Part shown: positions 1 to 64,000 of the stretch, in pieces
How positions within the stretch are numbered: the stretch's first letter is position 1
How the letters are laid out: each line of letters starts with the position of its first letter
From: Lineus longissimus
Taxonomy: Eukaryota; Nemertea; Pilidiophora; Heteronemertea; Lineidae
Direction: 5' to 3'
Assembly (NCBI RefSeq): GCF_910592395.1
Contig: NC_088308.1
Location: 10,371,001-10,435,000, forward strand
Length of the DNA stretch: 64,000 nucleotides
The notes under the pieces: model-generated
Seen by the model: the letters and a program-made list of their open reading frames with translations, nothing else
Told to the model about the DNA's origin: nothing
Database searches by the model: none
Position numbers and translations under genes: made by a program

Positions 1-1285
1 GTCTCTAAACCAAGGAGATAGGTCAGTGCAAAGACGACTATATTGCTATTAACTGTAAACCGAAGATATCGAAATGTTGAATTACCGGGGCCACGACTAC
101 TTCTGAAGTTGTTATACGGTAGCAACACTTTTTGGCGATGGCGTCCATCTAAACTAAATGCAAATGCTCGCAGGTCACTTTTCTGCCACCACAGTGCGCC
201 ATCCTGGCAAATACCGATAACCCCGTCCTCATATTCACCAGCAATATCAACGAGATTATTTATGAAGAAATTATGCTTTAATGTATATGGCGATTTATCC
301 TTTACTTGTGAAAATACATAAACATTGAAAGTTGACGTCACTAAGTGTCTGGTAGCAGCTACACCCACAAAGCACTTCAGCTTTAAGTGATAGTGCCACT
401 CGGAATTCCAGACTGGAAATTGTCCTTTGATACTTGGACTGTAACTGTGCTGGTATTTCTGGAGTTACAAAGTACTGTAAATATATAGTTTGTTGTCCAT
501 CTACAATAAATTAAGGGTTTAGGAAATGAATGATAAGCAATAATAACTGCACATTATCTAGCACGAGGTACCGAATTCTGAAAACAAGATATTTTAACCA
601 AATGGCTATCGATCCTATTGACCGGGTGTTGCTTGGTTTTTGTCACAGAATATAATGCCTAAAATGGCTGGCTAGTTTTGTAGTGCTTGATAAGCTGATG
701 GCGTCTTTATCCCATCCAAAACATCCGTGTACCCACTATCACGCCCTAGGATTTGATTTCGACAAATAGGAATACGTCTGAAAGGAGTGGGCGGCTTTTT
801 ACTGTAGTATGATTGTTCTTCTTTTGGTTCACCAGTTCTGAACGTGTGTGCTGCTTTTCCAATTTTGTTTCATCTCTTTGACAGTAGAAAAACGCGTTAT
901 TCGTTATTTTCATTGGGCACAAGTCCAGGCCCGAGTAAAATCATATGGCATTGTTGTTCTTTGGTTTCGAAAATGTAGTAGCCAAATTTGTAAATTTAGA
1001 TATCCTGAAACGAAAAAGCGGTATTACCTGTATCACCCAATACCGGTATTTTAAACCAGTTTTTCTCCGGCTACAATTCCATGTTACTTTGTTTGATGGG
1101 AAAACCCAGTGGCAGCCATGAAATATGATGGAGAATGCCTGGCACTCAAGAGCAATTGCGCATGTTAACCCGCACTGGAGGACAGAATCAGCCCGCTGGA
1201 TCCTGGATTTCGGTTCATTACCGTATCTGCTGTACGTCAGTACGAAAATTATTACTCGTACAAGCGCAGTTACACTGCCAACCAT
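1..1285 (-). CDS. Secreted PAN/apple-domain tandem gene, copy A (partial)
   Basis: Two-exon gene on the minus strand. Exon 1 is 1028-1285 and opens with an ATG at 1285-1283 in a good context. It encodes a hydrophobic signal-peptide-like start, then a PAN/apple-like segment with spacing C-x3-C-x5-C-x9-C. It ends at a CAG|GTAATACC donor. Exon 2 starts at 458 after a TCCAG acceptor, in the same phase 0, and runs off the left edge. The visible frame is open. The residues after the signal peptide (YGNEPKSR) differ from copies B and E (YVDKPKSR). PAN modules bind protein or carbohydrate in secreted proteins; the exon-2 domain is unrecognised. The splice sites are conserved in every copy with both exons, which supports the model. 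The C-terminal three quarters lies outside the window, so intactness cannot be judged. Confidence 0.7.
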
Positions 1286-2747
1286 TTTCTTTAATTGGTA
1301 AACTCGAAAGTAGAGGCGAAATTCTCGCAATATTTCTGTCTAAGATTGGTCATTTGACTTCTTATATAAACATATCGTGTGAAATCGAATATCACAAACT
1401 TTTTGGCAATAACCTAAAGAAGAATAATACCGCACCCAGGTGCGACTTCCGAATGAGTAGGACACATAGTAGTACATACATACATTCATGAATGCCCCCC
1501 CCCCCCCCCCCCAGAAGAAAAAAACAAAGATCAATTGGTCTTGAGACATTACCCGCACTGGCTGAAGTTCTAACACAAAAGCAATTGTGCCTAATCAGAG
1601 CGTCGCTGGCATTTGATTCTCCGAATTTCATGAACATTGTCTCAACGATATCCAGACTCGAATTTCCATTTGTTGTTATATCTTCCTAACGGAAAGGACA
1701 GAAACACTGTCTTCTCCGAGGTGGGCACCTCAACTTTGATTCTATGATTTTCGAGTGCCATTTTCAATTATTCAAACCATAAGATGTGCAGTACTGGAAC
1801 CCAGAAGTATTAAGGTAGAAGGAAGGGATGGGCGTTGCTGGTTTCTGAGTGTGAGGGGGTATAATGGTGTCTGTTGACTCTGCCTTTAGAGAGACTAGAC
1901 ATGATGCCAGTCTCTCTTAAAGCACAGTCAATAGACATGTGGTTTCAGTATTAGGTCTTTCATTGTAGCAATGCGAAAATGTTAGTAATTTTGTTTAGGT
2001 CCGTCCTTTGTTATGACCAAGTAGCTTCTAGAGAGACTCTTGATTACAGCGGCCGCCTCAGCGCCACCACGCGGGGCCTAATGGTAATAGGCTAAGTAGC
2101 TTCGCACGATATGCACAATTCAGGGAAAACTCAATGAGGAAGTATGCTCATTAGCATAATCTATTCTTAGCTCCAGCTCGAGGTAATCTTGCGCAGTGTT
2201 TCTTCGGGCCAGATACATTGTGGTGGAAAACGTCTAGTACAAAGAACGCCTGGCTTGCGCCAGACTAATAAATGAAGAAGGTCTGGCTGCGCGAGGCTAC
2301 TGTGATAAAAATGACCATTACAGAGACTCTGTGGCGTAGGCATATATTTTTCACAATTAAAAACGCACTCAGAAGACGATATCATCACTTAACATAAATA
2401 GGTCGGCGTTAGGTCGCGCGCTTTTCTTTCCTTGTGACAATATACAGCAAAATAGTTACAACCCCACAATCGCGCTACAAGTCCATAATAAGGCCACGGT
2501 GACCCGTTATAAATGTTTCGCCAGCTTCGCGATTTTGCCGCTACGCGACGCGTTGGGTCCTTGCGTCGAGGTTGACAGATGAAAAATCTCAGAAGCTGAC
2601 TGAAACTGACTTTAGCTGATTCAAACTTCGATTTTAGAATAATAGGTGCAATTCAATTGAAAAATGCCACTATTGTCATATCATATATCGAAGAAAGCTA
2701 ATCGGAAAATGTATGATATGTTAAATGTGAGGCCATCATAAGGTACC
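1286..2747. other. Upstream region of copy A
   Basis: Intergenic part of the tandem unit, matched by 10851-12950 upstream of copy B. It holds a poly-C run at about 1494-1512, a NotI-like GC patch at about 2049-2085, and a block at 2106-2390 that is tandemly duplicated upstream of copy B. The block contains an octamer-like stretch on the minus strand (TATGCTAATGAG). The promoter of copy A should lie here, but I see no clear TATA box near the start codon. No convincing ORF. Confidence 0.5.
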
Positions 2748-3639
2748 TGAGACGGAGCGGGGATTTAGGCTATTGCACGGGCCTGGTCACAAATTAGAAA
2801 AAGACGGCTGAATGTATAATTATTTACATGTATTAAAAATTAACAAAAACAAGAAAAATATATTTACAAAATTAACATTTCACCGCTCAAATCCAACAAC
2901 TAAAAGTCTGTTTACACATTACCAAAGTCCAAAGCTCCCTCCACTCCGGCTCCACTCCCTGGGTGCGGTCAATTCCCAACAACGGCTCCTCCACCTACCA
3001 CCGGTCTCCCAACACGTAACACACGTAACACACTCTCTCCGAACTCCTCTCCCGTTACCACACGACAACACACGACACAAAAGTGTCCGTCCCGACACGC
3101 AGTCGGTCCAAGGCTACTCCAGTAGCCACCAAGCACGTAGCTGGTTTACAAATTAACGGTCTGGCGACACCTTGGCCGCAAAGCCAACTCACGGTTCGCC
3201 GATACGATGGCAGCAATGCCAAGGCGCTCCAACCCGCGGCTGGACGCAAATAAACAGGTGAGAACACCACGACTCTCGGACACACAGCCGGTTCACATTC
3301 CACCAGGAATGACGACCACGTTGGTCAAACGGAATTGAGTTCGGCTGGTACGATGTACAACTTCTCCTTACAGAGGCCAGCCAGGAACTGCCCACACCCA
3401 GTCCAGCTCCAACGAACCCAAGAGTTATATAAGTCTATGTCCATCAGTAATCACACAACCTCCTGAAGTTACCAAAGTCCTATTCAACACACTCAAGCCA
3501 AAGGTCTAAATTAACATGTAATAATATGACTGAAATACCAGTTACACATTCAGCCTAACCAGACAAATTATGAATAAATAAAACTAATAAGGCCAACAAC
3601 TCAGGCCTAACACAAAGGCCTGTGATACCATTCATCACA
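2748..3639 (+). mobile_element. Solo LTR, 892 bp, 5-bp target duplication
   Basis: The insertion begins TGAGACGG, ends TTCATCACA, and is flanked on both sides by GTACC (2743-2747 and 3640-3644). The copy B unit has the uninterrupted sequence at about 12953. TG...CA ends with a 5-bp duplication are typical of an LTR. A TATA-like TTATATAAG near 3425 followed by AATAAA near 3575 supports plus orientation. No internal retroviral-type coding region is present, so it is read as a solo LTR. The LTR family is not identified. Confidence 0.7.
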
Positions 3640-4259
3640 GTACCACCTTCACAAAAAAGAAAGGTGAAGATTTTATATTGATCAATATTTTCATGCCAAA
3701 ACGAAATCCTTTAACTTACTTCATAACTTGTTTGTTCATATCATTTCTCTTCTATTATGAGGACAGTCAAGTGCCATCTAACGAGGATTGAAGATCCTTC
3801 CACTTGTAGCTCTACAAATAAACCGGTGGAACCTATCTTACTGCAGCATGACGGCAATGTTACATCCATACCACCCCCAATGATGCCAAGCGAACATTTG
3901 ATGGTAGAATCCACCTGCATGTATCAACGACTGTGTAAACAAACATCACATACTGCTTCCGATGTTGTGTGCATACCGATGCAATGTAACCTTACCAAAC
4001 TATATAGACAGTTAAGCGACATAAAGTTTATTTTGCGGGTGAAATTTCGTTTATGAATGAAGGGACGTTTGTCGTAGATATGTTACAATTGAAGCATTTG
4101 GTGTCCTAAACTATTTTATGAAATAGTTGAATTACGGTAAAGTGATGCTGTCAATACAGCTTCCTCCTGTTGTCGTTTTGCAACAACAGGCAGGTTTTAC
4201 AACCCAAACGAACGCCGAAGAACTGAGAATGATTGCCTGTGGTGTAAACATAAAGTCAT
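3640..4259. repeat. Array-unit intergenic block
   Basis: Repeated at about 12955-13570, 25205-25800 and 37560-38165, upstream of the minus-strand genes. The recurring landmark is the stretch around AAACCGGTGGAACC. A 99-codon plus-strand frame at 3757-4056 is not conserved in the other copies. No RNA gene or coding signal seen. Confidence 0.6.
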
Positions 4260-5872
4260 TAGATGAACATTATTCACTGACTTCATACCTTGATGTATTT
4301 AAGCCTGTAACTGAACACGGGCTACTCAAACTCATTAGTGACATGAAACCAATACAGTGTGCATTAGACCCACTCCCAACATCTTTGCTTAGGAAGTGCC
4401 TACCAGGAGACATTATGCGCCTGATTTGCAAGATAGTCAATTCCTCATTGGAAAGTGGCATGGTGCCAAGCTCTTTCAAACGAGCTATTCTTAATCCCTT
4501 GATTAAGAAGCCATCCTTAGATGCTGACACACTCAAAAACTACAGGCCTGTCTCTAACCTGTCCTTCCTTTCAAAGGTTTTGGAGAGGGTGGTTTGCAAT
4601 CAGTTATCAAGCCATATTGCTGAAAACGGTGCTCTTGACAAGTTTCAATCTGCTTACAAACCACTTCACAGTGTTGAAACGGCACTATTGCGAGTACACA
4701 ATGACATAATTCATGCACTTGATGAAAAGAAGTGTGTACTCCTTGTATTACTCGATATGAGCGCCGCATTTGACACTGTGGACCATTCCAGACTACTTCA
4801 GAGACTTGCTGCTATGGGTGTTACTGGCACAGCACTGGCATGGGTTTCGTCTTATCTTGATAACAGATCACAAGAGGTATGCATTGACGGCAAATTGTCA
4901 AGACCTAGTCCTATCAAGTTCGGTGTTCCCCAGGGTTCTATACTGGGACCAGTACTTTTTACTGTCTACACTACCCCAGTTGGTGGAATCATCCGTAAGC
5001 ATGCCATTATGTACCACTTATATGCTGATGACAGTCAATTGTATGTGGCCTTCACTATAACTGAGATTAGTACCACCTGCTCCAAGATCTCTAATGCTGT
5101 CCACGATTTAAATCTCTGGTTGGTCGACAACTTTCTTAGCTGTAATGGCGACAAGACCGAGATTCTGCTAATCTGTTCCCGCAGGTTCAGCAGCACTATT
5201 ATTCTCCCCGCCATCCGTATCATTGATGCAAATGTATATTCTTCTGTTTCTGCAAGAGATTTGGGTGTGATCTTGGACCGTGATTTCAATTTCAAAGAAC
5301 ACATTAACACATGTGTACGGGCCACCAATTTTCACATTCGTAACATCGGGAAAATCAGAAAATATCTAACTCCAAATACCACCAGGTTATATGTCCAGGC
5401 TTTTGTAATATCTCGCCTGGATTTCTGTAATTCCCTTTTCCTTGGTTGTCCCAATTCAACAATTATACCCCTACAGAAGGTACAAAATTCTGCCGCTCGC
5501 CTAATTACCAAGACCAAGAAACGATCTTCCATTTCCCCAGTACTCAGGTCTCTACATTGGCTTCCTGTGCAACAGCACATCAAGTACAAGGTTTTCCTTC
5601 TTACTTACAAGTGTCTTCACCAACTTGCTCCCCAATACCTTTCAGAACTTCTCTCCGTTCATACCGTTTCTCGAACTCTGCGCTCTTCATCGGCCGTTCT
5701 TCTGTCTATCCCAAAGACCAATGTCATGTCAGTCGGTGGTAGAGCATTTTCAATTGGAGCCCCTCAGCTGTGGAACAAACTTCCTTCAACTGTTAGGAAC
5801 TGCAGCTCTCTGTTATCTTTCAAGGGACAACTCAAACATTTGCTTTTTAAAGAGGCCTATCAAGCGCTTTGA
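4260..5872 (+). CDS. LINE reverse transcriptase (5'-truncated ORF2)
   Basis: Uninterrupted frame to a TGA at 5870-5872. Visible reverse transcriptase motifs, in order, are a LKNYRPVSNLSFLSK region, LLDMSAAFDTVDH (first catalytic aspartate), GVPQGSILGP, and YADDSQLY (catalytic YADD). The C-terminal part has the PLQKVQNSAARLI and LHWLPVQ patches usual in CR1/L2/jockey-group elements. The frame can be read back to 4127, but the part before 4260 is host DNA, so the upstream ATG is accidental. The upstream endonuclease is lost. An open frame of over 530 codons suggests recent insertion. A truncated copy is not expected to mobilise itself. Confidence 0.85.
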
Positions 5873-5931
5873 GCGGCCAGTTAATGGTTGGATACTGCGC
5901 TATATAAGACTCGTATTATTATTATTATTAT
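4260..5931 (+). mobile_element. 5'-truncated CR1/L2-group LINE
   Basis: A non-LTR retrotransposon fragment carrying reverse transcriptase, a very short 3' UTR and a terminal (ATT)n microsatellite. Its left edge follows AAAGTCAT and its right edge is followed by ATGTGCGAATTC. The copy B unit at about 13565-13585 reads straight through these two sequences and so preserves the empty site. No long target duplication is visible. The apurinic endonuclease and any ORF1 are missing, as expected from 5' truncation during target-primed insertion. The tail motif GCGCTATATAAG resembles the tail of the SINEs in this window. Confidence 0.88.
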
Positions 5932-6023
5932 ATGTGCGAATTCATCCACACGACAAGTATTAAATCGGTGTTCATACTTAACGGCACAAGCAATCAGAGA
6001 ACCCTTGATAAAATACATTTACA

Positions 6024-7763
6024 TTTGAATTCTGTGTTTGTCGCCTGATTCTCGATAACAATCGCCGCGAGTGTACTGCCAAGTAACGCAAATAATACTA
6101 GTTCCTAATATCCTGTCAAAAGTAATTGTTCGTAACCTTTTATTATCCTCTAGTTGAATCGTTCGCATCGTATTGTACATGTATTTTCTTTCCGTTATGG
6201 TTATTTTGAAAGGTTTGAATGTAAACACGAATAGGTTTCCTTCAGAGTTAAACTGAGGATTACAAAGCGAGACGGGATACAGCGATGACAACAATCCTGT
6301 TGCATACTTCGGTCCTCCGAGAGATTTTAAGAAATTTCATTGTAATACCAAGATTTCTGATACTGAACAAGTTCAAAGAAGTGACAAACGTCTTTAAACA
6401 AAGGAGATACCTTTGTGCAAAGACGACAATATTGCTATTATCTGTAAACCGAATGAGATATCGAAATGTTGAATTACCGGGACCACGACTACTCCTAAAG
6501 TTGTTATACGGTAGCAACAATTGTTGGCGGGTGCGTCCATCTAAAATAAATGCAACTGCGCGAAGGCCACTATCCTGCCACCACCGTGCGCCATCGTGGC
6601 AAATACCGATAACCCCGTCCTCATATTCACCAGCAATTTCCACGAGAATATTTATGAAGAAATTATGCTTTAATGTGATGTCACTATGTGTCTGATAGCA
6701 GCTATACAAGGAGGATACCGCGGTGACGTCACATCACGTGATCCCGACCCATATTAGTGATCGCTATGGCCAATCAGATTCAGTCTACTGACAGCACCAG
6801 CACTGAACACATCTCCACGTCTCGCGGTCTGGTGCGCTCCTGTACACAAAAACACCAATAGACATGAAATATTGCAATACCTAGTATGGATTCTTCCTGT
6901 GTAAAATAAAATTTACAGAGCAGATTAACTTCCACGAATAAAAAAGACGTTTGGCGTGGCCAAAGTGCGGAAATAATGTCTCCGCTAAAATACACTACGA
7001 AACACACTAGGCAATGCACTACGCAATTTACAGTAGAGATGCAGTTGAGTTTGTTATTGTTTTGACTTAGAAGCCCGCCCATATCATAATATATTCATGT
7101 AATTTATGAAGTATGTACTCATTTCTGTCCCATACAACTCAAAGAACAGTCAATTTCTCCTTAAATCATCACCGAAACCGCGATATCCGCAGGAAGATTT
7201 CGTTCTAGTGTCCGAAAATGCATGATCTTACAGGGGCGCTAACTCGACAAATAGAGGGGATCTATGGGGATCTATGCGAGTTTTAGGTATTACAGGTCTC
7301 GAACTTGTAAAATCTGTAAACATGACTCCAAATCCCATTATGATAATGAAGAGATTGCCCCATATCTGGGAGACTGTTTTGAAACCATCGCTAATTTTGG
7401 AAGATCGGTGCCCGGCTATTTGGTTTAAAAACCCTATTTTTCCCCATCAAAACAGCACTTTTCATTATTCAAATGATAGCTTATTGTCTGAAGACTTATT
7501 TCATAGCAGAAAAGTACTAATAACTCTGATTTGATGCGAAAAATCTAACTTTTTTGATGACTTGATTTTCCCTTGGCCGTGGATCGAGTTTGTTTACAAT
7601 ATGCAGCGCCATCTTGGAAAAGCCGTGACGTCACCGCGGTATCCTCCTTGGCAGCTATATCAACAAAGCACTTCAGCTTCAACTCGGAGTGCCACTTGGA
7701 ATTCCCGACTGCAAATTGTCCTTTGATACTTGAACTTTAGCTGTGCTTTCTGGAGTTACGAAA
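6024..7763 (-). pseudogene. Exon-2 pseudogene, interrupted by a Mutator-like element
   Basis: A copy of the 1029-bp exon 2 of the array gene. Its 3' end is truncated at the junction with the intergenic block near 6024. It is shifted between two frames near 6260-6294 and split by the inserted element at 6707-7650. The 5' part resumes at about 7651 and reaches the acceptor-like position near 7763. Upstream on the minus strand lies module Z instead of a PAN exon. It therefore appears to be a recombined, dead copy. Confidence 0.8.
6707..7650. mobile_element. Non-autonomous Mutator-like element, copy 1
   Basis: A 944-bp insertion with perfect 26-bp terminal inverted repeats beginning CAAGGAGGATACCGCGGTGA. 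It is flanked by the 9-bp duplication GCAGCTATA (6698-6706 and 7651-7659). A 9-bp duplication points to the Mutator superfamily. No transposase ORF. An internal stretch around 7275-7440 keeps the same potential reading frame in both copies (CKHxSKSHYDNEEIAPYLGD), perhaps a captured exon. It has inserted into an exon-2 pseudogene. Confidence 0.82.
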
Positions 7764-7905
7764 TACTGTAAATATATAGTTCGTTGTCCATCTGCAATAA
7801 AGTAAGAGATGAGAAATAAAAAAAGCAATAATAACTGCGCATTATCTAGCACGAGGTAAACCGATTTCGGAAAATAAGAGTATTTTAACCCAATGTCTCT
7901 CGATT

Positions 7906-8590
7906 CTATTGGCTTGATGTTGCTTGGTCCAACATAGGTGGGCAGTTGCCAAGGGCGAACTCCATACCTCCGGCAAAAATTGAGTAGGGTACGAAGCCAG
8001 TAATTTTTTGACATATAATAATGATCACATAATCTTCATGTAATACCTGTCCAATGGACGCCAATTCTGGCAGAGAAAATATGCTTGAATAATATGCTTT
8101 GGGGAATGATAGCACTAGTACAGCTAGTCTACGCTCTGAATGGTGCCTTCAAGATTGAGGTGTGAGATACAGATTCCCTTTAACACAGGCATGCCAGGGT
8201 AGTGGTTTGTTTTTACGACTTTCCCGCACTGCACATGGAGTCCTACATATGATAACGAATTGGTCTGGTCAAACTGACGCCTTGGATGCTGACCACTGAC
8301 CAGGTGCACCTTTTCCGCTCCTATTCCGCTTCCTCGTGCGAAGTGTTCTCGCTGTTCTTCAGATGACAGCCATGCCAGCATGATTAGTTTACACCGGATG
8401 AAGTACCATGCCGTGAACCTGCATCTCTTGACTGATTCCAACAAAACTACTGTAATGACTCCTATCACAATGTAAAGGAATACATGTAGTTCCAATTTCA
8501 ATAAATACATAGAAACATCACTATGATCTGCAGCCGAAACCTCCGAACATTTCTCGCCACGTGAGTGCACGCCAAGATCAGAGTTCACAT
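7906..8590 (-). repeat. Module Z, copy 1, possible exon(s) of unknown gene
   Basis: Repeated block also at 14959-15705, 28077-28560 and 56274-57600. It replaces the normal intron sequence from the breakpoint GTTGCTTGG. On the minus strand a 154-codon frame (8588-8124) contains a hydrophobic stretch (FLYIVIGVITVVLL), a cysteine-containing tail (LSYVGLHVQCGKVVK) and a stop. A second 69-codon frame (8115-7906) follows. Frames are only partly conserved between copies, and this copy lacks about 85 bp found in the others, so coding status is unsure. It could be a broken exon of another membrane or secreted protein gene. Confidence 0.4.
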
Positions 8591-8619
8591 CGTCGCAGTT
8601 GCGGGGTAATTTAAGCGCT

Positions 8620-8785
8620 CTCCTCCTTTCTGGAGAACTATTATGGGCAACGCCTAATCTGGCGCACGGACGGACATTTCAGGCCAGTTGAGTGTTGCGA
8701 AGTGGCCCTGGCCGATAATCTAACCCGGGAGTTTCCCGACGTAGGCCGACGTTTAATTGTGGTGCCACCGCGCTACCTCTTCATT
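8620..8785 (-). repeat. Truncated tRNA-derived SINE head
   Basis: Matches the 5' half of the SINEs at 31085-31370 and 59090-59385. On the minus strand it begins GCGCGGTGGCACCACAATT, a box-A-like sequence, and continues to GGGTTAGATTATC, a box-B-like sequence. The LINE-like tail is absent. The remaining bases to 8987 are the shared 3' flank of the array gene. Confidence 0.55.
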
Positions 8786-8987
8786 TTTCTGTTGTAAAAA
8801 CACTGAAAGGTGAGGAACCACCAAATACGCTACAACGGTCTGACCAAAAGCAAGTTTACCAGGTGAAGAAACGTTTAGTTCTTTGCAAAATAACATTTTT
8901 TTTTGAATCTGATAGATTCATGTTGCAGTTATGGTCCCGGTTACTAATTGCAACTGCGACTGTCAGTACATGTGGAACTATATTGTG

Positions 8988-10850
8988 TTAGATGTAAATT
9001 TTCGCTTTCAATGAATGACCTTTCCTGAATTTGTATTTCTTCGGCCAAAGTATCAGCCTATTCTTTTCGTCGACGAAGCAGAGAAATGCAGCTTGGTCAA
9101 CAACAGTGGGGATGAACCGAACTTTGGCTTTGATGGGAAATGCTAAAGCTGATGACTTGTCCCTGCACGAGTCCTCTTGGAACAGAAACAACTTTTGAAT
9201 TCTGAGTTTGTCGCCTGATTCTCGATAGCAATCGCCGCAAGTGTACTGCCAAGTAACGCCAATAATACTAGTTCCAAAAATCCAGGCAAAATTAGCTGTT
9301 GTCAATCCATTCTCTTCAAGTTGAATCATTCGCATCGTATTGTACATGTATTTTCTTTCCGTTATGGTTATTTTGAAAGGTTTGAATGTAAACTCGAATA
9401 GGTTTCCTTCAGAGTCAAACTGAGGATTACTAAGTAAGATGGGAAACGTTGCTAAAAAACCTGTTTCATACTTTGCTTCTCCGAGAGATTTAAAAAAATT
9501 CAGTTTCAGGGCAATACCAAGATTTCTGATTCTGAACAATTTCAAAGAAGTGACAAATTTCTTTAAACCAAGGAGATATGTTAGTGCAAAGACGACTATA
9601 TTGCTATTAACTGATAACCGAAGATATCGAAATGTTGAATTACCGGGGCCACGACTACTCCTGAAGTTGTTATACGGTAGCAGCAATTGTTGGCGGTTGC
9701 GTCCATCTAAACTAAATGCAAATGCTCGGAGAACACTTTTCTGCCACCACAGTGCGCCATCCTGGCAAATACCGATAACCCCGTCCTCATATTCACCAGC
9801 AATATCAACGAGATTATTTATGAAGAAATTATGCTTTAATGTATATGGCGATTTAGCCTTTCCTTTTGAAAATACATAAACATTGAAAGTTGACGTCACT
9901 ACGTGTCTGGTAGCAGCTACACCTACAAAGCACTTCAGCTTTAAGTGGTAGTGCCACTTGGAATTCCAGACTGGAAATTGTCCTTTGATACTTGGACTGT
10001 AACTGTGCTGGTATTTCTGGAGTTACAAAGTACTGTAAATATATAGTTTGTTGTCAATCTACAATAAATTAAGGTTTAGGAAATGAATGATAAGCAATAA
10101 TACCTGCACATCATCTAGCACGAGGTACCGAATTCTGAAAACAAGGTATTTTAACCAAATGGCTATCGATCCTATTGCCCGGGTGTTGCTTGGTTTTTGT
10201 CACAGAATATAATGCCTAAAATGGCTGGCTAGTTTATTAGTGCTTGATAAGCTGATTAAAAAATGGCGTCTTTATCCCATCCAAAACATCCGTGTACCCA
10301 CTATCACGCTCTAGCATTTGATTTCGACAAGTAGGAATATGTCTGAAATGAATGGGCGGCTTTTTACTGTAGTATGATTGTTCTTCTTTTGGTTCGCCAG
10401 TTCTGAACGTGTGTGCTGCTTTTCCAATTTTGTTTCATCTCTTTGACAGTAGAAAAACGCGTTATTCGTTATTTTCATTGGGCACAAGTCCAGGCCGGAG
10501 TAAAATCATATGACATTGTTGTTCTTTGGTTTCGAAAATGTAGTAGCCAAATTTGTAAATTTAGATATCCTGAAACGAAAAAGCGGTATTACCTGTATCA
10601 CCCAATGCCGGTATTTTAAACCAGTTTTCCTCCAGCTACAATTCCATGTTGCTTTGTTTGATGGGAAAACCCAGTGGCAGCCATGGCCTATGATGGAGAA
10701 TGCCTGGCACTCAAGAGCAATTGCGCATGTTAACCCGCACTGGAGGACAGAATCAGCCCGCTGGATCCTGGATTTCGGTTTATCAACGTATCTGCTGTAC
10801 GTCAGTACGAAAATTATTACTCGTACAAGCGCAGTTACACTGCCAACCAT
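8988..10850 (-). CDS. Secreted PAN/apple-domain tandem gene, copy B (intact)
   Basis: Complete two-exon model, 428 residues. Exon 1 is 10593-10850 (258 bp); exon 2 is 8988-10016 (1029 bp), ending in TAA. The donor is CAG|GTAATACC, the acceptor CCAG|AAATACC, and the intron is phase 0 and 576 bp. Residues 1-19 form a hydrophobic signal-peptide-like start. Cys38, 42, 48, 58 and 71 give a PAN/apple-like pattern. Residues 87-428 are an unrecognised, beta-rich-looking domain with conserved cysteines (LKCFVG, GICQDG, CGDCYRE, DSCRDK, FLCFVDE) and no clear membrane anchor. A secreted role in binding or recognition is inference. The start is chosen at the ATG before VGSVTAL because in-frame sequence further upstream has no ATG. 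Module Z and an exon-2 pseudogene follow downstream. Confidence 0.78.
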
Positions 10851-13800
10851 TTTCTTTAATTGGTAAACTCGAAAGTAGAGGCGAAATTCTGGCAATATTT
10901 CTGTCTAAGATTGGTCATTTGACTTCTTATATAAACATATCGTGTGAAATCAAATATCACAATCCTTTTGGTAATAACCTAAAGAAGAGTAATACCGCAC
11001 CCAGGTGCGACTTCCGAATGTGTAGGACACATAGTAGTTGAAGAGGAAAGCACGGAATCACCAAAGGCGAATCACAAATCCTGATCCTGAAACGGCGTGG
11101 CTTTCAAGAAACTAACATTCCTGGCTCTTTCGAATGACACTGATGTAAATCGAGGGGCCAAGTACTATGTGGTCATTTGCTTGGGAACGCTGAAATTCGT
11201 ACCCGGCCTCGATCATATGATTTCTAGAGTCCTTCGGCACTGGATAAAAAACAGTATTTGAAGCTAGTACATGAACTCCACAAATGCGGGCAGTTAATTA
11301 TTGGTCTTTTACATTGCAAACATATAGCCTACATTTTATTGCGTGTTTTGAAGTCCCAGAGCATCTTCCTTCATGATGATGCCCCCCCCCCCAAAGAAGA
11401 AAAAACCAAAGATCAATTGGTCTTGAGACATTACCCGCACTGGCTGAAGTTCTAACACAAAAGCAATTGTGCCTAATCAGAGCGTCGCAAGCATTTGATT
11501 CTCGGATTTTCATGAACATTGTCTCAACGATATCCAAACTCGAATTTCCATTTGTTGTTATATCTTCCTGACGGAAAGGACTGAAGCACTGTCTTCTCCG
11601 AGGTGGGCACCTCAACTTTGATTCTATGATTTTCGAATGTTATTTTCAATTATTCAAACCATTAGATGTGCAGTACTGGAACCCAGAAGTATTAAGGTAG
11701 CAGGAAGGGATGGGCGTTGCTGGTTTCTGAGTGTGAGGGGGTAGACTAGGCATGATGCCAGTCTCTCTTAAAGCACAGTCAACAGACATGTGGTTTCAGT
11801 ATTAGGTCTTTCATTGTAGCAATGCGAAAATGTTAGTAATTTTGGTTAGGTCCGTCCTTCGTTATGACCAAGTAGCTTCTAGAGAGACTCAACCACTCAC
11901 TCTCTAGATTATAGCGGCCGCCTCAGCACCACCACGCGGGGCCCAATGGCAATAGGCTAAGTAGCTTCGCACGATATGCACCATTCAGGGAAACTCAATG
12001 AGGAAGTATGCTCATTAGCATAATCTATTCTTAGCTCCAGCTCGAGGTAATCTTGCGCAGTGTTTCTTCGGGCCAGATACATTGTGGTGGAAAACGTCTA
12101 GTACAAAGAACGCCTGGCTTGCGCCAGACTAATATAAAATGAAGAAGGTCTGGCTGCGCGAGGCTACTGTGATAAAAATGACCATTACAGAGACTCTGTG
12201 GCGTAGGCATATACTTTTTACAATTAAAAATGCTCTATACATGCAATAGAAGAACCATGCCGTCCCGAGCTTCGCGCGATATGGACCATTCTGGAAAATC
12301 TACATGAGGAAGGTATGCTCATTAGCATAATCTATTATTAGTCCCTGCTCGAGCTAATCTTGCGCAGTGTTGCTTCTGCCCATATACATCGTGCTGGAAA
12401 ACGCCTCGTACAAAGAAGATGCCAGACTAATAAGTGAAGAACTTCTTGCTGCGCGATACTACTGTAATAAAAGTGACCATTGCAGAGACTCTATGTCGTA
12501 CGCATATATTTTTTAAAATTAAAAATGCACTCCGAAGACGATATGGAATGATTTTTTTATTAACATTTCCTGAACTATATACCTTCAAATTATCACTTTA
12601 CATAAATAGATCGGCGTTAGGTCGCGCGCTTTTCTTTCCTTGTGACAATATAAAGCAAAATAGTTACAACCCCACAATCGCGCTATAAGTCCATAATAAG
12701 GCCACGGTGACCCATTATAAATGTTTCGCCAGCTTCGCAATTTTGCCGCTACGCGACGCGTTGGGTCCTTGCGTCGAGGTTGACAGATGAAAAATCTCGG
12801 AAGCTGACTGAAACTGACTTCAGCTGATTCAAACTTCGATTTTAGAATGATAGGTGCAATTCAATTGAAAAATGCTACTATTGTCATATCATATATCGAA
12901 GAAAGCTAATCGGAAAATATCTGATATGTTAAATGTGAAGCCATCATAAGGTACTACCTTCAGAAAAAGAAAGGTGAAGATTTTATATTGATCAATATTT
13001 TCATGCCAAAATGAAATCCTTTAACTTACTTCATAACTTGTTTGTACATATCATTTCTCTTCTATTATATGGACAGTAAAGCGCCATCTCACGAGGATTG
13101 AAGATCCTTCCACTTGTAGCTCTACAAATAAACCGGTAGAACCTATCTTACTGCAGCATGACGGCAATGTTACATCCATACCACCCCCAGAGTGATGCCA
13201 AGCGAACATTTGATGGTAGAATCCACCTGCATGTATCAACGACTGTGTAAACAAAACATCACATACTGCTTCCGATGTTGTGTGCATACCGATGCAATGT
13301 AACCTTACCAAACTATACAGACAGTCAAGCGACCTAAAGTTTATTTTGCGGGTGAAATTCCGTTTATGAATGAAGTGACGTTTGTCTGAGATATGTTACA
13401 AGTGAAGCGTTTGGTGTCCTAAACTATTTTATAAAATAGTTGAATTACGGTAAAGTGTTGATGTCAATACAGCTTCCTCTTGTCGTCGTTTTGCAATAAT
13501 AGGCAGGTTTTGCAACCCATACGAACGCCGAAGTACTGAGTATGATTGCCTGTGGTGTAAACATAAAGTCATATGTGCGAATTCATTCACACGACACTTA
13601 TTAAATCAGTGTTCATACTTAGCGGCACAAGCAATCAGAGAACCTTTGATAAAATACATTTACCTACTCTGTATTTTGTCATTCGCAGCACTTCGTATTC
13701 CGATTTTCCCGATGCAGCGAAATGGCAGAATATTTCCAATTGATAGTTGGTGTCCTACTATTGATATTGATCCGTCAGTTAACATGAAAGATATTGCCAC

Positions 13801-14689
13801 TTCAAAGTGTAAGAAATGATGCTGCATCGATTGCTTAAGAATAAAAAAGGCAATGGATCGACTCGGCGCGAAGTATTCTCAGGGTGGAACAAAAACCCGG
13901 ACACGTAATGTTAGGAGAGATAGATTTATGATAATAATCCACGCCAACATACCACTTTACTTTCTTCGGTTTATCATCAATTAGTAGGTATAGAAATGCA
14001 TTCTAACATATCTCGTTTGCCAATTCTGACGCTGTAGCATATTTGTTGAAATTTGATATTTCAATATCAATCTCATTTAAATATCAAATAAGAATGCATT
14101 GTAAGAGAAATTCAAGAATGTATTTTGACACCTACCTGCTGATAAACCGAAGATCTAGACATTTGAGTGATATGTTGGCGTTGATGACTCGCATTTTGAA
14201 GATGGAGATGAACTCCAAACATGAATAACCTTTTCCCAAAATCGAATAGTCTGAAGGCGCAGATACCTAATAGGAGGTCAATGTTAGGTAAATGAGATCA
14301 GTATTTTACCGGCTATCTGTCAAATACTGCAGCGTAAGAAGGTTTGATTTTCAGACGAGAAATCTCGGTTGGATCTCGCAATCACGCGTTATTGGAGGTC
14401 AATGTCAGGTAAATAAGACCAGTATTTAACCAGATATCGATTAACTACTACAGCGTTGTAACAATAAAACGTGTTCTTTGAGTTTCAGAGGAGAAATCTC
14501 GCTTGGGTCTCGCAATGACGCCAGTGTTCGAGATGAGTTCGAGACTAACACCTCGTTGTCCCGTGATGATGACGTCAAGACCTGAAGTCAATAAGAGAGT
14601 GCTATCCTTGGTATCATACATGCAATACACGTGCAATAGACGCCGATATTAGCAAAGTAGAATATGCTTGAATAACATCATCTTACGAT
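10851..14689. other. Upstream region of copy B
   Basis: Array-unit intergenic DNA collinear with 1286-6020 minus the LTR and LINE found there. It includes a short poly-C run near 11383, the tandem block at 11975-12530, the landmark blocks near 12830, 13120 and 13624, and a palindromic stretch at about 13990-14110 built on AAATGCATTC and GAATGCATT. It supplies the empty sites for the insertions in the copy A unit. No convincing gene. Confidence 0.55.
11975..12530. repeat. Tandem duplication in putative upstream region
   Basis: Two diverged copies of about 250 bp (roughly 11975-12225 and 12275-12530). Each contains GCTCATTAGCATAATCTATT and the CTCGAG(G/C)TAATCTTGCGCAGTG stretch. The copy A unit has one (2106-2390). 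It lies 1.1-1.7 kb upstream of the copy B start codon. A regulatory role is possible only by position and repetition. Confidence 0.55.
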
Positions 14690-14785
14690 ATCTATACCCA
14701 CAAAGCACTTCAGCTTCAAGTGATAGTGCCACTTGGAATTCCAAACTGAAAAAACTCCTTTGATACTTGAACTTTAGCTGTGTTT
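14690..14785 (-). pseudogene. 5' fragment of exon 2
   Basis: About 95 bp matching the first codons of exon 2 (WNSKWHYHLKLK region) and its acceptor. It continues into intron-like DNA up to the GTTGCTTGG breakpoint, where module Z begins. The rest of the exon is missing. A relic of the same recombinant arrangement as at 7764-7920. Confidence 0.65.
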
Positions 14786-14958
14786 TCTGGAGTTACGAAA
14801 AACTGTGAATATATAGTTCGTTGTCCATCTGCAATAAAGTAAGGGATGAGAAATAAATAAAGCAATAATAACTGCGCATTATCTAGCACGAGGTACCGAA
14901 TTCGGAAAATAAGGGTTTTAACCCAAATGGCTATCGATCCTATTGGCTAGGTGTTGCT

Positions 14959-15705
14959 TGGTCCAACATAGGTGGGCAGTTGCCAAGGGCGAACTCCATT
15001 CCTCCGGCAAAAATTGAGTAGGGTAGGAAGCCAGTAATGTTTTGAGATATAATAATGATCACATAATCTTCATGTAATACCTGTCCAATGGACGCCAATT
15101 CTGGCAGAGAAAATGTGCTTGAATAATATGCTTTGGGGAATGATAGCACTAGTACAGCTAGTCTACGCTCTGAATGGTGCCTTCAAGATTGAGGTGTGAG
15201 ATACAGATTCCCTTTAACACAGGCATGCCAGGGTAGTGGTTTGTTTTTACGACTTTCCCGCACTGCACATGGAGTCCTATATATGATAGCGAATGCGAGT
15301 GCAGCATGTGCTTATCTTGATTCATTAACAAAACGTCTTTGAAGCCAACATATCAATCCACGTAAGTATTGGTCTGATCAAGCTACTCATCAAGCTTACG
15401 TCTTATATGCTGACCATCGACCTGGTGCTCCTTTTCCACCCCTTTCCCGCTTCCTCGAGCGAAATGTTCTCGCTGTTCCTCAGATGACAGCCAAGCCAGC
15501 ATGATTAGTTAACCCCGGATGAAGTACCACGCCGTGAAGTGAACCTGCACCTATCAACTGATGTCAACAAAACTGCTGTAATGACTCCCATTTCAATGTA
15601 AATGCATACATGTAGTACCAATTTCAATAAATACATTGACATAGAAACATCACTATGATCTGCAGCCGAAACCTCCGAACATTTCCCGCCACTGAGTGCA
15701 CGCCG
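14959..15705 (-). repeat. Module Z, copy 2
   Basis: Close copy of 7921-8590, joined to intron-like sequence at the same GTTGCTTGG breakpoint. The 69-codon minus frame (15149-14940) is open, but the longer frame seen in copy 1 is broken here. It includes the extra segment of about 85 bp missing from copy 1. Followed by the duplicated satellite-bearing segment. Confidence 0.5.
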
Positions 15706-16366
15706 AGGTCTGGGGCCACCGCAAAACCCACTCTATCCCCTGTTTGTGTGAGTAGGTGCGAGGATTGACGACTGGATTAACGGGTAGTGTTCAGATGGTG
15801 AAAGTTGCCAGCTGCCTTGATTAGGAGGGTGAACTGCATGCCAGAGTCACAGAATAAGGCGTCAATGGCCATCTTATAATCCAGATATGCATCATACGCC
15901 AATCTTGTTGATAATATGGTGTACATACTATACGATAGATTGATTTGACCAAGCCTGCTAGACCTTTTTAAACACGAGAGCACAGTATCAACCCCCTATC
16001 AAGTTGACACGTTGGGAAAGTTTCATGAGCACAGGCCCATTGGTATTTCCGCAAAGTCCCGTAGTCTATTCTTTTAATAGTATAGATAGATGGAGAACAC
16101 AACATAGAAAATAACCCAGTACATGTTCACCTCACAATGACCATGGAATAGAAAATGGCATAGACACGTCAATATTTAAATGTGGGTTTAAAGAGTTTAC
16201 TGAAGAAACCCAATACTGGCCTACCAGATCTTTTCCTGCCATTTGGTTCCTTAGACAATCTATAGACAGTCTACCTCGAGTAGGCCTACCAGAAACATGG
16301 CATAAGCAATCTACTTTGAGTACTACATTGCATAAGATTTTCAAATTGATTGATTGAAACTTGCAA

Positions 16367-16632
16367 CTTGCATTTTCAACTTGCAACTTGCATTTTCAAC
16401 TTGCAACTTGCATTTTCAACTTGCAACTTGCATTTTCAACTTGCAACTTGCATTTTTAACTTACAACTTGCAGTTTTAGCTTGCAACTTGCAACTTGCAG
16501 AAAAGAAACCCTCCGAAGTGTTGCTAATATGCAAGTTGCAAGTTGCAAGTAGGAAATGCAAGTTGCAAGTTCGAAATGCAAGTTGCAAGTAGGAAATGCA
16601 AGTTGCAAGTTGGAAATGCAAGTTGCAAGTTG
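16367..16632. repeat. Inverted 20-bp satellite, copy 1
   Basis: About five to six units of AACTTGCAACTTGCATTTTC, a 40-50 bp spacer (around AGAAAAGAAACCCTCCG), then about six units in inverse orientation. The whole could fold into a long stem. The right arm ends in unrelated sequence at about 16640, so this palindrome is incomplete relative to copy 2. Confidence 0.85.
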
Positions 16633-16640
16633 CGCAAGTT

Positions 16641-16948
16641 ACAAATATATTTTCATCAAAATTACAAAGATCCCTTCAAAAAGTTCAACCAGCTAAAGCC
16701 AACAACAAATAAAGGTTTGTTTTTTTATGTAAACAGTTTCTCAACCAAGTGATGAAGAACCTTGTCAATGAACAACATTCTAATTGTTTATATAGAAATC
16801 AAAAGACTTCCTGTTACTTTAAATCGAGGAACCAGTTTCTTCACTGGAATCGTATTGAAGATCCAAGGAATTTACTCTAAAGGGAAACTGAAAAATGATT
16901 ATTTGCATGATTTTGTTCAGTCTGTGTTCAGTACACTCAATAATTCAG
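16641..16948 (+). other. Unassigned spacer with one short frame
   Basis: About 300 bp not found elsewhere in the window. A plus-strand frame (16762-16995) contains TSFFTGIVLKIQGIYSKGKL and runs into the duplicated block. I cannot assign it. It may be a piece of the mobile element that carries the satellites. Confidence 0.3.
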
Positions 16949-17322
16949 TCTGGGGTCACCGCAAAACCCACTCTATCCCCTGTTTGTGTGAGTAGGTGCG
17001 AGGATAGACGACTGGATTAACGGGTAGTGTTCAGATGCTGAAAGTTGCCAGCTGCCTTGATTAGGAGGGTGAACTGCATGCCAGAGTCACAGAATAAGGC
17101 GTCAATGGCCATCTTATAATCCAGATATGCATCATACGCCAATCTTGTTGATAATATGGTGTACATACTATACGATAGATTGATTTGACCAAGCCTGCTA
17201 GACCTTTTTAAACACGAGAGCACAGTATCAACCCCCTATCAAGTTGACACGTTGGGAAAGTTTCATGAGCACAGGTCCATTGGTATTTCCGCAAAGTCCC
17301 GTAGTCTATTCTTTTAATAGTA

Positions 17323-18151
17323 GGGGAAAGTGGGGCAAAATGGCACCATGAGGCAAAACGGAACATCACAAAATCTCCACCAAGGAGGTGCCACCATCTG
17401 ATGGATTCCTGTCAAATCATAGCTTAGGATGTCCATGCCCCTACAATAAAATATCATGATTCCAAATGGAAACATAGAGGAGATCAGAGTGTTTGAATAT
17501 TTTTGACCCCCTGATCTATGACAAGGGCCCATTCGTTGACAGGTAGATCCCAGAGAGAGCAGAGATCCAGATATCTTAAACAGTCTATTTACAGATGAGG
17601 CCAAGAGGTACCAGCACACGGTAAATTAGTGTTATGATTCTGCCTTGTTTCAGATCACTGGAGTGTAAATATAAATAAAATGTTTTGGGGCAAAATGGTC
17701 CACTTGGGTGAGGGGCAAAATGGCCCCAGTTAATCTTCATTAAATTTCAGAAAGTGTTCTGTTTTCCAAAAACAGATATTCACATTCAATTGTGCGTCAC
17801 CAACTTGTATTTTTGGTTGAAACATCACAATTAGTGTAAAGGTTGATGAATAAATACCCATGATTAAAACCATTGAAAAATTAATTTTCACATATTGCTT
17901 TCAACGTTGGTTCCATAATGCCCCATGGGGTGTTCCATTTTACCTCATATATGGGGCAAAACGGAATTTCAATACCAAAAAATATTTTGTCAGTTATCTC
18001 AGTGGATGGATGATCCAGGCAACTTTCATTGGCATAGTTCTAAACTTTAGGTCATTAAGTATTAGTTGAGTGAATATGGATATCCCAAGCATACATGTGA
18101 GCGAGTGACAGTGCTCCAAAGTTAGGGGGTCCGTTATGCCCCTGTTTCCCC
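17323..18151. mobile_element. TA-flanked MITE with GGGGCAAAA motifs
   Basis: An 829-bp insertion with imperfect terminal inverted repeats, GGGGAAAGTGGGGCAAAATGG on the left against GGGGAAACAGGGGCATAACGG from the right. It is flanked by TA. The first copy of the duplication (near 16080) preserves the empty site ATAGTATAGATAG. Several internal repeats of GGGGCAAAA(T/C)GG. No transposase. TA target and inverted ends suggest a Tc1/mariner-type non-autonomous element. Confidence 0.78.
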
Positions 18152-18425
18152 TATAGATAAATGGAGAACACAACATAGAAAATAACCCAGTACATGTTCA
18201 CCTCACAATGACCATGGAATAGAAAATGGAATAGACACGTCAATATTTAAATGTGGGTTTAAAGAGTTTACTGAAGAAACCCAATACTGGCCTACCAGAT
18301 CTTTTCCTGCCATTTGGTTCCTTAGACAATCTATAGACAGTCTACCTCGAGTAGGCCTACCAGAAACATGGCATAAGCAATCTACTTTGAGTATTACATT
18401 GCATAAGATTTTCAATTTGATTGAT

Positions 18426-18612
18426 TGAAACTTGCAACTTGCATTTTCAACTTGCAACTTGGGTTTCTTTTCTGCAAGTTTTCTGCAAGTTGCAAGTTGC
18501 AAGTTAAAAATGCAAGTTGCAAGTTAAAAATGCAAGTTGCAAGTTGAAAATGCAAGTTGCAAGTTGAAAATGCAAGTTGCAAGTTGAAAATGCAAGTTGC
18601 AAGTTTCAATCA
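18426..18612. repeat. Inverted 20-bp satellite, copy 2 (complete palindrome)
   Basis: Same unit as at 16367 but with a short left arm and about six inverse units on the right. Here the outer arms also match: the left sequence from TACTTTGAGTA through TTGATTGATTGAAAC is mirrored at 18602-18650. It is therefore a long near-palindrome with the satellite at its centre. Confidence 0.83.
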
Positions 18613-18852
18613 ATCAAATTGAAAATCTTATGCAATGTAGTACTCAAAGTATGACCTTTCCTGAATTTGTATTTCTTCGGCCAAAGTATCAGCCTTTTCT
18701 TTTCGTCGACAAAGCAGAAAAATGCAGCTTGGTCAACGATGGTGGGGATGAACCGAATTTTGGCTTTGATGTGAAATACTAGAGCTGATGACTTGTCCCT
18801 GCACAAATCAGCTTGAAACATATACAATGTACAACTTTTGAATTCTGTGTTT

Positions 18853-20014
18853 TATTAATAGGTCCCAGATCCCGCCTGGGGACTATATTGATATCACTGG
18901 AATTCTCGAAACTGTTATTTTCTTCCCACAAAATTAACACATTTATTGCGGTAGTCCAGCAAAATGGCTAAATAAACCAGAAATCAATCACCCTTACACC
19001 ACCAAACCCAATTCCATCTATGGACTATCGCAAAAATATTTTTAAAATCCTGAGTATTTCGATACTTTTAAAGCATTTTATGCTGAGATATGATACCGTC
19101 TTCTCCCAACATGCCGAAGCCGCGATTCAATCTGACATGCGCTGTGACATGCGCAGAGGCGAGACGCTGATACATTAGCATAAGCTCCGCCCCTTCATAA
19201 TGATGTCATTATTTTCAATCTCAGGAGTTGGTCGAGCGATGGGACGATGGAGGTATTATAAAGAAACCCAATTCGATTCATGGACTATCGCAAAAAGATT
19301 TTTCAAAACTCAGAATATTTCGATGCTTTAGATGCGTTTTTATGACTCCTCCCTCTGGGACCTGGAGTCAGTATTGTTTTCGCTCAGGCGTCTCGTACAA
19401 TCACATGACCTCTCCAACACTCGATAATGCACTCTTTTCGTCCACGTTTTAGGCCAATCTTCGGCATGAACATGAAATCTAATAAGCGCAGTACTTAAAT
19501 TAGATGTTTCTCTCGCCTTGAAAACATTCCTGGGTAAAATCTATTGAGATTAGCCGAGTTAATCTACTTTTTCCGTGCTTAAAATCGCTGCCGCTGAATT
19601 CTATAAATAGAAACTATAAACATCGCGGCAGTGTGGTTCCCATTGTGCGCCCTCCCACTTCACACCATGTCAGGCAGTTTTACGGAGAGGGAGGGCGTGC
19701 GGTAAGAAGAATGGCCCAAAATGACGTTACGTTTTCCTGGCAATTCCTCTTGCCAGACCAGTCAAGCATTGCGAAAGCATCTTTAATTCAGACAACGTTA
19801 GAACTAGAAAACGAATATGTTAATTTGCAAAAGTAAAAGCAGATTTCACCACTAACCAGTCAAATCGGAATACGACGGCGCAAAATGTTCTCGCTTTCCT
19901 CCTGCTTTCCTCCTCGCTTTCCTCCTTTGACTACAGTCGAGTTTGTTACTCAGTTTCAACTCGGTTGACATGACGACTACCTGGGGACTATCAAATTTGC
20001 TACCAGCAAATTTC
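18853..20014. mobile_element. Unclassified insertion in exon 2 of copy D
   Basis: About 1.16 kb absent from every other exon 2. It has a direct repeat of CCTGGGGACTAT near both ends and two diverged copies of an 80-bp block (around 19005 and 19265, sharing TGGACTATCGCAAAAA). Near the right end is a hairpin, AAATTTGCT-acc-AGCAAATTT, followed seven bases later by CTAG and T. That end resembles a Helitron 3' terminus, but no matching 5' TC end is convincing, and GAATTCT-GTTT-like sequence occurs at both edges. No long ORF. Confidence 0.45.
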
Positions 20015-21816
20015 GGAATTCTAGTTTGCTATTGCAACCGCTGCAAGCGTACTGCCAAGTAACGCCAATAATACTAGTTCCAAATATCCTGGCAAAAGTA
20101 ATTGTTCTTAATCTATTCTCCTCAAGTTGAATCGTTCGCATCGTATTGTACATGTATTTTCTTTCCGTTATGGTTATTTTGAAAGGTTTGAATGTAAACT
20201 CGAATAGGTTTCCTTCAGAGTTAAACAGAGGATTACTAAGCTTGACCGGAAACAACGATGATATCAAATTTGTTGCATACTTTGCTTCTCCGAGAGATTT
20301 TAAGAAATTAAGTTTCAGGACAATACCAAGATTTCTTATACTGAACGATTTGAAAGAAGTGACAAGCGTCTCTAAACCAAGGAGATAGGTTAGTGCAAAG
20401 ACGACTATATTGCTATTGACTGCAAACCGAAGATGTCGAAATGTCGAATTACCGGGGCCACGACTACTCCTGAAGTTGTTATACGGTAGCAACAATTATT
20501 GGCGATTGCGTCCATCTAAACTAAATGCAAATGCTCGTAGGTCACTATTCTGCCACAACCGTGCGCTCTCCTCGCAAATACCGATAACCCCGTTCTCATA
20601 TTCACCAGCAATATCCACGAGATTATTTATGAAGAAATTATGCTTTAATGTATATGGCGAATTATCATTTTCTTGTAAAAATATATAAACATTGAAAGTT
20701 GACGTCAGTACCTCTCTGAAAGTAGCTAGACCCACGAGGCACTTCAGCTTCAGGTGATAATGCCACTTGGAATTCCAGACTGGAAATTGTCCTTTGATAC
20801 TTGGACTGTAGCTGTGCTGGTATTTCTGTAGTTACAAAATACTTTAAATATATAATTCGTTGTCCATCTGCAATAAAGTAAAGGCTGAGAAATGAATGAT
20901 AAGCAATAATAACTGCACATTATCTAGCACGAGGTACCGAATTCTTAAAACAAGGTATTTCAACCACATGGATATCGATCCTATTGGCTGGGTGTTACTT
21001 GGTTTATGTCACAGAATAATTATAATGCCTAAAATGGCTGCTTATACTTTAGTAGTGCTTGATAAGCTGATAAAGAATTGACGTTACGGAAAGGATGGAC
21101 GAATGGAGAGCTAGCTCGGGTCAAATTGTAGTCAACATCGGAAAAGCGTGATAATTCAGTCTTCAGGTTCTGATTCAGATTTTGAATTTTTCCTTTTATG
21201 TACAACTGCGACAAGAAATGGAAATGACGTTGCGTCTTAAAAGCGGGCTGACGTGGATTAAGATCTCGGCGTGCACTCACGTGGACTTTCGGTTGAGGAC
21301 AAACTTGCCCTGTGCCGAAATGAAAAAAAAAACATTGGAATTGATCAATTGCCGCCATCTTGAATGTCAGCATCCTGAGATTCAGAGTTTTGACAATCCT
21401 ACGTCATAAACTGTGTCGCCAGTTCAGACTGTAAATCTAATTGAGACCGAATTAGTGCCACTTTCTCTCATAAAACGTTTTATCTCGCATTTTTTTAGTA
21501 ATGTCACGCGTGTTTAGAGCTTTTTTCCGGTTTTTTTTACTTTGAGGGATTATAATAAGACTTTATCATAGGTGAAAATCTTTCATTAATTCATTCTTGT
21601 AGGAATCATAATTCCGCTGTTCATTATTCTGAAATAGCTAAGCTCATGTAACCTTGTGCATGACACTTCGATCACTTCACAGCGATTAATGTAAAATAAG
21701 CAACTTTGCAATTAACTAACTAATGTTGAGGGTCCTCATGGGATGTTGCTCCAAATTCTTCCTGTATCAGCCGGCATCGACATATCATCCGTCACTTTCT
21801 CTAATTCCAGATTTAA

Positions 21817-22522
21817 TATCACAGAAATTGAATAATATAATTGAATGCGGTTTTCAGCAGAGAATGGTATATCTGATTGGTCAGGTATCTGTAGTATTTG
21901 GGCCCAAATAATCCTGCCTCTTCATTATGTAGCAGGCAATTCTAAAAATGTTCAAAAAAAATTTAAATTCAATTTTCATTCTTTTTTACAATGGTATGGG
22001 TGAACTAGGATGCAACAAAGGTTTTTTTGCTTTCATTACTAAAAAATTCCTGCTAATTTCTTTATTTTGAAGATTAGTTTTTAGCTCGCTACAGGTGATT
22101 CTTTTTTTTCAGATAGCCGATGACATTTGGGAACACCCCTCATGGTCAGCAATGCAGTCAGTTGGGGCCAACTCACCTCATACATGAAGGATTGAGGGTC
22201 TTTATTAAAGGTTATGGAAGAGATGTAAAAAAAATAAAATAAAAATAAGCAAAAATGTGCATTTTTCAGTGACTGTCGAGCACATTCTATGGAATTGCAA
22301 GTGCCAAAAAATGATGGTCATAAAGCACAGTTCATGGCCTCATGTGAATTTTTGAAAAGGCACATGAAATAAAAAAAAGTGATTTTTGGACCTTTTTTGA
22401 AATGTGTGTTACATAATGGTGGGATGGATTAGATGCCTCCAAATACAACAGATATATGACCAACTAGTTATAACATACTCTGCTGAAAACCGCATTCAAA
22501 TATCGTATTTATCTCTGTGATA
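21817..22522. mobile_element. TTAA-flanked MITE in intron of copy D
   Basis: About 706 bp bounded by TTAA on each side (21813-21816 and 22523-22526). Long imperfect terminal inverted repeats start TATCACAGA and include TTGAATGCGGTTTTCAGCAG in both arms. AT-rich interior without ORF. A TTAA target suggests a piggyBac-type non-autonomous element. It lies in intron DNA that copy B lacks. Confidence 0.68.
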
Positions 22523-23189
22523 TTAAAGAAAACCGGCCTTTTTTTCCCGGTAGGACTGTACATTAGCAACAGGCCTACGTTAGTACGGCACTACTGTCAA
22601 AGTGCGACCAACCGGGTTTTCAAACGACTTATCGCCAAACCTACTTTCAATTTTACTAGCCTTTTGTGCGGATTCCGAAGTCCATTTTTGAACGCTAAGT
22701 AAAACGAATGACGAGTAAAGTGAGTCAAGAGAGAAGACATCTACAGGTACAAGACGGGCTTGAAATCGGAGCAAAAACAACAATTACGTGATCGGTAATT
22801 AAAAACATGGGATTATCGTTTTCCTTACCATGTGATAATTAGCCATGTGCTCTATGTTTACATTTTGACGTCGTCTTACTTTATACCAATCAGAAGCCGG
22901 TTGACGCGTTCTCCCCAACCGCATGTGCTCGTGGCGGGAAAGGTATTTCGCGCAAGGACTTGCGCGTACTGAAAATAACGAATAATGCGTTTGTCTACTA
23001 TCTGAGAGCTGAAACAAAATTGGAAAAGCATTAAACACGTTCAGAAAAAAGGTTTACTGATGAATCATCAGATTCAGAGAAACTAACCAACTGCAATACT
23101 AATCCCAATTGTCCTTTATGGAGCTTAGAACCAAAATGAGGTATTTCTTCAAATTGTCAGTTTGTTTATCTTGATTATTTAATTTGATA

Positions 23190-23262
23190 CTTTAAACTCG
23201 TGCTGTTCCTATCATCACTGTAATATTTTAATAACAGTGATACAAAGAACAGCATGAGTTTA
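23190..23262. repeat. Palindrome in the array intron
   Basis: AAACTCGTGCTGTTC ... CACTGTAATATTTTAATAACAGTG ... GAACAGCATGAGTTT forms an inverted repeat close to exon 1 of copy D. The same palindrome occurs at about 35637-35707 near exon 1 of copy E. It may be a small MITE or a folded RNA element. Confidence 0.6.
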
Positions 23263-23715
23263 TAAACTGCCCTTTCTTAAAGGAAATTGGGCTTTCGGCC
23301 TTCCTGGAGTTCCCAATTCTTAGTCTTCTTTATCAAGTCATCTATAAGGAACTACCACAACACTAGCTTGAGTAAAATCATATGGCATTGATATTCTTTG
23401 GTTTCGAAAATCTAGTAGCCAAATTTGTTAATGTTGATATCCTGAAACGAAAAGCGGTATTACCTGTATCACCCAATACCGGTATTTTAGACTAGTTTTC
23501 CTCCGGCTAAAATTCCATGTTGCTTTGTCTGATGAAAAAACCCAGTGGCAGCCATGACCTATGATGGAGAACGCCTGGCACTCCTGAGCAATCGTGCATG
23601 TTAACCCGCACTGGAGGACAGAATCAGCCCACTTGATTCCGGATTGAGGTTCATCAACATATCCGCTGTATGTCAGCACGAAAATAATTACTCGTACATG
23701 CGCAGTTGCAGCCAT

Positions 23716-26700
23716 TTTCTTTAATTGGTAAATTCGAAAGTAGAATCAAAATTCTGGCAATACCTCTGTCTAAAATTGGTCCAAGGACTTCTTATATTAA
23801 CATATTGTGTGAAATCTAATATCTAAAACTTTTTGGCAATAACTGAAAGAAGAGTAATACCGAACCCAGATGCGACTTCCAAATGAGCAGAACACATGCT
23901 AGTACTTAGTAGTTGAAAAGAGAGTACGGAAACACCAAAGGCGAATCACGAACCTCATTGCCCTGAAACGGCGTGGCTTTCAAGAAACTGACATTCCTGG
24001 CTCTCCACAGTTCTTTGAATGAGACTTATGTAAATCGTGGATCCTAGTACTAGGTGTTCATTTGTTTGCAAACGCTGAAATTCTTACACGGCCTCGATCA
24101 TATCATTTCTAGGGTAACAGAAAACAGTCTTTGAAGCTATATAAACTCCACAAAGTGCGGGCAGTTAATTTTGGTCTCCGACATTTCGAACATAGCCTAC
24201 ATTTTATAGCGTTTTGTGAAGTCCCAGAGCATCTTCCTTCGGGGTACATTCATGAGGATCCCCCCTCCCAAAAAAAAGTAGCAAGAAAAAAGCATACATC
24301 AGTTGGTCTTGCGAAGTACCCATTGCAAACGCATGAAATACGGATGAAAATAGAGTAAAAGCTGATAAAGTCATTCACAATTCGAAACAAACGACGTGCA
24401 CAACCAGGCGCCATTGGGATGCAATAACGATCTGAAAACCAAACTACCAAACATAAGTCCGAGGCCAGATTTAGCCAAAGTGAATACGTCTTACACTATC
24501 CGTACACTACTTCGTTCTCGAAAGGTTCGTAGTGATGTAGGGATATCACAAAGAACGGCTAAAATAGAGTCACACTTAAGTCATACATCTATAAAGTTGA
24601 TTTTGGCGTTACCTTCTAGTTTCAGTTGATTTGTAGGATTACGACTGAACGATCGGGACATAACGCCAAGGTCGGAACATTACGGCAAGAATGGGAAAGG
24701 CATCAGGCATCCTGAGGAAATCATGGATTAGCGTTCGCTTCTCATCCGTCGCTGCACACAAACCCCTGGACATTACCCCGCGCTGTCTGAAGTTCTAACC
24801 CAAAAGCAATTGTAGCTAATCAGACCGTTGCTGGCACTTTATTCGAGGTATTTCATGAACATTGTCACAAAGATATCCAAAGTCGAATTTCCATTGGTTG
24901 TTATAACTTCCTGACGGAATGACTGAACACTGTCTTCTCCGAGGTGCGCACTTTAACTTTGATTCTATGATTTTCAAATGCCATTTTACCATTCATTCAA
25001 ACCATTAGATGTGTACAATACTGGGACCGAGATTCACAGCTAAATCTCGGAAGCTGACTTAAACTGACTTCAGCTGATTCAAACTTCGATTTTGGAATTG
25101 CAAGTGCAATTCAATTGAAAAATGCCACTATTGTCATAATATATACTGAAAAAGGGCTAATTGGAAAATATCTGATATGTTAAATGTGAGGTCATCACAA
25201 GGTACCCTCTGAAGAAAAAAGGTGAAGATTTTCTATTGAATAATACTTTTATAACAAAATGAAACCTTTTAATTTACTTCAAACATTTTTGTATCTATTA
25301 TTTCTCTTCTTTTATGAGGACAGTCCAGTGCCATCTAACGAGGATTCAAGAACTTTCCACTCGTAGCCCTACAAATAAACCGGTGGAACCTATCTTACTG
25401 GGCATGATGGCAATGTTACATCCATACCATCCCTATTGATGCCAAGCGAACATTGGATGGTAGAATCTATCTATATTGTATCATCGATTGTGTGAACAAA
25501 ATATCGCATACAGCTTGCACTGTTGTGTGCGTACCGATGCAATGTAACCTTACCAAACTATAATAGACAGTTAAGCTACCTAAAGTTTATTTTGCCAGTG
25601 AATGAAGGGACGATTGTCTGAGGTATGTTGCAAGTGAATCGTTTGGTCTCCTTATCCATTTCACAGAATAGTTGAATTACGGCAAAGTGATGGTGTCAAT
25701 ACATCTTCCTCTTGTCGTCGTTTTGCGATGATAGGCGGGTTTTGCAACCCATCAGAACTCCGAAGTACTGAGTACGATTGGCTGTGGTGTCATCATGAAG
25801 TCATATGTTCGAATTCGTTCACACCACACATTTAAAATCGGTGTTCATACTTCACGGCACAAGCAATCAGAGAACCTTTGATAAAATACATTTACATACT
25901 CTGTATTTTGTCATTCGTAGAACTTCGTATTCCGCTTTTCCCGATGCAGCGAAATGGCAGAATATTGCCAATTGATAGTTGGTGTCCTACTATTGATATT
26001 GATCCGTCAGTTAACATGAAAGATATTGCCACTTCAACGTTCAAGAAATGATGCTGTATCGATTGCTGAAGAATAAAACAGGCAATGGATCGACTCGCGC
26101 CATCGGCACTTCAGGATGGAACAAAAAACCCGGACCAGTTTGTTAGGAGAGATAGATTTATGATAATATTCCACGCCAACATATCACTTTACTTTCTTCG
26201 GTTTATCATCAAGTAGGTATAGAAATGCATTATGTCTAGTTTGCCAATTTTGACGCTGTAGCATATTTATTCAAATTTGATATTTCAATCTCAATCTCAA
26301 TTAAATATCAAATAAGAATGCATTGTAAGAGAAATTCAAGAATGTATTTTGACACCTACCTGCTGATAGACCGATGACATTTGAGTGATATGTTGGCGTT
26401 GATGACTCGCATTTTGTAGATGCAGTTGAACTCCAAACTTGAATAACCTTTTCCCAAAATCGAATAGTCTTTAGGCGCAGATACGTAAGAGGACAATGTT
26501 AGGTAAATAAGATCAGTATTTTACCGGCTATCTATCAAATACTGCAGTGTTATAATAATCAAACGTGACATTTGTGTTTTAGACGAGAAATATGGCTTGG
26601 GTCTTAATCACGCCAGTGTTCGAGATGAGTTCGAGACTAAAACCTCGTTGTCCCCTGATGATGACGTCAAGACCTAAGGTCGATAAGCGAGTGCTATATA

Positions 26701-27801
26701 TCCTTGGTATCATACAGGCAATACACGTGAAATAGACGCCAATACTGGCAGAGAGAATATGCTTGAATAACATCATCCTAAGATAAGGCTTTTGTAATCC
26801 TATAATTCGTATGCACAACCCATCCTGATATTCAGCTTTTTGATAAACCTACCTCCTATACAAACCCTGAGAAAAAACAATAAAATCCACTGCGAAGAGC
26901 GGCTGTTCCGACTCCTTGACACACGTTATATCGATCGATTAAGTATAAGAGAAGGCAATTAATCGACTCGGCACGAAGTATTTACAGGGTGGAACAAAAA
27001 CCCCGATCAGTAATGTTAGGAGAGATAGATTTATGATAATATTCCACGCCAACATATATGACTTTAAATTCTTCGGTTTATCATCAAGTTGATGGCTCGT
27101 ATTTTGTAGATGCAGATGAACTCCAAACATGAAGAAATATAAAGTTTTCCCAATTACTAGTTTTTGTACGAAAGCCCAGAAGGCGTATCTGAAATTCTAA
27201 ATCCGAAAGCCGAAATTCGAAATCCGAAATTTTGAATTCAAAATCCCAAAATGAAAATCTCTAATCGGTGGGAAATATTTAGCCAATCAGAACAAGTATA
27301 ACATTCTGTAATTTGCCGTGATAACAATAGAGAAATTAAAAGTAAGTTATGAGTTATTCATTGGATTAAGTCAAGAATTCGCATCAGATTTTGACGGGAT
27401 ATAACCCCCTGTATGGCTACACTATCGTGCCACAGATTTTTTGCAGTGAATTGAAAAACTGACAACCCCAACCCGCCACCCCAAAAACTTTAAAAAAATA
27501 AAAGTGTCCAGTCCCAAACGCACTCCTCCGTGTCTGGCCGGGTTTCTTACCCTGGACGTACCCAACACAAGGCCGACGCTTAACTGTTGTGCACATAAAA
27601 ACACTGAAAAATGAGGAACCACCAAATACGATACAACGGTCTGACTAAAACAAGATTCCCAAGTGAAGAAACTTTGCATTTTTGGCAAAAGAAAATTTAT
27701 TTTCGAATTTGATAGATTCATGCTGCAGTTATGGTCACGGCTGCAAATTGCAACTGCCACTGTCTTTGTAACTATAGATTATGTAAAACCTTCTCTTTGT
27801 G
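23716..27801. other. Upstream region of copy D
   Basis: Collinear with the upstream regions of copies B and E: blocks near 24260 (short C run), 25078, 25370, 25853 and 26130-26540. From about 26560 it holds further repeated blocks shared with 53200-53930. A low-complexity stretch at about 27190-27270 is rich in AAATCCGAAA. From 27420 comes the flank that normally lies 3' of an exon 2. No convincing ORF. Confidence 0.5.
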
Positions 27802-28076
27802 TTAGATGTAAATTATCGCTTTCAATGTATGACCTTTCCGGAATTTGTATTTCTTCGGCATAAGGATCAGCCTATTCTTTTCGTCGACAAAGCCGCAAAA
27901 TGCAGCTTGGCCAATGACGGTGGAGATGAACCGAATTTTGGCTTTGATGAGATATGCTAAAACTGATGACTTGTCCCTGCACGAATCCGCTTGGAACATA
28001 TACGACTTTTGAATTCTGTGTTTGTCGCCGGATTTTCGATAACAATCCTCGCAAGTGTACTGCCAAGTAACGCTAA
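27802..28076 (-). pseudogene. 3' fragment of exon 2 fused to module Z
   Basis: About 90 codons of exon 2, from WQYTCEDCYRKSGDK to the conserved terminal KIYI-like end and TAA. At about 28076 the sequence switches to module Z, and the frame stays open across the junction. This gives a 124-codon chimeric frame (28176-27802). No start or splice signal that would make it a gene is evident, so it is scored as a recombinant relic. Confidence 0.6.
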
Positions 28077-28560
28077 CGCCAGGGTAGTGGTTTGTTTTTA
28101 CGACTTTCCCGCACTGCACATGGAGTCCCATATATGATAACGAATGTGAGTGCAGCAAGTGCTTATCTTGATTCATTAACTAAACGTGTTTGAAGCCAAC
28201 ATATAAATCCACGTAAGTATTGGTCTGATCAAGCTGACGCCTTGGATGCTGACCACTGACCTGGTGCTCCTTTTCCACTCCTATCCCGCTTCCTCAAGCG
28301 AAATGTTCTCGCTGTGTCTCAGATGACAGTCATGCCAGCATGATTAGTTTACACAGGATGAAGAACCACGCCGTGAACCTGCATCTATCAACTGATGTAA
28401 ACAAAACTGTTGTAATGACTCCCATTTCAATGTAAAGGCATACATGTAGTACCAATTTCAATAAATACATTGACATAGAAACATGACTATGATCTGCAGC
28501 CGAAACCTCCGAACATTTCCCGCCTGGGGAGTGCACGCCGATATCAGAGTTCACGTCGTT
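28077..28560 (-). repeat. Module Z, copy 3 (partial)
   Basis: Corresponds to 15230-15705. It contains the hydrophobic YLLKLVLHVCLYIEMGVI-like frame (28554-28330) and the VGVHS/ADHS region. The left part of the module is missing because of the junction with the exon-2 fragment. Confidence 0.5.
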
Positions 28561-28599
28561 GCATTTGCGGGGTAATCAAGCGCCCTCCTCCTTTCTGGG

Positions 28600-28735
28600 G
28601 AACTAAGGGCAACGCCCAATCTGGCGCACGGACGGACATTTCAGGCCAGTTGAGAGTTGCGAAGTGGCCCTGGCCGAGTATCTAACCCGGGAGTTTCCCG
28701 ACGGAAGGCCGAAGCTTAATTGTGGTGCCACCGCG
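28600..28735 (-). repeat. Truncated tRNA-derived SINE head
   Basis: Same partial SINE as at 8620-8785, lying in the 3' flank of an exon-2 fragment. Box-A-like and box-B-like sequences are present on the minus strand; the LINE-like tail is absent. Confidence 0.5.
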
Positions 28736-28941
28736 CTTCCTCTCCAATTTTCGGTTATGAAAACACTGGAAGGTTAGGAACCACCAAATACGCTACAACG
28801 GTCTCACCAAAAGCAAGTTTACCAGGTGAAGAAACGTTTTATTCTTTGCAAAATAACATTTATTTTCGAATTCGATAGATTCATGTTGTAGTTATGGTCA
28901 CGTCTACTAATTGCAACTGCCACTGTCAGTACATGCGCAAC

Positions 28942-29415
28942 TAGACGTAAATTTTCGCTTTCAATGAATGACCTTTCCAGAATTTGTATATCTTTGGCCA
29001 AAGTATCAGCCTTTTCTTTTCGTCGACAAGCAGAAAAATGCAGCTTGGTGAACGACGGTGGGGATGAACCGAGTTTTGGCTTTCATGAGAAATTCTAAAG
29101 CTGATGACTTGTCCCTGCACGAATCAACTTGGAACATATACAACTTTTGAATTCTGTGTTTGTCGCCTAATTCTCGATAACAATCGTCGCAAGTGTAGAG
29201 CCAAGTAACGCCAATAATACTAGTTCTTAATATCCTGGCAAAAGTAATTGTTCTTAATCTATTCTCCTCAAGTTGAATCGTTCGCATCGTAATGTACATG
29301 TATTTTCTTTCCGTTTTTGTTATTCTGAAAGGTTTGAATGTAAACCCGAATAGGTTTCCTTCAGAGTCAAACTGAGGATTACAAAGCGAGACGGGAAATA
29401 ACGATGATACCAATC
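28942..29415 (-). pseudogene. 3' fragment of exon 2, frameshifted
   Basis: Carries the second half of exon 2 (from PQFDSEGNLFGF onward). One A is missing in the CGACAAAGCAG stretch near 29028, which shifts the frame near the C-terminus. The left end keeps a stop in the usual place. At about 29415 it joins DNA that elsewhere follows module Z (CTGCAGCCGAAACCTCCG). Confidence 0.7.
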
Positions 29416-31084
29416 CTGATCTGCAGCCGAAACCTCCGAAAAGCATCTTCAAAAATCGTTTGTGCGATGTTGTTCACTGGTATTTGTAAAAGACTCCTCA
29501 CTTTACACTGCTTTCCAGAACCCAGGGCGCGGCTGTTCAGAGCTCCACTATCTGGTTACTTTGCGAACCGACAAGTTAGGCTTGTCCGTTAGGCTTGTCG
29601 CTCTGCCATCGCTTTCACTGCCACCGCTTAGCATGAGTTGCCACCAAGTTGAGTTCGGTCACTAATACTTAGCGGTTGTTTTGAACAACCAGGCATAGGT
29701 TGCTTTTGCCCGCACATACGTGTTTTTCTCTGTTTCTCCATCTTGAAATTATTAAAGGAGTGGTCGGCTTTTTATTGCAGTATGTTTGTTCTTCTTCTGG
29801 TTCATCAGTGAATTTTTTTAACGTGTTTGATGCTTTTCCAATATTGTTTCAGCTCTTAGATAGTAGAAAAACGCGTTATTCGTTTCAGTACGCGCAAGTC
29901 CTGGCGCAAAAGACCATCCCCGCCACGTGCGTGCACGCTGAGATCCGAGTTCACGGTACCACGCTATTAAAGACGCAATGTCATTTCCATTTATCGTCGC
30001 AGTTGCGGGGTAATCAAGCGCCATACAACGGGACGACGGAGAAATCGATATCAGCAACGAGACGTCACAGGGTAGTTCTTAACTCTAGGAAACGCGTTAC
30101 TAGTGCATCGTTGCTCATCGAAACGGTCGATGCATGGAGAGCTAACTTCGGTCTCCAATCGGAGCAATCTTGACACTAGAGGCGCTGATTTCGTTTCTTA
30201 CAAGAAGCAAGACCACCATTGATTTTTTAAGCCTTTTAGCAGTTCAATTGTCAATGTTTGACCACGACGCATCAAATACTGCGTGGGGCTGTGAATCTGA
30301 AATTTTGATATGATATTCTGGACAGTTGGGCAAGTAAATGGTGAAAAGTAAACTGGTAGTTGACCACGGAAATTTTTTGATAATCAACAAATTGGACAGA
30401 CATTGATATTTCCACTCTTTTCAGCCAACTGGCAGAAAAATCTCAAAACACACCCCCTATTACCAAATTAGCAAAAAATAACTTTTTCATCAAATAATTT
30501 CTTTATATCTGTAGACTTGCCACAGCAAATATTTTTTCAATACCTGTCCAAATATGTACTTGAGAGTTAAAAATATACTCGCGTCTAATTGATAGGTCTC
30601 GACCCTCCAACCTATGAATATCCATTGGTGGTATTGTCTCACAACGCTATCAGAACTAGTAAGCTGCCATCATCTTTAAAAGCAGTACCGCGGATGTACT
30701 TCAGGAAATAATCTTTCTTATTGCTGTGAGGCTATCGCGTCACCACAGCGCCCGAGAAAATGATTGTTGCCCAACGCTGCGTTTGTAGTTCTCAATACAA
30801 TCAACTCAAAACGCACTGAGTGTCAAATTTTATTTATAAAGATGACATTTTGTTATTTTTTAATAAAATATAACATTTTATGAGAGAAAGTGGCAACTTC
30901 GGCCTGAATAAGATTGACAGTCTGAACTGGCGACACAGTTTATGATGTAGGATTGTCAAAACTCTGAATTTGCAGGATGTTGACATCCAAGACGGCGGAA
31001 ACTGATTTTTTTTAATTTCGGCACTCGGGCGAGTTTGAGGAGTAGGAGGTGACTGGGCAGCCGACAGCTGGGCAATATTGCCCT
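29416..31084. other. Repeated unit fragment between gene copies
   Basis: Collinear with 57597-59089 near the right end of the window, apart from a 58322 MITE absent here. AT-rich, with a stretch at about 30780-31000 also found in the intron insertion of copy D (ATGAGAGAAAGTGGCA, CTGAACTGGCGACACAG). A 157-codon plus frame (29700-30173) is not kept in the other copy. No gene supported. Confidence 0.5.
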
Positions 31085-31370
31085 CAATAATGCCAATGGT
31101 CCTTTAATGATAATTATGACAGGAGATGACTCTATATATAGCGCTTTGCACTGTGTTATCTACTGTCTCAAAGCGCTTTACAATCACTATCATTGTTACC
31201 CAGCCTATCCAGAAACATTTCTTGAAAACAAAGGGAACGCGCCCAATCTCGCACACGCACGGACATTTCAGGCCAGTTGAGAGTTACCGAGGGGCCCTGT
31301 CCGAGTATTATCTAACCCGGGACTTACCCGACGCAAGGCCGACGTTTAACTGTTGTGCCACCGCGCTTCC
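31085..31370 (-). mobile_element. tRNA-derived SINE with L2-like tail
   Basis: Read on the minus strand it begins GCGCGGTGGCACAACAGTT (box-A-like TGGCACAACAG). It then has CCCGGGTTAGATAAT, a degenerate box B, a body, and a tail AAGCGCTTTGAGAC...AGCGCTATATATAG. The tail resembles the 3' end of the LINE at 4260-5931 (AAGCGCTTTGAGC...GCGCTATATAAG). Pol III boxes plus a LINE-like tail are the standard SINE plan. Edges are approximate. Confidence 0.65.
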
Positions 31371-31593
31371 TCTCCAATTTTCTGTCTTTTAAACACTAAA
31401 ACGAGAAGAACCGCCAAATATGCCACAAAGGTCTGACCTAACAAGATTACCAGGTGAAGAAACATTTCGTTTTTCCCCAAAAAACTTATTTTCGAATTTG
31501 ATTGATTCGTGTTGCAGTTATGGTCACGGCTACTAATTGCAACTACCACCGACACTGTAACTATTATTAATTATGTAAAACTTTCTTTTCGTA

Positions 31594-34500
31594 TTAGATG
31601 TAAATTTTCACTTTCAATGTATGACCTTTCCTGAATTTGTATTTCTTCGGCCAAAGTATCAGCCTATTCTTTTCGTCTACAAAGCAGAAAAATGCAGCTT
31701 GGCCAACGACGGTAGGGATGAACCGAATTTTGGCTTTGATGGGAAATGCTAAAGCTGATGACTTGTCCCTGCACGAATCCGATTGGAACATATACAACTT
31801 TTGAATTCTGTGTTTTTCGCCTGATTCTCGATAGCAATTACCGCAATACTGCGAAGCAACGCCGAAAATACTGGTTCCTAATATTCTGGCAAAACTAATT
31901 GTTCTTAATATATTCTCCTCAAGTTGAATCGTTCGCATCGTATTGTACATGTATTTTCTTTCCGTTACGGTTATTTTGAAAGGTTTGAATGTAAACTCGA
32001 ATAGGTTTCCTTCAGAGTCAAACTGAGGATTACTAAGCGAGATGGGAAATAACGATGATAACAGGACTGTTGTATACTTTGTTTCGCCGAGAGATTTTAA
32101 GAAATTAAGTTTCAGGACAATACCAAGGTTTCTGATACTGAACAAGCTCAAAGACGTGACAAGCGTCTTTAAACCAAGGAGATAGGTCAGTGCAAAGACG
32201 ACTACATTGCTATTAACTGTAAACCGAAGATATCGAAATGTTGAATTACCGGGGCCACGACTACTCCTGAAGTTGTTATACGGTAGCAACAATTTTTGGC
32301 GGTTGCGTCCATCTAAACTAAATGCAACTGCGCGAAGGTCAGTATTCTGCCACCACAGTGTGCCATCCTGGCAAATACCGATAACCCCGTCCTCATATTC
32401 ACCAGCAATATCAACGAGATTATTTATGAAGAAATTATGCTTTAATGTATATGGCGATTTATCCTTTACTTGTGAAAATACATAAACATTGAAAGTTGAC
32501 GTCACTACCTGTCTGGTAGCAGCTACACCCACAAAGCACTTCAGCTTTAAGTGGTAGTGCCACTTGGAATTCCAGACTGGAAATTGTCCTTTGATACTTG
32601 GACTGTAACTGTGCTGGTATTTCTGGAGTTACAAAGTACTGTGAATACATATTTTGATGTCCGTCTGCAATAAATTCAGGTTTAGGATATGAATGATAAG
32701 CAATAATAAATGCACATTATCTAGCATGAGGTACCGAATTCTGAAAACAAGGTATTTTAACAAATTATTATCGATACTATTGGCTGGGTGTTGCTTGGTT
32801 TTTGTCACAGAATGGCAAGCCTAAAATTGCTGCCTAGTTTATTAGTGCTTGATAAGCAGATAAAGAAATGGCGTCTCTATCCCATCCAAAACATCCGTGT
32901 ACCAACTATCACGCCCAAGAACTGCATCGGATTTCGAACTATGACAAATAGGAATATATCTGCTTTGTTTTAAAGGCATGGACGGCTTTTTACAGCAGTG
33001 TGTTTGTTCTTCTTCTGGTTCACCAGTAAACTATTTTTCTGAACGTGTGTGCTGCTTTTCCAAGTTTGTTTAATATCTTTAACACGGGTTTATTCGTTAT
33101 TTTCATTGCACACAACTTCTGGCACGAAAGACATTTTCCGCCAGGTGGGTAAACGCCGAGATTCGAATTCACGTGACGCTATTATTACGACGTAGCGTCA
33201 TTTCCAATATAGTCGCAGTAGCGGGCAAGGAGGATACCGCGGTGACGTCACATCACGTGATCACGACCCATATTACTGATGGCTATGGCCAATCAGATTC
33301 AGTCTGAACACATCTCCACGTCTCACTGTCTGGTGCGCTGCTGTACACAAAAACACCAATAGACATAAAATATTGCAATACCTAGTATGGATTCTTCCTG
33401 TGTAAAATAAAATGTACAGAGCAGATTAACTTCCACGAATAAAAAAGACGTTGGCGTGGCCAAAGTGCGGAAATAATGTCTCCGCTAAAATACACTACGA
33501 AATACACTAGGCAATGCACTACGCGATACACGGTAGAGATGCAGTTGAGTTTGTTATTGTTTTGACTTAGAAGCCGCCCATATGATAATACATTCATGTA
33601 TTCATGAAGTATGAACTCATTTCTGTCCCATACAACTCTAAGAACAGTCAATTTCTCTTTAAATCATCACCGAAACCGCGATATCCGCAGGAAGATTTCG
33701 TTCTAGTGTCCGAAAATGCATGATCTTACAGGGGCGCTAACTCGACAAATAGAGGGGATCTATGGGGATCTATGCGTGTTTTAGGTCCTACAGGTCTCGA
33801 ACTTGTAAAAGCTGTAAACATGCCTCCAAATCCCATTATGATAATGAAGAGATTGCCCCATATCTGGGAGACTGTTTTGAAACCATCGCTAATTTTGGAA
33901 GATCGGTGCCCGGCTATTTGGTTTTAAAAACCCTATTTTCCCCCATCAAAACAGCACTTTTCATTATTCAAATGATAACTTATTGTCTGAAGACTTATTT
34001 CATAGCAGAAAGTACTAATAACTCTGATTTGATGCGAAAAATCTAACTTTATTTGATGAATTTATTTTCCCTTGGCCGTGGATCGAGTTTGTTTACAATA
34101 TGCAGCGCCATCTTGGAAAAGCCATGACGTCACCGTGGTATCCTCCTTGAGTAGCGGGGTTAACAAGCGCCATTAGCGTTCGATCGAAAAAAAATCAATA
34201 ACTACACCAAGTCGTCACAGGGTAGATCCATGGCTCCAGGAAGTGCCTTACAAGTGCATCGTTCCACAATTTTGGACAAGAAAGCTTTATAAGTGTTTAA
34301 TTTCGTAAAACTGTATAGCATCTGGGATGTCGATTTCCGAGCTCTGGGTTTTGAGGTGTGGTTACAAATTGTGCCTAAAGTTGGTGCATCTTCCGAATCT
34401 TTGAGCATCTTTCCAAAACCTTACTCCTACCTGGGGACGGGGTAGCCCGTGGGAGGATCCCGTAGGAGGGCTTAAAGGCTCATGTAAGCCCAAAGAACAT

Positions 34501-36129
34501 CAGGTTGCTTGCACACCAAGCCTAACTAGCGGTTCTCTAAGTATGAACTCTTACCGGTGTTGTAGTCAAAGACTGCAAAGTACTCGCCACATGTGTACAT
34601 ACACAGATCAGGTAATGTTTATACGCTGTCATTTTGACATCTGGCTCTCATTTCTCACACACATTTAATAGTGTGTAGCATGCTAATGCAGCACTCGGTT
34701 GTCCATGAGGATGATTCTTATCAGCCAGGGCAAGTTCTAATTAAGTGCTTATTCTGCAATCTTGCATTAGGGGTAAGACGGCAGCATTTGCCAAGTTATC
34801 CTACCATTTTTCATTTCAAAACAAGCACTTGAACCTTGAGGGTTATATACTTTGAGCCAATTTCTTGTTGTTTTACACTTTGAGGGTAAGATGCCGGAAC
34901 ATTCTGTCCCTTTGCAAGCACCGAGTGTGTATATTTACCCGGGTGATATTGTGACCATCGGTTCATTTATCGAACTGGATGACTAATATTTAGCTTCCTA
35001 ACTTAATTACTAGATTTATTAGTACGTCTGATAGATGGGGAGGATATCGACATGGGTCAATATCCCGCTATCAACCATTTGCTGCAAAGAGGGTAGAGTA
35101 AGTGTATTTTCTGGGGACGGTCCCAAAACTGATATAATATGTCTTTCTATTTCCTGATATTGCGTGCCTGTATATCTGTAAATATCTGTAAATATCTGTC
35201 ATGTCTATAAAGTTACTTGTTGGTAATAAAACATATATAATTATTTTAAAGTGTCTGTCCTTTCTGGTAGAGAAGAGTGTTAATTCTTCTCACTCATATC
35301 TTCTGATGGTCTCAGATTAGTCCCAGTTCTCGGTGAATGTCTACCAGAGGAATTCAGAGTCGTCTTCCTGGCTGCTACTTTGTCCCTGACCGCTCTGGAC
35401 GGGTTTTCCGTTACAATCGGAAAAGCGTGATAATTCCGTCAGATTTAGAATTTTTCATTTTTTTGTGCTATTAGTTGATGGAAACTACTTATGTAGAATA
35501 GGAGGTGATTGCACAGCCGACAGCTAGGTAATGTTGGCCGTAATAATAAAATGGTCATTTAAAGATCGAGCTTAGGACCAAATGAGGAACTACTTTCAGT
35601 TGTCAGTTTGCTTATCTTCATTATATGATTTGATTCTTTAAACACGTGCTGTAACTATCAACACTGTTATACTTTAATAACAGTAATACAAAAAACAGCA
35701 TGAGTTAAGAAACTGTCCTTTCTTAAAAGGAAAATTGGACTTTTGGCCTTCCTATCAGGAACCACACAAATAGCCCGAGTAAAATCATATGGCATTGTTA
35801 TTCTTTGGTTTCGAAAATCTAGTAGCCAAATTTGTAAATTTAGATATCCTGAAACAAAAAATAGGTATTACCTGTATCACCCAATACCGGTATTTAAGAC
35901 CAGTTTTCCTCCGGCTACAATTCCATGTAGCTTTGTTTGATGGGAAAACCCAGAGGCAGACATGATCTATGACGCAGAATGCCTGGCACTCCTGAGCAAT
36001 CGCGCATGTTAATCCGCACTGGAGGATAGAATCAGCCCGCTGGATCCTGGACTTCGGTTTATCAACGTATCTGCTGTAAGTCAGCACAAAAATATTTACT
36101 CGTACAAGCGCAGTTACACTGCCAGCCAT
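31594..36129 (-). CDS. Secreted PAN/apple-domain tandem gene, copy E (intact)
   Basis: Exon 1 is 35872-36129 (258 bp); exon 2 is 31594-32622 (1029 bp, stop TAA at 31594-31596). The donor CAG|GTAATACC and acceptor CCAG|AAATACC match copy B, giving 428 residues. The 3.25-kb intron holds a Mutator-like element (33226-34149) and an LTR-like repeat (about 34420-35410), yet the exons are undamaged. Exon 1 has an additional cysteine (QAFCVIDHVCLW) relative to copy B. Exon 2 is most similar to copy F. Asn substitutes for Ile in the signal region (RVNIFVLTYS), which could weaken it. Function as a secreted binding protein is inference. Confidence 0.76.
33226..34149. mobile_element. Non-autonomous Mutator-like element, copy 2
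   Basis: A 924-bp copy of the element at 6707, with two differences in the right inverted repeat. Flanked by the 9-bp duplication AGTAGCGGG (33217-33225 and 34150-34158). A plus-strand frame of 94 codons (33762-34046) covers the same possible captured exon. Lies in the intron of copy E. Confidence 0.82.
34420..35410 (+). repeat. LTR-like repeat in intron of copy E
   Basis: Starts near CCTGGGGACGGGGTAGCCCG. It contains AATAAA near 35226 and ends near the point where array DNA resumes (ATCGGAAAAGCGTGATAATTC, also at about 21134 and 58990). The beginning recurs at about 63740 in the intron of copy F. Exact ends and a target duplication were not found, so an LTR origin is only a suggestion. Confidence 0.4.
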
Positions 36130-38873
36130 TTTCTTACTAATTGGCAAACTCGAAAGTTGAGTCAAAATTCTGGCAATATTCCTGTGTAAGATTGGTCTAA
36201 GGACTTCTTATAGAAACATATCGTGTGAAATCAAATATCACAAACTTTTTGGCAATAACTGAAAGAAGAGTAATACCTCACCAAGGTGCGACTTCCGAAT
36301 GAGCAGGACTCATTCCAGTACTTAGCATTTGAAAAGGAAAGTACGGAACAACCAAAGGCAAATAACGATCCCTGAAACGGCGTGGCTTTCAAGAAACTAA
36401 CATTCCTGGCTCTCCACAGTCCTTTGAATGAGACCAATGTAAACCGAGGGTAATTGTACTAGGTGTTCATTTTGATCATATGATTTCTACAGTCAATCGG
36501 CACTGGTAAAAGAAAACAGTCTCTGAAGCTAGTGTATGAACTCAACGAAATTCGGGCAGGTAATTATTGGTCTTCTACATTGCAAACATAGCCTACATGT
36601 TATAGCATGTCGTGAAGTCCCAGAGCATCTTCCTTCGGGTAAATTTATGAGGATGCCTCACCGTAAAAGAAGAAGAAAAAAGCAAGTATCAATTGGTCTT
36701 GCGAAGTACCGATTGCAAACGCATGAAGTGCGGAAAAAAAGTGGAGAAAAAGCTAATGAAGTCATTCACAATTCATAACGAACGATGTGCACAACCAGGC
36801 GCCGTTGGGCTGCAAAAACGACCTGAAAACCATACTACCAAACATAAGTCCGAGGCCAGATCTAGGCAAAGTGAGTACGTGTAACACTATCCGTACACTA
36901 CTTCGTTCTCGCAAAGTTCGTAGTCTTGCAGGGGTATCACAGAGAACGGCTAAAATTGAGTCACAAATTACGTTATGATAGAATACGCATACATATGAAC
37001 ATATTCTATGAAGCTGATTTTGGCGTGTCCTACTAGTTTCAGTTGATTTGTAGGATCTTGACATAATGCCGAGGTCGTAACATAACGGCAAGAATGGGAA
37101 CGGCATCAGGCATCCTGAGGAAATCATGGGTTAGCGTTCGCTTCTCCGCCTCGCACAAACCCCTGAGACAATACCCCGCACTGGCTGAAGTTCTAACCCA
37201 AAAGCAATTGTGCCTAATCAGAGCGTCGCTGGCATTTGATTCTAGGAATTTCATGAACATTGTCTCAACGATATCAATACTCGAATTTCCTTTCGTTGTT
37301 ATATCTTCCTGACGGAAAGGAGGTAAACACTATAATTTTCGAGTGCCATTTCCATTCATACAAACCATTAGATATACTGTACTGGAACCGAGGTTGACAG
37401 TTAAATCTCGGAAGCCGACTGAAACTGACGTCAGCAGATTCAAATTTTGATTTTGGAATGACAAGTGAAATTCAATTGACAAATGCCACTATTATATACT
37501 GAAGAAGGCTAATTGGAAAATATCTGATATGTTAAATGTGAGGTCATCATAGGTACCTTCAGAAGAAGAAAGGCGGATAAAGATTTTCTATCGATCCATA
37601 TTTTTCATGCCAAAATGAAACATTTTAACTTACTTTAAACATGTTTGTACATCTCTTCTTTTATGAGGACAGTCCAGCGCCATCTGACAAGGATTGAAGA
37701 TCTTTCCTCTCGTACCTCTACAAATAAACGGGTGGAACCTATCTTACTGAAGCATGACGACAATGTTACGTCCATACCATCCCATTAATGCCAAGCGAAC
37801 ATTTGATGGTAGAATCCACCTACATGTATCATCGATTGTGTAAACAAAATATCACATAAAGCTTGCAATGTTGTGTGCATACCAATGCATCGTAACCTTA
37901 CCAAACTACATAAACAGTTAAGCGACCTAAAGTTGATTCTGTGAGTGAAATTCCGTTTATGAATGAAGGGACGTTTTTCTGAGGTATGTTACAAGTGAAT
38001 CGTTTGGTGTCCTAAACTATTTTACAAAATAGTTGAATTACAATAAAGTGATGGTGTCAATACATCTTCCTCTTGTCGTCGTTTTGTTATAGTAGGTATG
38101 TTTCACCACCCATGCTAACGCCGGAGTACTGAGTATGATTGCCTGTGGTTTTATCATTAAGTCATATGTGCGAATTCATTCACACGACATGTAATAAATC
38201 GGTGTTCATTCGTTGCGGCACAAGCAACCAGACAACCTTTGATAAAATACATTTACATACTCTGTATTTTGTCATTCGTAGCCCTTCGTATTCCGCTTTT
38301 CCCGATGTAGCGAAATGGCAGAATTGCCAATTGATAGTTGGTGTCCTACTATTGATATTGATCCGTCAGTTAACATGAAAGATATTGCCACTTCAGAGTA
38401 TAAGAAATGATGCTGTATCGATTGCTTAAGAATAAAAAAGGCAATGGATCGACTCGGCATGAAGTATTTTCAGGGTGGAACAAAAACCCGGACCAGTTAT
38501 GTTAGGAGAGATAGATTTATGATAATAATCCACGCCAACATATTATTTTACTTTCTTCGGTTTATCATCAAGTAGGTATAGAAATGCATTCTAACATATC
38601 TCGTTTGCCAATTTTGACGCTGTAGCATATTCATTAAACTTTGATATTTCAATATCAATCTCATTTAAATATCAAATACGAATGCATTGTAAGAGAAATT
38701 CAAGAATGTCTTTTAACACCAACTTTGATGATAAACCGAAGACATTTCAGTGATATGTTGGCTTTGATGACTCGCATTTTGTAGATGCAGATGAATTCCA
38801 AACATGAATAACCTTTTCCCAAAATCGAATAGTCTTTAGGAGCAGATACCTAATAAGAGGACAATGTTAGGTA
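36130..38873. other. Upstream region of copy E
   Basis: Collinear with 23716-26500 and 10851-14290. Contains the same landmark blocks (near 37440, 37720 and 38216) and the AAATGCATTC palindrome near 38580-38690. It is interrupted by the nested insertions from 38874. No gene supported. Confidence 0.55.
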
Positions 38874-39186
38874 TTAAAGGCCATAACTCCAGGTATTTTG
38901 CCATTTTCTGCTGTAAGACGATTTCAAAAGTGTACCTAACATTTTATACAATACAGAAAACCCAATGCAATTAGCTCCATCCATTTTAAAGATATAGCCA
39001 TTTATGTGTTTGACAACTTGATTACCTAATCAGGCTAGCAACTGGCTTGTTAGAGCCAGGCGGCGGGTTCAGCAAAATTTGTGATGTAGATCAGGCTATT
39101 GCCCTACTTGGGAGGACAAATATCAATGAATGCTCTTAAAATTGATATATGAAGTCTGTTTTTCATTGACATTCGATATACCCTAA

Positions 39187-40128
39187 TATGTAAAGTCAAG
39201 GACTTGGTGAGCCCCCTTTAGGTCGGGGGAGCACCCCCGAACCCCCCTACGATAGCGTAACGTTTTTACCCAGTACAATGGAGGGGAAACCCCCCCCCCA
39301 AACCCCCCATGTTGGGACCATCCATAGTTCCTTCCGACACATTTTTGTTTTGGTAATGTAATACATTGTGATTGTCCTTATTCACGGGAATCGGGCGTTT
39401 CCAGTGATATACGACACAAATGGGTTGTCCGCATGCATTCACTTTGGAAACGCATTTTAAAATAGATGTTACGTCCTGTTAATGGGGCACGTCATCATCG
39501 CGTACATTTGGGAAAAACTCCCTAACGAGACCGGAGCAGACGGCTGAAAGTAGTTTAATTATTGGCCGCTAGGATGCAGTATGTCGCTCACCCGAATTTT
39601 TCACGCAACTTTTGTTAAATAGAGCTAGTTCTAGTTTGTGATTCATTTTGATACTTCAGATTTGGGTAGTAGACCAAAATAACTTAGTCGTCAGTGTGGT
39701 TTTAAGCAGGAAAAACGTATTTGTTTTTCTTAAAGCGCCTTTTTTGGACGGGTGTGCGCGATTGTTTTGTTTATGTCACGTGACCTCGACCATGTCGACA
39801 CAAAATTGAAATAAACCACCCTTTTCTGTCATTATTTAGGACGGATATTTCTCTAATAAAAATATTAATATAATTGGCCAATTTCTTAGGCATATGTAGC
39901 GAATTCCCATGAAGATTTAAATTAGATGTTCTCGTAACCTGTTACAACTGGTCTGATTTATTAATTCAGCGCTACAACTGGTCTGATTTATTAATTCAGC
40001 GCCATTTTGAAAAACCAAAAAAAATTGTTTGTAGGATATACAATAGTTACTCTCTTTATTTCTCATCATTCATTATATACTCCCGCACACACGTGTATCT
40101 TAAGAGCCCCTCCTAAAGGGGGGCTTAA
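39187..40128 (+). mobile_element. GC-hairpin element X, copy 1 of a tandem dimer
   Basis: A 942-bp unit beginning TATGTAAAGTCAAGGACTTG and ending with the hairpin AGCCCCTCCTAAAGGGGGGCT plus TAA. A second hairpin, TCGGGGG-agca-CCCCCGA, lies near the start. AGCCCCC(C)TTTAGG near the left end is the inverse of CCTAAAGGGGGGCT at the right end, but offset by about 23 bp. A 27-bp tandem repeat (ACAACTGGTCTGATTTATTA) lies near 39950-40005. No ORF of note. A head-to-tail dimer with an asymmetric inverted repeat is reminiscent of rolling-circle (Helentron-like) elements. Confidence 0.55.
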
Positions 40129-40267
40129 TATGTAAAGTCAAGGACTTGGTGAGCCCCCCTTTAGGTCGGGGGATCACCCCCGAACCCCCCTACGATAGCG
40201 TAACGTTTTTACCCAGTACAATGGAGGGGAAACCCCCCCCCCCCAAACCCCCAATGTTGGGACCAAT

Positions 40268-40668
40268 TGTGGCAACTTACCCACATTGGTTTCAGGCGCT
40301 GCAACTTGGTGATGCACAACTTGGTGGCAGAACTTGTCTTCCTTCTAGGTATATACTCAGGGTCTTCAACGTTTGTGTCTTACTTGTCTCGTGTCTGCGT
40401 TTTGTCTGCCCTCTCCATTGGAAGGGGCTCTGTACATGACATAACAGCAGGCCAGAGCCAACCCAACACACAATAGCTTCCATATATAACAAAAGCCAAG
40501 AAGGGTTAGATTTCCCTCACAAGATCTGGGCACAATAACCAGGGTTGAGACTCAACTTATATGTGATATAAGACTAGGCCCCTATTACTGATAAACTATA
40601 AACTAATACTCTACGTTCAAAACTATAAGATCTCAATACTCTAAATGTTGCATTACGAGACTCCCACA
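40268..40668 (-). repeat. 3' LTR of the gypsy element
   Basis: 401 bp, same length and ends as the 5' LTR. By eye it differs at four positions, corresponding to CCATTGG/CCCTTGG, GGCTCTG/GGCTATG, TAGGCCC/TACGCCC and ACTGATA/ACTAATA. Confidence 0.93.
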
Positions 40669-40688
40669 TTCCCCTCCCACCTAAAAAC
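40669..40688 (-). other. Polypurine tract
   Basis: On the minus strand AGGTGGGAGGGGAA lies directly before the 3' LTR, the expected primer for plus-strand DNA synthesis. Confidence 0.8.
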
Positions 40689-42095
40689 AGTGTCCCAACC
40701 TCTTAGCAACTGAACACAATATATTACAAGACATGCAAAATACAGAATATACATAATACGACAACTTAAGGTGGTCCAACGCAGTGAACCAAGCAAAAGG
40801 TGTGCACCCCTCAGTAACTGGTATACAAATAACACGGCCGAACAGGAAGTTTGTCACAGAGTAGCTTAACACTACAGGAGGTAACATAGATTAGTTGGCA
40901 TGTAAATGCACTGCACCATTATGCACTAGGTTAAGAAGTGTACTCTTTTGATGTACGAATAAACATACATATATATATAATAAACCTGGTCATCAACAAA
41001 ACTGAGCTGGTAATAACCTACTCAAAGTTATGAAATTGAACAAGCTAACACACACCACACTAACAAGAGATGACCCAGAAAACGAAAGTGACAAATTATC
41101 CTCTTCCTGTAAGGTGCAATTAACACATAGGTAAATACTAAACAACTTAATCGAAGTAGCATAACCAAGAACTGTGACGAAAATAAATAATCAGTGATCA
41201 GCTCACACTGTCACAGCTAAGGCTAATGCAACGATCACGTCACAACACCCAACAATCACATACCATGCCACAAGCGCAACCAAAATAATAATTACGTTAC
41301 CACGTACGCCTACTGCAATAAACTAGTACTGAAATGGAACAAGTAGCAAAAGCTGGTAATAACCTACCTTCGCCACCAGTTCCCCAAACCAACAATACAT
41401 AGAGAAACAACACTGCAGGACAGCGGCCAGCTCTCGGAAAAGCCAGGACTGGTAATAACCTATCCACGACTCACCAATTTCTGACCAGGACACGCAGGAC
41501 TGTAAACCAGTACGTTTCCAACTAAAGCCATTTACAAAGGCAGCAGCGTCCAGTGACAACATAATAATCATGTGATCAGTAGCCATTACATATTGTTTTA
41601 CCAAGTATAATAAAATTAGAAGCTTACTTCCCGATAGCAACTAAAGAATAAGAAGCAAAAGTAATTGAACTGACACAAACTGATACCAACTAAAAATAAA
41701 CAAACGCCGAACTCAAGCACTCAAACCACAACCCGTACCAACAACAAGTCTTGTTTTCGTTGTACATAAGCCTCATATATTTCCAAACCGTTTTGAATAT
41801 TTACAGGTAACATGGTTAACGAATTCCCAATATCAGAAGATACACAAATTTCATATGATACCTGGGAGAAGTAATGACTCCTCAACCACATGACACAGAG
41901 ATACACGAACTACATATTTGTAATATATCATATGTACGAGGAAGAAGTAAGAACTCCTCAACCTCGAACACAGAGAGTCCTTAACTGTGCAGTCCTTCGT
42001 CCACAGAGAATCCAAATACAAGAACAACATAGTTGTAATATATCATATGTACGAGGAAGAAGTAAGAACTCCTCAACCCCGAACACAGAGAGTCC
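40689..42095 (-). other. 3' non-coding region of the gypsy element
   Basis: About 1.4 kb without an envelope-like ORF. It holds three copies of CTGGTAATAACCTA(C/T) at about 41007, 41353 and 41449. Immediately after pol are two near-identical direct repeats of about 62 bp (about 41919-41980 and 42031-42095, containing ATATGTACGAGGAAGAAGTA), with a third degenerate copy near 41849. One 105-codon frame (41640-41323) spans two of the short repeats and has no recognised motif. Confidence 0.65.
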
Positions 42096-44312
42096 TTAAA
42101 CTATGTAGTCCTTCATCCACGCCGGATCCCGCTGTCGCCGGCCACCTTTTGTAAACCGTTCTTCCTTGAAAAGGTTTGCCAACTCCTCTCCCTCCAAGAA
42201 ATCATAAGGAAGATCTCTCTCTTCAGTGGCTACCGGTACTAGTTCTGCAGGCATTCCGTCAGCAACATCTGCTTCATTCGTCGGCTCAAGTTGTTCCCTA
42301 GGCTCCGGTACATTTACCGTACCTGCCCCAGGTACCTTAGGATCTGCTAGGTTTACAGTATCCACCCCATCGGCAGGACCCTGATCTCGATCACTAACCC
42401 TTCCATCTTCATCCTTGAAGAACTCATGCCGTGCCCTTTTCAACCAAATTGGCAGAGATCTGTCGTGACACAGTTTCAGCTTGTCATGATGTACATATAC
42501 TTCGCGCTTTGGATCCCGTAACTTGTACACTGGCGGACGGGCTCCTACAACCAGAAATGGGCCACGCCACGGAGGACACAATTTCCTGCTTATTCCAGTC
42601 TTCACCGCCTCGCTCAACTTGTACACCACGTCTCCAGGATCAAACTTTCCTTCCTTGGCCCGGACATCGTAGTCCTTTTTCTGGCGAGCCTGTGAGGCTT
42701 GTAGGTAAGATCGAGCAAACTCATGTGTCCTTGAAAGATGTTTCTCCAATTCTTGTACCCATTTGTTTGGCAGCTTCCTTTCTGGCGGAATCGTACCCAG
42801 CATCACGTCTAGTGGGAGAAGGACCTCTCCTCCGAGCATCATCCGATTGGGAGTGAAGTGAGTCTGTTTATGTACAGTAGCATGCAGCGCCATGGTTAGA
42901 TACGATAACTCTTCATCCCATGTGGTTACGTTATCATCTATGAAACACCGGATCATTTGTAGGAGTACCCTGTTGTAACGCTCCACCTGGCCGTTCCCAG
43001 AAGGGTGGTATGGCGTTGTACGGGTTTTTGTTACTTCCAACAACTTGCCGAGTTCCTGAAACAACCGGCTTTCAAACTGGGCCCCTTGATCGGAATGGAT
43101 ACTTAAAGGGCATCCAAAGGTGGTAATAAACTTTTTCAAGAACCCTTCAGCTACAAGTGCCGCTGTCTGTTCCGGCAATGGCTCACACTCCACCCACTTG
43201 GTGAACTGATCGATCATGCTTAATATATAAACATTGTTGCGATCGCTGGGGGTAAATGGGCCCAAAATGTCAATGTGGACTCGTTCCATGGGATATCCTG
43301 CATGATGTTTTCTCAGTGAGGCTTTCCTCTGGTTACTCCTTTTATATCTATTACAAATGGCACAAGACTGAACATAATCATCTATCTCCATGTTCATCTT
43401 ATACCAGTAGAAGGACTGTCGGACTCTGCTCCGAGTCTTATCCCTCCCCAGATGTCCAGCCACACGTGAGTCATGGCACCAGGAAAGGACTTCCGCACGC
43501 AGACTACCTGGCACCACCAACAACTTCCTTGAAACAGGGTCCTGAATCCAGGCGTGATATAATACACCATCATGGATCTCAAGCAGATTCTTCTTCAACC
43601 ACAGCGCCTTGACCTCGGGCGAAGTTAGATACAATTCTGCTGACTCGGGTCTGTCCTTTTCCAACCAGCTTATGATTTTTCCCAACGCTAGATCTTTTAA
43701 TTGCATTGCTCTCAAATCCTCAGAGGAGTAACGTTCAAGCCAGTTGACCTCAGAGGGCCTTGATGTGTCTGTATAAAGTTCTGAATCAGAAGGTATATTC
43801 TCTTCTTCTGCTGGGCAGCGATCCTCACTTTGATTGGCATCTTGAACCTTTGGTACAGGACCTTCTAATACAGAGTTTTGCTGATTCACTGGCACGTCCA
43901 TCTCATTGTCTTGTGACGAGTCCTCCACCAAATGCACCATAACCGACCTCACAGTTAACGGAACGACATCATCCACATCTTGGGTGAACCTATCCCATTC
44001 CTTATGTGCCTTAGAGCAGTACCTACAGCCTCCACATGGTAAGCTTTCAAGATCCACACCAGCTCGATAGCAATCACAAGGTTCCTGTTCGCTTGGAATT
44101 CGTGACAACGCATCAGCATTGGAGTGCAATCGGCCAGAGCGGTGAACTATCGTCATGTTATACTGCTGAAGTTCTTCTAACCAGCGAGCAAGCTGTCCCT
44201 GCGGCTCCTTGATTCTCATCAGCCATGCCAAACTACTGTGGTCGGTACGTAGTATGAAAGGACGGCCTATCAGATAATGCCTAAACTGCCGGGTAAACTT
44301 TATTACCGCCAA
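42096..44312 (-). CDS. pol: Gypsy RNase H C-terminus and integrase
   Basis: A 738-codon frame in the same phase as the reverse transcriptase, separated by stops at 44517-44519 and 44346-44348. Residues 1-75 are the end of RNase H (FILRTDHSSLAW; HSNADALSR). The integrase zinc finger has H280, H287, C317 and C320. The catalytic core has D348, D408 and E444 (spacing 59 and 35), with HSDQGAQF and YHPSGNGQVERYN around the last two. A GPF-type C-terminal module is near 584-600. The 60 or more residues after it are acidic and unassigned. True translation starts upstream in pol; the first residue given is only the first possible start. Confidence 0.92.
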   Translation of the reverse strand: MAVIKFTRQFRHYLIGRPFILRTDHSSLAWLMRIKEPQGQLARWLEELQQYNMTIVHRSGRLHSNADALSRIPSEQEPCDCYRAGVDLESLPCGGCRYCSKAHKEWDRFTQDVDDVVPLTVRSVMVHLVEDSSQDNEMDVPVNQQNSVLEGPVPKVQDANQSEDRCPAEEENIPSDSELYTDTSRPSEVNWLERYSSEDLRAMQLKDLALGKIISWLEKDRPESAELYLTSPEVKALWLKKNLLEIHDGVLYHAWIQDPVSRKLLVVPGSLRAEVLSWCHDSRVAGHLGRDKTRSRVRQSFYWYKMNMEIDDYVQSCAICNRYKRSNQRKASLRKHHAGYPMERVHIDILGPFTPSDRNNVYILSMIDQFTKWVECEPLPEQTAALVAEGFLKKFITTFGCPLSIHSDQGAQFESRLFQELGKLLEVTKTRTTPYHPSGNGQVERYNRVLLQMIRCFIDDNVTTWDEELSYLTMALHATVHKQTHFTPNRMMLGGEVLLPLDVMLGTIPPERKLPNKWVQELEKHLSRTHEFARSYLQASQARQKKDYDVRAKEGKFDPGDVVYKLSEAVKTGISRKLCPPWRGPFLVVGARPPVYKLRDPKREVYVHHDKLKLCHDRSLPIWLKRARHEFFKDEDGRVSDRDQGPADGVDTVNLADPKVPGAGTVNVPEPREQLEPTNEADVADGMPAELVPVATEERDLPYDFLEGEELANLFKEERFTKGGRRQRDPAWMKDYIV

Positions 44313-44516
44313 CAGTTCTCTCCTGGTTGTACAATAGTTACGCTGCTATTTTGTCAGTACATTGCTAGCATAGGCCACTGTTCGCTCTACCCCATCCTGT
44401 ACCTGCGAGAGTTCAGCTCCAATTGAGTTGCTAGATGCATCTGTATCAAGGACAAAATTTCCTTGTGGAAGAGGGTACGCCAAGCAGGGTGCCGATGAAA
44501 GGATCTCCTTGAGCTC

Positions 44517-45974
44517 TTAGAAAGCCTGTTGCTTCTCTTCGGTCCACCCGAAATCCCCCGTCTTCTTGCTGTCGGCAATCAGATTCCGGAAGGGGAGCAC
44601 TCTTTCTTCAAAGTGGGGGACGAAATTCCGATGATAGCTAGCGTACCCAACTATCGTGGCTAACTCTTTCGCGCTCTTTGGTACCGGCCAAGACCTAATC
44701 ACGTCCATCTTCTTGGGGCTGATCTTGACACCCTCTGAGCTGACGTTCTTCCCCAGGAAATCGACTTCTCGCTGGAACAGCGTACACTTGCTAGGTTTAA
44801 GCTTGACGTTGTACTTCCTCAGGCGGGCAAAGACTTCTCGGAGGTTCGTCATATGGTCCTCAAACGTCTTTCCTAGAACTATAATGTCATCTAGGTAGGC
44901 CAGTACTGTCTTCCATGTCAAACCCCGCAGGATCAGCTCCATCGCTCTTTGAAACGTGGCCGGTGCATTACAAAGGCCGAAGGGTAGACGAATATGTTCG
45001 AACGTACCGAACTTTGTCCCAAACGCTGTCTTATGTCTATCCTCCTTCTTAACTTTGAGGTTGTAGTATCCTGAAGCGAGGTCTAGAGTGCTAAAGAACT
45101 CACTTCCTGCTAATGTATCCAGGCACAAATCCACAGACGGAATTGGAAATGAGTCTTTCTTGGTGCAGGAGTTGAGGACTCTGTAATCCAGGCAGTATCT
45201 CACTTTTCCATCCCGTTTCCGCACTAGGACTGGTGGTGATGACCAGGCTGAATTCGCCGGAGCGATAATCTCATGATCGAGAAGTTTGGTTAGATGTCCT
45301 TCTTCCTCATTTTCAAATCCTAACGGAGTCTTCCGCATCCTCTGCTTAATTGGCCGCTGATCTCCCGTATCGATTGAGTGTTCGATCTCTTCAAAACATC
45401 CAATATCTAAATCATGTTTTGAGAAAATGTCTTGGAAATCAAACAGGAGTTTTCCCACCTGCTGCTTCTGATGTGGCGTCAATTCGGTACAGGAACGTTG
45501 ATATAAACCCTTCAAATGTTCCGGCAGTGTCTCATCCCAATCTGTTGTTTCTTCCTCTGGTTTATCTCCAGGCACCGACTCTGTTCGATTGATAGAAGCA
45601 CCATCACTTCCCCCTGGCGACAGCTGTTCAAGATATGGGTCATCCTCTATAATTTCATCAGCCTCCGAGACGTCCCCTAGTAAAGTTCCCTTTGGTATGT
45701 TGATACTCCGATCTGTGAGATTGATAACATTTACAGAAAATTTCGGCTTGTTTTTAGTTAGCACTGAGGGAAACCGGAGCCCTTCGATGTTGTTCTTGGG
45801 TTGGAAAACCACGCACGTGTTCTTGTGGACTGGATGGATAACATGTGCCTCGATGAAGGTAACGGAGTTGGGCGGTACATTTATCTTCCTTGAAGTTTGA
45901 ACATTATTAACAAAGGCCTTCCCTCTTGGGTTCTTCTTGATCGGAGCCGGCTTTTCCTTTGGTTCTGGCTCCAC
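44517..45974 (-). CDS. pol: Gypsy reverse transcriptase ORF
   Basis: A 485-residue frame. After an N-terminal linker (1-190), the reverse transcriptase core runs from about 200: SPPVLVRKRDG (247-256), the FSTLDLASGYY stretch (295-304) with the first catalytic Asp, LPFGLCNAPATFQ (330-342), and YLDD (360-363) catalytic aspartates. The connection domain ends near 485 at a TAA (44517-44519) just at the start of the RNase H region, which looks like a mutation rather than a natural end. The frame relative to the protease needs a +1 shift or reflects an indel. Confidence 0.93.
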   Translation of the reverse strand: MEPEPKEKPAPIKKNPRGKAFVNNVQTSRKINVPPNSVTFIEAHVIHPVHKNTCVVFQPKNNIEGLRFPSVLTKNKPKFSVNVINLTDRSINIPKGTLLGDVSEADEIIEDDPYLEQLSPGGSDGASINRTESVPGDKPEEETTDWDETLPEHLKGLYQRSCTELTPHQKQQVGKLLFDFQDIFSKHDLDIGCFEEIEHSIDTGDQRPIKQRMRKTPLGFENEEEGHLTKLLDHEIIAPANSAWSSPPVLVRKRDGKVRYCLDYRVLNSCTKKDSFPIPSVDLCLDTLAGSEFFSTLDLASGYYNLKVKKEDRHKTAFGTKFGTFEHIRLPFGLCNAPATFQRAMELILRGLTWKTVLAYLDDIIVLGKTFEDHMTNLREVFARLRKYNVKLKPSKCTLFQREVDFLGKNVSSEGVKISPKKMDVIRSWPVPKSAKELATIVGYASYHRNFVPHFEERVLPFRNLIADSKKTGDFGWTEEKQQAF

Positions 45975-46611
45975 ATCCGTTTCTGACTATTACATCCCTT
46001 TTTCTTGGATTTCCTCTGACAATGGACGCAGCAATTTTGATTCCCTCGAGACATATGTTGCTGTTCCTAACGTCCACCAGGGCTCCATGTCGTTCCAAGA
46101 AATCAAATCCTAGCAAAAGGTCGTCCCTGATCGGAGCTACGCAGAAGTCCAGAGAGAATGTCTCTCCCGCTATCACGATGGACTGTCCCTTGCATACTCG
46201 AGCTTCCATTGGTTTATCATTTCCTGCTCCTCTCAGCTCAGCCTTCTCATTCAGTGTTGGTGGTTCCTGTAGCGACTCGTAAAAATCTTTACTTATCACG
46301 GTAACCATCGCTCCCAGATCTACAAGGGCTGTGACATCTTTCCCTAACAGCTGGCAGGGCAACACCATGGACGCTCCTTGGAAGGAATCTTGGCACAACG
46401 CAATTGGAATCCATGATGAGTCAGGAGAAGTACCCACAGTGCGTACATTACTAACGGTCGGTTCCATCATTGCAGTGGAGACATCTTCAGAAGTAGAGTT
46501 TGCTACCCCATCATCTCTGGAATTAAGGCTAGACTCTGTAACATCCATCCCAGTCAACTCGAGTCTCCGAGTATAGGAAGCATCGTCTACCGGAAAGAAT
46601 TGTGGTAACAA
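45907..46611 (-). CDS. Gypsy aspartic protease (altered active site)
   Basis: A retropepsin-like segment that would cleave the polyprotein. The flap/body pattern LPCQLLGKDVTALVDLGAMVTV (84-105) and the later LLLGFDFLERHGALVD segment fit gypsy proteases. The active-site triplet reads Asp-Leu-Gly (98-100) where the family has Asp-Ser/Thr-Gly. The codon is CTG, so more than one base change from common Ser/Thr codons may be needed. The frame continues from the macro domain across one stop. Its end overlaps the next ORF (45907-45974) in a different frame. Catalysis is doubtful. Confidence 0.82.
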   Translation of the reverse strand: MLPQFFPVDDASYTRRLELTGMDVTESSLNSRDDGVANSTSEDVSTAMMEPTVSNVRTVGTSPDSSWIPIALCQDSFQGASMVLPCQLLGKDVTALVDLGAMVTVISKDFYESLQEPPTLNEKAELRGAGNDKPMEARVCKGQSIVIAGETFSLDFCVAPIRDDLLLGFDFLERHGALVDVRNSNICLEGIKIAASIVRGNPRKRDVIVRNGCGARTKGKAGSDQEEPKREGLC

Positions 46612-46626
46612 CTTGGAATATAGCTT

Positions 46627-47265
46627 TTAATCCTCTTGTGAAAACACACAGAAGATAATCCGCTGTATTTCGTTTCCATGTAGATCTAGAAACCCTCTAA
46701 CCGCTTCCAAAGCAACTTCTGCAGCCTCTTCACTGGGGTACCCATATAATCCAGTCGAGATGGAAGAAAAGGCGAGTGTTTTTAACCCATTCGCTCTCAT
46801 GACCTCCAGACACCTGAAGTAACAACTCCTTAGCTGAGCTTCATGTTTGCCTTTTGGACCGACTGTATGAATAACATAGGAGGCAGGTAGCTTGTATCCT
46901 CCCGTTATCTTGGCATGTCCGCAGTGGCAACCACCCAGTTTCCCTGTTTCCTCAACAAGTTGATGGCCCGCTGCTGATTGGATTGCCCCATCAACTCCTC
47001 CACCTCCTAAGAGAGATTCGTTAGCTGCATTTACGACAGCATCCACCTCCAGGCATGTAATGTCACCTTGCCAAACTGAAACCTTCTCATTAAGACTGGG
47101 ACTAGGTTGGTACCTGCGTTTACTCGTCTTGTCAAACTTCCCTTCTTCTGCCAATGTAGACCATGTTGGGATGTCCCCTAAACCCACATAATTTCCTCGG
47201 CATTTGTAGAAATTCCGCTTCTCTTCTACAGGCATCTTAAGGAACTCCTCCTTGCTCGGGTACAT
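46627..47265 (-). CDS. MACROD-type macro domain inside the gypsy element
   Basis: A 212-residue macro domain, the fold that binds ADP-ribose and, in the MACROD group, removes mono-ADP-ribose from proteins. Visible: a MACROD-like N-terminal helix region (FYKCRGNYVGLGDIPTW, 19-35), GDIT (67-70), VVNAANESLLGGGGVDGAI (77-95, nucleotide-binding and catalytic loop), HCGHAKITGGYKLP (114-127), VIHTVGP (131-137) and ISTGLYGYP (169-177, phosphate-binding loop). All main binding loops look intact. The frame is -1 to gag, open from just before the gag stop, and shares its frame with the protease, separated by one TAA (46627-46629). It could be made by frameshifting from gag or from its own ATG. Capture of a host MACROD gene is inferred. 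Confidence 0.93.
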   Translation of the reverse strand: MYPSKEEFLKMPVEEKRNFYKCRGNYVGLGDIPTWSTLAEEGKFDKTSKRRYQPSPSLNEKVSVWQGDITCLEVDAVVNAANESLLGGGGVDGAIQSAAGHQLVEETGKLGGCHCGHAKITGGYKLPASYVIHTVGPKGKHEAQLRSCYFRCLEVMRANGLKTLAFSSISTGLYGYPSEEAAEVALEAVRGFLDLHGNEIQRIIFCVFSQED

Positions 47266-47348
47266 GGAAATTCCAGTGGAATTTGGCGACTCTGATCGTG
47301 TATTATTTATGCGGTCTCTAATTCCAAACGGGGCGATAACCTGACCGC

Positions 47349-51703
<4,355 letters not shown>

Positions 51704-51721
51704 TCCCATCTTCGTCGCCAA
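51704..51721 (-). other. Primer-binding-like site
   Basis: On the minus strand, TGGCGACGAAGATGGG begins two bases after the LTR end. TGG complementary to a tRNA CCA end at this spot is the standard place for reverse-transcription priming. The tRNA species was not identified. Confidence 0.55.
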
Positions 51722-51723
51722 AA

Positions 51724-52124
51724 TGTGGCAACTTACCCACATTGGTTTCAGGCGCTGCAACTTGGTGATGCACAACTTGGTGGCAGAACTTGTCTTCCTT
51801 CTAGGTATATACTCAGGGTCTTCAACGTTTGTGTCTTACTTGTCTCGTGTCTGCGTTTTGTCTGCCCTCTCCCTTGGAAGGGGCTATGTACATGACATAA
51901 CAGCAGGCCAGAGCCAACCCAACACACAATAGCTTCCATATATAACAAAAGCCAAGAAGGGTTAGATTTCCCTCACAAGATCTGGGCACAATAACCAGGG
52001 TTGAGACTCAACTTATATGTGATATAAGACTACGCCCCTATTACTAATAAACTATAAACTAATACTCTACGTTCAAAACTATAAGATCTCAATACTCTAA
52101 ATGTTGCATTACGAGACTCCCACA
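51724..52124 (-). repeat. 5' LTR of the gypsy element
   Basis: 401 bp. On the element strand it runs TGTGGGAGTC...GTTGCCACA, so it has TG...CA ends. It should hold the element promoter and polyadenylation signal. It differs from the other LTR at four positions by eye. Confidence 0.93.
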
Positions 52125-53204
52125 CAATCATAGTTCCTTCCGACACATTTTTGTTTTGGTAATGTAATACATTGTGATTGTCCTTATTCACGGGAATCGG
52201 GCGTTTTCAGTGATATACGACACTTAAATGGCTTGTCCTCATGCATTCACGATGGAAACGCATTTTAAAATAGATGTTACGTCCTGTTAATGGGGCACGT
52301 CATCATCGCGTACATTTGGGAAAAACTCCCTAACGAGACCGGAGCGGACTGCTGAAAGCAGTTTAATTATTGGCCGCTAGGTTTCAGAACGTCGCTCACC
52401 CGAATTTTTCACGCAACTTTTGCTAAATAGAGCTAGTTCTAGTTTGTAATTCATTTTGATACTTCAGATTTGGGTAGTAGACTAAAATAACTTAGTCGTC
52501 AGTGTGATTTTAAGCAGGAAAAACGTATTTGTTTTTCTTAAAGTGCCTTTTTTGGACGGGTGTGCGCGATTGTTTTGTTTATGTCACGTGACCTCGACCA
52601 TGTCGACACAAAATTGAAATAAACCACCCTTTTCTGTCATTATTCAGGACGGATATTTCTCTAATAAAAATATTAATATAATTGGCCAATTTCTTAGGCA
52701 TATGTAGCGAATTCCCATGAAGACTTAAATTAGATGTTCTCGTAACCTGTTACAACTGGTCTGATTTATAATTCAGCGCTACAACTGGTCTGATTTATTT
52801 ATTCAGCGCCATTTTGAAAAACCAAAAAAATTGTTTGTTGGATATACAATAGTTACTCTCTTTATTTCTCTTCATTCATTATATACTCCCGCACACACGT
52901 GTATCTTAAGAGCCCCTCCTAAGAGGGGGGCTTAATAAGGTAAGGTAATACAGAAAAATTTATACCATTATAATAAGAAATCAAACATCAGTCTGATCTA
53001 TGTCAGTAAACTTGCCGCCTGACTACACTTAGAAACCTTACCAAGGCTGTTACATAACATGTAAACAAAACAGTTAGTCTTGCTTTATCTCTGGACTGGG
53101 TGCTTCAATTTTGATCAAACTTGATTTAATGCGGAGCTTTAAGTCTACTCTTTGAGGATCTGTACATGTCATGCAATCATAAAAGCAGGAGTCGTGGCCT
53201 TTAA

Positions 53205-53975
53205 ATAAGACCAGTATTTTACCGGCTATCAAATACTGCAGTGTTATAACAATCAAACGTGATCTTTGTGTTTCAGACTAGAAATATCGTTTGGGTCTCG
53301 CAATCACGCCAGTGTTCGAGATGAGTTCGAGACTACCTCGTTGTCCCGTACACATGACGTCAAGACATGAAGTCGCTATTGGAGTGCTATACATCCTTGA
53401 TATCATACAGGCAATGCACGTGCAATAGACGCCAATACTGGAAGATAGAATATGCTTAAATAACATCATCCTAAGATAAGGCTTTTGCACTGCATTAATT
53501 TATATGCACAACCCATTCTGACATACAGCTTTTTGATAAACCTACCTCGTATACAAACTCTGAGAAAAAAACAATAAAATCCACTGCGAAGAGCGGCTGT
53601 TCCGACTGCTTGACACACGTTATATCGATCGATTAAGTATAAGAGAGGGCAATTGATCGCCTCGGCACGAAGTATTTACAGGGTGGAACAAAAACCCGCA
53701 TCAATAATGTTAGGAGAGATAGATTTATGACAATATTCCACGCCAACATACATGACTTTAAATTATTCGGTTTATCATCAAGTTGATGGCTCGTATTTTG
53801 TAGATGCAGATGAACTCCAAACATGAAGAAATATAAAGTTTTCCCAATTACTAGTTTTTGTACGAAAACCCAGAAGGCTGATATGATATTCTAAATCCGA
53901 AAGCCGAAATTCAAAATTTTGATTTCGAAATCCAAAATCAAAATCCCTAATCGCTGGGAAATATTTAGCCAATAA
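53205..53975. other. Array unit resumed after the nest
   Basis: Continues the sequence broken at 38873 and matches 26500-27290 (blocks around CAGTGTTCGAGATGAG and TTAGGAGAGATAGATTTATG). AT-rich, no gene supported. Confidence 0.55.
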
Positions 53976-55021
53976 GGGATCACGTCCAAAGTCCGCACGC
54001 GAATATTCGCTGCGCGAATCGGGGCGAAAATTCGCCTGGTCGAATATCGCCACACTCATTCGCCTCCAAATCGCTCCCTGCTTCGGCGATTCTATTATGA
54101 TCGGGCGAAAATTCAGACCGAATAAAAATCGCAGGCGAAAAAAATAATCGCGCCTAATTCGCTCTCACCAACCATCGGAACGAAGGGAATATTAGAGGCC
54201 TTTTTGTGTTGTAGTATGCGTATTCCGACATCAGCTGATAGCAGACCGAACAAAAACACAAACTGGAATTCCCGGTCAACCTGACTGCAGTAATCATATA
54301 CATCACATCTATCCACGAGGAGCTACACAAATTTGGCACAGAGGTTTGAGGTTCTTATAGTATTATGGTATGTATTCCGAAGGATTGTGACGGAATGTAC
54401 CGAATCATACAGCTAATCATAGTTAGGCTTATGTTTCCGAGTCTCAGCCAACCAATCAAGATCGTTGTAGTATCCGGTTATCCTAAACAGCGTCCACCAG
54501 CGTCCACCAGCGTTCACCAGGTTTAAAATCGGGTATAAAGTCATCAAAATAAAATTTTGTGGCCAAAACGTAATATGTACACCATAAAAAATACATTTCC
54601 TGAAGATGTCATGCTTATTTCGTTTATGACCATTAGATTTTACTTTGATGGCTTTAATGTAGGCTATGTATGTGTTTAAACCTGGTGGACGCTGTCTAGT
54701 ATGACCCGATTTGTTTTAATACGTGACTGCACTTTTCCGCCAATAAAACAAGACGAAAGTCGTTGCAAAATCGTTCCGAATATCGGACAAGCATGCAAGA
54801 GCCACCAATTTCGTAAAATCGCTCCATTTTCGCCTGGAGCGATTTTTGGGGCGAAATCGAAGAATTGGCGCGATTGTAGGCGAATTTCGCATCTGACATT
54901 CCGGCGATTTCCTATTATCGCCTCACATTCGCCGGTCGATTTTCGGACAGATTTCGCAGGCGAAATACTGTAGGGTGAATTTCGCCGGCGAATATCGCGT
55001 GCGGACTTTGGACGTGATCCC
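53976..55021. mobile_element. TAA-flanked Harbinger-like MITE
   Basis: A 1046-bp insertion with inverted repeats starting GGGATCACGTCCAAAGTCCG (27 or more bp), flanked by TAA (53973-53975 and 55022-55024). The unit near 27285 has the empty site. TAA targets and GGG ends fit PIF/Harbinger. Both ends are packed with GCGAA/TTCGC motifs. A separate internal inverted repeat (AGCGTCCACCAG near 54490, CTGGTGGACGCT near 54680) may be a nested remnant. No transposase frame. Confidence 0.8.
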
Positions 55022-55584
55022 TAAGAATAGGTATAACATTCAGTAGTTTGCCGTCATAACAATGGAGAAATTAAAAGTAAGTTATAAGTTATTCATTGGA
55101 TTAGGTCAAGAATTTGCATCAGATTGTGCCGGGATAGTCTAGATAGTGTATGGCTACACTATCGTGCCACATATTTTTTGCAGTGAATTAAAAAACTGAC
55201 CACCCCCTACCCGCCACCCCCTACCCGCCACCCCAAAAAGTAAAAAAAAATCAAAGTGTCTAGTCCCAAACGCACTCCTCCGTGTCTGGCCGGGTATCTC
55301 ACCCGGGACTTATCCGACACAAGGCCGACGCTTAACTGTTGTGAACCTGCGCTCCCGGGCCAATTTTCTGTTAGGAAAAAACACTAAAAAATGAGGAACC
55401 ACCTAATACGCTACAAGGGTCTGAACAAAAACAAGATACCAAGTGAAGAAACATTGCCGTTTTTTGGCAAAATAAAATTTATTTTCGAATTTGATAGATT
55501 CATGCTGCAGTTATGGTCACGGCTACAAATTGCAACTGCCACTGTCTTTGTAACTATAGCTTATGTAAAACTTTCTCTTTGTGT
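55022..55584. other. 3'-flank type DNA
   Basis: Matches 27310-27800. Contains a short tandem CCGCCACCCC(CTAC) stretch near 55200-55235 and a degenerate SINE head near 55270-55365. No gene. Confidence 0.45.
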
Positions 55585-56273
55585 TAGATGTACATTTTCG
55601 CTCTTAATGTATGACCTTTCCCAAATTTGTCTTTTTTCGGCTAAAGGATCAGTCTATTCTTTTCGTCGACAAAGCCGAAAAATGCAGCTTGACCAACGAC
55701 GGTGGAGATGAAACGAATTTTGGCTTTGATGGGAAATGCTAAAGCTGTTGACTTGTCCCTGCACAAATCCGCTTGGAACATATACAACTTTTGAATTCTG
55801 TGTTTGTCGCCTGATTCTCGATAACAATCGTCGCAAGTGTACTGCCAATTAACGCCAATAATACCAGTTCCTAATATCCTGGCAAAAGTAATTGTTCTTA
55901 ATCTAGTCTGCTCAAGTTGAATCGTTCGTATCGCATTGTACATGTATTTTGTTTCCGTTTTTGTTATTTTGAAAGGTTTGAATGTAAACTTGAATAGGTT
56001 TCCTTCAGAGTCATACTGATGATTAAAAAGCGAGACGGGACACAACGATGATATTAAACCTATTGCATACTTTGCTCCTCCGAGAGATTTTAAGAAATTA
56101 AGTTTCATTATAATACCAAGATTTCTGATACTGAATAAGTTAAAAGAAGTGTCAAACGTCTCTAAACCAAGGAGATACGTTGTGCAAAGACGACTATATT
56201 GCTATTAACTGTAAACCGAAGATATCCAAATGTTGAATTACCGGGACTACTCCTGAAGTTGTTATACGGTAGC
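55585..56273 (-). pseudogene. Exon-2 pseudogene fragment
   Basis: Most of the second two thirds of exon 2. A TAG at about 55641 replaces the tryptophan codon of the LILWPKK motif, and frame changes occur toward the 5' end. At 56274 the sequence (GTAGCTTGGTCC) switches to module Z, so the 5' part and the acceptor are missing. Confidence 0.72.
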
Positions 56274-57600
56274 TTGGTCCAACATAAGTGGGCAGTTGCC
56301 AAGAGCGAACTCCATAACTCTTGCACAAATCCAGTAGGATACGAAGCCAGTAATGTTGTGACATATAATAATGATCACATAATCTTCATTTAATATCTGT
56401 CCAATGGACGCCAATTCTGGCAGAGAGAATATGCTTGAATAATATGCCTTGGGGAATGATAGCACTGGTACAGTCTACGCTCTGAATGGTGCATTCAAGA
56501 TTGTGGTGTGAGATACAAATTCCCTTTAACACAGGCATGCCAGTGCAACGTGAGGCCTTGAAACTATAGGCTTCACGGTATTCATAGTGTCGATTTGTAA
56601 AACGGATAGGAACTGGCCTTATCTTAATTTGGTAAGCTCTTCGCCATTGTTTCGCACCATTCTTTAATAATTCTATCGGTCAAAAGTTCGGGAGTTAGAG
56701 TCACGCGTTCGGAGTCTAATAAACAAAGTTTAGTAAGTCATGCCTTAAAGGGATAGCTGGTCAGTTTCTCTCATAAAAGTATTGTTTAGCGTTCCGGTCG
56801 TGGTCACCTGGTACGTGGCTGTCCAATCACGGCTTTCCGCTGGTATATGTCTACCAGAGGGGGGCACCTGTCATTGTCAGCTCGACAGTTCTTTAATTGA
56901 CAACCTTTCATAATAATGCCGGACTCTGGACTCGTGGCTCGGCTCCTGAATACTTAAGCGGTGGTTGCGGGACACACTCGCTCTCTGTGGCCTCCCACCC
57001 AATATCAAGGAGCGCTCAGCCATGTAGGAAAAGTATCAACTGATTGTTATTGTGAGTACAATAAACTTGTTAATTGATACTCTTGTCTTCCGGCTTCATC
57101 TCCTACCCGTAGTTAGTCTCCTTGCAAGTTCAGCCAGTTTACGGCAACTGGTCTTCTGGATACCACGTATCCAGGAAGCTTGTGTACACCAGGGTAGTGG
57201 TTTGTCTTTTTGACTTCCCCGGACTGCACATGAAGTCCTATATATGATGACAAATGTGAGTGCAGCATGTGCTTATCTTGGTTCATTAACTAAACGTGTT
57301 TGTAGCCAACATATAAATCCACGGAAGTATTGGTCTGGTCAAGCTGACGCCTTGGATGCTGACCACTGACCAGGTGCTCATTTTCCGCTCCTATCCCGCT
57401 TCCTCAAAGTGTTGAGGAAACCTTCTCGATGTTCCACAGATGACAGCCATGCCAGCATGATTAGTTTACGCCGGATGAAGTACCACGCCGTGAACTGATC
57501 ATGTCAACAAGACTACTGTAATGAATCCCATCTCAATGTTTAAGGTATAGTACCAATTTCAATAAATACATTGACATTGAAACATCACTATGATCTGCAG
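56274..57600 (-). repeat. Module Z, copy 4, split by a solo LTR
   Basis: Left part 56274-56543, right part 57189-57600, collinear with 14959-15705. The 67-codon minus frame (56465-56262) is kept. The split is the LTR at 56544-57188. Confidence 0.55.
56544..57188 (+). mobile_element. Solo LTR, 645 bp, 4-bp target duplication
   Basis: Starts TGCAACGTGAGG and ends CTTGTGTACA, flanked by CCAG (56540-56543 and 57189-57192). Other module Z copies read GGCATGCCAGGGTAGTGG without interruption. AATAAA at about 57059 gives plus orientation. No internal region, so a solo LTR. It differs from the gypsy LTR at 40268. Confidence 0.78.
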
Positions 57601-59089
57601 CCGAAACCTCCGAAAAGCATCTTCAAAACTCTTTTGTGCATTGTTGTTCACTAGTATTAGTAAATACTCCTCACTTTACACCGCTTTCCCGAAACCAGGG
57701 CCGTATTGTTCAAAGCTCCACTATCTAGTTACTTAGCGTACCGCCAAGTTTTCTCCGTTAGGCTTGGTCGCTCTGCCATCGCTTTCACTGCCACCGCCTA
57801 CCATGAATTGCCGCCAAGTTGAGTTCGCTCACTAATACTTAGCGGTTGTTTTGAACAATCAAGCATAGGTTGCTTTTGCGCACATAGATGTGTTTTTCTC
57901 TGTTTCTCAATATTGAAATTATTAAAGGAATGGTCGGCTTTTTATTGCAGTATGTTTGTTCTTCTTCTGGTTCATCAGTAAATTATTTTTTTGAAGGTGT
58001 TTGATGCTTTTCCAATATTGTTTCAGCTCTTAGATAGTAGAAAAACGTGTTATTCGTTATTTTCAGTACGCGCAAATCCTGGCGCGAAAGACCTTCCCCG
58101 CCACGTGAGTGCACGCCGAGATCCTAGTTCACGTTACCACGCTATTAAGACGCAATGTCATTTCCATTTATCGTCGCAGTTGCGCGGTAATTAAACCCTA
58201 TCAACGGGAAGACGGAAAAATCGATATCAGCAACAAAGACGTCACAGCGTAGATCTTAACTCCAGGAAACGCCTTACTAGTGCATCGTTGCACGTGGAAA
58301 AGGTCGTTGCATTGAGAGCTAACCCGGTGTAACATCTGTGGTTGTTTCCCATGTGTCAGTGTTTCCAAACAATAGGCAGCTAGAGAGACCACGACTTTTA
58401 AATAGGGGGGATACACAGAAAAACTTGTCAATCTATTTTTGAGCGTTCCCAAACAATGAGGGGAAACACTCAAAAACAGAAACACTCAAAAACATTACAC
58501 CGGGTCTCAAATCGGAGCAATCTTGATACTAGAGGCGCTGTTTTCGTTCCTTACAACGCCTCAAGAACTAATAAGTTGCCACCATCTTTAAAAGCAGTAC
58601 CACGGATGTATTTCAGGAAAGAAACTTTCTTATTGCTGTGTGGCTATCGCATCACCACAACGCCCGAGAAAATGGTTGCTGCCCTACGCTTCGTTTGTAG
58701 TTCTCAATGCAATCAACTCAAAACTCACTTGTAAGTGTAAAGTTTTATTGATAAAGATGATTTTTTGTAATTTTTTAGTAAAATATAACCTTTTATGAGA
58801 AAAAGTGGCACTAATTCGGCCTGAATAAGATATCAGATTTACAGTCTGAACTGGCGACACAGTTTATGACGTAGGAGTGTCAAAACTCTGACTCTCAGGA
58901 TGCCGACATCCAAGATGGCGGCAATTGATCAATTCCAGTGTTTAAATGTTTTCAATTTCGGCACTTGGGTGAGTTTTAAATCGGAGTTAACATCGGAAAA
59001 GCGCGATAATTCAGTCAGTTTTTTTTAAATTTATCCTTTTTTGGTGCAATTTGTTGATGGAAACCTCTTATTGTGTATAATAGACGACA
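57601..59089. other. Repeated unit fragment
   Basis: Collinear with 29416-31084. It carries the same blocks around TTAGCGGTTGTTTTGAACAA, AAAAGCAGTACC and CTGAACTGGCGACACAG. Contains a small MITE at 58322-58505. No gene supported. Confidence 0.5.
58322..58505. mobile_element. Small palindrome-ended MITE
   Basis: 184 bp with inverted ends ACCCGGTGTAA. The matching place near 30140 lacks it (GAGCTAACTTCGGTCTCC). Internal repeat of ACACTCAAAAAC. No clear target duplication; superfamily unknown. Confidence 0.6.
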
Positions 59090-59385
59090 GCTGGGCAATA
59101 TTACCCTCAATAATGCCAATGGTCCTTTAATGATAATTATGACAGGAGATGTCTCTATATATAGCGGTTTTGTGTTATCTAATGTCTCAAAGCGCAATAT
59201 AACCACTACCATTGTTACCCAGCCTGTCCAGAAACCTTTCTGGAGAACAAAGGGAACGCCCAATCTTGCGCACGCACGGACATTTCAGGCCAGTTGAGAG
59301 TTACAATGTGGCCCTGGCCGAGTATCTAACCCGGGACTTTACCCGACGCAAGGCCGAAGCTTAATTGTGGTGCCACCGCGCTTCC
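59090..59385 (-). mobile_element. tRNA-derived SINE with L2-like tail, copy 2
   Basis: Matches 31085-31370. Minus-strand box-A-like TGGCACCACAATT and box-B-like GGGTTAGATACTC. The tail near 59150-59200 is shortened relative to the other copy. It lies in the 3' flank of copy F, the same place as the SINE beside copy E, so it predates that duplication. Confidence 0.6.
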
Positions 59386-59448
59386 TCTCCAATATTCTGT
59401 TATGAAAACACTAAAAACTGAGGAACCGCCAAATATGCTACAACGGTC

Positions 59449-61533
59449 TGTAGCGATTTTCCTACTGGTTGACTCGGTGTCGTACCGAATGCTTCTGAGA
59501 TATAGCACCATCCATAGAGTGTCACACTTGATCATTGTCACAACCTGGTTAAAGACTTGTCTTGACAAGTCTAACATATGAATAGGATAACCCAAGTACT
59601 CTATAGATGATCCCAACGTACGTTATCCGAAGGGCGCCGCTACAAAGTCTGTGGGTAGGTATAAATGGCCAACAAAGTCATCAATTTAACGAAAACGTAG
59701 ATTTCTTTTCATCTTTCTGTCTCATAAGGTATTTTACATCGATAATGCTCATAACCTTGCTCAGCAATAAATTCCTGTAACATAATCTAACTGTCGTTTC
59801 ATATATTTGCTTTCATATTTAGTATAAGCCATGGGTGGCCCGATGCCATTTAACAGTCGAACTCTATATTATTAGTATATTCACGACCCTTGTCAACGAC
59901 ACCAGCGGTGTCCCGACGGGGCGGAGCCCGCCGGGAGCCTGAGTACCAACCTTTCGGTTTGAGACACAAGTCAAGAGTGATTACATAACAAAATTTTACG
60001 TCATTTATAGCTTCACGACGTCTCGCCACATCCAATCACGAGGCTAGAATCACGTCACGTGACCCGAAATTTAGTCAATTTTTGAGAGGGAATGCCGAAT
60101 ATAATTCGAAACGGCAAGCATGCGGTTCTAATAACCAGAAAACTGAAACATGGAATTGATCCCATATTGTTAGAAGAAAAGATAGGAAAAACTTCCATGG
60201 CTTTTTAACGGAAGAGTTTTGAGCACTTTTGAACTAAACACAGGGCATCTAGGAAATGACGCCGCCGTGTGTAATGGTTAAGCCTTTAACGTAAATGGAT
60301 GTGAAGCCGCATTCTCAATTTATACCGATACGATCGCCTCGATAACTCTATAACGAAACATATAACCTTCAATCGAACCCATCCAAATCTTTCTAATGAT
60401 TCTCAAGATCATATATACAAATTTTGATAATGGTTATATGTCTAAATCTTACATATTTTGAACTTCTAAAACAGGTGTCGGACACTGGAAGCTCGAGCGT
60501 CTAAGGTATTACGTCAGTAGAATAAGACGGCGGAATCGCACTTCATCTAGCTTTGTCATTAAATGTCTTAAACTCAAAGCACATAACCCTAAAATGGTTA
60601 CATACTACTGGTAGTTGACATAAATAAGAATTCGTATTCAGGATATAGTGAGATTTTGATGTACGGTTTAGGAAATATTAAAGAATGACTGAGGGACGTA
60701 TGTTCAGACCGAAAGTGTACGTCGTTGTCAACGTAAAGTGATTTGACGCGGATCACAGGCCGTAGAAGACGTGACCCGTAAAACTTGATAAAAATAGTAT
60801 CATAGATGAGTCATAACCCGAAAAAGACGTACACCATTGTCTCAACAATATCTCTGACTACAAAGTCGTCAAACATGAAAGAGTTCGTATGCGTAGGCTT
60901 GACGTTATTTCAATCGATATACGGTGGATTGTCCGAAAGAACTGTCATCCAGGCGCACGGAGAAGAGTCCGACGGCGCGTCAAAAGTGTCCTATCAAATC
61001 TCTGATTTCTTCATCAAACTTTTGATCATATCATGATTTTCATAGCAAGAATATGAGGTGAGTGACCGCAAGTACATCATCTGGGCGTAATAAAGGATTT
61101 GGCGAGGAAGAAAATATGTTTTAGATGGAGTTTTGAAACGTAAACAAGTATAAAACCGTAGCGGTGTAATGAACACGAAATGTACACAAAGCATAACAAT
61201 GGACCACACAATGTGATACACACAGAGACAAATACTGTTACGTTATGTAAAGAAACGACCAGTTTGATGATTTATGGCACTCAACTCGGATTCAAAAGCT
61301 TATTTCTTATCTCAAACTAGAGTATCTGTATTTTCACATACAACAAACCCAAACTAAGGCTCGAGTGATGGAGGTAGTAATCAAGGAGCAAAATTTAAAG
61401 GGGGAAAAGGGAATGACAGTCTTACTTGCTGTACTGGACAAACAAAGGGGTGTTTCAGTGGCAGATGGAGACTATGGAAAGGAGGGTGGGAATAATTTTG
61501 AATTACACGTAAGAATTTACCAAGAATTCTACA
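59449..61533. mobile_element. 2.1-kb insertion with TG...CA ends
   Basis: Interrupts the flank sequence ACGGTCTGACC, which is continuous at about 8839 and 31430. It starts TGTAGCGATTTTCC and ends GAATTCTACA; GGTC (or GGTCTG) is repeated at both sides. TG...CA ends and a 4-6 bp duplication suggest a long solo LTR or a non-autonomous LTR element. A TATAAA-like site near 59654 and AATAAA near 59770 are present. A G-rich run lies at 61397-61415. No recognised protein; longest frames about 80 codons. Confidence 0.5.
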
Positions 61534-61701
61534 GGTCTGACCAAAAGCAAGATTACCAGGTGAAGAAAGGTTACGTTTTTTGCAAAATAACTTTCATTTT
61601 CGAATTTGATTGATTCGTGTTGCAGTTATGGTCATGACTACTATTTGCAACTACCACCGTCACTGTAACAATAATTAATGATGTTAAACTTTCTCTATAT
61701 G

Positions 61702-62730
61702 TTAGATGTAAATTTTCGCTTTCAATGTATGACCTTTCCTATATTTGTATTTCTTCGGCCAAAGGATCAGTCTATTCTTTTCGTCGACAAAGCAGAAAAA
61801 TGCAGCTTGGCCAACAACGGTGGAGATGTACCGAATTTTGGCTTTGATGGGAAATGCTAAAGCTGATGACTTGTCCCTGCACGAATTCGCTTGAAACATA
61901 AACAAATTTTGAATTCTGTGTTTGTCGCCTGATTCTCGATAGCAATCGCCACAATACTGCGATGTAACGCCAATAATACTAGTTCCTAATATCCTGGCAA
62001 AAGTAATTCTTCTTAATCTATTCTCCTCAAGTTGAATCGTTCGCATCGTATTGTACATGTATTTTCTTTCCGTTATGGTTATTTTGAAAGGTTTGAATGT
62101 AAACTCGAATAGGTTTCCTTCAGAGTCAAACTGAGGATTACTAAGCGTGACGGGAAACAACGATGATAACAGACCTGTTGCATACTTTGCTTCTCCGAGA
62201 GATTTTAAGAAATTAAGTTTCAGGGCAATACCAAGATTTCTGATACTGAACAAGTTCAAAGAAGTGACAAACGTCTTTAAACCAAGGAGATAGGTCAGTG
62301 CAAAGACGACTATATTGCTATTAACTGTAAACCGAAGATATCGAAATGTTGAATTACCGGGGCCACGACTGCTCCTGAAGTTGTTATACGGTAGCAACAA
62401 TTTTTGGCGGTTGCGTCCATCTAAACTAAATGCAAATGCTCGTAAGCCACTATCCTGCCACCACAGTGCGCCATCCTGGCAAATACCGATTACCCCGTTC
62501 TCATATTCTCCAGCAATATCAACGATATTATTTATGAAGAAATTATGCTTTAATGTATATGGCGATTTATCTTGTACTTGTGAAAATACATAAATATTGA
62601 AAGTTGACGTCACTACGTGTCTGGTAGCAGCTACGCCCACAAAGCACTTCAGCTTTAAGTGATAGTGCCACCTGGAATTCCAGACTGGAAATTGTCCTTT
62701 GATACTTGGACTATAACTGTTCTTGTATTT
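61702..62730 (-). CDS. PAN/apple-domain tandem gene, copy F (exon 2 only)
   Basis: A complete, uninterrupted 1029-bp exon 2. The acceptor is CCAG|AAATAC at 62730/62731 and the stop TAA at 61702-61704. It encodes the same 342-residue domain as copies B and E, with the conserved cysteines (LKCFVG, GICQDG, YCGDCYRE, NSCRDK, FFCFVDE) and the C-terminal KIYI. It resembles copy E most closely (SQYCG instead of WQYTCG). Exon 1 is expected beyond the right edge, since the intron of copy E is 3.25 kb. The frame is intact, so a working gene is likely. Confidence 0.75.
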   Translation of the reverse strand, partial: KYKNSYSPSIKGQFPVWNSRWHYHLKLKCFVGVAATRHVVTSTFNIYVFSQVQDKSPYTLKHNFFINNIVDIAGEYENGVIGICQDGALWWQDSGLRAFAFSLDGRNRQKLLLPYNNFRSSRGPGNSTFRYLRFTVNSNIVVFALTYLLGLKTFVTSLNLFSIRNLGIALKLNFLKSLGEAKYATGLLSSLFPVTLSNPQFDSEGNLFEFTFKPFKITITERKYMYNTMRTIQLEENRLRRITFARILGTSIIGVTSQYCGDCYRESGDKHRIQNLFMFQANSCRDKSSALAFPIKAKIRYISTVVGQAAFFCFVDEKNRLILWPKKYKYRKGHTLKAKIYI

Positions 62731-64000
62731 CTGGAGTTACGAAGTACTTGAAATATATAGTTTGTTGTCCATATGCAATAAATTAAGGTTTAGGAAATGA
62801 ATGATAAGCAATAATAGCTGCACATTATCTCGCACGAGGTACCGAATTCTGAAAACAAGGTATTTTAACAAATTATTATCGATACTATTGGCTGGGTGTT
62901 GCTTGGTTTTTGTTAGAGAATGTAAAAGCCTAAAATTACTGCCTAGTTTAGTAGTGCTTGATAAGCAGGTAAAGAAATGGCGTCTTTATCCCATCCAAAA
63001 CATCCGTGTACCCACACGCCCTTGAACAGCATCGGATTTCACACTATGACAAATAGGAAGTTCGTCTTAAAGGAATGGACGGCTTTTTGCTGCAGTGTGT
63101 TTGTTCTTCTTCTGGTTCACCAGTAAACTATTTTTCTGAACGTATGTGCTGCTTTTCCAAGTTTATTTAATATAATCTTTGACAGTAAAAAAACGCGTTA
63201 TTCGTTATTTTCATCGCGCACAAGTCCTGGCGCGAATGACCTTTCCGCCAGGGGAGTGCACGCCGAGATGCGAGTTCACGTCACCTCGCTAGTAATACGA
63301 CGTAGCGTCATTTCCATAGTCGCAGTAGCGGGGTATTAAAACAAGCGCCTTCAGCGTTCCGTCGAAAAAATCACTATCTACACCAAGACGTCACAGGGTA
63401 GATTCATGGCTCCAGGAAGCGCCTTACAAGTGCATCGAGAAAGTTTTACAAGTGTTTAATTTGGTAAATCTATATGTACAGAGTGGCTCAATAAAAATGT
63501 TACACTTACAAAATGGTTAATATCTTTTATTATTTTTATTATCTTCAAGTACATTGTTTAATGCCAAAATCATAAGAGATATTAACCATTTTATAAGTGT
63601 AACATTTTTATTGAGCCACTCTGTACAGTATTTCGGGATGGCGATTTCAGAGCTCTGGGTTTTGAAGTGTGGTTGCAAATTGTGCCTATTAGTTGGTGCA
63701 TCTTTCGAATCTTTGTGCATCTTTCCAAAACCTTACTCTTTCCTGGGGACGTGGCAGCCCGTGGGAGGACAAGGTGGGGGGGGGGGGGGGGTACAAAGGT
63801 TCATGTAAGCACTAGGAGCATCAGATTGCTTGCGCACCAAGCCTAACTAGCGGTTCTCTAAGTAAGAACTCTTACTGGTGTTGTAGTCAAAGACTGCCAA
63901 GTACTCGCTAAATGTGTACATACGCAGATCAGGTAATGTTTATATTCTGCCATTTTGACATCTGGCTCTCATTTCTCACACACATTTAATAGTGTGTAGC
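62731..64000 (-). other. Intron of copy F (to window edge)
   Basis: Collinear with the intron of copy E (32623 onward) but without the Mutator-like element. Contains the MITE at 63479-63623, a poly-G run at 63776-63791 and the start of the same LTR-like repeat seen at 34420. The window ends inside it. Confidence 0.6.
63479..63623. mobile_element. Near-perfect palindromic TA-flanked MITE
   Basis: 145 bp. Arms of over 50 bp start CAGAGTGGCTCAATAAAAAT and are nearly exact inverses around a short AT-rich centre; TA on both sides (63477-63478 and 63624-63625). The intron of copy E lacks it. The TA target points to Tc1/mariner. Confidence 0.85.

What the first reader, a model, noticed from the sequence alone, without database searches (positions are those of the whole stretch)
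46627..47265. Retrotransposon carrying a MACROD-type de-ADP-ribosylating domain between gag and protease
An intact-looking macro domain with all main ADP-ribose loops lies inside a complete, young Ty3/gypsy element. It occupies the place where some retroviruses carry dUTPase. It also keeps a MACROD-like N-terminal extension, so it looks like a captured host gene rather than a chance insertion. Many RNA viruses use macro domains to reverse host antiviral ADP-ribosylation. By analogy, this element may use its own to resist PARP-based control or to process ADP-ribosylated particle proteins. I know of no such Ty3/gypsy lineage but cannot search.
Basis: partly seen in the sequence, partly recalled or inferred. 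Interest (0 to 1): 0.93.

Follow-up and report, generated by a model that had tools for sequence, protein, structure and literature searches.

The report
Retrotransposon lineage carrying a macrodomain
A virus-like jumping gene in an unnamed, probably animal, genome carries a domain derived from a cellular enzyme that strips ADP-ribose tags; related jumping-gene proteins from other sources carry it next to the same protease, so it looks like a kept tool rather than an accident, although this particular copy is damaged.

Summary
On the minus strand, 40268-52124 is an 11,857-bp Ty3/gypsy element: 401-bp TG..CA LTRs (4 mismatches), 4-bp target duplication, gag, pol, no env-sized ORF. A MACROD-type macrodomain (Pfam E 2e-37; closest solved structures human MACROD2/1) lies between gag and protease. 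It is not intact: an in-frame stop falls before the last MACROD-like stretch, the histidine of the proposed His/Asp pair is Gln, and pol has two more stops and a frame break.

The domain is not peculiar to this copy. A length-shifted search found P0160, one ORF with macro-protease-RT-RNase H (13-member cluster; Asn, Asp and His kept), and P0164 (macro-protease, 10 members); their gag was not seen. The window's RT groups with P0160's (93/94, five rows). P0167 and P0215 carry macro after the integrase, a second architecture. Single capture is neither shown nor rejected. Vertebrate ERVs with macrodomains are known; eight paper searches gave no report for Ty3/gypsy. Most likely it is a Pol-linked, particle-packaged de-ADP-ribosylating enzyme, comparable to retroviral dUTPase; packaging and activity are inferred. 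The host-genome search did not complete, so other copies were not seen.

The parts
51724..52124 (-). 5' LTR, 401 bp, TGTGGGAG...GTTGCCACA
40268..40668 (-). 3' LTR, 401 bp, 4 mismatches to the 5' LTR; preceded by a purine-rich tract AGGTGGGAGGGGAA
52125..52128 (.). target-site duplication ATTG (minus-strand reading)
40264..40267 (.). target-site duplication ATTG (minus-strand reading)
51703..51723 (-). putative primer-binding site region TTTTGGCGACGAAGATGGGAT (no tRNA matched to it here)
47349..50360 (-). gag ORF from first ATG (stop to stop 47349-50369, 1006 aa): Retrotrans_gag plus two CCHC zinc knuckles
   Evidence: homologues P0121, P0122
46627..47361 (-). macrodomain ORF, 244 aa, minus-1 frame relative to gag, 13-nt overlap with gag; MACROD N-terminal extension and macro fold; ends at an in-frame stop
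46582..46626 (-). remaining MACROD-like C-terminal tail (KLYSKLLPQFFPVDD), past the stop
45907..46626 (-). protease ORF, same frame as the macro ORF, gag-asp_proteas E 6.1e-08; active-site motif DLGA
44517..45986 (-). reverse transcriptase ORF (YLDD), in another frame than protease; ends at an in-frame stop
42096..44345 (-). RNase H end, H2C2 zinc finger and integrase core (D..D35E); preceded by an in-frame stop at 44346-44348

Best explanation
A lineage of Ty3/gypsy retrotransposons took up a cellular MACROD gene and keeps it at the start of its pol ORF, N-terminal to protease. SHOWN: position in the window; MACROD relationship; macro-then-protease order in two other polyproteins; a second architecture with macro after integrase; high conservation of columns that host MACRODs keep. 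INFERRED: the domain is made as part of a Gag-macro-Pro-Pol fusion by a minus-1 frameshift, is therefore packaged at Pol stoichiometry, is released or left linked by the protease, and removes ADP-ribose that host PARPs place on particle proteins or on RNA and cDNA ends during reverse transcription and integration, much as retroviral dUTPase protects reverse transcription from a host-dependent hazard. The window copy itself is a recent but defective member whose macrodomain has probably lost part of its activity.
For: Macro in frame with protease, frame -1 to gag. P0160: macro 214-321, protease 439-531, RT 809-968, RNase H in one ORF, 13-member cluster; P0164: macro 332-439, protease 537-631, 10 members. 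The window protease ORF and P0160 align collinearly from the MACROD tail into the protease, weakly (25% over 198 columns, E 0.001 for that one comparison). RT of window and P0160 group 93/94 among five rows. 46, 45 and 46 of 49 host-invariant columns kept in window, P0160, P0164, against 46, 46 and 43% of the other columns identical to the nearest of 52 hosts. Model pLDDT 89.4, best Foldseek hit MACROD2. MacroD-type enzymes cleave ADP-ribose from acidic residues and nucleic-acid ends, and PARP1-3 modify DNA ends (PMC7050489, passages).
Against: No activity data. In the window copy the His of the proposed His/Asp pair is Gln and the ORF stops before the end of the domain. I recognised no canonical slippery heptamer in the 13-nt overlap, and the downstream RNA folds no better than shuffles (z -0.31). 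No other copy from the same genome could be examined. Gag was not seen for P0160 or P0164, and the gag relatives P0121 and P0122 could not be linked to a macrodomain. P0236, probably a related element, has lost Asn residues of the pocket. The conservation comparison is confounded by host evolution before capture. P0160's RT is as close to P0167's (45.9%) as to the window's (46.9%).
Confidence: 0.55

Rival explanations
1. The domain is an ADP-ribose reader rather than an eraser: it tethers the particle or integration complex to ADP-ribosylated chromatin or proteins, as the chromodomain behind the integrase does for chromoviruses.
For: In P0167 and P0215 the domain sits behind the integrase. In the window copy the loops NAAN and GGGGVDG stay while the His of the proposed catalytic pair is lost.
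Against: P0160, P0164, P0167 and P0215 keep NAAN, the Asp and the His; in the window the domain is far from the integrase.
Confidence: 0.2
2. The domain was useful once and is decaying in the window's lineage; only other lineages still use it.
For: Stop before the end of the domain, His to Gln, PC to SS in the second loop, DLGA in protease, three stops and a frame break in all.
Against: 46 of 49 host-invariant columns remain; the lesions are spread over pol, as expected of one dead copy, not of selective loss of macro.
Confidence: 0.17
3. Small-molecule role: clearing ADP-ribose-1''-phosphate or O-acetyl-ADP-ribose, for example linked to tRNA metabolism and priming.
For: MacroD enzymes also act on O-acetyl-ADP-ribose (PMC7050489, passages).
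Against: A Pol-linked, low-stoichiometry enzyme is an odd place for a bulk metabolic role (inference).
Confidence: 0.06
4. Chance: a processed MACROD copy inserted into this one element.
For: The host genome's other copies were not seen.
Against: Macro-then-protease order in P0160 and P0164; no A-run of 7 or more in 46000-47420 and no repeat over 8 bp between the stretches compared on the two sides.
Confidence: 0.02

Closest known systems
Epsilon-like endogenous retroviruses of ray-finned fish with a macro domain ORF (Basta et al. 2009, seen only as cited in PMC4977317)
   Same: LTR retroelements that acquired a cellular macro domain
   Different: Retroviridae of vertebrates, an additional ORF according to the review; here a Ty3/gypsy element with the domain in frame with protease
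Gag of Rhinella marina endogenous retrovirus (A0A2U9K508, BFVD hit rank 9)
   Same: Macro-like fold in a retroelement polyprotein, by structure match (E 1.7e-11)
   Different: Annotated Gag of an amphibian ERV; 19% identity and a poor superposition (rmsd 22.3); not examined further
Betaretroviral dUTPase-protease ORF (recalled)
   Same: Captured host enzyme, same slot N-terminal to protease, reached by frameshift
   Different: Different enzyme; Retroviridae
Cellular MACROD1/MACROD2
   Same: N-terminal extension, macro fold, loops
   Different: Fused into a pol ORF; this copy lacks the His and the end of the domain
Macrodomains of corona-, toga- and hepeviruses (PMC7050489, passages)
   Same: Viral MacroD-type domain in a polyprotein, thought to counter PARPs
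   Different: Positive-strand RNA viruses; 17-25% identity in the named corona-, toro- and alphavirus rows among the 50 listed

Membership tests
Ty3/gypsy (Metaviridae) LTR retrotransposon | TG..CA LTRs and 4-6 bp TSD | tested here: met
   (TSD ATTG)
Ty3/gypsy (Metaviridae) LTR retrotransposon | Order gag-PR-RT-RH-IN | tested here: met
Ty3/gypsy (Metaviridae) LTR retrotransposon | RT closest to Ty3 RT | tested here: met
   Against solved structures only: Ty3 189-192 bits; next 'Peptidase A9/RT' and 'Pr125Pol' 111-122 (foamy virus, recalled), 'Enzymatic polyprotein' 115.5; best of the Gag-Pol/p80 rows 62 (gammaretroviral, recalled)
Ty3/gypsy (Metaviridae) LTR retrotransposon | tRNA-type primer-binding site | not tested
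   TTTTGGCGACGAAGATGGG seen after the LTR, not matched to a tRNA
MacroD-type macrodomain | Macro fold, with MACROD closest by sequence and structure | tested here: met
MacroD-type macrodomain | MACROD N-terminal extension | tested here: met
   alignment from residue 36; R49, Y52, W67 nearly invariant in 50 rows
MacroD-type macrodomain | Conserved Asn (Asn92 of MacroD2) and Asp (Asp102) | tested here: met
   residue roles from PMC7050489 passages
MacroD-type macrodomain | His of the proposed His/Asp pair | tested here: not met
   Gln in the window; His in P0160, P0164, P0236, P0167, P0215. That this His is the one of the pair rests on recall of MACROD1 numbering; PMC7050489 names the pair but not the His number
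MacroD-type macrodomain | Complete C-terminal end in the ORF | tested here: not met
   stop at 46627-46629; MACROD-like tail continues beyond
MacroD-type macrodomain | Mono-ADP-ribosyl hydrolase activity | not testable with these tools
   needs an assay
Macro-carrying vertebrate epsilon-like ERV | Retroviral RT | tested here: not met
   RT nearest Ty3 among solved structures
Macro-carrying vertebrate epsilon-like ERV | env gene | tested here: inconclusive
   longest minus-strand stretch without stop between integrase and 3' LTR is 105 aa; no env model was searched there

The most novel reading that the evidence does not exclude
Ty3/gypsy retrotransposons have at least two architectures that carry a MACROD-derived enzyme in Pol (before protease; after integrase), kept over deep divergence, which implies an ADP-ribosylation-based host barrier to LTR retrotransposition and a particle-borne counter-measure, possibly acting on ADP-ribosylated cDNA ends.
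Probability: 0.4. Interest if true: 0.88.

Novelty: new variant of a known kind. Interest (0 to 1): 0.72.

Why it matters
Viral macrodomains are a classic sign of PARP-virus conflict, known best from RNA viruses, also seen in some DNA viruses and a few vertebrate retroviruses. A macrodomain built into Ty3/gypsy Pol in several separate sources would suggest that retrotransposons too meet ADP-ribosylation as a barrier, and it points to a place (the particle, reverse transcription, integration) where this can be tested. The two positions in Pol give a natural contrast between an eraser and a tethering role.

Tried and rejected
Nested processed MACROD pseudogene: no A-run of 7 or more in 46000-47420, no repeat over 8 bp between the two stretches compared, macro-then-protease order also in P0160 and P0164. 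Chance similarity: E 2e-37. Programmed frameshift backed by RNA structure: the 113 nt from the overlap downstream fold no better than shuffles (72 of 200 at least as well). DNA of relatives: viral-contig scans with the window macro, P0121, P0160 and P0167 and one genome-contig scan with P0160 gave no confirmed relative.

Tree placement of the window macro: a quick tree of 127 rows and a careful tree of 58 rows leave it unresolved (the bootstrap of the latter had not settled). Holding it with P0160, P0164 and P0236 gave a likelihood 11.3 higher than the free search (p-AU 0.74), holding it with all five element macros 7.3 higher (p-AU 0.70). In a 32-row test with another model none of four trees was rejected (p-AU 0.22 to 0.65); the best held the five other element macros together and left the window free. 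A first IQ-TREE set timed out and is not used. Rows dropped: of 241 proteins (the window's own P0001 left out) 216 passed the coverage rule or were kept by hand, 126 remained after thinning at 72% identity; 17 named in the script were then left out (some long branches, others by hand) and the rest halved.

Papers: all ten searches used. Eight bore on macrodomains in retroelements (all but 48 and 53); of these 27, 28 and 58 were loose and their listings mostly unrelated. Basta et al. 2009 is not held. PMC9503650, a survey of viral proteomes, has 'retrotransposon' and 'retroelement' zero times; its one retrovirus passage is about 2H domains. PMC12440569 (Troyka) has no 'macro'.

Full report
The observation. 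On the minus strand the window holds an LTR element at 40268-52124 (11,857 bp). Its LTRs are 401 bp each, TG..CA, with 4 mismatches (Jukes-Cantor 0.010), flanked by ATTG on both sides. The insertion fell inside a 942-bp tandem repeat: repeat sequence lies at 39184-40130 and 40126-40265, then the element, then 52129-52937. Host flanks joined across the insertion match the neighbouring unit at 95% over 240 columns, so the element, macro included, is one insertion.

Contents. gag (1006 aa stop to stop; Retrotrans_gag E 9.1e-08, two CCHC knuckles), a 244-aa macro ORF (PF01661 E 2e-37), a protease ORF (E 6.1e-08), an RT ORF (E 5.2e-32) and an RNase H-integrase ORF (H2C2 E 1.4e-20, rve E 6e-15). The macro ORF is in the minus-1 frame relative to gag and overlaps it by 13 nt; the protease ORF continues in the macro frame. 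Between integrase and the 3' LTR the longest minus-strand stretch without a stop is 105 aa, so no env-sized ORF was seen.

What the domain is. The best solved relatives are MACROD2 (4iqy, E 5.3e-57) and MACROD1 (2x47, E 1.2e-56), aligned from residues 36 and 38, that is with the MACROD N-terminal extension. A model from a 50-row alignment has mean pLDDT 89.4; the first 15 Foldseek hits in the PDB are MACROD2 and MACROD1. In a search limited to proteins of about 134-427 aa, the 119 listed proteins other than the window's own are 43-57% identical over the aligned part, none carries a second Pfam domain, and those with names are MACROD-like or macro domain proteins, mostly of animals (120 of 7966 matches listed).

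What is broken. In-frame stops end the macro ORF (46627-46629) and the RT ORF (44517-44519) and precede the RNase H-integrase ORF (44346-44348); protease and RT are in different frames. The relative P0160 has macro through RNase H in a single ORF, so these look like lesions of this copy and not the family's plan. MACROD-like sequence runs on past the first stop (also a match of the protease ORF's first 48 residues to P0228, 40% over 52 columns, E 7e-04). Of 49 columns that are at least 95% conserved among 52 host-type MACRODs, the window keeps 46; one of the three lost is the His after GGGGVDG, now Gln. A review describes a histidine and an aspartate coordinating the 2''OH, once thought a catalytic dyad, with Asp102 not present in all MacroD enzymes (PMC7050489, passages); that this is that His rests on recall of MACROD1 mutants, and my paper search for it found nothing. 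So binding may persist while hydrolysis is doubtful for this copy.

Relatives. I add P0236 by eye: macro followed by a stretch resembling the start of the P0160 protease; two Asn of its pocket loop are Lys. The other 115 listed show no retroelement domain in that listing, so the great majority of hits are not elements. The search could not see proteins above about 1531 aa. Hosts of these relatives are unknown, P0160 and P0164 show no gag, and P0160 ends before an integrase.

Are they one lineage? RT identity of the window to P0160 is 46.9% (143 of 305), to P0167 36.5% (112 of 307); P0160 to P0167 is 45.9% (140 of 305). With yeast Ty3 as outgroup the window and P0160 group at 93/94 in a five-row tree, short of the starred level. 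The five other element macros form a starred clade (95/91), with the window outside but unresolved. Tests reject neither the window joining the upstream group or all elements, nor leaving it free. Same slot and grouping RT favour one capture for window, P0160 and P0164; the post-integrase position is a second event or a transfer. The evidence does not settle this.

Gag. Only two gag relatives were found: P0121 (32.6% over 1041 columns; it ends NGQGRN where the window ends NGNGRN) and P0122 (41% over 193 columns). Neither could be linked to a macrodomain.

Mechanism. Being in the protease frame behind gag, the domain would be made as a Gag-Pol-type fusion and packaged; that follows from retroelement biology and is inferred. 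I recognised no canonical slippery site and the RNA downstream does not fold unusually well. MacroD enzymes remove ADP-ribose from acidic residues and nucleic-acid ends; PARP1-3 modify DNA ends and PARP10, 11 and 15 RNA ends (PMC7050489, passages). A packaged eraser acting on particle proteins or on RNA and cDNA ends is therefore the best-supported account; a reader role is the main rival.

Precedent. A review states that fish epsilon-like sequences occasionally include additional ORFs for CNPase or macro domain proteins, citing Basta et al. 2009 (PMC4977317, passages). A toad ERV Gag matches the model's fold, loosely. In the eight paper searches that bore on it I saw no report of a macrodomain in Ty3/gypsy; this is limited to that open-access library, those terms and the listings shown. 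Hence 'new variant of a known kind'.

Limits. The host genome was never searched. The species is not known: that it is an animal is inference from the closest MACRODs and from the 29-Mb contig listed for the window's own protein. No DNA of the relatives was available, so selection could be judged only on proteins, and that comparison is confounded by host evolution before capture.

Noticed in passing
window 8988-10022, 31594-32628, 61702-62736 (minus strand): Three uninterrupted copies of a 344-aa ORF, plus fragments; the one copy scanned has no Pfam match; dN/dS by counting 0.236/0.273, 0.236/0.286 and 0.050/0.132.
   Followed up: partly
window 39184-40265 and 52129-52937: A 942-bp tandem repeat inside which the element inserted.
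   Followed up: partly
P0160, P0164, P0236: The stretch before macro holds repeated GQGP-like motifs, spaced 24 aa in P0164 and 50 aa in P0236; the gag relative P0121 ends NGQGRN. Meaning unknown.
   Followed up: partly
P0167, P0215: A second kind of Ty3/gypsy polyprotein with the macrodomain behind the integrase, 80% identical to each other.
   Followed up: partly
window 45907-46626: Protease active-site motif DLGA in place of DSGA of the relatives.
   Followed up: no
window 41901-42120: Local duplication of about 105 bp (92%) at the end of the integrase ORF.
   Followed up: no
window 4127-5872: 581-aa reverse transcriptase ORF (RVT_1 E 1.7e-32), non-LTR type by eye only.
   Followed up: no
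BFVD A0A0K1L687: Best viral structure match is ORF_067R of Scale drop disease virus, 45% identical over the aligned part.
   Followed up: no
P0123: A 657-aa protein with two near-identical macrodomains in tandem and no other Pfam domain listed.
   Followed up: no
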